This document shows, one piece after another, positions 1 to 38,656 of a stretch of DNA of 38,656 bases. The position numbers were made by a program, and so were the translations under genes. The stretch comes from a virus, in IMG/VR virus record IMGVR_UViG_3300030104_002822, positions 1 to 38,656 of that record; one strand, written 5' to 3'. The notes under the pieces were generated by a model. The model ran no database searches, was not told where the DNA came from, and saw only the letters and a list, made by a program, of their open reading frames with translations. The first letter of the stretch is position 1. Every line of letters starts with the position of its first letter.

Positions 1-336
1 CATGTAGCTTCTGATTCAAACACCAACCTCCACATCAACGGTGCGACTCATGCGGGGGAAACTTGGGACGGGGCAATTCATATTAAAAATTCAGCGACTA
101 TTGGAAACGAGACATCCAATGAAGCTGTTATTTATGCGGAGGGGGGAGAGCTAAAGTGTATGGACGATGACCGCAACCGCACCACCCTTTCATCGCACAT
201 TGATGGCAAGTGGGTGTATATGTCCAACAATTCTAAAACGGGCAAGTCGGTCAAGATTCACATGGAAGATTTGGTTAAAGCGGTAGAGGAACACCTTGGG
301 GTTAGTTTTTCTGAAATAGTGGAAGGCACAGAATGA
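1..336 (+). CDS. Tail fibre protein, C-terminal part (continues from the right edge of the window)
   Basis: An open frame enters at the first base in phase 1 and reads 111 residues to a TGA. It holds short polar beta-type stretches and then a C-terminal block (GELKCMDDDRN, TTLSSHIDGKWVYMS, NNSKTGKSVKIHMEDL, LEE-like helix) of the kind that ends many short-tailed phage fibre proteins. The frame at 37889-38656 has no stop, leaves the window after a complete codon and is also fibre-like, so the two are best read as one 367-residue gene on a circular molecule. The stop overlaps the next start (ATGA). Its role in receptor contact is inferred from position at the end of the fibre gene cluster. Confidence 0.8.
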   Translation, partial: HVASDSNTNLHINGATHAGETWDGAIHIKNSATIGNETSNEAVIYAEGGELKCMDDDRNRTTLSSHIDGKWVYMSNNSKTGKSVKIHMEDLVKAVEEHLGVSFSEIVEGTE

Positions 337-551
337 AACCGAAACTAGGCAGAGTTTATAAAGTGACAAACGCCAACCCCAAATGGGGAGCGAACACCGA
401 CTACAAATATTTAAGGGTGCGGGACAGTTGGGGCGTTGAAATGGATTTGATGTTTACGGATCGGGAGTTATTGGAAGCGGAGAAACGTGCTGGGAAAAAC
501 CCAGAGGACAAGGTTAAGAAAATTTCTTTCAAGGAATGGCTTAAACGGTGA
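333..551 (+). CDS. Hypothetical small protein (72 aa)
   Basis: The ATG overlaps the stop of the fibre gene (ATGA), and the gene's own stop overlaps the next GTG start, so it sits in a translationally coupled string. The product is small, basic and soluble, with no signal peptide or membrane segment. It starts with a beta-type stretch (GRVYKVTNAN), continues with a YKYLRVRDSWGVEMDLMF segment and ends in a charged helix rich in Lys and Glu. I do not recognise a family. Its location between fibre and virion genes suggests late expression. Confidence 0.7.
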   Translation: MKPKLGRVYKVTNANPKWGANTDYKYLRVRDSWGVEMDLMFTDRELLEAEKRAGKNPEDKVKKISFKEWLKR

Positions 552-994
552 ACACTAATGTAGTCCAACAACTATCTGATCCTGCCGTCCTTGAGGGGGT
601 GGCTCAATCTCTTTTGGGTGATTGGATTTGGTTGTTTGTTGCTGGTGTTGCCGTCCTTTTGTTTAGAGAAATCATACAAGAGTTCGCCGCTGGGTTGGGA
701 GTTTACTTTTCACGCCAATGGGCGGTGGATGAAATTGTATACCTTAACGGAAGGCAAGCGAGGATTGCTCGTATTGGTATGGTTGAGACTACGTTCTACA
801 TGGGTGATAGAGCGGTTGATTTAGGATTTGCAGGGACGGTGATGAAAGTTCGTAACACAGCATTGAGGGATATTACTTGCGAGAAAATTCTTACAAACCA
901 TGCCCCGCCTTACCTTCCAAAAGGGGGAGAAGGTGGTGCGGTAAAAGTTGAGTTGGTAGAAAAAAAGAAACCATCCCCAAGGAGGAAGCCATGA
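548..994 (+). CDS. Miniature MscS-like membrane protein (one TM helix plus beta domain)
   Basis: A GTG start overlaps the preceding stop, and the gene ends in an ATGA overlap with the next. Residues about 25-40 form one hydrophobic helix (DWIWLFVAGVAVLLF). Residues 45-66 (EFAAGLGVYFSRQWAVDEIV) resemble the pore-lining TM3b and entry into the beta domain of the channel MscS (E. coli NLAAGVLLVMFRPF...GEYVDL, from memory). The next stretch, YLNGRQARIARIGMVETTF then GTVMKVRNTAL, has the order of the MscS beta domain. The other transmembrane helices and the C-terminal alpha-beta domain are missing, and a charged tail (KKKPSPRRKP) ends the protein. A role in membrane tension, lysis or DNA entry is inference; the MscS-like reading itself is moderately strong. 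Confidence 0.6.
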   Translation: MNTNVVQQLSDPAVLEGVAQSLLGDWIWLFVAGVAVLLFREIIQEFAAGLGVYFSRQWAVDEIVYLNGRQARIARIGMVETTFYMGDRAVDLGFAGTVMKVRNTALRDITCEKILTNHAPPYLPKGGEGGAVKVELVEKKKPSPRRKP

Positions 995-1287
995 GCCAAT
1001 TTGACTATGATCCAAACTCTATGTTCCCAAAGAAACCTAAACGAAAAGGAGTGGACAAAGAAAAAGTTATTATGTGGGCATTAGTTGTTTTTCTTGTCCT
1101 ACTAATTTCTTGGCTCAGTAGTGGGTGTAAAAGTCTTAACAATGTTGAGTCTGTAGATTTAGATTTGGGAGGATTTGAAGTAGAGTTTTATGAGCCACCT
1201 CCGGTAACAATTATTTACACCAATGCTCCTGTCGCTACACCTAGTAAATTTAAGTTGTTTCCGACTTTAATGGAAATGGATAAATAG
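991..1287 (+). CDS. Small membrane or lipoprotein-like protein (98 aa)
   Basis: The product has a 25-residue basic, hydrophilic N-terminus, then one hydrophobic segment (VIMWALVVFLVLLISWL, about residues 26-42), immediately followed by SSGCKSLNN with Cys46. The GC pair recalls a lipobox, but Ser at -3 and the long n-region are poor for signal peptidase II. A single-pass membrane protein with the C-terminus outside the cytoplasm is equally likely. The periplasmic part is short and proline-rich (EPPPVTIIYTN). It follows the MscS-like gene with an ATGA overlap, so the two could form one membrane unit. A unimolecular spanin is conceivable but not shown. Confidence 0.65.
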   Translation: MSQFDYDPNSMFPKKPKRKGVDKEKVIMWALVVFLVLLISWLSSGCKSLNNVESVDLDLGGFEVEFYEPPPVTIIYTNAPVATPSKFKLFPTLMEMDK

Positions 1288-1291
1288 TAAA

Positions 1292-1690
1292 ATGAGTAAA
1301 GAAATAAAAGTAGTTCGGCTTGAGCCGATGAGTAAGTTTGATAATACAGACTGCGTATGCCAAGTGGTAATCGGAGTGACGATGAGCGAGGGTGAACATT
1401 CGGCCTATGTGGACGGCGTTTATTCTTACCCAATGGACTCAATGCCAACGGTTGCGGAATTTAATGCGGGAGCGAACGCATTGGTTTCGCAGTTTTACGC
1501 TGACCAAGGTTGGGATAAACAACTGTCGGATCAATTGGAAGCCGCAAAGAAACGTGATGTTCCTGTTGCTGATTTTAAAGCACCGGAGGTAACGGTGGAT
1601 ACATCGGTTGAACCGGCTGTTGGCAGTCCAGCTAATCCTGCTCCAGCAGAGGAAGAGACGAGCGAAGAGGAAGAATCGTCTAGCGAATAA
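1292..1690 (+). CDS. Hypothetical acidic-tailed protein (132 aa)
   Basis: A soluble 132-residue protein starts four bases after the previous stop. About the first 95 residues look like a small alpha/beta domain (KEIKVVRLEPM, CQVVIGVTMSEGEHSAYVDG, then a helix AEFNAGANALVSQFYADQGW). The last 35 residues are a low-complexity acidic tail rich in Pro, Ala, Glu and Ser. I do not recognise the family. The stop overlaps the next start (TAATG). The position just before internal virion genes suggests a structural or assembly accessory role; the acidic tail could be a chaperone-type feature, but that is speculation. Confidence 0.7.
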   Translation: MSKEIKVVRLEPMSKFDNTDCVCQVVIGVTMSEGEHSAYVDGVYSYPMDSMPTVAEFNAGANALVSQFYADQGWDKQLSDQLEAAKKRDVPVADFKAPEVTVDTSVEPAVGSPANPAPAEEETSEEEESSSE

Positions 1691-2055
1691 TGTCACCTAT
1701 TCAAGCGGCTAAAGCCTCTCACGATGAAGACAGTCAATCTACATTTGAGCAAGACTTGGTTTGGCATTTGCACAACGCCTATGTTTGGAGCGGCAAAGAC
1801 GCTTTTATCATGGGTAGGCCAATGCCTAAAAGTAAAGTTGAGGAAGAAGCCGCAAGCCGGACAACGTATTCTTTGGCAGAATCAGACACTTGGTTTGTTT
1901 GGAGAGGTGCGGGAAAGTTTGCACTTAAAAGATTCTTGGAAGTTGCCCCCTTTAAGCTACCATACGTTGCGTGGCATAGACGAGGCGACAAGTTAAAAAT
2001 ATATACGTGGGAAGACTACGAAAAAAAGGTAAATAAATATGGGAACAAAAATTAA
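1690..2055 (+). CDS. Hypothetical protein (121 aa)
   Basis: The gene starts in a TAATG overlap and ends 17 bases inside the next gene. The soluble product has a segment that would fit a compact alpha/beta fold: FEQDLVWHLHNAYVWSGKDA, then a Ser/Thr-rich middle, then DTWFVWRGAGKFALKRFLEV and a basic aromatic C-terminus (YVAWHRRGDKLKIYTWEDYE). It is rich in Trp (six). No catalytic motif is recognisable. Context puts it with late virion genes; it may be a minor virion or assembly protein. I would not assign a function. Confidence 0.7.
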   Translation: MSPIQAAKASHDEDSQSTFEQDLVWHLHNAYVWSGKDAFIMGRPMPKSKVEEEAASRTTYSLAESDTWFVWRGAGKFALKRFLEVAPFKLPYVAWHRRGDKLKIYTWEDYEKKVNKYGNKN

Positions 2056-2899
2056 AGCCCCGCCAGCTAGAGACTACGGAAAAGAAACTCGTGACACTTT
2101 GCAAGCGCAGATTGATCTTGCGCCCGATTTGTATGCTGCCGAAGAAAAGTTTAGAGGTAAATATGCACAACTAGATTTGGACATAGCTAAACAGCTTGCT
2201 CCAGATCTATTAAATTTATATGAAACTTCTCAGCGTAGACTTGGCGCATTAGACCGTGAAACTTTAGCAGCGCAACGCGAGGCAGATATTTCTGCAATTG
2301 AGGATTATGGCACTCGCGCAATGCAAGGATATAGGGCTGCCGCAGATGCCGCAAATCCAGAGCAAGCTGCTTTAATGGCCGAGTTAAACAAACAGGCTTT
2401 ATCTGACCTACAACTTGGAGGCCAATTAAATGCTTCAGAGCAGCGAGATTTACAACAAGCTGCCAGAGGAGCGCAAGCTGCGAGAGGTTTTGGATACGGC
2501 ATAAACGATGCGGCAATAGAGTCATGGGCGCAAATGCAGGGAAGCGATCAAAAGAGAAGACAGCGTCAAGGGTTTGCTCAGTCAATGGCTGGATTAAATC
2601 AAAGCAATTCAGTTGATCCGTTTATGGCAATCCTTGGAAGACCGTCTTCTATGACTCCAGCGATGACTGGTTCATTTGTAGGACAAGCTCAAGGGTTTAA
2701 TCCCGGTGCAATGTTTAGTCCAGAAAGTCAGTATGCGGCAGATATTTATAATCAGAATTATCAAGGTCAACTTGCCGCACGTACCGCAACTGCCAAAAAT
2801 AGAGCGTCTATGATTGGTGCTGGTATTGGGGCATTTGGAAAAATGACAGGAAGTTCTGTAGCAGCAGGAAAAGGAATGTTTGGTGGATTGTTTGGATAA
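2039..2899 (+). CDS. Internal virion protein (first of three; T7 gp14-like by position)
   Basis: A 286-residue protein is dominated by Ala, Gln and Glu-rich helices for about the first 190 residues (for example DLDIAKQLAPDLLNLYETSQ, RETLAAQREADISAIEDYG). A Gly/Ser/Met-rich middle follows, and a glycine-rich hydrophobic C-terminus (MIGAGIGAFGKM...GGLFG). Long amphipathic helices with a glycine-rich hydrophobic end fit the small ejected proteins of podoviruses, which help build the channel for DNA entry. It lies directly upstream of a coiled-coil protein and a 2157-residue protein, the same size order (small, medium, very large) as T7 gp14, gp15 and gp16. No sequence homology to those is claimed. 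Confidence 0.65.
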   Translation: MGTKIKAPPARDYGKETRDTLQAQIDLAPDLYAAEEKFRGKYAQLDLDIAKQLAPDLLNLYETSQRRLGALDRETLAAQREADISAIEDYGTRAMQGYRAAADAANPEQAALMAELNKQALSDLQLGGQLNASEQRDLQQAARGAQAARGFGYGINDAAIESWAQMQGSDQKRRQRQGFAQSMAGLNQSNSVDPFMAILGRPSSMTPAMTGSFVGQAQGFNPGAMFSPESQYAADIYNQNYQGQLAARTATAKNRASMIGAGIGAFGKMTGSSVAAGKGMFGGLFG

Positions 2900-2917
2900 A
2901 AGATAAAGGATATAAAA

Positions 2918-4537
2918 ATGGCAGAATCACCTTATTTTAGTAAGTACAGAGGAAGAGGCGGCCCAGCATTAGCTCCCGGCATTGTCCAAATGATGGGCAG
3001 CATTGGAGACGAATACGCAAAAGGAATAACTTCGTTTGCTGATTCAGTAGTCCAAGGAGTTAAAGAGAAAAAACAGCGAGAACAGCTAGAAGAAGAAACT
3101 AAATTATGGAAAGACCTTATTGCTGGCCCCAAAAACGTAGACGATACCGAAAAATACGAAGAGTATTTAGAAGATAACGAAGAACAACGAGAATCTTTAG
3201 AAGAAGAAATTAGGGTTACTACTCAGCAGTTTGAAAACGAAGTATCTGCTAGCGAAAAAGCTGAAAACACTTTAGACAGTCTAGTTTTAAACCAACCAAA
3301 AAAACTTTCTAGTGATATAGAAAAGTTTACAAAAGTAATTGGCGATAAAGAAAATCGACAGAAAAAACTAGCTAATCAAATTAGTGAATTAGATGCTCGA
3401 ATAGCCGAGATAGACGATCCGGGTCATTATATTACAGACACGCCAGATGTAGATTATCTTGCGAGCATAGCAAAAGAAAGAAAAAGCATTGTTAATAGAA
3501 AAAAAGCTATTGAGGCTTCGCTAAACAATCTGCAAAAATCGCAAGACAATGAAATCCTTTATGGCCATTTAGAAAAATTAAAAAATTTAAAAGGATTAGA
3601 ATTAGAAATACCGGGGTCAACTCTTGGATACGCAGAATTAATTCGCGACGATAGTGGAGATTGGGTTCAAGCTTCAAAAGACCCTAATGTCGATTACGTA
3701 GTGAGCGAAAGGGCCAGAGTGTTTTCTGAAATATCTCAAAGCCCAGAATACGAAATGCGACGAAGGGAACAAGGAGTGTCTAAAGTAAGTCCAGAAGGAT
3801 TCTTATATACTCAAACTCCCGGTTTTAAAGAACAGTTTTTAAACGAGCAAACTATGTCTGCTTATGGCGTTAAGCCAGAACACATAAGCGCAATGCTGGT
3901 TTTGCCGGAAACAACTATCGGAGCTAAAGCAGAAGCGGCTAGGCAAAAAATGGCAGTTGCTAATACAAAGCTAGAAGAGTTTTTAGCTAGACCAGTTAAA
4001 ACGCAATTCGATTTTACTAGAAAACAAACTCCTCAAGAATTAGGCAGAGAAGTGTTGGATAAAGTAGATACTAAACAGCTACGTCCAAGTGTGCTTCCTG
4101 CCGTTGCTGCCTATTTAGAAAAGACTAAAGGGCCGGAATATCAAATTGCAAAAATTGACGGAAACACTATTCTTCTTTCTAACCCAACAAAAACGACAAT
4201 TACGCAAATGAATAAAGGAGATTTGTCTACTGCATTAAGCGTTAAAAGATTTGCTGAAGATGTCGCTAAAACAAAATACACTAATATAAAAGATTTAGAT
4301 CAAGACTTTAGCAGCACACTTGAAGAGTTGGATAGCCAGATTTACCTATTTAATTCTGCTAAATCTGGAGGCTATTCTCCTTCTGACAAAGATAAAATAG
4401 AAGCTTGGTCAGAACAAGACGAGGAAAGGTTAGAGCAGTTGTTAACAAAGAAAAAAGACCTTGAGCGTCAGTATAAAATTAAGCGATCTAAATTAGACGG
4501 CAAACCTTCAGTTTCTTCTGAAGTAATCGAAATGTAA
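2918..4537 (+). CDS. Coiled-coil internal virion protein (539 aa; T7 gp15-like by position)
   Basis: The N-terminus (MAESPYFSKYRGRGGPALAPG) is followed by a short amphipathic region and then strong heptad-type Glu/Lys-rich coiled coil at about residues 50-195 (KKQREQLEEETK, NEEQRESLEEEI, NQISELDARIAEID). A mixed globular part follows, and the C-terminus holds another coil (WSEQDEERLEQLLTKKKDLE). No transmembrane helix or enzyme motif is visible. The gene is separated by one base from the next, very long gene, so the two are almost certainly co-translated. I infer an ejected core protein of the podovirus type. Codon use is strikingly A- and T-rich compared with the replication and minus-strand modules. 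Confidence 0.65.
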   Translation: MAESPYFSKYRGRGGPALAPGIVQMMGSIGDEYAKGITSFADSVVQGVKEKKQREQLEEETKLWKDLIAGPKNVDDTEKYEEYLEDNEEQRESLEEEIRVTTQQFENEVSASEKAENTLDSLVLNQPKKLSSDIEKFTKVIGDKENRQKKLANQISELDARIAEIDDPGHYITDTPDVDYLASIAKERKSIVNRKKAIEASLNNLQKSQDNEILYGHLEKLKNLKGLELEIPGSTLGYAELIRDDSGDWVQASKDPNVDYVVSERARVFSEISQSPEYEMRRREQGVSKVSPEGFLYTQTPGFKEQFLNEQTMSAYGVKPEHISAMLVLPETTIGAKAEAARQKMAVANTKLEEFLARPVKTQFDFTRKQTPQELGREVLDKVDTKQLRPSVLPAVAAYLEKTKGPEYQIAKIDGNTILLSNPTKTTITQMNKGDLSTALSVKRFAEDVAKTKYTNIKDLDQDFSSTLEELDSQIYLFNSAKSGGYSPSDKDKIEAWSEQDEERLEQLLTKKKDLERQYKIKRSKLDGKPSVSSEVIEM

Positions 4538-4538
4538 A

Positions 4539-7500
4539 ATGCCTACAGTCAAAGTTAACAATCCTTTTGGTCAAGGGACTGAATCTGAAACCGTTGAGTT
4601 TCCAGATTTTTACACTACTTCCATGATGGAAGATGAAGTCCGAGAAAAATATCCAAATAAATATTGGGGAGAAGAAACAGACCAAGAAACAAAAGCGCAT
4701 CCTCCGGGTTTGCTAACAGAATTTTCTGAAGCTTTTGGAGATTCTTGGACTCAAGCTAGTGAAGATTTAGCTATTGGTAGTGCTATATTACGTTCTGACG
4801 ATAGCGAAGCTTTTTCTTTATTGGAGGAAGAATATCAAAATTGGAAAAAATCTCCAGACGATGTTAAAGATTATGAAATTTTATCTGGAGGTTTTGTAGG
4901 CCAAGCTTTTGGAGGAGTTGCTAGAGATGTAATGGCTGGATTAGGTGTTGGCGTTGCAGCATCTACTTTTTCTACTCCAGTTGGAGGTTTGTATGTAGGT
5001 GCTTCTACAGTAGCAACTTTACAAGGCATGACTGCCAAAGGAGGCTCAATGCGAAACACGTACATTGCAGTACGCAATGAAATGGATCGCAATGGAGACG
5101 TAGATTTTGACAAAGCTTATGAAACAGCAAGACGTGTTTCTAATGCTGATGCCGCTTTTGCGGTAGGTGAAGCTGGACTAGCTACGCTAGTTCCTGTTGC
5201 ACGCATGACTCCCGGTTTAGGCACTAGGGCATTATCTCAAGCAGCAACAAAAGGAGCAGCAGAACTTGGCTTTGATGCAACAATTGGTGCAACGGGTTCG
5301 GTTTTATCAGATGTATATGCTGAGTCGGAAGGCATAGACCGAGGTGACATTTTAGAAAATTCATTACGGTCAGCACTACAAGAAATGGTTGTTGGAGGTA
5401 TTCCTGCTGGATTGCGAACATATAGTGAGTACCAAAACATTAGGCAAGAACAAACAGATTTTGTAAATCAAAGATTAAGGGAAGGAGAAGATGTTCTTCG
5501 ACTGCCCGATCCAACGCCTAAAGCCAGACTAGCTCACACGCCTTGGATAGAACACGCCGAAACTCCTGACGAAGTTATTTATCCTGCTGTTAGAACTAGA
5601 AAAGCCGGAGATAATTTTGATTGGACGCAAGAAGATTTAGACAACAATTGGGAATTTTTAGAAGCTCCAGAAAACAGACCAGAAAATCCGACTGTCCGAG
5701 AACTACAAGCAGAGAGAATTAGACAAGCAACAATTAACAGCCCAAACAAAAAAGTTGTAATTGTTCCTGTTTTTTCTGAAGACGGTCAACTTGTAGGCGT
5801 AAGAAAAGCTACTCGGGCAGAAGTAGATCAATTAAAACAAGAAGGGAAAAATCCAGTAGTACATCAAGATAATTTTGAAAACATTATAATAGACCAACCC
5901 GGAGGAGCCGGAGGACAAGTTCTGTTTTCAAAAGGTGGCGGCGTTTTTTACGAGATGAATCCAGATGGAAGTCTTGTAAGTTTAGACCCGGTAAACCGCA
6001 GCGACTATATGGCGGCAAGCGGCGAGTTGCTTCCCTTTAATGAGGCGTTTGTTCCAGACGTAGAAATTGACGAAGGTAATTTAACTTGGAGAGACGTATT
6101 AAAATATTTTCCAGAAGAAGTTTTAGCTAAACCAGAAAACCTTGAAGTAATGACAGGAGGTTTAGGTGAAATTGGAAAAATATTAAAACGAGAATTAGAC
6201 AACAATTTAAAACGGCAAGTAGCTTTAGGTAGAGAAACAGAAGTAACTTCTGGACAATTATCAAAAGAAGCAAAAGAAAAACTATTAGACCAACCAATAC
6301 CTAATGATCTAGACGCTTTTGTAAAAGACCGAATTACTTCAACTCATCCAGAAGCTCCAGACAATAAAAAGCAAAGGTATTTTGCAGTAGAAGGAGATGG
6401 AAAATCTAAAGTCGCAGTCAATGTTTCTAAATTTGGGCATTCAGTAGAAAGAGTTGTTGACGCAGATAAAAGTTTAGCTAGTCAAATTGGAACATTTGAA
6501 AGGCTAGTTGAATTACGGACAGCAGCTAACAATCGAATTGAAAGATTAAAGCGAGAAACAATTAAAAAAATAAAAGATTCTGATGCTACAATTTATACTA
6601 AAGGCGGCCAATGGACAACGCCAGCTACAGCAGAAGACAACATTAATAAATGGCAGGCTCAATTAGCAGACGCGAACAAACAGCTAGAAACCGCCAAAGC
6701 TAAAGGCTCACTAAATGCGAAAATTAAAAGACTAACGAAACAGATTGCAGAGTGGCGAGCTTTATTAGACAAAGCAGCAAAAACATTACCTACTACAAAA
6801 CTCACTCCTCTACCTAAAGCCGAAGACGCTATTTTGTTTGAATTTTTAAGTAGCCCAACTTCTCCTAGTATTGGCCCGTATGCGTGGGATATACACAGAG
6901 ATACTCAAACAAAAGGCATAAACGGCAAAGAGTATCTTGTAGATTCTGGAGAAATGGACGCTTTGCTTAAACTTAAAAGCGCATTAGACGGGGTTCAGTT
7001 TGAAGTTGGCAATAGTCAAATAGAAACGATAGATGGTTTGTTGTCTGATGGAAAAATAACTCCAGATCAAGCTATGGAAATAGCAAACAAAAATGCGTTT
7101 ATTCAAGAAGGGCAATTAGAAACTCAGGTAGACATACAAGAAGGAATAGCTGCGGAAACAGCAGTTACAAAAGTAACAAACACAACTAAATCGTATGATA
7201 GTAAACTTCCAGTAATAGATTTAGAACGATTTGCCGATCTTGCAAAAAACGATTTAGGTCATTACAACCCAGATAAAGGATACCAGTTATCTGGCGGGAC
7301 ATTTACTAAAAACACAGACGAAGCAATTTTTGACAAAGCTTTACAAAAAGCGTTAGCTGACGATATTAGAACAGTCCAATATCGGGTTAAGCAGATAGAA
7401 AAATACAAATGGCTAAAAGCTCAAGTATACATACCTAACAAAAACAACCCTTCGTTTTTAAAAGGCATAGAAGACGTTTTTCCTAAACTGTTTGATGACG

Positions 7501-10500
7501 CAACTATTGAAACCGCAAAAGATTTAGACAATCGTATAAATGAAATTATTGCTGTTTTAGCTACAAAACGACTTAAAGGAAAAACATTAAAAGCGTTAGA
7601 TGACTATGTGTACGAAATATCTGAAGCAAACAACAAAGAAATTGAAGATAAAGCAGCCGGTTATTTTAAAACGTACAATTTAAAACCTAAAACATCAACG
7701 CACACTTTAGATATAACTACTAGTTTTACTAGTTTATTACAAGATTCAAAAACTAAAGAAGAAGGCATAGAACTAGAAGGAAACCATTTTAACAAAGCAC
7801 GTAGAGCTTTTCGCGAAGTGCTTACTGCTTTACAAAATTTAGGCAAACTAGAAGGAACACTATATGCAAACGGGTTTGTTAATTTTTCAGCAATTCCACA
7901 GCTATACAAAGCCCTTGTTAAATTAGCCATTGCTGCAACTAGCATGGGGATTGGAACAGTTAAGGATTTTGCAAATGCGATTCGTCAACCCGCCGACAAT
8001 GCCGCAGTCAAAGAAGCTTTTGAAGATGCAAAAGGAGCAAAGATAAGAACTGGCCCAGCGTTTTCTGAGCGAGTATTGCAGGGGTTACTAGAGATACTTA
8101 AAAAACGGCAAATCAATAAAGCTGAACAAAAGCAAGCAGTTGCTATGGACGGTTGGGTAAAAGCAAGCTGGGATAGTTTTTTAGATCGGCACAGTCTTGA
8201 GCAGTACAAAGAAAAGGGAGAGATTTTACCTCCAGTTAAAACTTTATTTAAACGCACATTTTTAAATGAGTACGTAGATTTGTCGTACATAATGGCTAAA
8301 ATAGCTAAAGGAGGAGAAGTTTCTACAACACCAGAAATAGAAGACATACTTCGCAAAATTCCAGATTCGCAAAATGCGGCTTATCTTATTGATGCATTAG
8401 AAACTGTTGTGGCAGAAAAAGGATTAAACATAGACAAACTGCAAGATAAATTAAAACAAGAATTGCTAGACAACAAAGTTGACGTTAAAAAATTTACTGA
8501 TTATTTAATAGCTAAACACGCTAGTGAACGAAACGATCACGCAGCTAAAATAAATCCAGATGAGTTTAGTGATGTAAATAACAAAGGCGGTTCTGGTATG
8601 GGCAATATAAAAGCGCGAGAAATTCTTAAAGAAGCGCAACGGAACGGAACTCAAAACATCTACGAAAGACTGTATAAAGAATACATAAAGCCGACTAACG
8701 ACAAAACTTTAGACATAGCTTTTGAATCTGGATTAATAGACCAAGAAAACTACAACAGATTAAAATCGTTTTATCAATTTTACGTTCCGTTAAGAGGCAA
8801 AGAAGGCGTTGATGCTTTTATGCAAGCTACTGGAAACGGGGTAGATATACGAGGAGACGAGTTTAAAAGAGCATTAGGTAGGTTTGAAAAGCCAACAGAC
8901 GTAATTCCATACGTTTTTCAGCAGCACAATAATATGTTGTTGCGTGCCGAAAAAGCCAAAGTGATGCAAGCTTTGGCTGAGTTTGTAGCAAAAAATCCAA
9001 ACCCAGATATAAAACTTGCTGAACCAGATTATGTGCGTCGAGTAAAAAACATTAAAGGCGTGCCTAAAGTTAAGTGGATACGAAATCCACATTGGACTAA
9101 CGATACTGATTTGGTGGGTTTTAAAATTGAAGGTAAACAATATTATTTACGGTTTAAAAACAAAGCGTTAGCCCATCGTTTGCGAAACCAAGGTGCTGCT
9201 TCTTCTGGAGTGTTTTTAAGACAAGTAGGCAAGTTTACTAAATTAATGTCTAGGTTAAACACTCAATATAATATTGGGTTTACTTTGCCTAACTTTATTA
9301 GGGACGTAATGTTTGCAAAAATAAATTTGCAAGCAATGGGGCATGAAAAATTAGCTACTGAATTAGCAAATATTTGGAATATGCCGGGAATGCCAGCGAC
9401 AATTGCTGGAAAAAAACAAGGCGCAATTATGAAAGCTTTGGCAGCAACTAGCAGAGCAGAACAACCTGAGTTGCTTGGAAGAGTGTTTACTAGATTGTAT
9501 GGCGACGAAAAAACTAATACTGAATGGGATTCTGCTTATGAAGAAATGAAACAATATGGCGGCAGAATACAATTTAGAGGCATTTACGACATAAGTGATC
9601 GCATAACTGAATTAGAAAAACTGTCCCACAAAATTTCTGCGATAAACGGAACTAAAAACCCTTCGTCAAAAAAACAAGCAATTGGAAAATTAACAAAAGG
9701 GTTAATTGAATTTATTGAAGATGCAAACTCTGCTTTTGAATCTGCTTCTCGATTAGCTACATATAAAGTAGCAAGAGAAAACGGAGCTACTCCACAACAA
9801 GCTGCGTATTTAAGTAGAAACATTTCTATTAACTTTACTAAAAGAGGAACTGCGGGTGCTGGTTTAAACAATTTGTTTATGTTCTACAATGCGTCAGCCC
9901 AAGGTAGCTATCAAGTATTAAACAATTTAAAGAACACTAAAAAAGGAAAAGAAATTGCGTTTCAAATTATTTTTACTGGTTTTACATTGGAATGGTTAAA
10001 CCAAGCTTTGTCTGGAGAAGACGAAAACGGCATTTCTTATTATGAGCAAATTCCAGATTGGAAAAAATCTAGCAACATAATAATTATGAATCCCGTTACT
10101 GGAAAAGACGCTTTAACTATTCCTATGCCTTATGGGTACAATGTTTTACATTATGTAGGACACAAAGCAGCTAAAGTAGCTAAAGGAGGATATTTAGGAT
10201 CAGATCAAATTCCGGGTACTCAAAATCCAGCTTCAGCAATATGGGACATTGGCGAAGCAACTATGGCAGCGTTTAATCCAATTGGAGGTTCTACTAGTGT
10301 AGCAAGAGCCATGACTCCAGACGTAGCTGATGTTGTTGTAGATTTAGCGTCTAACACAGATTGGAAAGGCGATAAAATTATGCCCGAAGCAAGTCCATTT
10401 GAAGCATACCCTAAACCAGATTCACAACAATATTGGTCAACAGTAAATCCTTGGATAAAAGATTTAACTACGTCTTTAAATTCTATAACAGGAGGCAACA

Positions 10501-11012
10501 CAATTGAATCTGGATTTGTTGACGTTTCTCCAGAAACAGTAGAAACGATTTTGTCGCAGTTTACTGGAGGAGCAGGAAACACTATTATTCGTTTAACAGA
10601 TTTAGTAAGACCAGATACTTGGAAAGACGGAGTACCCGAAGGTAACGATTGGCCTGTTGTGCGAAGATTTGTAGCAGCACCTAACAGTTTTTACGGATTA
10701 GAAAAATACAAAAAAGTGCGAGAGCTTTCAGAAAGAGCAGTCGCAGTACATAAAATGTACGTACAAGAAAGACGTAGAGATTTAGCCAGCGAATTTAAAA
10801 GCAAAAACGAAGCTTTGTTTAAAATAAACCCAAGGGTCAAAGCCACTAACTCTAAAATAAGAAGCATCAATAAAAGTATGCGACAAGTTTCGGCTTCGCG
10901 AGCTTTGTCAAACGAAGAAAAAGCAATTAAGCTATCTAAATTAAAAATAGAAAAAAACAACGCTATGAAAACTACATACAGCAAATTCATAGAATTGTTT
11001 GAAGCAGAATAA
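4539..11012 (+). CDS. Giant internal virion / ejection protein (2157 aa) with LPD38-like region
   Basis: This gene fills about one sixth of the genome. Residues about 110-300 are rich in Gly, Ala and Val (GVGVAASTFSTPVGG, GLATLVPVARMTPGLG) and could insert into membranes. Several charged helical and coiled-coil stretches follow. From about 1405 the sequence SFYQFYVPLRGKEG and, around 1550-1610, LMSRLNTQYNIGFTLPNFIR with FMFYNASAQG near 1780 match what I recall of the large polyvalent protein associated domain LPD38 found in phage ejection proteins. The C-terminus is basic and helical. By size and place it is the counterpart of T7 gp16, the ejected protein that spans the envelope. I could not find the catalytic signature of a transglycosylase, so that activity may rest with the lysozyme just downstream. 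An LPD38 profile search would test this. Confidence 0.75.
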   Translation: MPTVKVNNPFGQGTESETVEFPDFYTTSMMEDEVREKYPNKYWGEETDQETKAHPPGLLTEFSEAFGDSWTQASEDLAIGSAILRSDDSEAFSLLEEEYQNWKKSPDDVKDYEILSGGFVGQAFGGVARDVMAGLGVGVAASTFSTPVGGLYVGASTVATLQGMTAKGGSMRNTYIAVRNEMDRNGDVDFDKAYETARRVSNADAAFAVGEAGLATLVPVARMTPGLGTRALSQAATKGAAELGFDATIGATGSVLSDVYAESEGIDRGDILENSLRSALQEMVVGGIPAGLRTYSEYQNIRQEQTDFVNQRLREGEDVLRLPDPTPKARLAHTPWIEHAETPDEVIYPAVRTRKAGDNFDWTQEDLDNNWEFLEAPENRPENPTVRELQAERIRQATINSPNKKVVIVPVFSEDGQLVGVRKATRAEVDQLKQEGKNPVVHQDNFENIIIDQPGGAGGQVLFSKGGGVFYEMNPDGSLVSLDPVNRSDYMAASGELLPFNEAFVPDVEIDEGNLTWRDVLKYFPEEVLAKPENLEVMTGGLGEIGKILKRELDNNLKRQVALGRETEVTSGQLSKEAKEKLLDQPIPNDLDAFVKDRITSTHPEAPDNKKQRYFAVEGDGKSKVAVNVSKFGHSVERVVDADKSLASQIGTFERLVELRTAANNRIERLKRETIKKIKDSDATIYTKGGQWTTPATAEDNINKWQAQLADANKQLETAKAKGSLNAKIKRLTKQIAEWRALLDKAAKTLPTTKLTPLPKAEDAILFEFLSSPTSPSIGPYAWDIHRDTQTKGINGKEYLVDSGEMDALLKLKSALDGVQFEVGNSQIETIDGLLSDGKITPDQAMEIANKNAFIQEGQLETQVDIQEGIAAETAVTKVTNTTKSYDSKLPVIDLERFADLAKNDLGHYNPDKGYQLSGGTFTKNTDEAIFDKALQKALADDIRTVQYRVKQIEKYKWLKAQVYIPNKNNPSFLKGIEDVFPKLFDDATIETAKDLDNRINEIIAVLATKRLKGKTLKALDDYVYEISEANNKEIEDKAAGYFKTYNLKPKTSTHTLDITTSFTSLLQDSKTKEEGIELEGNHFNKARRAFREVLTALQNLGKLEGTLYANGFVNFSAIPQLYKALVKLAIAATSMGIGTVKDFANAIRQPADNAAVKEAFEDAKGAKIRTGPAFSERVLQGLLEILKKRQINKAEQKQAVAMDGWVKASWDSFLDRHSLEQYKEKGEILPPVKTLFKRTFLNEYVDLSYIMAKIAKGGEVSTTPEIEDILRKIPDSQNAAYLIDALETVVAEKGLNIDKLQDKLKQELLDNKVDVKKFTDYLIAKHASERNDHAAKINPDEFSDVNNKGGSGMGNIKAREILKEAQRNGTQNIYERLYKEYIKPTNDKTLDIAFESGLIDQENYNRLKSFYQFYVPLRGKEGVDAFMQATGNGVDIRGDEFKRALGRFEKPTDVIPYVFQQHNNMLLRAEKAKVMQALAEFVAKNPNPDIKLAEPDYVRRVKNIKGVPKVKWIRNPHWTNDTDLVGFKIEGKQYYLRFKNKALAHRLRNQGAASSGVFLRQVGKFTKLMSRLNTQYNIGFTLPNFIRDVMFAKINLQAMGHEKLATELANIWNMPGMPATIAGKKQGAIMKALAATSRAEQPELLGRVFTRLYGDEKTNTEWDSAYEEMKQYGGRIQFRGIYDISDRITELEKLSHKISAINGTKNPSSKKQAIGKLTKGLIEFIEDANSAFESASRLATYKVARENGATPQQAAYLSRNISINFTKRGTAGAGLNNLFMFYNASAQGSYQVLNNLKNTKKGKEIAFQIIFTGFTLEWLNQALSGEDENGISYYEQIPDWKKSSNIIIMNPVTGKDALTIPMPYGYNVLHYVGHKAAKVAKGGYLGSDQIPGTQNPASAIWDIGEATMAAFNPIGGSTSVARAMTPDVADVVVDLASNTDWKGDKIMPEASPFEAYPKPDSQQYWSTVNPWIKDLTTSLNSITGGNTIESGFVDVSPETVETILSQFTGGAGNTIIRLTDLVRPDTWKDGVPEGNDWPVVRRFVAAPNSFYGLEKYKKVRELSERAVAVHKMYVQERRRDLASEFKSKNEALFKINPRVKATNSKIRSINKSMRQVSASRALSNEEKAIKLSKLKIEKNNAMKTTYSKFIELFEAE

Positions 11013-11018
11013 AGGTTG

Positions 11019-11030
11019 CGAGAGGTTTCT
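11019..11030 (+). repeat. 12-base repeat CGAGAGGTTTCT, copy 1, just before the lysozyme start
   Basis: CGAGAGGTTTCT occurs exactly four times in the window. This copy ends one base before the lysozyme ATG. GAGA/TCTC around GGTT makes a small inverted repeat, and GAGAGG could act as a ribosome binding site, although it is not the standard AGGAGG. Whether it is a translational signal, an operator or an RNA-processing site is unknown. Confidence 0.5.
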
Positions 11031-11031
11031 C

Positions 11032-11601
11032 ATGGACGTAGAAAAAATACAAAACTACTCGGAGCAATCTAGGTACGATATGCCTAGTAGGAAAAGCGTT
11101 TTAGATATTGAAACCTTTAAATCTAGGTTAAGGTTAGAAGAGGGAAAAGGCAAAGAAGGTAGGCCGGGGTATTCTTACCGTGATACTGCCGGACATTTGA
11201 CTATTGGGTTTGGGCACAAGATCGTGCCGGGGGATGAAAAGATTTTGCCGAAAGGGGCGATAGCGGGAAGAACAGCTTTGACAGATAAGCAGATGGAAAA
11301 TTTGCTAACTAGAGATGTTGGAGCAAAACTAGAATTAGCTAACAAACTTTTTCCTAAATTTAACAGCTACAATACTGAATTAAAGGGAGCGATATTTGAC
11401 GGCATATATAGAGGAGATTTGTCTGGAAGTCCAAACACCATAGGATTAATCAACGAAGGCAAATTCGCCTTGGCAGCCAAAGAATATTTAGATCACGATG
11501 GATACCGAGAATCACTAGAAGAGGATACTGGCATCCACGAACGAATGGAAAGAAACGCCGCTATATTCAAAAAACAGCAGTTTTTGAGGCGTAAAAAATA
11601 A
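11032..11601 (+). CDS. Lysozyme / endolysin, glycoside hydrolase family 24 type (189 aa)
   Basis: The motif RDTAGHLTIGFGH matches the core of T4-type lysozymes (GH24), which cut the beta-1,4 bond between N-acetylmuramic acid and N-acetylglucosamine. Counting from this ATG, Glu37 (RLEEG), Asp51 (YRDT) and Thr57 (LTIG) align with the catalytic Glu-Asp-Thr triad of T4 lysozyme. A longer frame opens at a TTG inside the preceding gene (10999), but the ATG follows GAGAGG at a suitable distance and leaves a natural N-terminus. There is no signal peptide, so it needs a holin or delivery in the virion. It lies directly after the giant ejection protein and far from the holin and spanin genes, so it may serve cell-wall penetration at entry, lysis, or both. 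Confidence 0.85.
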   Translation: MDVEKIQNYSEQSRYDMPSRKSVLDIETFKSRLRLEEGKGKEGRPGYSYRDTAGHLTIGFGHKIVPGDEKILPKGAIAGRTALTDKQMENLLTRDVGAKLELANKLFPKFNSYNTELKGAIFDGIYRGDLSGSPNTIGLINEGKFALAAKEYLDHDGYRESLEEDTGIHERMERNAAIFKKQQFLRRKK

Positions 11602-11615
11602 TTTAAAAAAATTTG

Positions 11616-11643
11616 TTGACATGAAAACGCCTTGTGATATTCT
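11616..11643 (+). promoter_or_regulatory. Sigma-70-type promoter with very short or no leader
   Basis: TTGACA and TATTCT stand 16 bases apart in the gap after the lysozyme gene. The expected start of transcription (about 11650) lies within three or four bases of the ATG at 11653, which would make the mRNA leaderless or nearly so. It is the only clear promoter before the replication module. The same 12-mer TTGACATGAAAA recurs at 19326. Confidence 0.65.
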
Positions 11644-11652
11644 CATTTGCAC

Positions 11653-11847
11653 ATGGCCAAGAGCGTCACAATTACCTTTGAGATTCCGCTTGATTTGCGG
11701 AACCGAATCCTTGAGCAATCCAAGTCTACGGGCATTCGGCTAAAGCAAAATTACCAAAACATTTTCCTCAATGGGTGCGAGTCCACAACCAAGGAGCCAA
11801 CTGGAGACAAGGTTCTTGAATTTGTGGAAGAAGCTACACGGGCCTGA
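11653..11847 (+). CDS. Small ribbon-helix-helix-like DNA-binding protein (64 aa)
   Basis: MAKSVTITFEIPLDLRNRIL begins with a short alternating strand (SVTITFEI) followed by PLDLRNRILEQSKSTG and a second helix, the pattern of Arc/CopG/MetJ-type ribbon-helix-helix repressors, which dimerise and bind DNA with the strand. No Shine-Dalgarno sequence precedes it, which fits the near-leaderless promoter just upstream. As first gene of the early operon it could repress its own promoter. The last 77 bases overlap the next gene in another frame. The assignment rests on a weak, short motif. Confidence 0.5.
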   Translation: MAKSVTITFEIPLDLRNRILEQSKSTGIRLKQNYQNIFLNGCESTTKEPTGDKVLEFVEEATRA

Positions 11848-12133
11848 CCTTATTGAAGAACACAAATTTCACCCTGACCGCAAATGGAGATTTGATTTTG
11901 CTGACCTTGACACAAAAATTGCAATCGAGATTGAAGGAGGCATCTGGAACCAGAGCCGACATACTCGACCAGCAGGGTTTATCAAGGACTGCGAAAAATA
12001 CAATACTGGCACTATGTTGGGTTGGAGAATATTCCGTTTACCCGGAGTTTGGATCAACCTCGAAACACTAGAAAAAATAAAAGAGTACATAGAATGCCAG
12101 AGAAACACGCAAAGCACTCACCAAGCCAACTAA
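11771..12133 (+). CDS. Vsr/DUF559-like PD-(D/E)XK endonuclease (120 aa)
   Basis: The sequence KWRFDFADLDTKIAIEIEGG with IWNQSRHTRPAGFIKDCEKY and LGWRIFRL is typical of small phage nucleases related to very-short-patch-repair and DUF559 endonucleases. Candidate metal ligands are Glu13 (QLETRF), Asp42 (RFDFA) and Glu53/Glu55 (IEIEGG). The domain fills the whole protein, so it is not truncated. The start overlaps the preceding ribbon-helix-helix gene by 77 bases in another frame, and LETRFLNLWKKL before the nuclease core is normal for the family, which supports a start this early. Its C-terminus overlaps the following gene. Likely a nuclease for recombination, replication or host DNA breakdown. 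Confidence 0.75.
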   Translation: MGASPQPRSQLETRFLNLWKKLHGPDLIEEHKFHPDRKWRFDFADLDTKIAIEIEGGIWNQSRHTRPAGFIKDCEKYNTGTMLGWRIFRLPGVWINLETLEKIKEYIECQRNTQSTHQAN

Positions 12134-13185
12134 AATATAAATCCTTCTGTCCTAACTGGGACAACGATAAAGATCAACCAACTTTTGCCGCCGATCTAGG
12201 CACTAAACTCCATTTTGGAATGGAACAATATGTTGAGTATTTAATTGGCGATATTAAGGAGTTTGATTTACACGCCTATCCTGCCGAAGAACAAGCACTA
12301 CTAGCTTGGTGCATGAAAATCGTAGAACCGTATGTTCGTCAGGCAGAGGAAACACACGTAGAATGTGAGGTTCATATTCCAGAAGTAACTTGGGGAACGT
12401 GTGATCTTATTTTAAGAACTGGCAGTCACTTGACTATGATGGATTATAAATTTGGTCAAGGCATCATCGACCATCCATCTGAAAATTACCAAGCCAGAGC
12501 ATACGCACTTGGAGCAGTACACGAGTTTAAAGACATAGAAACCGTAGAGTTTCACTTCCTTATTCCTAAACGTGATGAACACCTTCAACACTCTTGGGAA
12601 GCAAGAGAGATATTTTTATGGTTTGATGAGTTTGATGAAATAGTTCAAAAAGCAGATGACCCAAACGCTTCAAATAATCCGTCATTAGACACTTGTGTTT
12701 ATTGTGGGAACAAAGCAGTTTGCCCGAATGTTATGAGTACAGCAGTTGAAGTAGCTAATAGATATGAAGGTTTGCCCCTTCCAGTTGAACCTAATTTAAA
12801 CGCCTTGACTTCCCCGGAAGACATGGGACGTGCCTTACAGATTGCTGCCGTGATGGAACGGTTTAGTCGCAGCGTAAAAGCAAGAGCGTTAGAAATGGCA
12901 TTGGATGGAGAACAGATTCCCGGCTACGAATTAAAGGTCAGAAAAGGGGCGAGGAAAGTAGACGATTTATTGGCAGCGTTCGCAGCGTTAAGTCCGAACG
13001 TACTACAACTGGAGGATTTTCTTCCTGCTTGTAAAATTTCAATTACTGAATTGGAACGTGCCGTTAAGGATGTTGCTCCAAGAGGAGAGAAACAAAAATT
13101 TGCTGATGCGGTTTTAGGCGACCTAGCGAGTGCTGGGATTGTCTCGCAGAGCAATGAAATCCCATATTTGGGTAAAACAAAATAA
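12094..13185 (+). CDS. PD-(D/E)XK exonuclease with AddB/Cas4-type iron-sulfur cluster pattern (DUF2800-like, 363 aa)
   Basis: From the ATG chosen here the motifs are: SPSQLKYKSFCP with Cys19, a conserved Gly-Thr-Lys-Leu-His (36-40), Asp104 in GTCDLI, MMDYKFG with Asp117 and Lys119, Gln133 and Tyr137 in NYQARAYALG, then CVYCGNKAVC with Cys201, Cys204 and Cys210. Asp-(X)n-Asp-X-Lys plus motif IV Gln is the RecB-type nuclease core, and one N-terminal Cys plus CX2CX5C is the iron-sulfur staple of AddB, Cas4 and Dna2. The C-terminal third is helical, as in DUF2800 proteins. The longer frame upstream only adds shadow sequence. It pairs with the next gene, probably in recombination or DNA end processing. 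Confidence 0.75.
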   Translation: MPEKHAKHSPSQLKYKSFCPNWDNDKDQPTFAADLGTKLHFGMEQYVEYLIGDIKEFDLHAYPAEEQALLAWCMKIVEPYVRQAEETHVECEVHIPEVTWGTCDLILRTGSHLTMMDYKFGQGIIDHPSENYQARAYALGAVHEFKDIETVEFHFLIPKRDEHLQHSWEAREIFLWFDEFDEIVQKADDPNASNNPSLDTCVYCGNKAVCPNVMSTAVEVANRYEGLPLPVEPNLNALTSPEDMGRALQIAAVMERFSRSVKARALEMALDGEQIPGYELKVRKGARKVDDLLAAFAALSPNVLQLEDFLPACKISITELERAVKDVAPRGEKQKFADAVLGDLASAGIVSQSNEIPYLGKTK

Positions 13186-13195
13186 ACATATAATC

Positions 13196-13891
13196 GTGTC
13201 AAAAAATAAAACTGACAAAACAGAAAAGGAAACGACTGAGATAATGGAAGCTCCCGCTATGCCGGTAGCCTCAGTCGAGATCGCTAACAGTAGTGTCAGC
13301 GGAGAAATCTGCCGGACTGATCTGCAAGTGCCAACACTTAAACTGGCTCAAAGAGTCGGGGATTTGGGGGAGGTATTTCCTCCGGGTAGCTTTGTGCTAC
13401 AAAACGAATTCTCGTTAAGTGAAGGAGACGCACCGATCAAGCTAACTGTCGGTCATTGGAACAAGTACTACTTGGAAAACCTCGAATACGGAGGCGACTC
13501 AATTCCTAGACAAGCTAAAGACTTGAGGGAAGTTGCTGAGTTGGGGGGCACAACCGAGTGGTTGGACAACGAACCTCCGACATGGGTTCCAGTTGGAGTA
13601 GCAACGTGCGTAATTGAAGGCGAAGACGAAGCTTTCTTTCCGTTTGATTACAACGACAAACGGTACGCAATGGCGTTGTGGACAATGCGGAACACCGCAT
13701 ACAAACGTGCCGGAAGGGTTATTATGACTGCCGCCGCATACAACCTCAAACGAGGTCTGGAATATGGCTCATGGCAGCTAACCAGTAAGCTGGAAACCTT
13801 GGGTAAGAACAAGGTGTACGTTCCACAACTCAATAGAGGAGAAACAAACGATGACGAATTCGCGGAGTGGGTTCGTCAGCTAGTTCGATGA
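13196..13891 (+). CDS. Putative ssDNA-binding / recombination accessory protein (231 aa)
   Basis: The protein has a polar, Thr/Lys/Glu-rich N-terminus, then LQVPTLKLAQRVGDLGEVFPPGSFVL and a beta-rich body (IKLTVGHWNKYYLENLEY, WVPVGVATCVIEG, YAMALWTMRNTAYKRAGRVIM), and ends with an acidic stretch DDEFAEW. This shape is common in phage proteins annotated as single-stranded-DNA-binding or annealing partners that follow a RecB-type nuclease. I base the role on that context. The start is unsure: this GTG lies 10 bases after the previous stop but lacks a ribosome site; an ATG at 13244 has AAAGGA 13 bases upstream and would give 215 residues. Confidence 0.5.
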   Translation: MSKNKTDKTEKETTEIMEAPAMPVASVEIANSSVSGEICRTDLQVPTLKLAQRVGDLGEVFPPGSFVLQNEFSLSEGDAPIKLTVGHWNKYYLENLEYGGDSIPRQAKDLREVAELGGTTEWLDNEPPTWVPVGVATCVIEGEDEAFFPFDYNDKRYAMALWTMRNTAYKRAGRVIMTAAAYNLKRGLEYGSWQLTSKLETLGKNKVYVPQLNRGETNDDEFAEWVRQLVR

Positions 13892-13893
13892 GT

Positions 13894-14067
13894 TAATTAG
13901 GTTTGAGGTTCATGCTGCTATTAAGATGCAGACAGGTTTCTATCTTCTAGTTGTTCCTGCATTGACCGCCTCATTCCTAATTAGAATTTAGTAGTTAATA
14001 TCTCAAGGAGTTCTTGGGAGCTACTAAACCCCGGCCTTGGTTCTGTTAACGGTTTCCAAGGTCGGGG
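13894..14067 (+). ncRNA. Structured non-coding region: three successive hairpins before the polymerase operon
   Basis: The 221-base gap between genes contains no ORF but folds almost end to end. Stem A pairs TAATTAGG and TGAGG (894-908 of the 13-kb block) with CCTCA and CCTAATTA (13969-13983), and inside it ATGCAG (13926) pairs with CTGCAT (13957). Stem B pairs TAGTAG (13989) with CTACTA (14021), and CTCAAG (14002) with CTTGGG (14013, one wobble). Stem C is a 12-base stem, 14029-14040 with 14056-14067, one wobble. It could be a leader RNA, a processing or protein-binding site, or a transcription attenuator. No T-run follows stem C, so it is not a standard terminator. Confidence 0.45.
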
Positions 14068-14112
14068 ATGTTTCTCTAACTTAAACACTTTCAAAAATAA
14101 CACTTAAACAAT

Positions 14113-14616
14113 ATGCACATATACTCATTCGACGATATAAACGAAGGCAGACAAGCAGTTAAGGCGGCAATGGCAGAAGCAGGATGCTTTGGCCCGGAGA
14201 TAGAAAAGCTGATGGCAGGACAATCTTCAAACAAGGACATGATCTCCAGTTTCATTAATTGGAAACACCAGAATTGTACCTACAAACTACTGGCGTGTAT
14301 TACCAAGGGATTAGGCTCGTGGATGGCAGACGTATTAGAACTAGGGGATTCCGCATTAGCTGAAAAGCCAACTGTACGCAAAATTTTTGAGCCGATTGAT
14401 TGGATGAACGATGACGAAGTAGTCGGGCTACTTAAAAAGTACGGTACTGATGATCTTGAAGAAATCATTGATCGAGTTTACGAAGCTTCCGACAATTTAG
14501 AAAAGCACCAAAAATACGCTGACATTGAAATACCAGACGTGGATACCGAGGTATTGCGGCGATCTGAACAAGTGCAACATTTTTTAGTGCAGTTTACCCC
14601 TAAAACAGAAAAATAA
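14113..14616 (+). CDS. Hypothetical helical protein of the replication module (167 aa)
   Basis: A soluble, mostly helical and acidic protein. It begins MHIYSFDDINEGRQAVKAAM, has a Cys/Trp-containing middle (INWKHQNCTYKLLACITKGL), and ends with acidic helices (WMNDDEVVGLLKKYG, DLEEIIDRVYEASDN). I do not recognise a domain. It stops two bases before the polymerase start, so it is co-transcribed and probably functionally tied to it, perhaps as a replication accessory or processivity factor; that is inference from position. No Shine-Dalgarno sequence is obvious before the ATG, which lies 45 bases after the structured region. Confidence 0.65.
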   Translation: MHIYSFDDINEGRQAVKAAMAEAGCFGPEIEKLMAGQSSNKDMISSFINWKHQNCTYKLLACITKGLGSWMADVLELGDSALAEKPTVRKIFEPIDWMNDDEVVGLLKKYGTDDLEEIIDRVYEASDNLEKHQKYADIEIPDVDTEVLRRSEQVQHFLVQFTPKTEK

Positions 14617-14617
14617 A

Positions 14618-16390
14618 ATGGCTACTGCAATAGATTTTGAAACTTACTACGACAAAAATTACTCAATTAAAAATTTGGGTAATCAAGGGTACGTAGCACA
14701 TAAAGACTTTGATCCCTACATGGTTTCTCTCGTTAATCCTGAGAGGGGAATTAAGTACGTAGGTCATCCGAAACACGCCCCTTGGGATAAGCTGCCGGAC
14801 GTGCCACACTTTGTAGCACATAACGCCGGATTTGATTCCACGGTATTCCAAGGAGCGCAACGAAAGGGCTACATACCTGACAGATTTGCCCCTAAATGGG
14901 ACTGTACTGCCAACCTATCCGTATATATCCAAGCACCTAGATCGTTAGCTGGAGTCTCGGAGCAGATGTTTGGAATCAAACCGAACAAAACGATTCGCGA
15001 CGAAATGAAAGGTAGGACATTGTCTGTCCTATCAGAGAGCGCAGAAGCCGATTTAAAACAATACGCACTTGACGATTCTAATTTGTGTCTCCGAGTTTGG
15101 GACACATATAGGAATTACTGGCCGAAAGAGGAAAGAGTAATTGCCAGACACACAATGGAGAGTGGTCAACGGGGCGTAGCAATTAACCTCCAGTATCTAT
15201 GGAAAGGATTGCAGGACTTAAAAGAACGCAAATATGAAGCCGAGAAACTGATCCCTTGGTCATCGGACAGTCCTCCTACGTCAGCGATCTGTTTGAAGGA
15301 GTACTGTAAGAACGAAGGAATCCGCGCACCGAAAAGCACAGCAGTAGGCAACGAGGATTGCGAAAAATGGGAAGCGGAGTTTGCGGATCGTTACCCAGTA
15401 GTTCAAGCGTTGAGAGATTGGAGAAGTGCTAACCGGCTTGTCCGATTGTTGGAACTTATTGCTGAACGTCAGAACGGGACAAACAGCTTAATTGAACCCG
15501 GGCTTCTCCCCTTTAATCTAAAATACTTTGGAGCAACGCTAACTGGACGTTGGAGTGGTGATGCCAAAATTAACTTACAGAACATACCTCGCGGGGAAAC
15601 TTTCGGAGTTGACGTGCGAAAGATGTTCGTGCCGAGAAATGGTAAGAAATTTATCATAGCTGATCTAGCGCAGATTGAACCTCGTTGTTTAGCTTGGACG
15701 TGTGGAGATACTCAACTACTTGACTACGTTAAGCAGGGTAAAGACATATACGAAGCTCATGCTTTATCTACAATGGGAGTTAAGCGAGTCACTAAACAGG
15801 CTAGGCAACTGGCTAAAATACGTGTGCTTGGATTGGGATATGGTTGCGGAGCTAATAAGTTTGCTAAAATTGCTGAGAATTGGGGCATTGAAATGTCCTT
15901 AACAGAAGCAAAGAAGGTTGTAAGGAATTACAGAAAAGACAACCGATCCATATTGGACTTCTGGGCTAAATGTGAGGAGGATTTTGTAGCAAACGTAGGG
16001 CAAGACCATAGGTATCGACTGCCTAGCGGCAGATGGATCACCTATTTTAATGTGTTTAGCCAAGAGAAACTTGGATGGGGCGAAAACTACATTAACCATT
16101 TGGCAGCTATAACTAGAGGAGCCAAACCCCGGTCATTTTACGGGGGTAAGATTTGTGAGAACATTATCCAAGCTACTGCCAGAGATGTTTTTGCAGACGC
16201 ATATTTTAGAATACTGAAATCCGGGTTTAACATAATCTGGACAGTACATGACGAATTTATTGTCGAGGTCGATGAAAACGACTCATCTGCAAGGGAAGAA
16301 ATCGAGAGATTAATGTCGATAACCCCCGAGTGGCTTGAAGGATGTCCCATCGGAGCCGAGGCAATAGAAGCGAAACACTACACAAAATGA
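14618..16390 (+). CDS. polA: DNA polymerase, family A, with 3'-5' exonuclease domain (590 aa)
   Basis: The exonuclease domain shows motif I IDFET (Asp6, Glu8), motif II AHNAGFD (Asn69, Asp73) and motif III YALDD (Tyr149, Asp153). The polymerase domain shows the QNIPRG entry, motif A IADLAQIEPR (Asp349, Glu354), the O-helix ARQLAKIRVLGLGYG (Lys400, Tyr408) and motif C WTVHDEF (His544, Asp545, Glu546). All catalytic residues are present. At 590 residues it lacks the 5'-nuclease domain, as phage replicases do. The position equal to E. coli Phe762 is Leu404. The protein replicates the phage genome with the primase and helicase encoded just downstream. It overlaps the next gene by ATGA. Confidence 0.95.
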   Translation: MATAIDFETYYDKNYSIKNLGNQGYVAHKDFDPYMVSLVNPERGIKYVGHPKHAPWDKLPDVPHFVAHNAGFDSTVFQGAQRKGYIPDRFAPKWDCTANLSVYIQAPRSLAGVSEQMFGIKPNKTIRDEMKGRTLSVLSESAEADLKQYALDDSNLCLRVWDTYRNYWPKEERVIARHTMESGQRGVAINLQYLWKGLQDLKERKYEAEKLIPWSSDSPPTSAICLKEYCKNEGIRAPKSTAVGNEDCEKWEAEFADRYPVVQALRDWRSANRLVRLLELIAERQNGTNSLIEPGLLPFNLKYFGATLTGRWSGDAKINLQNIPRGETFGVDVRKMFVPRNGKKFIIADLAQIEPRCLAWTCGDTQLLDYVKQGKDIYEAHALSTMGVKRVTKQARQLAKIRVLGLGYGCGANKFAKIAENWGIEMSLTEAKKVVRNYRKDNRSILDFWAKCEEDFVANVGQDHRYRLPSGRWITYFNVFSQEKLGWGENYINHLAAITRGAKPRSFYGGKICENIIQATARDVFADAYFRILKSGFNIIWTVHDEFIVEVDENDSSAREEIERLMSITPEWLEGCPIGAEAIEAKHYTK

Positions 16391-16782
16391 AAAACGATAA
16401 TAGGAAGTACATTAGTCTTCTTGAGCCGGAGGGTAAATACCTTCGCTTAAAAAGAGTAATGGATAGCGACCCGTTTTTGTTCCGAGGGTTAACTGAGGAA
16501 CGTGAAACGAGGTTTAAACGATGGCTACCGTCCAACACGCACGTATATGAGGCGTTTGTAGACTATGCCAGAGAGCTAAAATACGCCAATCGCCGCAATT
16601 ACTACTCTGCACGGGCGATTTGGGAACGGTTACGTTGGGATACAATGGTACACGACAAATTCGGAGGTGATACAAAACTGTCTGATGTAAATATGCCGTT
16701 TGTATCATGGCTATCTATGGCAGCAGAATCCGATCTGCGCGGGATGTTCAAGAAAAGAATAAAGAGGGAGGACATCGCATGA
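16387..16782 (+). CDS. Hypothetical basic protein (131 aa) in the replication operon
   Basis: It starts in an ATGA overlap with the polymerase stop and ends in an ATGA overlap with the next gene; the longer frame upstream only reads polymerase sequence in another frame. The product is basic and aromatic: KYISLLEPEGKYLRLKRV, then LTEERETRFKRWLP, then a helix-turn-helix-like run AFVDYARELKYANRRNYYSA and IWERLRWDTM. The C-terminus is Lys/Arg-rich. It may bind nucleic acid, but I know of no family to name. Tight coupling to the polymerase and primase supports a replication role. Confidence 0.7.
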   Translation: MKNDNRKYISLLEPEGKYLRLKRVMDSDPFLFRGLTEERETRFKRWLPSNTHVYEAFVDYARELKYANRRNYYSARAIWERLRWDTMVHDKFGGDTKLSDVNMPFVSWLSMAAESDLRGMFKKRIKREDIA

Positions 16783-16961
16783 AAGCAACTACGTCAATCA
16801 ACGGAAATGTTGTGTCGGTCAATCTGCCGGAAGGCGCAAGGAACTGGTCTAAATTAGACAGTCCAAGTGAGACTGAAAACAGCAACAACTCAGTACGACA
16901 GGATAGTGTACATAAAGCACTAACTCCTCGGATTATTAAAAAGAAAGTTGTTAGATATTAA
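16779..16961 (+). CDS. Hypothetical small protein (60 aa)
   Basis: The ATG overlaps the preceding stop and is preceded by a good ribosome site (GGGAGG, 8 bases upstream), which decides this start over the longer frame. The product has a short beta-type N-terminus (MKATTSINGNVVSVNLPEGA), a polar Ser/Asn-rich linker and a basic C-terminus (PRIIKKKVVRY). The stop overlaps the primase start (TAATG). I recognise no family. It is probably a small partner of the replication proteins around it. Confidence 0.65.
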   Translation: MKATTSINGNVVSVNLPEGARNWSKLDSPSETENSNNSVRQDSVHKALTPRIIKKKVVRY

Positions 16962-17866
16962 TGAACACATACACACGAGGAGAACGTCGGACGCTTAAAG
17001 CAGTTAATAAGTTGGATCTAAACCCCTGCCCGGATTCGGGAGAAGGCGTGCATAGTTGGATATGGCACGTAGCTTCCACATATCATGCGGCTGGAGTAGG
17101 TATGGAAGAGGCGAAGGACTATTGTGACCTTCATGCCACTCGTGCCTTACAACCTAACGAAGTAGAAAACGCATTCATTAGTCTCCAAAACAGGAGCAAC
17201 ATTGAACGCAATAGGTGGCCTAAAAAGTCAGCCTATTTAACGGGCGTTGCAATTGAAGAAGCAAAACGTGAAGCGGGATTAGCGGCTGAAATAATCGGTT
17301 GCTTAAACTCAGGAGGTCTGGGCGAAATAGAAACGCACAGAATTCTTGAGCGACTCTATCCAGACAATCCCCTAATATGTTGCGGCAAGACAACTTGGTT
17401 AACTCAAACAAAGCCTTTGTCGGAATTTACGGCAAAGCACTTATCCGAGTGCCAATTTATCGTACCTAATCCTATGAGCAGCGAAACTGGGACAACCCAA
17501 GCAGGGAAGCCAAGTAATCGCAGCTTACAAAACACCGGCCCGAGACAATACCTTGTCGTGGAGTTCGATGAAGGATCGCACGAGGATCATGCCGCGCTTC
17601 TACAATGCCTTGACGGGTATGAAGACTGCCGACTATGCCTAGCACTAACGTCTGGGAACAAGTCGCTACATGGATGGTTTGACGTGCGTAGGTTCGATGA
17701 GGAACGTGCCAAAACATTCTTCAAGAAAGCTCTCATGCTTGGCGCGGATCGTGCCACATGGACGAGATCGCAGTTGGTCAGGATGCCGAACGGCACTAGA
17801 GTAATCAAAACTACTGACCAAGGAGTTCTAACAAGCAAACAAACAGTACTACACTACCATGTTTAA
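16961..17866 (+). CDS. Archaeo-eukaryotic-type (AEP) primase-like protein (301 aa)
   Basis: The C-terminal half carries the three AEP signatures: VVEFDEG (Glu201, Asp203), SGNKSLHGW (Ser235, His237) and a basic block RSQLVRMPNGTR after FFKKALMLGADRATW. These form the metal- and nucleotide-binding centre that makes primers on single-stranded DNA. The N-terminal half is helical (WIWHVASTYHAAGVGMEEAK) and resembles the primase-associated region seen in phage and plasmid primases. In many mobile elements such a domain is fused to an SF3 or D5-type helicase; here the helicase is a separate gene overlapping by 8 bases, so the pair probably acts as one complex. Confidence 0.75.
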   Translation: MNTYTRGERRTLKAVNKLDLNPCPDSGEGVHSWIWHVASTYHAAGVGMEEAKDYCDLHATRALQPNEVENAFISLQNRSNIERNRWPKKSAYLTGVAIEEAKREAGLAAEIIGCLNSGGLGEIETHRILERLYPDNPLICCGKTTWLTQTKPLSEFTAKHLSECQFIVPNPMSSETGTTQAGKPSNRSLQNTGPRQYLVVEFDEGSHEDHAALLQCLDGYEDCRLCLALTSGNKSLHGWFDVRRFDEERAKTFFKKALMLGADRATWTRSQLVRMPNGTRVIKTTDQGVLTSKQTVLHYHV

Positions 17867-19151
17867 ACTTGTTGAACTTGACCACAGAATACCGTTGCCG
17901 GTCTGGTACTATCCGTATAGTGAAAAGTACTATGTCCAAAACGATATGAGGGAATACATTCCGTACAGTAAATCCACTCTAAAACTTATCCTACGTAAAT
18001 GGGGAATGAGTACACGCGCTCAAGACGATGAGCCGTTGTCGGAAGTGGACGAACTGTTCGCAGATGTTTCGTACAATAAAACGGTGTCGTTTGCCGGACG
18101 TTTAGCCGGGGCCAGAACTGGTTGCTACTGGATAAATGGCAAACGCATACTCGTAACGCAAAGTCCAAACGTAATAGCCGCAAAACCAAACGGGGAATTC
18201 CCTATGATACAATCCGTAATAGATCAACTGTTCAATTGTGACATAGATCAAAGACCCTACATATATGGTTGGCTTAAAAAAGGACGGCAAGCGTTAGTCC
18301 AAGCAGACCCTTTACCGGGACAAGCTCTCATCCTAGCAGGGCCGAGAAACGCCGGTAAAAATCTGTTTCAAGACCTAGTAACTGAAATTCTAGGTGGACG
18401 TGCCGAAAAACCATACCGCTACATGATCGGGAAAACCGAATTCAATAGCGACTTGTTTGGTGCGGAACATTTGTGTATCGCAGATGAAGTGCCGTTCCAT
18501 GATATGGCTTCACGCCGAGTGTTTGGATCTAAAATAAAAGATATGTGCGTCAACTCCCTACAGAGTTGTCACGGCAAACACAAGGAAGCGTTGTCTCTTG
18601 TCCCGTTGTGGAGATTGTCGGTGAGTGTGAATGACGAGCCAGAAAACCTTGTCATGTTGCCTCCACTAGACGATTCCATCGCTGACAAACTCATCATGGT
18701 GCGCGTGGATCGTGCGAAAATGCCGATGCCTACTGATACTCCAGAGGGAAGGAGGAAGTTTTGGGATGCCGTATGTGCCGAACTGCCTTACTTCGTTAAT
18801 TTTTTGGATGATTATGAGATTCCAGAAGATATGAAGGACTCCCGGTTTGGTATTAAGGCATTCCAGCATCCAGCACTCGTAGAAGTACTCCAAGATATGT
18901 CTCACGAGGTTAGACTGCTTGAGTTGATGGATACAATTGTCGTGCCGAGTAGTGGAAGTTGGAAGGGTACGAAGGAAGAGTTGGAAACGGCACTTCTTGA
19001 AGACCCGACTTACAAGCGACAAGTTGAACGGCTATTGTACTATCCAACTGCTCTCCAGACATACTTGCGGAGGTTAGCCAAGACGAGGCCGGAGCGGGTT
19101 AGACATTTTCGGTCTAGCGGCAAAAGTAAGTGGGAAGTTGAGTCCAAATGA
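17859..19151 (+). CDS. SF3/D5-like replicative helicase (430 aa)
   Basis: A P-loop ATPase core is visible: Walker A GPRNAGKN (161-168), Walker B HLCIADE (204-210) and a sensor segment LSVSVNDEP with Asn258, the order and spacing of superfamily 3 helicases as found in phage and plasmid replication proteins. The Walker A is unusual in having Asn where Ser or Thr normally binds magnesium. Before the ATPase is a 150-residue domain with many aromatic residues (WYYPYSEKYYVQND), and after it a helical C-terminus that may bind DNA. It follows the primase with an 8-base overlap and ends just before the candidate origin. Confidence 0.75.
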   Translation: MFKLVELDHRIPLPVWYYPYSEKYYVQNDMREYIPYSKSTLKLILRKWGMSTRAQDDEPLSEVDELFADVSYNKTVSFAGRLAGARTGCYWINGKRILVTQSPNVIAAKPNGEFPMIQSVIDQLFNCDIDQRPYIYGWLKKGRQALVQADPLPGQALILAGPRNAGKNLFQDLVTEILGGRAEKPYRYMIGKTEFNSDLFGAEHLCIADEVPFHDMASRRVFGSKIKDMCVNSLQSCHGKHKEALSLVPLWRLSVSVNDEPENLVMLPPLDDSIADKLIMVRVDRAKMPMPTDTPEGRRKFWDAVCAELPYFVNFLDDYEIPEDMKDSRFGIKAFQHPALVEVLQDMSHEVRLLELMDTIVVPSSGSWKGTKEELETALLEDPTYKRQVERLLYYPTALQTYLRRLAKTRPERVRHFRSSGKSKWEVESK

Positions 19152-19174
19152 TTGGACTGCCATAAGTTTAGTAA

Positions 19175-19310
19175 CCATATAGTGTCGTCAAGTGCTTCAA
19201 TTTTGACCTTTCACAAAAAAAGTAGTGTGAATAACTATGGATATTTGTGAATAAGTCGGTGAAAATTTTGCACAAACCTTGGAATTGAAGCACTTGACGA
19301 CACTATGTGG
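19175..19310. repeat. Candidate replication origin: long inverted repeat around a DnaA-box cluster
   Basis: The two 24-base arms, 19179-19202 and 19283-19306, are exact reverse complements. With one G-U pair at 19178/19307 the RNA stem grows to 28 pairs (19175-19202 with 19283-19310). The 80-base centre is A+T-rich and holds three sequences matching the DnaA box TTWTNCACA. No gene covers the 217-base gap. It lies between the helicase gene and a gene for a DnaA DNA-binding domain. Together this is what an initiator-controlled origin would look like. Other readings are a large transcript hairpin or an integrase/resolvase site, but no such enzyme is encoded. Confidence 0.6.
19226..19274. promoter_or_regulatory. 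dnaA boxes: Three DnaA boxes (two minus-oriented, one plus-oriented)
   Basis: TGTGAATAA occurs at 19226-19234 and 19246-19254; its complement TTATTCACA fits TTWTNCACA. The two are exactly 20 bases apart, about two helical turns, so they face the same side of the DNA. TTTTGCACA at 19266-19274 fits the same consensus on the other strand. A fourth site, CCTTTCACA at 19207, is degenerate. Confidence 0.6.
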
Positions 19311-19325
19311 CCTAAACTGGCATTT

Positions 19326-19354
19326 TTGACATGAAAAATAGCAAAATAAGCATT
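19326..19354 (+). promoter_or_regulatory. Possible promoter after the candidate origin
   Basis: TTGACA at 19326-19331 begins TTGACATGAAAA, the same 12-mer as the -35 region of the promoter at 11616. The -10 is poor (TAAGCA after 15 bases is the best I can find), so this is weak or needs an activator. It would serve the small genes that end with the DnaA-like gene. Confidence 0.3.
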
Positions 19355-19368
19355 AAACTAAAAATCCC

Positions 19369-19527
19369 ATGCGCGAACTACTAAATACGTTGTTTTTGGC
19401 ACTAGATGAGGTTGCTAAAATAGGATGTAACAAGACCATTCGGATAATTGAGAACGCCATTAAACAGGCACAAACCATAGAAAAAGAACATGACAGATCA
19501 AGAGATAAGGAACAGAGCGGTAGCTGA
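19369..19527 (+). CDS. Possible small protein (52 aa)
   Basis: An open frame of 52 codons starts at ATG in the gap after the candidate origin and overlaps the next gene by 38 bases. The product starts with an amphipathic helix (MRELLNTLFLALDEVAKIG), then CNKTIRIIENAIKQAQTIEKE, and ends in a charged tail. It has no visible ribosome binding site. The regular helical pattern looks protein-like, but the length alone does not prove coding. Confidence 0.4.
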   Translation: MRELLNTLFLALDEVAKIGCNKTIRIIENAIKQAQTIEKEHDRSRDKEQSGS

Positions 19528-19723
19528 TTTTGTTGCCGAGGGAACGGCGAAATTCAACGCCGGTATTCAAGAACACAATCCCAACGGGGATAAAGGGCTG
19601 GATCGAATGAGCAAAGCACAGAAACTCAAAGCAGTAAAAGAAGAGATACTGGATTTGTGGTTTTATGTCACAGCTTTGGCGATTGAGGTAGAACGTGATG
19701 CAGATAAAAAGGACAATGCCTAG
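19490..19723 (+). CDS. Small MazG-like nucleotide pyrophosphohydrolase candidate (77 aa)
   Basis: The segment KFNAGIQEHNPNGDKGLDRM followed by KAVKEEILDLWFYVTALAIE resembles small phage MazG-type proteins, which carry a K(F/Y)NxGxxEH start and an EExxD helix with acidic metal ligands. Here EEILD would supply Glu and Asp. At 77 residues it is a one-domain, minimal form. MazG-like enzymes hydrolyse nucleoside triphosphates or alarmones, and phages may use them to adjust the nucleotide pool. The glycine and histidine of the first motif and the acidic helix are seen; the activity is inferred. It overlaps the next gene by 8 bases. Confidence 0.5.
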   Translation: MTDQEIRNRAVADFVAEGTAKFNAGIQEHNPNGDKGLDRMSKAQKLKAVKEEILDLWFYVTALAIEVERDADKKDNA

Positions 19724-19970
19724 AACATACAGTAGGAAATATCTAGATTTGGATGTAAACAAATCCGACCTAGACAAGAAGTTCAAGAGGTTTGCTAGAA
19801 GGCACGGGCTTAAACCTAGCGAAGTAGGTCACCACGAGAGTCGCACAATGGCTTATAAGGTTGATTTTCCGCATAAAGCAGCTAGGACAGCCGAGGTAAG
19901 GAAACGGTACGGTAGTCCTGACTATGTTAGGCGTAAGTATTGTGAATTAGCACGAGAGGTTTCTAGTTAA
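19716..19970 (+). CDS. Hypothetical basic protein (84 aa)
   Basis: I choose this ATG because AAAAAGG lies five bases upstream; the frame itself opens earlier at a GTG. The product is small and strongly basic with few hydrophobic runs (MPRTYSRKYLDLDVNKSDL, KKFKRFARRHGLKPSEVGHH, AEVRKRYGSPDYVRRKYC). It could be a nucleic-acid-binding protein. The last codons contain one copy of the 12-base repeat CGAGAGGTTTCT, translated as part of AREVSS. It ends eight bases before the DnaA-like gene. Confidence 0.6.
   Translation: MPRTYSRKYLDLDVNKSDLDKKFKRFARRHGLKPSEVGHHESRTMAYKVDFPHKAARTAEVRKRYGSPDYVRRKYCELAREVSS
19953..19964 (+). repeat. 12-base repeat CGAGAGGTTTCT, copy 2
   Basis: The exact repeat lies inside the last codons of the preceding gene and 14 bases before the ATG of the DnaA-like gene, the only recognisable candidate for a ribosome site or operator in front of it. 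Confidence 0.5.
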
Positions 19971-19978
19971 CAAGCAGC

Positions 19979-20263
19979 ATGAAACAGCGAACGATAGCGG
20001 AAACTACGAGCGAGTTCTACGGGGTTGATCTGGATGAAATGAAAAGTCCTGACCAGCATCGAAGAGTAGTTTGGCCTCGTAATGTGTGTATGTATCTGGC
20101 TGCCGATCTCAAGATTAAAAAAAGCGAGATAGGTAGATTCTGGAACCGGGATCGAACAATCGTGTATAACGCATTGAAGAAGGTCGGAGGAGAGATTGAA
20201 ACAGATAAGTCTAAACTAAATGAGGTGAGAAAAATTGTCAGCTTGTTGAAGAAAAGACTGTAA
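19979..20263 (+). CDS. Stand-alone DnaA domain IV (DnaA-box-binding) protein (94 aa)
   Basis: The protein aligns along its length with the C-terminal DNA-binding domain of the bacterial initiator DnaA: IAETTSEFYGVDLDEMKS (helices 1-2), RRVVWPRNVCMYLAADL (matching ARPRQMAMALAKEL of E. coli), IKKSEIGRFWNRDRTIVYNA (matching the SLPEIG...GRDHTTVLHA signature) and a final helix. The signature His is Arg (RDRTIV). The AAA+ ATPase and helicase-loading domains are absent, so it can bind DnaA boxes but cannot melt an origin on its own. It lies 0.7 kb downstream of a DnaA-box cluster. It may help mark the phage origin, compete with host DnaA, or regulate transcription. Confidence 0.85.
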   Translation: MKQRTIAETTSEFYGVDLDEMKSPDQHRRVVWPRNVCMYLAADLKIKKSEIGRFWNRDRTIVYNALKKVGGEIETDKSKLNEVRKIVSLLKKRL

Positions 20264-20271
20264 TCCCGACA

Positions 20272-20301
20272 CGAGAGGTTTCTCGGTAGCGAGAGGTTTC
20301 T
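20272..20301 (+). repeat. Tandem copies 3 and 4 of the 12-base repeat CGAGAGGTTTCT
   Basis: Two exact copies (20272-20283 and 20290-20301) stand 18 bases apart between the stop of the DnaA-like gene and the terminator. The first can form CGAGA-GGTT-TCTCG. No gene follows, so here the repeat cannot be a ribosome binding site, which favours an operator, protein-binding or RNA-processing role. Confidence 0.55.
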
Positions 20302-20308
20302 GGTATGC

Positions 20309-20352
20309 AAAACGCCCCCGTGAAAGCATCAAACACGAGGGCGTTTTTATTT
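20309..20352 (+). terminator. Rho-independent terminator ending the replication / early operon
   Basis: AAAACGCCCCCGTG (20309-20322) pairs with CACGAGGGCGTTTT (20334-20347) with one mismatch and an 11-base loop, followed by a T-rich run. It ends plus-strand transcription after the DnaA-like gene. Confidence 0.85.
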
Positions 20353-20366
20353 TTGTTCCCCTTAAC

Positions 20367-20401
20367 CACAAAAAGAACGCGCCCAGTTTAAGGACGCGCT
20401 C
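20367..20401 (-). terminator. Rho-independent terminator of the minus-strand operon
   Basis: On the minus strand AGCGCGTCC pairs with GGGCGCGTT (two G-U pairs) around TTAAACT and is followed by CTTTTTG. It sits 27 bases past the last minus-strand gene and faces the plus-strand terminator. Confidence 0.7.
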
Positions 20402-20427
20402 CCTGCTGTCAACTATTTTAGTTAATT

Positions 20428-20640
20428 TTATGAGGCGTTGTCCTCCTCAATCGGCCAAACTCCGTCAAACTCAAAAGACCCTAGTTCCTTGAATTTTTTG
20501 TGTTCTTGTTTTAGATAAGTGACAACACCAGAAACACCAGAGAAGCAATCCATGTCCTTGAGTCGGACAATTGAATTGCGAGTTGTCCCTTCGTATTTTG
20601 TCACCAGTTTGGCGTGTGTAGTATGTCTCGGCGGTTTCAT
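20428..20640 (-). CDS. Hypothetical protein (70 aa), last gene of the minus operon
   Basis: The ATG overlaps the stop of the gene before it (ATGA). The soluble product has a basic N-terminus (MKPPRHTTHAKLVTKYEG), a middle with RLKDMDCFSGVSGVVTYL and an acidic C-terminus (FDGVWPIEEDNAS). No family is recognised. It is the promoter-distal gene of the operon, just ahead of the terminator. Overlap with its neighbour and a normal amino-acid make-up support coding. Confidence 0.65.
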   Translation of the reverse strand: MKPPRHTTHAKLVTKYEGTTRNSIVRLKDMDCFSGVSGVVTYLKQEHKKFKELGSFEFDGVWPIEEDNAS

Positions 20641-20873
20641 CAGAATCCGTATTCTTTCTGCCCTGTCAGGTCATCTTCATCCCACATTGAGACGAGTTCG
20701 TCAAACTCTGCTGGCATGAGTCCAGACAGGGCCAAGCAATCGGCATATTTAAAACCGTAGCGACAGCGCAGCTTGTGGCAAGCGTTCCCTAACAGGACAC
20801 CTTGGCCGCCCTGCGCGTAAAAGTACACTTGCGTTTTTAGCGTTGCGATATCCTCTTTAATTTTTATTGGCAT
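20640..20873 (-). CDS. Hypothetical acidic protein (77 aa)
   Basis: AAAGAGAT lies a few bases before the ATG and fits a ribosome binding site. The product starts MPIKIKEDIATLKTQVYFYA, has a glycine-rich bend (QGGQGVLLGNACHKLRCRYG) and ends with an acidic stretch (EFDELVSMWDEDDL). Three cysteines are present, without a clear metal-binding spacing. I do not recognise it. It is coupled to the 70-residue gene by an ATGA overlap. Confidence 0.65.
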   Translation of the reverse strand: MPIKIKEDIATLKTQVYFYAQGGQGVLLGNACHKLRCRYGFKYADCLALSGLMPAEFDELVSMWDEDDLTGQKEYGF

Positions 20874-20881
20874 TATCTCTT

Positions 20882-21022
20882 TTATTTTCTTTTCTTTGGT
20901 TTTGTGTAGTTACTGTTTTTCTTTTTTTGTATTATTGGTTCTTCCGCGAATTTCCCGTGTACGGCGTAATATGCCTTTTTCGGGTTTCTCCCGGCGACTT
21001 TTTGTTTCATACTTTTTCCCAT
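20882..21022 (-). CDS. Small, very basic protein (46 aa)
   Basis: A strong ribosome site (AAAGGA, 7 bases upstream) precedes this 47-codon frame. The product is rich in Lys and Arg at both ends (MGKSMKQKVAGRNPKKAYYA and QKKKNSNYTKPKKRK) with a short aromatic and acidic centre. It is likely disordered and nucleic-acid-binding, comparable to small phage proteins that interfere with host machinery or coat nucleic acid; that is inference. It ends eight bases before the next gene of the operon. Confidence 0.65.
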   Translation of the reverse strand: MGKSMKQKVAGRNPKKAYYAVHGKFAEEPIIQKKKNSNYTKPKKRK

Positions 21023-21039
21023 TATTTTTCCTTTCGTTT

Positions 21040-21108
21040 TTATATCATACCAAACCAACTAGCCGCGATCATTGCGACAAACCACAGAAGGAATAGGTAG
21101 CCCAACAC
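21040..21108 (-). CDS. Possible 22-residue membrane peptide
   Basis: A GTG-initiated frame starts 10 bases after the stop of the cysteine-cluster gene and reads MLGYLFLLWFVAMIAASWFG plus two residues: one hydrophobic helix with almost nothing else. No clear ribosome binding site is present, so it would depend on coupling. The uninterrupted hydrophobicity and its fit in the gap are suggestive only. Confidence 0.3.
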   Translation of the reverse strand: MLGYLFLLWFVAMIAASWFGMI

Positions 21109-21118
21109 TATTATCGTT

Positions 21119-21784
21119 TTATCTTTGTTTATTTTTCAGCCTTTCGTCTATCATTCTTTTCCTTGTTCCGTGTGCTGGAAATCCAACTACGAAATCTCTG
21201 TTTTTATACCAACATAACCGACAATTACTGCACGAGATATTTTTGTTGTATGTCGCCGGACAAATAGACACTTTAATTCCACCGGGAGTTCTCATGTCTA
21301 ATTTTTGCGTTGACGGCACAGTCACGGTTACCGGCGCGATCCCGAGAGAGCTTTTGCGGTCGGCATCTCTCAGGCTATCCGCAGACAGATTAATCGTGAA
21401 TCTCGTGTGTTCATTCACCCAGTTAATTATGTTTTTATTTGAGTGTGTCAACGGTTTGTGTGTGTACGTGAAGCCCCGAGAGCTTCCGTTTACGTTCGCG
21501 AGGGTTTTCACTTTCGCGTGGTCAATGGCCCCGTTTTCTCCGGGTAAGTCTCCAACTACGGCGTACCTCCAAAGTTTATTTTCGGGTATCCAGTTTAATT
21601 TCTCCACCAGTTGACCGAATGACAGCGAGACGTTTCGCCAATGGATTGAAACCGCCCCGTGTTCCCCGTAGCAGCCGCGCCCCTTTAACGGGCAAGCGTC
21701 CGGGCAAGTGATCCTGTCGGAGTACACCGCCGGGATCGGCCCGAGCTTTCGGTTGGAGCTTTCGTGTATGTATTTAAATTTCAT
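21119..21784 (-). CDS. Cysteine-cluster protein of unknown function (221 aa; DUF7227-like)
   Basis: From this ATG the protein has two cysteine groups: CPDACPLKGRGCYG (Cys27, Cys31, Cys38) and CPATYNKNISCSNCRLC (Cys176, Cys185, Cys188, Cys191). They suggest a metal or iron-sulfur site formed from both ends of the chain. Between them lie a beta/alpha body with LWRYAVVGDLPGENGAIDHA, GFTYTHKPL and TINLSADSLRDADR, which reads like a folded enzyme-type domain. I recall similar phage and plasmid proteins of unknown function. The frame is open 72 bases upstream, but that part covers a terminator hairpin and makes a Cys/Arg-rich, non-protein-like extension, so I reject it. The role is unknown; regulation by the adjacent terminator is likely. 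Confidence 0.65.
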   Translation of the reverse strand: MKFKYIHESSNRKLGPIPAVYSDRITCPDACPLKGRGCYGEHGAVSIHWRNVSLSFGQLVEKLNWIPENKLWRYAVVGDLPGENGAIDHAKVKTLANVNGSSRGFTYTHKPLTHSNKNIINWVNEHTRFTINLSADSLRDADRKSSLGIAPVTVTVPSTQKLDMRTPGGIKVSICPATYNKNISCSNCRLCWYKNRDFVVGFPAHGTRKRMIDERLKNKQR

Positions 21785-21787
21785 ATT

Positions 21788-21820
21788 AAAAAAAGGACGG
21801 CAGCCTTGCGACTGCCGCCC
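21788..21820 (-). terminator. Intrinsic terminator or attenuator directly before the cysteine-cluster gene
   Basis: On the minus strand GGGCGGCAG pairs with CTGCCGTCC (one G-U) around TCGCAAGG and is followed by seven T. The T-run ends three bases before the ATG of the next gene, leaving no room for a normal ribosome site. Most transcripts of the DUF932 gene should stop here, with read-through feeding the distal genes. Confidence 0.75.
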
Positions 21821-21836
21821 CGTTCCCTTGTTCCTC

Positions 21837-22607
21837 CTAGTTGGACATCGGCTCAACGCCGGCGACTACGTCCAACACTTTGTGCAGGTTTTGAGTTCGC
21901 CCACACATATCAACGGGAGCCAGCTTTTTGTGTCTCTCCGTTACAGCGTTAAATAGATTCCAAAGCTTGCCCTCCGTTGAATGCACAACGGCTGGATTTT
22001 TGTATTCCTCGACGATGTCAATCACTTGGTTGCCCGTGATCGCCTTGCCGCGCAATAGCTCGATAACCGTGTCGGATATCTTTTCGGTTGATAGCTCAAC
22101 GCGCTTGTATTTGTTGATTCTCCGGCTTTGAAAATCGAACGCCGCGCCCATCTTTGAGACGGCTCCTTGGATCATGCCGGGAAGGTTTTGCATGATGTTC
22201 TTGGTGTGTCGGTGCTTGCACATAATCTCCCCGCTAAAGGCCAAATTATCGCAGACAAAAACATGGCTGCCGATGCAAAGCCCGGAAGCGAATGATTTAT
22301 CCATGCTGTTCCGTAAGCCGAGAATGTTGTTAAATTCTGGATCGTCAGGCCCGAGCGCGTCGTGATTTTTCAGCGACATAACGCCAAAAAATTTTGCTCC
22401 GTCTGGCGTGATTCCATATTCCTGTTCGTCCACCTCGAAGCCGAATTTTTCCAAGGCCATGACCGTTTGCCCTACCAGTTCCTCGTGTGGAATTGGAAAG
22501 TGACCGCGCCCGTTTTCGTTGATCGTTGGCTCCGGCGTTGGGTAATTTTTGATATCTTCCCGTTGGCATGACTGCGCTCCTTTGTGCAACATTAAACCTA
22601 AAGCCAT
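21837..22607 (-). CDS. DUF932-family phage/plasmid protein (256 aa)
   Basis: The ATG follows a near-perfect ribosome site (AAAGGAGG, about 8 bases upstream), which settles the start. The sequence has the DUF932 pattern: an N-terminal HEELVGQTVMALEKFGFEV, then YGITPDGAKFFGVMSLKN, LGLRNSMDKSFASGLCIGSH and VFVCDNLAFSGEI, followed by a helical C-terminal part (TVIELLRGKAITGNQVIDIV). Proteins of this family are common on phages and plasmids; their job is unknown to me. It is the best-expressed member of the minus operon judging from the ribosome site and the terminator directly after it. It starts one base from the end of the preceding gene. Confidence 0.8.
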   Translation of the reverse strand: MALGLMLHKGAQSCQREDIKNYPTPEPTINENGRGHFPIPHEELVGQTVMALEKFGFEVDEQEYGITPDGAKFFGVMSLKNHDALGPDDPEFNNILGLRNSMDKSFASGLCIGSHVFVCDNLAFSGEIMCKHRHTKNIMQNLPGMIQGAVSKMGAAFDFQSRRINKYKRVELSTEKISDTVIELLRGKAITGNQVIDIVEEYKNPAVVHSTEGKLWNLFNAVTERHKKLAPVDMCGRTQNLHKVLDVVAGVEPMSN

Positions 22608-22608
22608 T

Positions 22609-22878
22609 TTAGAATCCTCCTTTCGACAGGGTAAATGGTGAAGCGGAAGCACGATTTATTTTTACGTATCCGCGCCTCGTGTGGGTCTTTTTTTCAATGT
22701 TGTTTTTTACCCCGTATCTGCCGCCGCTGAATGGGTAGCGCACCCTTTCGGCTATTTCGTCCACGATTTGATAAACATCGCTATTCGATGCCAAATCTCT
22801 GTTCACAATCGCCGTTTCGACTGCGTTGTTTATCAACACGTCCAAAAAGGCCCGTTTTTCTGTTTGTTGTTTTTCCAT
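22609..22878 (-). CDS. Hypothetical protein (89 aa), first gene of the minus operon
   Basis: The chosen ATG gives MEKQQTEKRAFLDVLINNAV, a helical N-terminus followed by NSDVYQIVDEIAERVRYPFS and a basic, glycine-rich C-terminus (GGRYGVKNNIEKKTHTRRGY). The frame continues to a TTG 27 bases upstream, which would lie in a small GC hairpin and is less likely. No family is recognised. It ends within one base of the DUF932 start, so the two are co-expressed. The 108-base gap to the divergent plus-strand gene must contain the operon promoter, though no consensus pair is clear. Confidence 0.65.
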   Translation of the reverse strand: MEKQQTEKRAFLDVLINNAVETAIVNRDLASNSDVYQIVDEIAERVRYPFSGGRYGVKNNIEKKTHTRRGYVKINRASASPFTLSKGGF

Positions 22879-22986
22879 AATAAAACCCCGTTTTTGTTGG
22901 GGCAAAACGAGGAGACAACACTTTTAAAATTATTTCAAATCTTTTTTGCCTTTTTTTTCAGATAGTTTTTGCAAGTATTCAGCCAC

Positions 22987-23391
22987 ATGGCAGCGAAAAA
23001 AAAGCACGGCGGACACAACAAAACACCCCAGCACAAGGTTGATGCGGTAGTTGACGGGCTGAAACAGGGCAAAGGCATTAACGAGCTTGCCGTTGATAAT
23101 GATCTTGGTCGAACAACGGTTGCCTTGATACGTGAGAAAAACCGCGACGTTGTCCCAAACTGGAGACGCAATACCGCGAATTCAATGATGGAACTCGCGA
23201 CAGAGCTTGTGGATCATCTAAAAGACACTTACCAAGACCTACCGCCCCAAAGTAAACCGATCTTGTTGGGCATTTTATCCGACAAAATACGCGACTTGAC
23301 CAGCGAAGGCGGCTCCGTTGTGCAACATCAGCACGTGCATATTAATCACAACGACTTAAACGCGCTCATGTCCGGCAAAAAAGGCACGTAA
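22987..23391 (+). CDS. Terminase small subunit candidate (134 aa)
   Basis: A basic N-terminus (MAAKKKHGGHNKTPQHKVDA) leads into a helix-turn-helix (GLKQGKGINELAVDNDLGRT, TVALIREKN), followed by a long helical part (NSMMELATELVDHLKDTYQD, ILLGILSDKIRDLTSEGG) and a His-rich end (QHQHVHINHND). DNA-binding HTH plus a helical oligomerisation domain is the layout of small terminase subunits, which recognise the packaging site and load the large subunit. It lies before the large terminase, separated by a GC-rich non-coding block and one small gene. The ATG is preferred over the TTG upstream. An alternative is an HTH regulator. Confidence 0.55.
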   Translation: MAAKKKHGGHNKTPQHKVDAVVDGLKQGKGINELAVDNDLGRTTVALIREKNRDVVPNWRRNTANSMMELATELVDHLKDTYQDLPPQSKPILLGILSDKIRDLTSEGGSVVQHQHVHINHNDLNALMSGKKGT

Positions 23392-23638
23392 TCCGCGAGA
23401 CTTCTTTTGTGCGTTGCGCGTGTCGCGTGTGTGCGTGGTGCGTGCCGTAAATTTTACAATTTCGGACATTAAACGTTATATTTCGTTCGTTTGGCGGCGA
23501 AGCCGCTGCGCGTGCGCGTTACGGGCGGGGGGGATGCGAGCGCGTGCGCGAGGAATACACCACTAATGGATTTACGTTTAAAATTTTTTTTGACAAAAAG
23601 GGCGTGACTCAGTAGATTTTGGGCGTAGTCTTTAAGGC
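23392..23638. other. GC-rich non-coding block, candidate packaging (pac/cos) region
   Basis: No ORF of note lies here. From about 23400 to 23455 the plus strand is a run of TG/CG steps; GCGGC-GAA-GCCGC at about 23494-23506 can form a hairpin; GCGCGTGCGCG occurs exactly at 23508-23518 and 23540-23550, 32 bases apart, separated by a run of seven G. The composition is far from the A+T-rich flanks. The last 50 bases are A+T-rich and carry the promoter for the next operon. Position beside the small-terminase candidate suggests its recognition site. Confidence 0.45.
23590..23618 (+). promoter_or_regulatory. Sigma-70-type promoter for the terminase-portal operon
   Basis: TTGACA and TAGATT are 17 bases apart; transcription would start near 23625, with TAAGG before the ATG at 23639. 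Confidence 0.6.
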
Positions 23639-23827
23639 ATGGCGATGAGTCATGTTGAACAAGTCAAAGCTTTTACTAACGACGTAGATATGTTGGTTCG
23701 CCGTTATTGTTTGGAGTTTGATTTGGGATATGTAGACATGGCTGGCGTTTTACAAGAAGCTCAGTTTTTTCTATTGCTTGAAGCTGCCGGACTTCTAGAA
23801 GAAGAAGACGAAGACGAAGCACTTTAA
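23639..23827 (+). CDS. Hypothetical small acidic protein (62 aa)
   Basis: The first gene after the promoter; it may start at this ATG or at the ATG two codons later. The product is helical (HVEQVKAFTNDVDMLVRRYC, MAGVLQEAQFFLLLEAAGLL) with an acidic tail EEEDEDEAL. It lies two bases before the large terminase, so it could be a terminase partner, but I recognise no family. Confidence 0.65.
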   Translation: MAMSHVEQVKAFTNDVDMLVRRYCLEFDLGYVDMAGVLQEAQFFLLLEAAGLLEEEDEDEAL

Positions 23828-23829
23828 TT

Positions 23830-25443
23830 ATGGCTTTTACGCCGACTCCGCATCCTGTTTTAGCGATACCCTCTAAAGAGAGGATGCTGGAATTTAAAAA
23901 AAGAGGGAAAAAGGGTCTAGATGAACTTGCTGAACTTTTGAAAAAAAGGGAGGAGTTAATTCGGCTAGAAAAAAACGACCCTTATCGCTATGGATTTGAA
24001 CCCGCTAATTGGAAAGACGCTGACCGGCTATGGTCTGAGGCATCTGAGCTACTTATCCAAGGGGGAAATAGAGCGGGTAAATCTGAGTATGCGGCTAAAC
24101 GGGTTGTCCAAGCGTTGACTAGTAAAAAGAACGCTAAAGTGTGGGTTCTTGGAATGACCGCGCAATCTTCTGTGCGAGATCAGCAACCTCTGGTTTATAA
24201 ATATATTCCAGAAGAATGGAAAAATTTAAAGAAGACAAAAGTTCAAAATGTAAGCTATAGCCAAAAAAACGGATTTACTGAAAACACGTTTGTTCTTCCT
24301 AATGGATCGCAATGTTGGTTTATGAATTATAGCCAAGAAATGCGAGTTATTGAGGGCGGCGAAGTGGACATGATTTGGGCAGACGAATTAGTGCCATTGC
24401 CTTGGATTGAGACGCTACGTTATCGGCTAGTTACCAGAAGCGGAAAATTAATTGTCACATTTACTCCTGTTGATGGGTACACGCCGACAGTTAAGGAATA
24501 CGTTAACGGCATGAAAATCCTAGAAACCCGCGACAGCCCATTACTTCCAGATGCGGTTAATGTCGCTGGATGCCCAGTTGGGGAAATGCCGTACACAGCA
24601 AAGGGCCGAAAAGAGAACAGCCGGATTATTTGGTTTTTTACAGCAATGAATCCGTACAACCCCATTGCTGAGATGGAGAAGACTCTCCAAGGCGAAACAT
24701 CTATACAGATTAAGCTGCGAGCGTATGGTTTTGCTCAGAATCTAACCGGAAACCAGTTTCCTAAATTTTGCCACGTTCATATTTTGGAGGCTAAAGACAT
24801 TCCCGAAGAAGGCACGAACTACATTGCGGTTGATCCAGCTTGGAGTAGAAATTGGTTTATGGTTTGGTTGCGGGTAGACTCTAAAGGCAGAAAGTACATT
24901 TACAGAGAATGGCCAGATCGGAAGTCTTTTGGAGAATGGGCTATCCCCGGCGAAAAACCAGACGGGTCTATTGGGCCAGCACAAAGCGTTGGTGGAGGCA
25001 GGGGAGTGGAAGAAATAAAAGACATAATAGAGTCTTTGGAAAATGGGGAAGAGATTGAAGAGAGATACATAGACCCTCGCGCTGGAGCTACTCAAGCGGC
25101 AGGAAGAGAAGGAGGCACGAGCATAATAGACTTGCTTGAAGAAGGGGATAATCCTATGTACTTTCGGCAAGCGGCTGGCATATCAATTGCCAACGGGCTG
25201 ACTATCGTTAACGATTGGTTAAACTACGATCAAAACGAGCCGGTTACAGTTTTAAACGAACCGAATATGTATGTGAGTGAAGAGTGCGGAAACATTATTT
25301 ACTCTTTGCAGGAATGGACTAACAGAGATGGTGATAAAGGGGCTAGTAAAGACCCTATTGACTGTTTAAGATATTTGGCAGTTATGGAACCTATATTTGT
25401 ATCAGATAGTACGTTCAAAGCGTCAGTAGTACAAGGATATTAA
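23830..25443 (+). CDS. terL: Terminase large subunit (537 aa)
   Basis: The ATPase half shows Walker A GGNRAGKS (78-85), Walker B MIWADE (181-186) and the coupling motif IVTFTPVDG (208-216). The nuclease half has the three acidic positions of the RNase H-type fold: Asp335 (YIAVDPAW), Asp415 (RYIDPRAG) and Asp508/Asp511 (SKDPIDCLRYL). The enzyme cuts concatemeric DNA and drives it through the portal using ATP. The length is normal for the family and both halves look intact. The stop adjoins the portal start without a gap. Confidence 0.95.
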   Translation: MAFTPTPHPVLAIPSKERMLEFKKRGKKGLDELAELLKKREELIRLEKNDPYRYGFEPANWKDADRLWSEASELLIQGGNRAGKSEYAAKRVVQALTSKKNAKVWVLGMTAQSSVRDQQPLVYKYIPEEWKNLKKTKVQNVSYSQKNGFTENTFVLPNGSQCWFMNYSQEMRVIEGGEVDMIWADELVPLPWIETLRYRLVTRSGKLIVTFTPVDGYTPTVKEYVNGMKILETRDSPLLPDAVNVAGCPVGEMPYTAKGRKENSRIIWFFTAMNPYNPIAEMEKTLQGETSIQIKLRAYGFAQNLTGNQFPKFCHVHILEAKDIPEEGTNYIAVDPAWSRNWFMVWLRVDSKGRKYIYREWPDRKSFGEWAIPGEKPDGSIGPAQSVGGGRGVEEIKDIIESLENGEEIEERYIDPRAGATQAAGREGGTSIIDLLEEGDNPMYFRQAAGISIANGLTIVNDWLNYDQNEPVTVLNEPNMYVSEECGNIIYSLQEWTNRDGDKGASKDPIDCLRYLAVMEPIFVSDSTFKASVVQGY

Positions 25444-27549
25444 ATGGAACAGAGTAACGACAAGTTAGTTGAACGGCAGGATCGGCCCGACGTACCAGAA
25501 CTAACAAAAGAATATATAAGAAGTCTCCACGATGGATACTCGTTAACTAAAGTATCGGAAGCCGACAATGTTCGTTTGACTAAATGGGACGGGCAGAGTG
25601 ATGACGGCAAAAAACATAGTGAGAATTTAAACGAAGGAAAACAGGCATTTCCGTGGGAAGGCGCGAGTGATACCCGGATTCCTTTGGCCGATTCTATAAT
25701 TAACGATTGCGTAGACGTGTTGACTACTGCGGCAAGCAGGGCAACGCTAAAAGTTGCGGCTACTGAAGTTGGAGACGTTGAACAAGCCGCAGTTGCCAAC
25801 AAGATGATGCATTGGCAACTAGACACTAAACTCTACCACACAATAAATCGTGAGGCTGAGTTGTTGGCCCAACATGGACTTCAATACGGTTGGAGTGCGT
25901 TGTTTGTAGGTTGGGAACAAAAAGTTGCGCTTAAACAAGTTCCAATTACGATGGAACAAATTGCGGAGATGTTGGAGCAATTGCCGCAAGACGATCCATT
26001 GAGGGATTTTCCAGATTTAATTGCCAATCCAGATACAGAGGACGAGGCAGTTGCAATAGTTAAAGCCCAATATCCAGATGCTACGGATAAAGAGGCTAGA
26101 GATGCCGTTAAGGATTTGCGTGAAACTGGTCAGACGAACGTGCCGAGAGCATATTTGGCAGTTAACCAACCTTCGCTTGTGGCACTAAAACCTTGGGAAG
26201 ATATTACTTTTCCTCCAGAAACTACCGATTTGCAGTCGGCTAGGGTGGTGTTTAGGCGTGTTTTCTTAACTGAAGCCGAACTTCGGGCTAACGTGGTTAA
26301 TGACGATTGGAACGAGGAATGGGTTGAAAAAATTATCCATACGGCTGGAAGGTCGGTTGAGTTTTTTGATTTTTCACAAAGCGTTACAAACATTTCGTTA
26401 AACGATACTGTTACTAGGCAGGACAATTTAATTGAAATAGTATACGCATACACGAGGCAAATTACTGATGACAACATACCCGGTATTTATTGTACTATTT
26501 TCAGCCCTTTATACACAACAGACGATAGCGGCAACCATATCTTCGCGAAACATGATCTACTGGATTATGCTCATTGCCGTTATCCTTTTATTGAGTTTCG
26601 TAGGGAGAGGCTCAAAAGACGAGTAATGGAATCTAGGGGTGTGCCTGAGATTTGCGAAACTTGGCAGAATGAAATAAAGACTCAAAGAGATTCTATATTT
26701 GATTCAACTAGTTTTGAAACCTTGCCGCCAATCATGGTGAATAAGCGGATAGGTTTGGCTAATAAAGTTGGCCCAGCAGTTCAGCTTCCAGTTACTAAAC
26801 CCGGGGATTATGAGTTTATGAAGCCGCCGCCCCGAACACCTAATACGGCTTTAAACCTTATAGAATTGGTAGAAAGGCAGGCCGATAGTTATTTTGGCAG
26901 GGCTAACCCAAGCGTCCCTCCTGTGCAGACGCAATTGAAGCAGCAGCGCATGGTGAATAACTGGTTAACAACTTGGACTGAGGCGTACCAGCAGATGTTT
27001 GCTTTGTGCCTTCAGTATCTATCTCCAGAAGAAATTAATCGCATTACTGGGTCTGGAGTTATTCCAGAATCAGATATGATGCAATTTGATTTTGTTCTTA
27101 AATTTGATGTTCGTGAAATGGACACGGAATATGTGGACAAGAAACTTGCCGCAATTAGTCAGTATATCGTGCCGCAAGATGTGGGAGGCGTTTTAGACAG
27201 AAACAAACTGATCGGAATGCTTACTAAAGCGATAAGTCCAGATATTGCTGACGAGCTTATTATCGACCAAACTACAGCAAGCCAAAAAATGTATAATGAC
27301 GTTAAAGGCGAGATTGGAATGATGATGCTTGGAAACGAGGCTACTTATGTTGAAAATGACCCTTCTGCAAAAACTAAACTACAGTATGCTCAAGACATTC
27401 TTTCGAGGAACCCGAAGGCACAATCGGCCCTACAAGGAGATGAGGTCTTTCAAAAGCTGTTTGAAAACTACTCGAAAAATCTACAAATGTCGGTTATGCA
27501 GCAAGAAAACAAAACTATCGGTCGAATTGGAGTTAGTCAGTTAACTTAA
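25444..27549 (+). CDS. Portal protein (701 aa)
   Basis: A 701-residue protein directly after the large terminase. Its N-terminus holds QAFPWEGASDTRIPLADSII, the Trp/Asp pattern typical of large portal proteins of short-tailed phages, followed by helical wing-type regions (MMHWQLDTKLYHTINREAEL). Later come KPWEDITFPP, PFIEFRRERLKRRVMESRGV and a helical C-terminus (KAISPDIADELIIDQTTASQ) suited to the crown or barrel. It forms the ring through which DNA is packaged and to which the neck attaches. It starts three bases after the terminase stop codon begins and overlaps the next gene by TAATG. Confidence 0.85.
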   Translation: MEQSNDKLVERQDRPDVPELTKEYIRSLHDGYSLTKVSEADNVRLTKWDGQSDDGKKHSENLNEGKQAFPWEGASDTRIPLADSIINDCVDVLTTAASRATLKVAATEVGDVEQAAVANKMMHWQLDTKLYHTINREAELLAQHGLQYGWSALFVGWEQKVALKQVPITMEQIAEMLEQLPQDDPLRDFPDLIANPDTEDEAVAIVKAQYPDATDKEARDAVKDLRETGQTNVPRAYLAVNQPSLVALKPWEDITFPPETTDLQSARVVFRRVFLTEAELRANVVNDDWNEEWVEKIIHTAGRSVEFFDFSQSVTNISLNDTVTRQDNLIEIVYAYTRQITDDNIPGIYCTIFSPLYTTDDSGNHIFAKHDLLDYAHCRYPFIEFRRERLKRRVMESRGVPEICETWQNEIKTQRDSIFDSTSFETLPPIMVNKRIGLANKVGPAVQLPVTKPGDYEFMKPPPRTPNTALNLIELVERQADSYFGRANPSVPPVQTQLKQQRMVNNWLTTWTEAYQQMFALCLQYLSPEEINRITGSGVIPESDMMQFDFVLKFDVREMDTEYVDKKLAAISQYIVPQDVGGVLDRNKLIGMLTKAISPDIADELIIDQTTASQKMYNDVKGEIGMMMLGNEATYVENDPSAKTKLQYAQDILSRNPKAQSALQGDEVFQKLFENYSKNLQMSVMQQENKTIGRIGVSQLT

Positions 27550-27758
27550 TGGACAATTTATCCCCATACACTTTTGAGAAAAGTCCATTGTGGGACGACA
27601 TTATTGGTAGGTTAACTGTTACAATTGAGTCAGAAATTAGCGAAGCTATGGCTCAAGCGGTTACTCCAGAAGTTAGATCGCATCAATGTGGTCGGGCTGA
27701 AGCGTTAATGGACTTTAAAAATACTTTGGAACACTTGCGAAATTCTGCAAAAAAATAA
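27549..27758 (+). CDS. Hypothetical small protein (69 aa)
   Basis: A TAATG overlap couples it to the portal gene. The product is helical and soluble: SPLWDDIIGRLTVTIESEIS, then AVTPEVRSHQCGRAEALMDF and a helix ending in Lys. The C-terminal part looks like short phage proteins found between portal and scaffold genes. No function can be given. A new promoter follows within a few bases, so this gene ends the operon begun at 23639. Confidence 0.65.
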   Translation: MDNLSPYTFEKSPLWDDIIGRLTVTIESEISEAMAQAVTPEVRSHQCGRAEALMDFKNTLEHLRNSAKK

Positions 27759-27760
27759 CC

Positions 27761-27788
27761 TTGACAGTATGGGCTAAATCCTTACATT
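27761..27788 (+). promoter_or_regulatory. Sigma-70-type promoter for scaffold and capsid genes
   Basis: TTGACA is followed 16 bases later by TACATT, in the only gap (97 bases) between portal and scaffold genes. Transcription would start near 27795, leaving a leader of about 60 bases. Confidence 0.55.
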
Positions 27789-27855
27789 TTGATTTTTGGT
27801 TTCTATGTACCCATTAAAAACATTGTTTGCCTAACTTGCAGGGCATGAAACTAGC

Positions 27856-28890
27856 ATGAGTGAAAACATTGTAGAGGGAGAAAGCAGCACTCCCCAATCG
27901 ACGGAAGCTGCAAAAAGTAACGTCGGTATCCTAGATACTGACGGGTTGGCAGACCAACTGGAAATGTTGTTTGGCGAGCCTAACGAGTCTACTGCGGAAA
28001 GTGTAGAAAAAGAAGAATCGCCCTCTATTGAGGAGCCGACTGAGGAGGTTGGTTCTGAAGAGGTAGCTGAAACTGATCTTTCTCAAGTTGAAGAACCTTC
28101 TACGGAGGCTGACTTGGCCGGAGAAGAGGAGGTCGAAGAAGTTAGAGAAGAATCCCCGCATAAGGGTCTTCTGAAACGAATCGACAAACTCACCGCCAAA
28201 AGAAAAGAAGCCGAAGGCAAGGTAGATAGTTTGGAGGACGAAGTTAATCTTCTCCGAAAACAGTTGGAGGAAAAGGATGACATGAAAGAAGTCCCTGTTC
28301 CAAAAACTGACAATCCATACAGTCATTTGAAGTCAACTGCTCAAGTCGAAAAAGAAATTGAGCAAGCTGAAGAGATTATGGAATGGGCAGAAGATAATTC
28401 TGACGGAGCGGAAGTCACAAATTCTCAAGGAGAAGAAATTTCTTACTCTAGAGAAGACGTAGCGCAAATTAAGAAAAACGCTAGACGCGCTTTGAGGAAA
28501 CATCTTCCAGAACAAGCCAACTATCTACGAGAGGAAACGGAAGTTAATTCGCGAGTGGAGCAGATTTTTCCTTATTGGAAAGACCGCACTTCTGTTGGAT
28601 ACCAAGAAGCAATGGAGATAGTAAAAAATCGCCCTAACTTAAAACAGTATCCTACATGGAAAGCAGATGTGACTATGTTCCAGTTGGGGTTGCAAGCGTA
28701 CAAAGAAATGACTACGGATAAGCAACCAAAAGCAAAACCAACTAAAGCTCCAAAACAACCTTCTGCCCCTGCCGAAGCTCCGGTTGTGAGTAAACCCGCT
28801 CAAGCCAAATCAGTCGCCGCTAGAAAAAACTTTAGCTCTGGAGGAACAGTTGATGCTTTAGCGAACGTGTTAGAAAACGATTACTTATAG
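27856..28890 (+). CDS. Scaffolding protein (344 aa)
   Basis: The first 100 residues are very acidic and disordered (ESVEKEESPSIEEPTEEV). Residues about 105-145 form a coiled coil (LLKRIDKLTAKRKEAEGKVD, SLEDEVNLLRKQLEEKDD), a second helical part follows (ARRALRKHLPEQANYLREET), and the C-terminus is a Pro/Ala/Lys-rich linker (KAKPTKAPKQPSAPAEAP) ending in a short helix that would bind the capsid. This is the standard design of a phage scaffold, which shapes the procapsid and then leaves. It sits directly before the capsid gene, which settles the call. Confidence 0.8.
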   Translation: MSENIVEGESSTPQSTEAAKSNVGILDTDGLADQLEMLFGEPNESTAESVEKEESPSIEEPTEEVGSEEVAETDLSQVEEPSTEADLAGEEEVEEVREESPHKGLLKRIDKLTAKRKEAEGKVDSLEDEVNLLRKQLEEKDDMKEVPVPKTDNPYSHLKSTAQVEKEIEQAEEIMEWAEDNSDGAEVTNSQGEEISYSREDVAQIKKNARRALRKHLPEQANYLREETEVNSRVEQIFPYWKDRTSVGYQEAMEIVKNRPNLKQYPTWKADVTMFQLGLQAYKEMTTDKQPKAKPTKAPKQPSAPAEAPVVSKPAQAKSVAARKNFSSGGTVDALANVLENDYL

Positions 28891-28904
28891 AAAGATAAAT
28901 TATT

Positions 28905-30083
28905 ATGGCAGTTCTTTTAGAAACTGGATACAACGGCACTCAATCGGGTGGCCGCGAGGATTTGTCTGACCTTATCAGCAATGTCGATGCTCGTTCTACT
29001 GTTTTTACTTCCCTCGCGAAGAAAGGCAAGAAGCCCGGCAATGCTGTCATGGGATGGCAGATGGATAAACACGATGAGCCAGATGCAACGGCTTATGTAG
29101 ATGGAAAAGACGTGTCTATGACGCAAGCCCAAGATGCGGCTAATTCAGCATCTAGTCCTGCGTTTGGAAACCCCGGTGCTTCTCGTAAGCTTCAGCAAAA
29201 TTACATTCAGCTATTTAGGCGTACATTCCGTATTTCTAATTTGGCAAATGAAATTCAGATTGTTGCTGGCGTTAAGTCTGAGTTGGCCAACGGTATTGCC
29301 AAGAAACTCGTATCGCTAAAACGTGATATGGAGTATGTGTTCTTGAGCGACCAAGACGCTGATGCTGACACAGGAAGTGTTGGTTATAAGACTAAAGCAA
29401 TGGGTAGTTTTTTGCGTAGAACTGCTTACGAACTTGGTAGTGCGCCTTATGGTGATCTAAATAGTGAAAATGCTGCTTACGCCGATAACGACGCTGGCGG
29501 CAGGAATGGTACAGATTTTCGTGTAGACGAGTCTTTCTGTATGCCGAAAGATAGTTCTTACGAAAGCACAGTTGCGCTTCTTACTGAAGCTGACGTGCAG
29601 AACGTATTAAAGTCTATCTACGACACGACCGGAAACATTCGGGACTATGATGCTGTTGTTGGAACTGCTTTGAAAAGAGCCTTTACTAACTTCACTCAAG
29701 GTATTACTAATACTCTTGCTGGCAGCGGAAGCGGCGCAACTGCTATTGCTGACACAACGGCAAGCCCGATTAAGACATTCACCCAAGACGCATCTTCAAA
29801 ATCGTTTATTAATGCGATTGATTTGTTCGAGGGTGATTTTGGCCGTTTGCGATTACACCCCTCCACCTTTATAAATGAGCAAACATCTGCTTCTGCTAAT
29901 GCTGTTCGTGCTTATAAGGGTTACGTGATTCCGTTTGACCAAGTGGAAATCCGCTATGGTAAACTTCCTGAGATTAAGGAGTTGACCGATAATGGCGGCG
30001 GCCCAGCTAGGTTGATTCAGGCAATTGCCGCATTGATTGTCAACAATCCCCAGAATTTTGGGTATTTTGACTGCACCGCATAA
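28905..30083 (+). CDS. Major capsid protein, SU10/DUF5309-like HK97 fold (392 aa)
   Basis: The N-terminus follows the family pattern: GGREDLSDLISNVDARSTVF, KKGKKPGNAVMGWQMDKHDE, then YVDGKDVSMTQAQDAANSAS and RRTFRISNLANEIQIVAGVK. After a variable, Gly/Asn/Asp-rich middle come DVQNVLKSIYDTTGNIRDYD and the conserved C-terminal strand region (DLFEGDFGRLRLHPSTFINE, RLIQAIAALIVNNPQNFG). This order is what I recall of the SU10-type major capsid protein (DUF5309). It makes the icosahedral shell. The gene has its own scaffold gene immediately upstream, and a six-base gap precedes the next. Confidence 0.85.
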   Translation: MAVLLETGYNGTQSGGREDLSDLISNVDARSTVFTSLAKKGKKPGNAVMGWQMDKHDEPDATAYVDGKDVSMTQAQDAANSASSPAFGNPGASRKLQQNYIQLFRRTFRISNLANEIQIVAGVKSELANGIAKKLVSLKRDMEYVFLSDQDADADTGSVGYKTKAMGSFLRRTAYELGSAPYGDLNSENAAYADNDAGGRNGTDFRVDESFCMPKDSSYESTVALLTEADVQNVLKSIYDTTGNIRDYDAVVGTALKRAFTNFTQGITNTLAGSGSGATAIADTTASPIKTFTQDASSKSFINAIDLFEGDFGRLRLHPSTFINEQTSASANAVRAYKGYVIPFDQVEIRYGKLPEIKELTDNGGGPARLIQAIAALIVNNPQNFGYFDCTA

Positions 30084-30089
30084 TTAATT

Positions 30090-30509
30090 ATGTACGCCCC
30101 AGAAGGATTAAGCGATGAGATGGCTTCCCTTGTGGGGCAATCACTTCAGAGACAGTTGGCTCGTGAGCATCAAACCTCACGGGCCAACCAATCTGGAGGT
30201 ATTTCTAGAGAAGCTAGGAAAGAATCTTACCACACTTCTTTCGGCCAACACAAAGCGCGAATAGAAGCTACTTCATATCATTACTGGGGCAAACGCCTTG
30301 GATATGATTGTTGGAACGACCGCAAGTTTATTAAAGAATATTTGCGAGATAATCCAGAAAGTAGAGTAAATTCTGCCGGAGGCAAAAATGCTACGGTAGG
30401 GTATGGAGGAAAAAAACCACACGGTTATTACGATACTCCAGTTGGAAGAGTGACTTTTAGAAAAGTCTATGGTAGAAACACTCGCGTAGAAGTCGATGCG
30501 AACGCTTGA
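30090..30509 (+). CDS. Hypothetical virion or head-completion protein (139 aa)
   Basis: The soluble protein has a helical N-terminus (GLSDEMASLVGQSLQRQLAR), a His/Tyr/Trp-rich middle (HKARIEATSYHYWGKRLGYD, CWNDRKFIKEYLRDNPESRV) and a Gly/Lys-rich basic end with GRVTFRKVYGRNTRVEV. It overlaps the following connector-type gene by 14 bases. The middle part looks conserved, perhaps DNA-contacting because of its basic and aromatic residues. I recognise no named family. Its place between capsid and connector suggests a structural or head-completion role. Confidence 0.65.
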   Translation: MYAPEGLSDEMASLVGQSLQRQLAREHQTSRANQSGGISREARKESYHTSFGQHKARIEATSYHYWGKRLGYDCWNDRKFIKEYLRDNPESRVNSAGGKNATVGYGGKKPHGYYDTPVGRVTFRKVYGRNTRVEVDANA

Positions 30510-31236
30510 TTTTAAAGACGTTGTTTACGGAACGGCGCAATTAGCTGGGTTAGACCGAGATAATTTGCCGGGACATTTTTTTAAACAAGTTCGTGATTTT
30601 GCTAATACTCGATTGGCTATTGCTTGGGAAACTGAGTATTGGCCAGAAACGATGAAGATAGTTGAACGAACCGTCACTACTTCTAATGATATTAGCACAA
30701 TGGACTATCCAACGGACGCTGGAGAGGTCTTGGAGATTTACAGTAAGAACCCTAAAAAGACTACTAATCTTGATGTTGTTTCTTACGTATTGCACGATAC
30801 TGGGGCTGACAGCGACGATAATGTTGGTAAGTCCGTTGTTGTTTATTCTACCACAACGCCTTTATTCATGGAGTATAAAAAGGCTAGGCCAGAATTAGTA
30901 GGCGATGTGAACGTAACTACTGCGTTAGTCCAAGGTGACCAAATCTATTCTGACGGTAATTTTTGGGAAGCTAAAACAGCTAGGAATGCGGGTACTCATC
31001 AACCGATTGAATCTGACGGTACTGTTGATTCTACTAATTGGTCTAAAATTCTAATACCTAAAATATTTCAAAATTATCTAATAAGAGGAATCTATTCAGA
31101 TTATCTGAGAGCTAACGGGCAGCTAGAAGCTGCGTCTATCGAAGACAACAATGCCAATGGGATGTTAGTTATGGAATCAGATAAACTCTATAGACAACAA
31201 GGACAAGTTAGAACCACTAAAATGGTTACTTATTGA
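30496..31236 (+). CDS. Head-tail connector / adaptor protein with carbohydrate-module-like insert (246 aa)
   Basis: The N-terminus (DVVYGTAQLAGLDRDNLPGH, FVKQVRDFANTRL-like helix, WETEYWPE) matches the helical start of podovirus adaptor (tail tubular A-like) proteins that form the ring under the portal. Residues about 145-185, with QGDQIYSDGNFWEAKTARNA and a closing TNWSKI, resemble a small chitin- or cellulose-binding type module as seen inserted in some adaptors. The C-terminal helix (DYLRANGQLEAASIEDNNAN) is again adaptor-like. The order capsid, small protein, adaptor fits. Confidence 0.65.
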   Translation: MRTLDFKDVVYGTAQLAGLDRDNLPGHFFKQVRDFANTRLAIAWETEYWPETMKIVERTVTTSNDISTMDYPTDAGEVLEIYSKNPKKTTNLDVVSYVLHDTGADSDDNVGKSVVVYSTTTPLFMEYKKARPELVGDVNVTTALVQGDQIYSDGNFWEAKTARNAGTHQPIESDGTVDSTNWSKILIPKIFQNYLIRGIYSDYLRANGQLEAASIEDNNANGMLVMESDKLYRQQGQVRTTKMVTY

Positions 31237-31244
31237 CTTTTGTT

Positions 31245-31442
31245 ATGGATAAATCCAAACTAAAAGAAGCACTAGACGTATTGTATGTTGCATCTGGCAA
31301 CGCACAATTGAACCGACAACAGCACGAAGTTGTCACAAATGCAGCCCGTGTAATTATGCAGGAATGCGGATTGGACGAGCAGCCAAACGGTGGCCAAGAA
31401 GTTCTTGAGCCGGAAGTAGTAGAAAAAGATAATGGCAACTAA
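31245..31442 (+). CDS. Hypothetical small protein (65 aa)
   Basis: The ATG is chosen over a TTG four codons earlier that overlaps the previous stop. The product is a short helical domain (KLKEALDVLYVASGNAQLNR, EVVTNAARVIMQECGLDEQP) with an acidic tail (EVLEPEVVEKDNGN). Its helices resemble small phage structural or assembly proteins, without a recognised family. It overlaps the next gene by 11 bases. Confidence 0.6.
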   Translation: MDKSKLKEALDVLYVASGNAQLNRQQHEVVTNAARVIMQECGLDEQPNGGQEVLEPEVVEKDNGN

Positions 31443-31680
31443 TGTAAGCATAGACGGTGGAAATAACTGCGAAGTCCAATCTTCTGCGGGAACAAAAGCT
31501 CCGACAAACGACCGAAAAAAAGTGTTAATTACTGCTGCTGCTGGTGGAGCAGCGGGTACTTTTACGCTTGGTTCAGAAACTACAGCTATTACTGTAGCAG
31601 CAGGAACTATTTTAGATTTAGGAGCGTTTCAAGGAACGATTACCACGGTAGGTACTGCACGAGCGATAATCATATCCTAG
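31432..31680 (+). CDS. Small beta-rich protein, possible head decoration (82 aa)
   Basis: The product is rich in Thr, Ala, Gly and Val with alternating strand patterns (MATNVSIDGGNNCEVQSSAG, KKVLITAAAGGAAGTFTLGS, TTVGTARAIIIS) and almost no charged helices. This make-up suits a small beta-barrel that decorates the capsid or plugs the tail. It starts 11 bases inside the previous gene and its TAG overlaps the GTG start of the holin candidate. The function is inferred from composition and position only. Confidence 0.55.
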   Translation: MATNVSIDGGNNCEVQSSAGTKAPTNDRKKVLITAAAGGAAGTFTLGSETTAITVAAGTILDLGAFQGTITTVGTARAIIIS

Positions 31681-31835
31681 TGTCTTTAGACGATGTTAAA
31701 GTATTTTTTGCAAGCATTACGGGACTTGGAAACTGGATGCTTGACATTGATATGCTGCTTAAAGTCAGCATAAGTGCTGCGACATTAGTGTATATAATTC
31801 TTAAAATAATAAAACTAGTAAAGAAAGGAGAGTAG
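31680..31835 (+). CDS. Holin candidate, single transmembrane segment (51 aa)
   Basis: A GTG start overlaps the previous TAG (TAGTG). The sequence is MSLDDVKVFFASITGLGNWM then LKVSISAATLVYIILKIIKL with a Lys-rich end. It has one clear hydrophobic helix (about residues 27-43), an amphipathic N-terminal helix and a positively charged tail, the design of a small class-III or pinholin-like protein. It is followed at once by another membrane gene and the spanin pair, as in a lysis cassette. It is short, but the coupled start and the excellent fit of the gap support coding. Confidence 0.6.
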   Translation: MSLDDVKVFFASITGLGNWMLDIDMLLKVSISAATLVYIILKIIKLVKKGE

Positions 31836-31837
31836 TT

Positions 31838-31945
31838 ATGCCCCACGGCAAAGGCACATACGGAAAAAAAGTAGGAAGACCCCCTGCAAAAAGTAAATCG
31901 GCAAGTAAGCCAAAAAGCAGTTCTTATAAAACAAAAAAGAAATGA
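31838..31945 (+). CDS. Tiny basic protein with AT-hook-like GRPP (35 aa)
   Basis: A strong ribosome site (AAGGAG, 7 bases upstream) precedes this 36-codon frame. The product MPHGKGTYGKKVGRPPAKSK continues with Ser and Lys only (KPKSSSYKTKKK). KVGRPPAK resembles the core of an AT-hook, which binds the minor groove of A+T-rich DNA, and short basic GRPP proteins of this type occur in marine phages as far as I recall. Its TGA overlaps the next ATG. It could be a DNA-associated virion protein or a host-directed peptide. Confidence 0.65.
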   Translation: MPHGKGTYGKKVGRPPAKSKSASKPKSSSYKTKKK

Positions 31946-32142
31946 TAAAATCTAAAACATTCTGGGCTGGAGTAACTGGGTTAATTGGCGCAATATCTGG
32001 CTACCTAACTGGTGAGCTAGAAATGGGTGCGGCAATGAACGTAGGAATTACTTCTATTTTAGCAATTTTTGTTAGACACGGTGTATCTAAAGTAGACAAA
32101 AAACTCGGAAGCGTTGAATCAGTAGATGCTAAAGAGGAATAG
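31942..32142 (+). CDS. Holin or small membrane protein with two transmembrane helices (66 aa)
   Basis: MIKSKTFWAGVTGLIGAISG continues to a second hydrophobic stretch GAAMNVGITSILAIFVRHGV, then a charged soluble tail (SKVDKKLGSVESVDAKEE). Two helices with a Gly-rich turn (TGELEMG) between them fit class-II holins or holin-like proteins. The start overlaps the preceding TGA (ATGA). With two candidate holins in a row, one may be holin and the other antiholin, or one may act in another membrane role. The endolysin lies elsewhere. Confidence 0.65.
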   Translation: MIKSKTFWAGVTGLIGAISGYLTGELEMGAAMNVGITSILAIFVRHGVSKVDKKLGSVESVDAKEE

Positions 32143-32156
32143 ATGAGGTAAATCCT

Positions 32157-32429
32157 GTGGGATTAATAAACGCTATAATTGCGTTGTGTAAAGCCGTCCC
32201 AGTTTTGGAACGGCTTTTTTTGCAAATATCAGATGGCATTAGAGAGCAAAAGGCAAAGAGTAGATATGAGGATAAACTTGCTCACATTGATGCTGCTATG
32301 CGTATCCACGGGTTGCCAAACAAAGATAGAGTACAACAACGTAAAGAGATTGACGGCACATCCTCAATTTCCGAAAGCGGCATTTCACGCACCGGACTTC
32401 ACGAGAAACGCGATGAGGACAATCGCTGA
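32157..32429 (+). CDS. i-spanin-like protein candidate (90 aa), hosting a nested gene
   Basis: The GTG has GAGG 8 bases upstream. The sequence MGLINAIIALCKAVPVLERL begins with a hydrophobic, amphipathic segment and goes on to a charged helix (SDGIREQKAKSRYEDKLAHI, DAAMR) and a polar end. Single N-terminal hydrophobic segment plus coiled-coil-like region is the form of an inner-membrane spanin (Rz). The nested lipoprotein frame starting at 32266 makes the Rz/Rz1 reading likely. The hydrophobic segment is weak, with Lys and Glu inside, so membrane insertion is unsure. An intrinsic-terminator-like hairpin lies inside this coding sequence. Confidence 0.5.
   Translation: MGLINAIIALCKAVPVLERLFLQISDGIREQKAKSRYEDKLAHIDAAMRIHGLPNKDRVQQRKEIDGTSSISESGISRTGLHEKRDEDNR
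32190..32221 (+). terminator. Terminator-like hairpin inside the spanin-type gene
   Basis: AAAGCCGTCCC (190-200) pairs with GGAACGGCTTT (207-217), one mismatch and a six-base loop, and leads into a T-run to 32221. It would stop many transcripts within the cassette. A perfect TATAAT lies just upstream at 32174 but has no good -35. Coding constraint could also have produced the match. Confidence 0.5.
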
Positions 32430-32457
32430 ATTAGAATACGAACTTGAAAGACGCTAA
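32266..32457 (+). CDS. o-spanin-like lipoprotein (63 aa), nested in another frame
   Basis: The start MRINLLTLMLLCVSTGCQTK is a lipoprotein signal: two basic-neutral residues, a hydrophobic core and a Gly-Cys lipidation site at Cys17. The mature part is short (KIEYNNVKRLTAHPQFPKAA and a helix RTIAELEYELERR). It begins inside the preceding gene in a different frame and extends 28 bases beyond it, the usual arrangement of Rz/Rz1 spanin genes, which fuse the inner and outer membranes at the end of lysis. Its presence argues for a Gram-negative host. The -3 residue is Ser, so the lipobox is not ideal. Confidence 0.65.
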   Translation: MRINLLTLMLLCVSTGCQTKIEYNNVKRLTAHPQFPKAAFHAPDFTRNAMRTIAELEYELERR

Positions 32458-34742
32458 TGCCCGTACCTGACCCAATTGTTGATGGAGATATTGCTTTTGT
32501 AGGCGTTAACGCTCGTCTTGATCCGGGGCAGTTGCCGGAAGGGTTTGTGGCAAATGCTGTTAATAAAAGATTTACTAATGGTGTAGTCAAGACTCGTCCC
32601 GGCATTAAAAAAATGCCTTGGAGCAATAAAAGCTCTGACCATTATGAAAACAAAACTTACGCCCATAATGACATAGTTCGTTTTAGCGGAAAGAAAAAAA
32701 ACACTAACGGCACTATAACTTTTGCAACGGGAGCAGAATTATATGACGGTGTGCAGTTGCAGGGAGCGAATGCAGTTACTTTTCAAAGTTTTGTGTTGTG
32801 CATAGACCATGTAAATGGAACGCAATACAACGGAGTAACTGTCTCTGCTTTATCCGCAGAGTTAACTTCTGGCTCAATAATAACTCTTGAAGACGGGATA
32901 CGGTTTGAACTTACTCAACAAGCAAACTCTGGAGCTACGTCTATTTCTGGAAAAGTTTTTGGCGGTTCTATTGCAGTAGGTAAATCTGGATTTCCTGCTG
33001 GTGCAGGGCCAGCAAGCAATAATGAAAAAGATTCTAGCGGCAATCCTATTGGCCCGTATTTTAGAAGAAAAAACCTTGATAACGGGAACATCCACGTTCC
33101 ATTAAGTAACGCCACTACACTTACTAATAACGGCCAAAATCCTCCAAGTGAGTACTGGGAAAATTTAGGACATTGCATTTTTGGGTACGGAGAAGTTTTT
33201 GGAGTAGGTATTTTTCGCGATCCCGGCTCAAGAGAATATTTATTAGTAGCAACTAACGATGGAGTTTACGCTACTACTGAAGGTGGAAATTCAAAAAGAA
33301 TTACTGCTTTAACTATTACTAAAGACGTTACGTTTGTTCAATGTTTTAATGTAGTTGTTATGATGCGCGGAAAAGACGAGCGTCCGTTAGTGATGAAAAA
33401 CTTGTCTGATGGATTTGTTGCTATCACTACTGAAACTACAGATACAGACATTGACGAAAACGATTCTGATGGAACAGAAGAAATACCTAGCTCAGATCAC
33501 GCAATGTTTTTAGGTAACCGTTTGTTTGTTCCACATTCCAGAGATTTAGTAGCAGTATCGGATTATCTTAATTACACTCGGTATCAACCCGTTATGGCTA
33601 ACTTCAGAATTAACCAAGGTTCTGAAGATGAGCTAGTTGCATTAATAAAAGTAGACAGCACTACAGTAGCAGCATTTAAAAGTAATTCTATATACGTTGT
33701 TAGCAATCTGTATGGCAATGCGACAGATGCGATTTTAGACGAAGTCACTAGAGATTTTGGAGCAGTTAGTTTTAAATCGACTATCCAAGTTGGCAGCGAT
33801 GTTTGGTTTTTGTCTTCAAAAAAAGGAATTTGCAGTTTGTCTGTTGCTTCACATGGAAAAGTACACGCAGTTCAACTTCCTGTTAGTGAAGCTATTCAGC
33901 CAATAATTGACAGAATTAACTGGCCTTATGCCCACAAAGCGGTAGCCGCAACATACGGGAATAGATACTATTGTGCTGTTTGTTTAGATGGAGCAGAAGA
34001 AAATAATGCAGTTTTAGTTTACGATCTTTTACAAAAAGCTTGGAGTGGGTATGACCAAGCTGCGGATGTTCTTAAAGTAAAAGATTTTGTTGAAATGGAG
34101 TTCCAAGGGAAACGCCGTTTGTTTTTCTTATCCACAGACGGGTTTATTAATTTGTATGACGATGAGTTGACTATGTGCGGGTTTGTTGATGAGAAACCAA
34201 AAACTTTAGACAGCACGGCAGCTAATTATGGAGCAATAGACAAGGTTGACGTTTCTGATGAAGTAACTACTAGAGGATACACAGCAAACGACATAGCAAT
34301 AAAAAAATGGCGAAGCGCAGATATTCAAATCGCTACTAGCAACCCTAGTTTTTCTATTACTGCAATATACGACGGGCCAGAAGAAGACGATCAAAGTTTA
34401 ACTTTGAATGCAGATGGAAATGCAGCAAGTAAATCTTTTGATAGAACTTTGTACGACAAACCTTTTGATGCTGCGCCTTTTGATGCGTCTATAAAAAACA
34501 ACGATTTTGCCACTAAATATCGGCAGGATTACAGTATTGATGTAGGGACTACGCCAATACACGCAGATTTTAATACTACGTTTGATCCAGATTTACACCA
34601 AACGTCTATAAATAAATATAAATTTAACGGCAATGGAAGATATGTTCAGTTTAAAATTGCCAACACGCAAGGGCGACTTGAATTGGATTCAGTTAAAGCT
34701 GGAGCTTTGCAAGGAGAAACTTTAATACGAAAGGAAACATAA
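32457..34742 (+). CDS. Tail nozzle protein (761 aa; T7 gp12-like by position)
   Basis: The N-terminus contains FVGVNARLDPGQLPEGFVAN and TNGVVKTRPGIKKMPW, the opening of many podovirus tail tubular B or nozzle proteins. A long beta-rich body follows with repeated strand patterns (EYLLVATNDGVYATTEGGNS, DVTFVQCFNVVVMMRGKDER, NRLFVPHSRDLVAVSDYLNY, DVWFLSSKKGICSLSVASHG), which fits the propeller-like ring structure of nozzle proteins. It ends in a strand-rich domain. It forms the distal tail tube and holds the fibres. Adjacent fibre genes agree. The first base overlaps the previous stop. Confidence 0.75.
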   Translation: MPVPDPIVDGDIAFVGVNARLDPGQLPEGFVANAVNKRFTNGVVKTRPGIKKMPWSNKSSDHYENKTYAHNDIVRFSGKKKNTNGTITFATGAELYDGVQLQGANAVTFQSFVLCIDHVNGTQYNGVTVSALSAELTSGSIITLEDGIRFELTQQANSGATSISGKVFGGSIAVGKSGFPAGAGPASNNEKDSSGNPIGPYFRRKNLDNGNIHVPLSNATTLTNNGQNPPSEYWENLGHCIFGYGEVFGVGIFRDPGSREYLLVATNDGVYATTEGGNSKRITALTITKDVTFVQCFNVVVMMRGKDERPLVMKNLSDGFVAITTETTDTDIDENDSDGTEEIPSSDHAMFLGNRLFVPHSRDLVAVSDYLNYTRYQPVMANFRINQGSEDELVALIKVDSTTVAAFKSNSIYVVSNLYGNATDAILDEVTRDFGAVSFKSTIQVGSDVWFLSSKKGICSLSVASHGKVHAVQLPVSEAIQPIIDRINWPYAHKAVAATYGNRYYCAVCLDGAEENNAVLVYDLLQKAWSGYDQAADVLKVKDFVEMEFQGKRRLFFLSTDGFINLYDDELTMCGFVDEKPKTLDSTAANYGAIDKVDVSDEVTTRGYTANDIAIKKWRSADIQIATSNPSFSITAIYDGPEEDDQSLTLNADGNAASKSFDRTLYDKPFDAAPFDASIKNNDFATKYRQDYSIDVGTTPIHADFNTTFDPDLHQTSINKYKFNGNGRYVQFKIANTQGRLELDSVKAGALQGETLIRKET

Positions 34743-34743
34743 T

Positions 34744-35883
34744 ATGGGATTAGCAGTTACAGTCCAAAAAGGACATAATTTTTCATCGGGAACTATTGAT
34801 CGTGCCGCACTAAACAATGGGGCGACTCCAACAGTATCAATTACGGGGTCGGTCGGTTTTGGGGAAATAGGATCGGAAGCTATTGTTGACGATAATATAA
34901 AAGCTAACGCAGACATAGACGTAACAAAACTAGCTTTAGCGACAGGTAAAATAATTATTGGAGCAGCGGATGGAAACGCTTCTGCTTTGTCTGCAACAAC
35001 TTCTTTTTCTAGCGTAGCTTCTGAAACTGAAGGAAATTCGGGGCTGTTAGTTGATGTTGGCGATAAATTTGAAGTTTTAAAAACTAACACGTTAGCAGTT
35101 TCTAACGATAATGTTAGTGCCGGAAAACAGTATTTAAACGGGGATTCTATTTTAAGCATTCATAAAGTAACTGTTGACGGGGTTACCACAAATAATTTGC
35201 GAATAAAGCACGTTACTAATTCAGTACATGGAAACCATATTAGTACGGCAAATGCTTTAGATAACGCTTCAATTGGAAAAAATAGTTCTGGAAAATTAGC
35301 TGTTGCCGACAACGGAGTTCATTGGGACAAATTTTATAACCATAAAAACAGCGCAGGAAATTTAAGGTCTGCTTTTTTAAGTTACGGAGTAGATGGAAAA
35401 GCTATTCCCTCTGAAATAACAGAGGCAGACCAAGTGCTTGTAAGTGCCGGGTCAAACGCCAATTCTACAAATAAATCGTTTTTTAAAAATGTAGATTTGT
35501 TGACTCCTCTTGTAGATTCTACCGGCTGGAAAAGGGCAGCGCACGGATTAGGAAGAGTTCCGCTATTTGTAGAATTGTTTTTAGTTTGTACTGGAACTAC
35601 CCATACTTCTACTCACAAATACGCAGTAAACGACGTTATTAAAGCGCACCATGATTGGGATGCAGGTGATTTAGGCAATAATAAATCTTCTCCTTTTAAT
35701 GTTGGTTTTGATAGTACGTATGTTTGGGTTCACCATATAGCGTTAGGTAACTCGTTTCAATTGCCTAAAAAATATGGAACAGCAACTCCAGACGAAAATA
35801 CGCATTCTGGGTCTGATGTAGACGAGTTTAATTTAGGAGCAGTAGAAGGTGATTTTAAATTAGTAGCTAGAGTTTGTGGATAA
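34744..35883 (+). CDS. Tail fibre or tail-associated structural protein (379 aa)
   Basis: The gene starts one base after the nozzle gene. Residues about 45-80 contain AIVDDNIKANADIDVTKLAL and GKIIIGAADGN, a module shared with the following gene (see findings). The rest is rich in Gly, Asn, Ser and Thr with beta patterns and a C-terminal domain containing GWKRAAHGLGRVPLFVELFL and CTGTTHTSTHKY, which resembles the receptor-binding ends of phage fibres. Likely a fibre or a fibre-anchoring part that binds the nozzle. The stop overlaps the next start (TAATG). Confidence 0.65.
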   Translation: MGLAVTVQKGHNFSSGTIDRAALNNGATPTVSITGSVGFGEIGSEAIVDDNIKANADIDVTKLALATGKIIIGAADGNASALSATTSFSSVASETEGNSGLLVDVGDKFEVLKTNTLAVSNDNVSAGKQYLNGDSILSIHKVTVDGVTTNNLRIKHVTNSVHGNHISTANALDNASIGKNSSGKLAVADNGVHWDKFYNHKNSAGNLRSAFLSYGVDGKAIPSEITEADQVLVSAGSNANSTNKSFFKNVDLLTPLVDSTGWKRAAHGLGRVPLFVELFLVCTGTTHTSTHKYAVNDVIKAHHDWDAGDLGNNKSSPFNVGFDSTYVWVHHIALGNSFQLPKKYGTATPDENTHSGSDVDEFNLGAVEGDFKLVARVCG

Positions 35884-36608
35884 TGTCCTCTCGCACCGAC
35901 ATAACCCCGCTATCTATTACTAATGGCAAAATTAGTAATCAAGCAAAGATAGACCCTCGAAAATTGGCTCCGGCCAAAGAGGGACAAGTTTTAATTGCGG
36001 GTAAAGACGGTAAATTTTTAGCGGGTAATCTTTCAACGACTACAGTAACTAATACTGTCACTACTGAAGAGGAAGTTTTGCCGCCTAATCAAATTAAGAT
36101 TGGGCCAAACACGGCAGAACCCGGAGCGACAAATCAGTTTGTTAATGTTGGGGTTGGAAAACATTCAATTCCAAGGCGAGATTCTAGTGGGAATTTAAAG
36201 GCTGAGACAGCGGATCAAGCAACTGAAGCTACCAACGCCGACAAGCTAGATAATCAAAACGGCACTTATTATACAGATGTCAGCAACCACACCGCCGGAT
36301 CACCTGCTAATACTTCAACTCCAAGTGGCCTTGGGTCTGGCCAGACAGGAGTAGTAGGGACAACCCAAACAGTCCCAATGCAGATGATTACTGCAACTAA
36401 TACCGGAGCTAGTTCTGGAACAACTGATTACATTGTTGAACATAATTTCAACAGCATTCCTGTTGCGGTGCAAGTGCTTGAAGATGACGGTAGCGGAAAT
36501 TTAGAAGAAGTAGAAACTGAAGTTGTTTCAACTACATCTCAAACAGCGATAAAATTTAGTGTTGCTGATAAATCTTTTACAGCAAAAATTATAGGAGTTA
36601 AATCTTAA
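35883..36608 (+). CDS. Tail fibre protein (241 aa)
   Basis: The ATG overlaps the previous TAA. The N-terminal part (ITNGKISNQAKIDPRKLAPA, GQVLIAGKDGKFLAGN) parallels the module of the upstream gene. In the middle lies ADQATEATNADKLDNQNGTY, the ADKLD-type repeat found in many fibre shafts. The C-terminal domain (TDYIVEHNFNSIPVAVQVLE, then IKFSVADKSFTAKIIGV) is a beta sandwich of the kind that caps fibres. A trimeric fibre is inferred. It overlaps the next gene by one base. Confidence 0.75.
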   Translation: MSSRTDITPLSITNGKISNQAKIDPRKLAPAKEGQVLIAGKDGKFLAGNLSTTTVTNTVTTEEEVLPPNQIKIGPNTAEPGATNQFVNVGVGKHSIPRRDSSGNLKAETADQATEATNADKLDNQNGTYYTDVSNHTAGSPANTSTPSGLGSGQTGVVGTTQTVPMQMITATNTGASSGTTDYIVEHNFNSIPVAVQVLEDDGSGNLEEVETEVVSTTSQTAIKFSVADKSFTAKIIGVKS

Positions 36609-36838
36609 TGGCAGACAAAAAGATATACGTTACTCACGACTATCAACAAGGAGCCAAGGTTAAAAACCTAAAATTAGAAAACGTAAATCTACCAAATGAA
36701 GTAGAAGGCGGCGTTGTTTACTCTGACGGTTTGTATGTGTCAGACGATACGGATTGGAGTGAGGTAACAACGATTGATAATTCACAGGCAATAGACAACA
36801 AAAATTTAGATTGCGGAACATACGCAGGAGGAGGTTGA
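36608..36838 (+). CDS. Small fibre-related protein (76 aa)
   Basis: The sequence MADKKIYVTHDYQQGAKVKN goes on with VNLPNEVEGGVVYSDGLYVS and ends with QAIDNKNLDCGTYAGGG. The ending is close to the ending of the 348-residue fibre next to it (QVLDNKTIDGGTF). It is too short for a fibre of its own and may be a cap, a connector segment or an assembly partner. The start overlaps the previous stop and only three bases separate it from the next gene. Confidence 0.65.
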   Translation: MADKKIYVTHDYQQGAKVKNLKLENVNLPNEVEGGVVYSDGLYVSDDTDWSEVTTIDNSQAIDNKNLDCGTYAGGG

Positions 36839-36841
36839 TAA

Positions 36842-37888
36842 ATGGCAAATAGAATTCAACACAGGCGAACAGCCTATACCGGAACAGGAAATCCTACAGA
36901 CCTTAAATATGGTGAGATAGGTTGGAATAATAACAATGGCAACGGAGGCAAACTCTGGATAGGGAGCCAAAGGGATAACAGCAATCCCGCCACAATAGTT
37001 AATGAGAGAATTAACAAATCTGTTGCTGGAACAACTAACGAGATAAGCGTTTCCGAAGGGACAGAGTCTTTTACTGTTGGCTTGGCTACAAACCCAACTG
37101 TCTCTGGTAATCTAACAGTTAACGGAGATTGCACTTTAGGGAACGCAACATCCGACACGGTTACAATTGCTGGAAACTTAACCGTCAATGGGCAAACAAC
37201 AACGATCAATTCTACTGAAGTTTCCATAGATGATCTTCATTTCGTACTTGCCGCCGATGCCGCCGATTCAAGTGAAGCTAATGGTGCGGGATTACACGTT
37301 AAGGATGATATTGCTAGGTTTACCTATTCTCACACGGGAACAAAATGGGTATCTAGTAAGCCTTTAGATGTAACGGGTACTTGCACGGCTACTGCTTTTT
37401 CTGGGCCATTAACAGGCAATGTAACTGGCAATGTCACAGGAAATGTAACCGGCTCATCTGGTTCATGCACAGGCAACGCCGCAACTGCAACCAACGTAGC
37501 TTATACTGGTCTTACTGGGACAGTACCTACATGGAACCAAAACACAACTGGAACTGCTGCCAACGTAACAGGAACAGTTGCAATAGCCAATGGAGGTACT
37601 GGTGCGACAAGTGCATCTGCTGCAAGAACGAGTCTTGGTATTACTCTGGCCAACCTTGGTTATACAGGGGCGTCTAACGCAAACAACTTCACAATGAACG
37701 TCAGCAATGATGGGGGAAGTTCTGCTGCGTTTGCATCTGGAGACACGTTAAATATAACAGGAGGCAGCGGGATAGGGGTAAACAGAACTAATAGTAGTTA
37801 CAGTATAGCTGTAGACACAACTTCAGTTTGCACATTAACAGCTACACAAGTTTTAGATAACAAGACAATAGACGGCGGCACATTCTAA
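36842..37888 (+). CDS. Tail fibre protein with low-complexity shaft (348 aa)
   Basis: The N-terminus MANRIQHRRTAYTGTGNPTD with LKYGEIGWN is a variant of the IQxRR-GE pattern found at the start of many phage fibres and in Mtd-type proteins. The shaft carries repeats rich in Gly, Asn, Thr and Val, among them three tandem GNVT units and the GTVAIANGGTGATSASAART motif common in fibres. The C-terminus ends in TATQVLDNKTIDGGTF. Residue composition suggests a trimeric beta-helical fibre. Only the stop separates it from the next fibre gene, whose N-terminus is related, so the two probably form a multi-part fibre. Confidence 0.75.
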   Translation: MANRIQHRRTAYTGTGNPTDLKYGEIGWNNNNGNGGKLWIGSQRDNSNPATIVNERINKSVAGTTNEISVSEGTESFTVGLATNPTVSGNLTVNGDCTLGNATSDTVTIAGNLTVNGQTTTINSTEVSIDDLHFVLAADAADSSEANGAGLHVKDDIARFTYSHTGTKWVSSKPLDVTGTCTATAFSGPLTGNVTGNVTGNVTGSSGSCTGNAATATNVAYTGLTGTVPTWNQNTTGTAANVTGTVAIANGGTGATSASAARTSLGITLANLGYTGASNANNFTMNVSNDGGSSAAFASGDTLNITGGSGIGVNRTNSSYSIAVDTTSVCTLTATQVLDNKTIDGGTF

Positions 37889-38656
37889 ATGGCTAACACC
37901 ATACAGATAAAGAGGCGAACTTCTGCTGGTACACCTAGTGGGTTAGCGGCTGGCGAGTTAGCGGTCAATCTTTCTGACAACAAGCTGTATGTCGGCAACG
38001 CTGCCGAGGACGGAGTAATCCATCTCAACCCCTCTGCCTCCACAGGCTACCTCCCACTAGCTGGCGGCACACTCACGGGCAACTTGGGAGTCACAGGTTG
38101 GGCAACACTAGGTTCTGGTGGAGACTTTGGCAGACTTGCACTTGAAAATAATAACACCACGGCAGGAACCACCTACTTACAGCAAACTTATAGCGGTACT
38201 CCAGAATTACGCATTGGGAGTAGTGTCGGCACTCATGCCAATGCCTCTTTAATAATAAAAAGTGGAAACGCAGCAGAGGTTAAAGCTCAAGGCAACCTGA
38301 CAGTCGGTGGCAACCTGTCAGTAATCTACAACGGCAGCGCAAGTGTTCGCACATACAATGGCGTTTTAAAATCTGACTTTCTTGAAAATTCTGCTGGAGC
38401 AAATCACTTAACTATTCGCACCGAGTCTGGCGGCAATAAGAATGTAATAATTGATCCAGATGGAACTGGGTATTTAAATGTTAAAAGTTGGAGTGTTTTT
38501 GAAAGCAGCACCAATTTTGCTAGTATCCGATTAAAGTCTACTGCGGGTGAATGGGACATAGATAACAACAACGGCACGTTTGGGTTGCAATGGGCTGGCG
38601 GTGATAAACTGACGCTGAGTAATTCTGGCAACCTGACAGTCGGTGGCGATGCTACA
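37889..38656 (+). CDS. Tail fibre protein, N-terminal part (continues at position 1)
   Basis: The gene begins right after the preceding stop and stays open to the last base, giving 256 residues. The start MANTIQIKRRTSAGTPSGLA with GELAVNLSDNKLYVGN is a clear IQxKRRT-type fibre N-terminus. The PLAGGTLTGNLGVTG unit, the NLTVGGNLSV and NLTVGGDAT units and many Gly/Asn-rich strands form the shaft. The reading frame fits with the first base of the window, adding 111 residues with a fibre-type ending. Receptor binding is expected from the family. The missing stop shows that the window was cut inside the gene. Confidence 0.75.
   Translation, partial: MANTIQIKRRTSAGTPSGLAAGELAVNLSDNKLYVGNAAEDGVIHLNPSASTGYLPLAGGTLTGNLGVTGWATLGSGGDFGRLALENNNTTAGTTYLQQTYSGTPELRIGSSVGTHANASLIIKSGNAAEVKAQGNLTVGGNLSVIYNGSASVRTYNGVLKSDFLENSAGANHLTIRTESGGNKNVIIDPDGTGYLNVKSWSVFESSTNFASIRLKSTAGEWDIDNNNGTFGLQWAGGDKLTLSNSGNLTVGGDAT
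38291..38647 (+). repeat. Pair of 21-base direct repeats in the fibre gene
   Basis: The 21 bases at 38291-38311 recur exactly at 38627-38647, in the same reading frame, coding for GNLTVGG. They lie 336 bases apart; the second ends nine bases before the window edge. They may simply be fibre-repeat coding sequence or may allow recombination between shaft units. Confidence 0.7.

Follow-up and report, generated by a model that had tools for sequence, protein, structure and literature searches.

Mirrored repeats behind an SF3 helicase gene form a probable replication origin in a phage family apparently of Verrucomicrobiota

In SaPI Rep and SCCmec Cch2, the C-terminal domain binds iterons located just downstream of the proteins' own genes (PMC7581432). 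The Cch2 iterons carry AAGTG, and binding of Cch2 was left intact by deletion of inverted repeats but abolished by deletion of the direct repeats (PMC7581432). PICI origins always contain two sets of iterons around an AT-rich region, directly behind rep, an iteron-AT-rich-iteron layout reported to be present in no other known bacterial replicon (PMC6092414). The Sulfolobus plasmid pRN1 has a proven origin that has been described as a stem-loop, with a 21-nt stem and a 58-nt loop; it is needed for replication, suffices when combined with the replication genes, works when moved, and is conserved in structure but not in sequence, and its authors saw no iterons (PMC4234260). Among phages, a 302-bp noncoding element acts as an origin in Sfi21, a relative of the Streptococcus thermophilus phage Sfi19 (PMC6356513).

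The DNA analyzed here (the window) comprises the 38,656 nucleotides of the IMG/VR virus record IMGVR_UViG_3300030104_002822. It contains one long near-perfect inverted repeat, and no second one was found within its 38.7 kb. The left arm (19175..19202, + strand) is mirrored by the right arm (19283..19310, − strand) over 28 nt with a single T-G mismatch; the pairing is exact over 24 nt (19179-19202/19283-19306) and, with gaps, reaches 19165-19202/19283-19318. Between the arms lies an 80-nt spacer of 33% GC (19203..19282), a putative unwinding element. The inverted-repeat alignment score was 55, compared to a best score of 27 among 60 shuffles. No open reading frame of at least 60 aa lies within 19152-19459 on either strand. 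The sequence-only reading had placed the repeat exactly there, with 24 exact base pairs extendable to 28, and had called the block noncoding, and both points were borne out. It had also suggested GC skew as a check, which showed no informative switch around 19.2 kb; this flat profile is weak evidence because nearly all genes lie on one strand, and a dip at 20-23 kb overlaps minus-strand open reading frames. Tandem Repeats Finder gave no output for the block, and Rfam gave no credible match, returning microRNA hairpin models alone, far below threshold. A reading of the block as a terminator was dropped, as none was called here and the 80-nt loop is too long.

The gene immediately upstream (17859..19151, + strand) encodes a 430-aa D5/P4-family SF3 helicase, which we propose as the initiator, and its stop codon is separated by 27 bp from the start of the 24-bp repeat. 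The protein gave a sub-threshold match to TIGR01613, the P4-family primase C-terminal model, and matched PHROG 1156, a DNA primase PHROG; solved structures searched by sequence yielded no match. Its AlphaFold model (pLDDT 88.6) matched the C-terminal region (CTR) of the NrS-1 polymerase (Z 20) and SaPI5 PriRep (Z 16.8) in the PDB, both over almost the full length of the model, followed by poxvirus D5/E5 and then by ASFV PrimPol. At the C-terminus (residues about 372-428), the model shows three helices with a wing of two strands, a predicted winged-helix arrangement such as is expected of the SF3 helicase at a PICI/SaPI-type origin. The gene before it (16961..17866, + strand) encodes a 301-aa protein that is probably an archaeo-eukaryotic-type primase (AEP), as indicated by an AEP-like SGNKSLHGWF motif kept in the alignment of relatives; its fold matched the CAPP Prim-Pol domain weakly (E 0.17). 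The repeat had been described from the letters as lying directly after primase-helicase genes, and the position holds, with the qualification that the adjoining gene is the SF3/D5-type helicase and the likely primase lies one gene earlier. A family A DNA polymerase gene, annotated from searches, occupies 14618..16390 (+ strand).

We searched for relatives of the helicase in viral contigs and MAG contigs, many of the records found being contig fragments. A significant inverted repeat, scoring beyond all 60 control shuffles, was present in 18 of the 22 helicase-carrying loci, window included, and starts at the helicase stop codon or a short distance behind it. No significant repeat was seen by this shuffle test in L028, L059, L061 and L063, and none lies right after the stop codon in the group L044-L052, which is 39% identical. 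In three relatives (L004, L005 and L006), the order of helicase gene, repeat and homologue of a 77-aa open reading frame is the same as in the window. The arm sequences themselves vary widely (GGGCGGCAA, AGCACCC, AGTGCCC, AGGGCCC, GTGCTACC and others), and do so even between relatives with 66-87% identical helicases. The block thus lies, as in PICI/SaPI-type origins, immediately 3' of the gene for the putative initiator helicase, and it equally has the form of a pRN1-type origin, that is, of a stem-loop of about 100 nt behind a replication gene, with its sequence unconserved.

Across the family, the arms are built of tandem 9-bp units, with an identity of 0.70 at lag 9 and of 0.16-0.33 at other lags. 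These units stand inverted on both sides of the core, which measures about 45-95 bp, is AT-rich in most loci (an exception being L062, with 56% GC) and carries at its edges short motifs common to the relatives; in the clade L019-L024, the core is almost constant and the units differ. With arm registers set by hand, mirroring between the arms amounted to 98% in the unit cores and 80% in the 3-bp linkers (p=1.5e-6). Since arm mismatches fall in the linkers and spare the unit cores, the arms appear to be read as double-stranded iterons; a base-pairing function gives no reason for such a 9-bp tolerance pattern, which therefore favors units read by their sequence. In the register given by alignment with the relatives, the left arm of the window carries unit 1, AGTGTCGTC (19181-19189, + strand), and the inner unit 2, AAGTGCTTC (19190-19198, + strand), with the core-edge motif AATT next to it. 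Here the mirror is perfect and the 9-bp repetition is weak, with an identity of 0.44 between units 1 and 2 in the hand-set register and of 0.30 in the simple lag-9 test. Mirrored iterons around an AT-rich core are thus found family-wide, and because the within-arm repetition is weak in the window, it is homology to the relatives, in position and in register, that lets its own arms be read as iterons. In L017, L018 and L023, irregular arrays of additional 9-bp AGCACCC units follow directly behind the helicase stop codon, beyond the mirrored pair, which gives the impression that the iterons expand and move. Downstream of the origin region of L020, L022 and L024, the same noncoding stretch holds a second repeated element, GTCAGTAATCGGTTCGATTACCGACCGATACACG, with variants.

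In the relatives, the repeats seem to change in step with the protein tail that is their probable reader. Helicases of the clade L019/L020/L021/L022/L024 are about 98% identical outside the C-terminal tail, where 13 of 28 residues vary, compared to 9 of 394 elsewhere (p=7.6e-12). Over the last 28 codons, clade pairs other than L019/L021 differ in 25-43% of residues, compared to about 1% elsewhere, and the fraction of synonymous codon differences shows no rise there, so that the changes are ones that alter amino acids. L019 and L021 share both the C-terminus and the iterons. L022 and L024 are an exception, having nearly equal iterons and 32% of C-terminal residues different. Among 15 members, iteron distance (from hand-set registers) correlated with C-terminal distance when the rest of the protein was controlled for (partial r 0.39, permutation p 0.002), but not with the rest of the protein when the tail was controlled for (partial r 0.02). 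The variable residues map to the last helix and the wing of the predicted winged helix. Given this co-diversification and the published role of the C-terminus in SaPI Rep and Cch2, the helicase tail is the likely reader of the arms. Separately, the next open reading frame, directly behind the helicase stop codon (3242), in L046 and L049, and also in L047 and L052, ends like the helicase C-terminus (ARFNPHLVYKAKSNGYTKWIIAPP, AKRNPSLVKKKKSNGYVKWLI), as if it were a stand-alone copy of the DNA-reading tail; it is possibly an origin-binding regulator.

The locus resembles the pri-rep-ori modules of PICIs and SaPIs (SaPI5 PriRep, SaPIbov1 and the E. coli PICIs) in having the putative origin directly 3' of an SF3 helicase gene, two iteron sets around an AT-rich core, and a primase upstream, which may be separate or fused. 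The C-terminal domain reads the iterons in those elements, and we propose the same for the window helicase. Unlike in PICI/SaPI origins, the units are 9 bp long and stand in mirrored pairs, the core holds DnaA boxes, and the virus has head, portal, terminase and family A polymerase genes of its own. With the pRN1 family, the locus shares an inverted repeat behind a gene for AEP, SF3 and winged-helix functions and a structure kept despite sequence change, although pRN1 is an archaeal plasmid with a fused primase-helicase. Its stem can itself be read as two 9-bp units (ATGTCCATAGTGTCCA), and for the stems of pRN1, pHEN7 and pRN2 pooled with repeats of lactic acid bacterial plasmids, the lag-9 identity was 0.62 (permutation p 5e-5). 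SCCmec resembles the window in its D5-type helicase, Cch2, with a family A polymerase gene nearby, and differs in having three direct repeats on a single side; AAGTG is shared by the Cch2 iteron and the inner unit of the window, which may be a coincidence. In Sfi19, mirrored short iterons surround an AT-rich core downstream of a DUF5906 helicase gene, but the unit spacing is 8 bp and the host belongs to the Firmicutes. In a small comparison set outside the family, picked from search matches, the mirrored layout with a 9-bp lag was found behind related helicases in pRN1, pRN2, pHEN7 and Mycobacterium phage Hurricane, as well as in plasmids of Pediococcus/Loigolactobacillus, Lentilactobacillus and Lactiplantibacillus; by the score used it was absent from phages Vitas, Eraser, NASRA1, bIL310 and BIP-1, and it was not found in Haloterrigena, Halomarina or a Streptomyces plasmid. 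Because its architecture matches these known systems, we consider the block a member of the PICI/pRN1-like kind of origin, in a lineage for which the phage collection contains no close relative.

Taken over all loci compared, these data make it very probable that the block is the replication origin of the phage, serving its own SF3 helicase-initiator encoded immediately upstream. Most likely, it is an origin whose mirrored iterons are read by the helicase tail rather than by DnaA. The candidate DnaA-type origin of the sequence-only reading stands as an origin, with good support from where it lies, how the iterons are built, its conservation and the equivalents known, but not in the agency ascribed to DnaA. 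We consider it distinctly unlikely that the core is opened by host DnaA or the phage domain IV protein bound to the boxes, with the arms in support. The core does hold the three strict DnaA boxes reported earlier, TTATTCACA at 19226..19234 and 19246..19254 (both − strand) and TTTTGCACA at 19266..19274 (+ strand), which form a cluster such as a DnaA-dependent origin should have. Their starts are spaced by exactly 20 bp, and they are strongly non-random, with 3 observed compared to 0.06 expected and three boxes reached in 0 of 20,000 core shuffles; over the whole window, strict boxes are not enriched (7 compared to 4.8 expected). A gene for a 94-aa DnaA domain IV-like protein (DnaA_C; PF08299, E 3e-16), a possible accessory factor, lies at 19979..20263 (+ strand); it is indeed downstream, but not just behind the repeat as had been noted, since it starts about 670 bp away and two small open reading frames, of 77 and 91 aa, intervene. 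The relatives, however, keep the repeat and lose the boxes, a result that had been named beforehand as one that would refute the idea of DnaA marking or opening the DNA: no strict box was present in any relative's core, so that the box-plus-repeat layout did not recur. A DnaA_C gene was detected in only 2 of the 17 records searched, most of them fragments; in L005, the second record with such a gene, the core is free of boxes and one strict box lies about 40 bp beyond the right arm. Small proteins of the DnaA domain IV type, 52-76% identical to the 94-aa protein, are encoded at seven further loci in other viral contigs (L007-L013), and the stretches examined contained no cluster of strict boxes and no homologue of the queried window proteins, helicase included. 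In the sequences compared, it is the repeat, not the boxes, that is conserved. As neither the boxes nor DnaA_C are conserved, we rejected DnaA as the main initiator; the boxes may be a lineage-specific addition and an accessory feature at most, and because they are so strongly non-random, DnaA could have an auxiliary role in this particular phage.

It also seems unlikely that the block works through pairing of its arms into a hairpin or cruciform, on single-stranded DNA or on RNA, whether to provide an origin of the structural type argued for in pRN1, a site for RNase III or a folded end of a transcript. Such a function would agree with the strong predicted folding (z −8.7 in the window and −3.5 to −10.3 in relatives), with the perfect mirror of the window arms despite their weak 9-bp repetition, and with a mild excess of T-G type arm mismatches on the + strand. 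Pairing alone, however, would not predict a family-wide 9-bp repetition or a clustering of mismatches at linker positions, and it leaves the coupling to the helicase C-terminus unexplained. The length of the loop and the lack of a terminator call and of a credible Rfam match also argue against it, as does the SCCmec precedent, in which the direct repeats and not the inverted repeats are needed for Cch2 binding. It is highly improbable that the repeat arose by chance, or is a recombination site or the end of a mobile element, with no role in replication. Such sites are also marked by long inverted repeats, but 18 of 22 loci keep the repeat at one position behind this gene, which disfavors such a reading, and no integrase was found among the scanned open reading frames. 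Mirrored iterons serving the adjacent helicase are the better reading of the arms.

From the comparison, we infer binding, melting and a bidirectional start. The C-terminal winged-helix domain would bind the arm units as double-stranded DNA, and the mirrored arms would let two hexamers assemble facing each other; these would melt the AT-rich core that separates the arms and depart in opposite directions. The neighboring AEP-like primase and the family A polymerase would then begin synthesis. The three boxes in the core would be at most an aid, for example by recruiting host DnaA or the phage domain IV protein to the opened core.

These results point to the probable origin, and the probable initiator, of replication in a phage family that is apparently of Verrucomicrobiota. 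Near-identical helicases with differing tails and target repeats constitute a natural series for the specificity of SF3 initiators, which makes their origin specificity directly testable. The results also suggest a single architecture for origins that have so far been described separately as stem-loops and as iterons. As a tentative generalization, an AT-rich core between mirrored pairs of short iterons, mostly of 9 bp, might be common to the replicons of D5/P4-family SF3 helicases, from archaeal plasmids to phages, with phages co-diversifying iterons and winged-helix tail under selection. In that case, what is called a stem-loop in pRN1 and iterons in PICIs would be the same thing, and each origin-helicase pair would be a private lock and key, the selection being, for example, for escape from origin decoys, satellites or co-infecting relatives.

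The window encodes candidates for its own terminase, portal, scaffold and major head protein, and it therefore does not look like a PICI satellite, which borrows the structural proteins of a helper. Consistent with the integrase-free genome assumed earlier, no integrase was detected among the products of the 28 larger open reading frames, which were scanned with PHROGs. Nothing similar to the window DNA was found among 50,697 phage records, and the helicase protein had no match in this collection. Its relatives in MAG contigs (including L059-L064) are mostly labeled Verrucomicrobiota, which suggests this group as the hosts of the phage family. The 91-aa protein encoded between the origin and the DnaA-domain gene (19695-19970) has a pattern, FKRFARRHGLKPSEVGHHESRTMAYKV, loosely similar to the helicase C-terminus and may itself be a small, related DNA-binding protein. 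Its homologue in L004 sits upstream of the polymerase gene. Elsewhere in the window, 4539-11012 encodes a 2157-aa protein whose only matches, over the C-terminal 880 residues, are to very large PHROG families without known function. The 387-aa product of 12022-13185 belongs to an exonuclease family (PHROG 69) and matches Cas4 weakly, below threshold.
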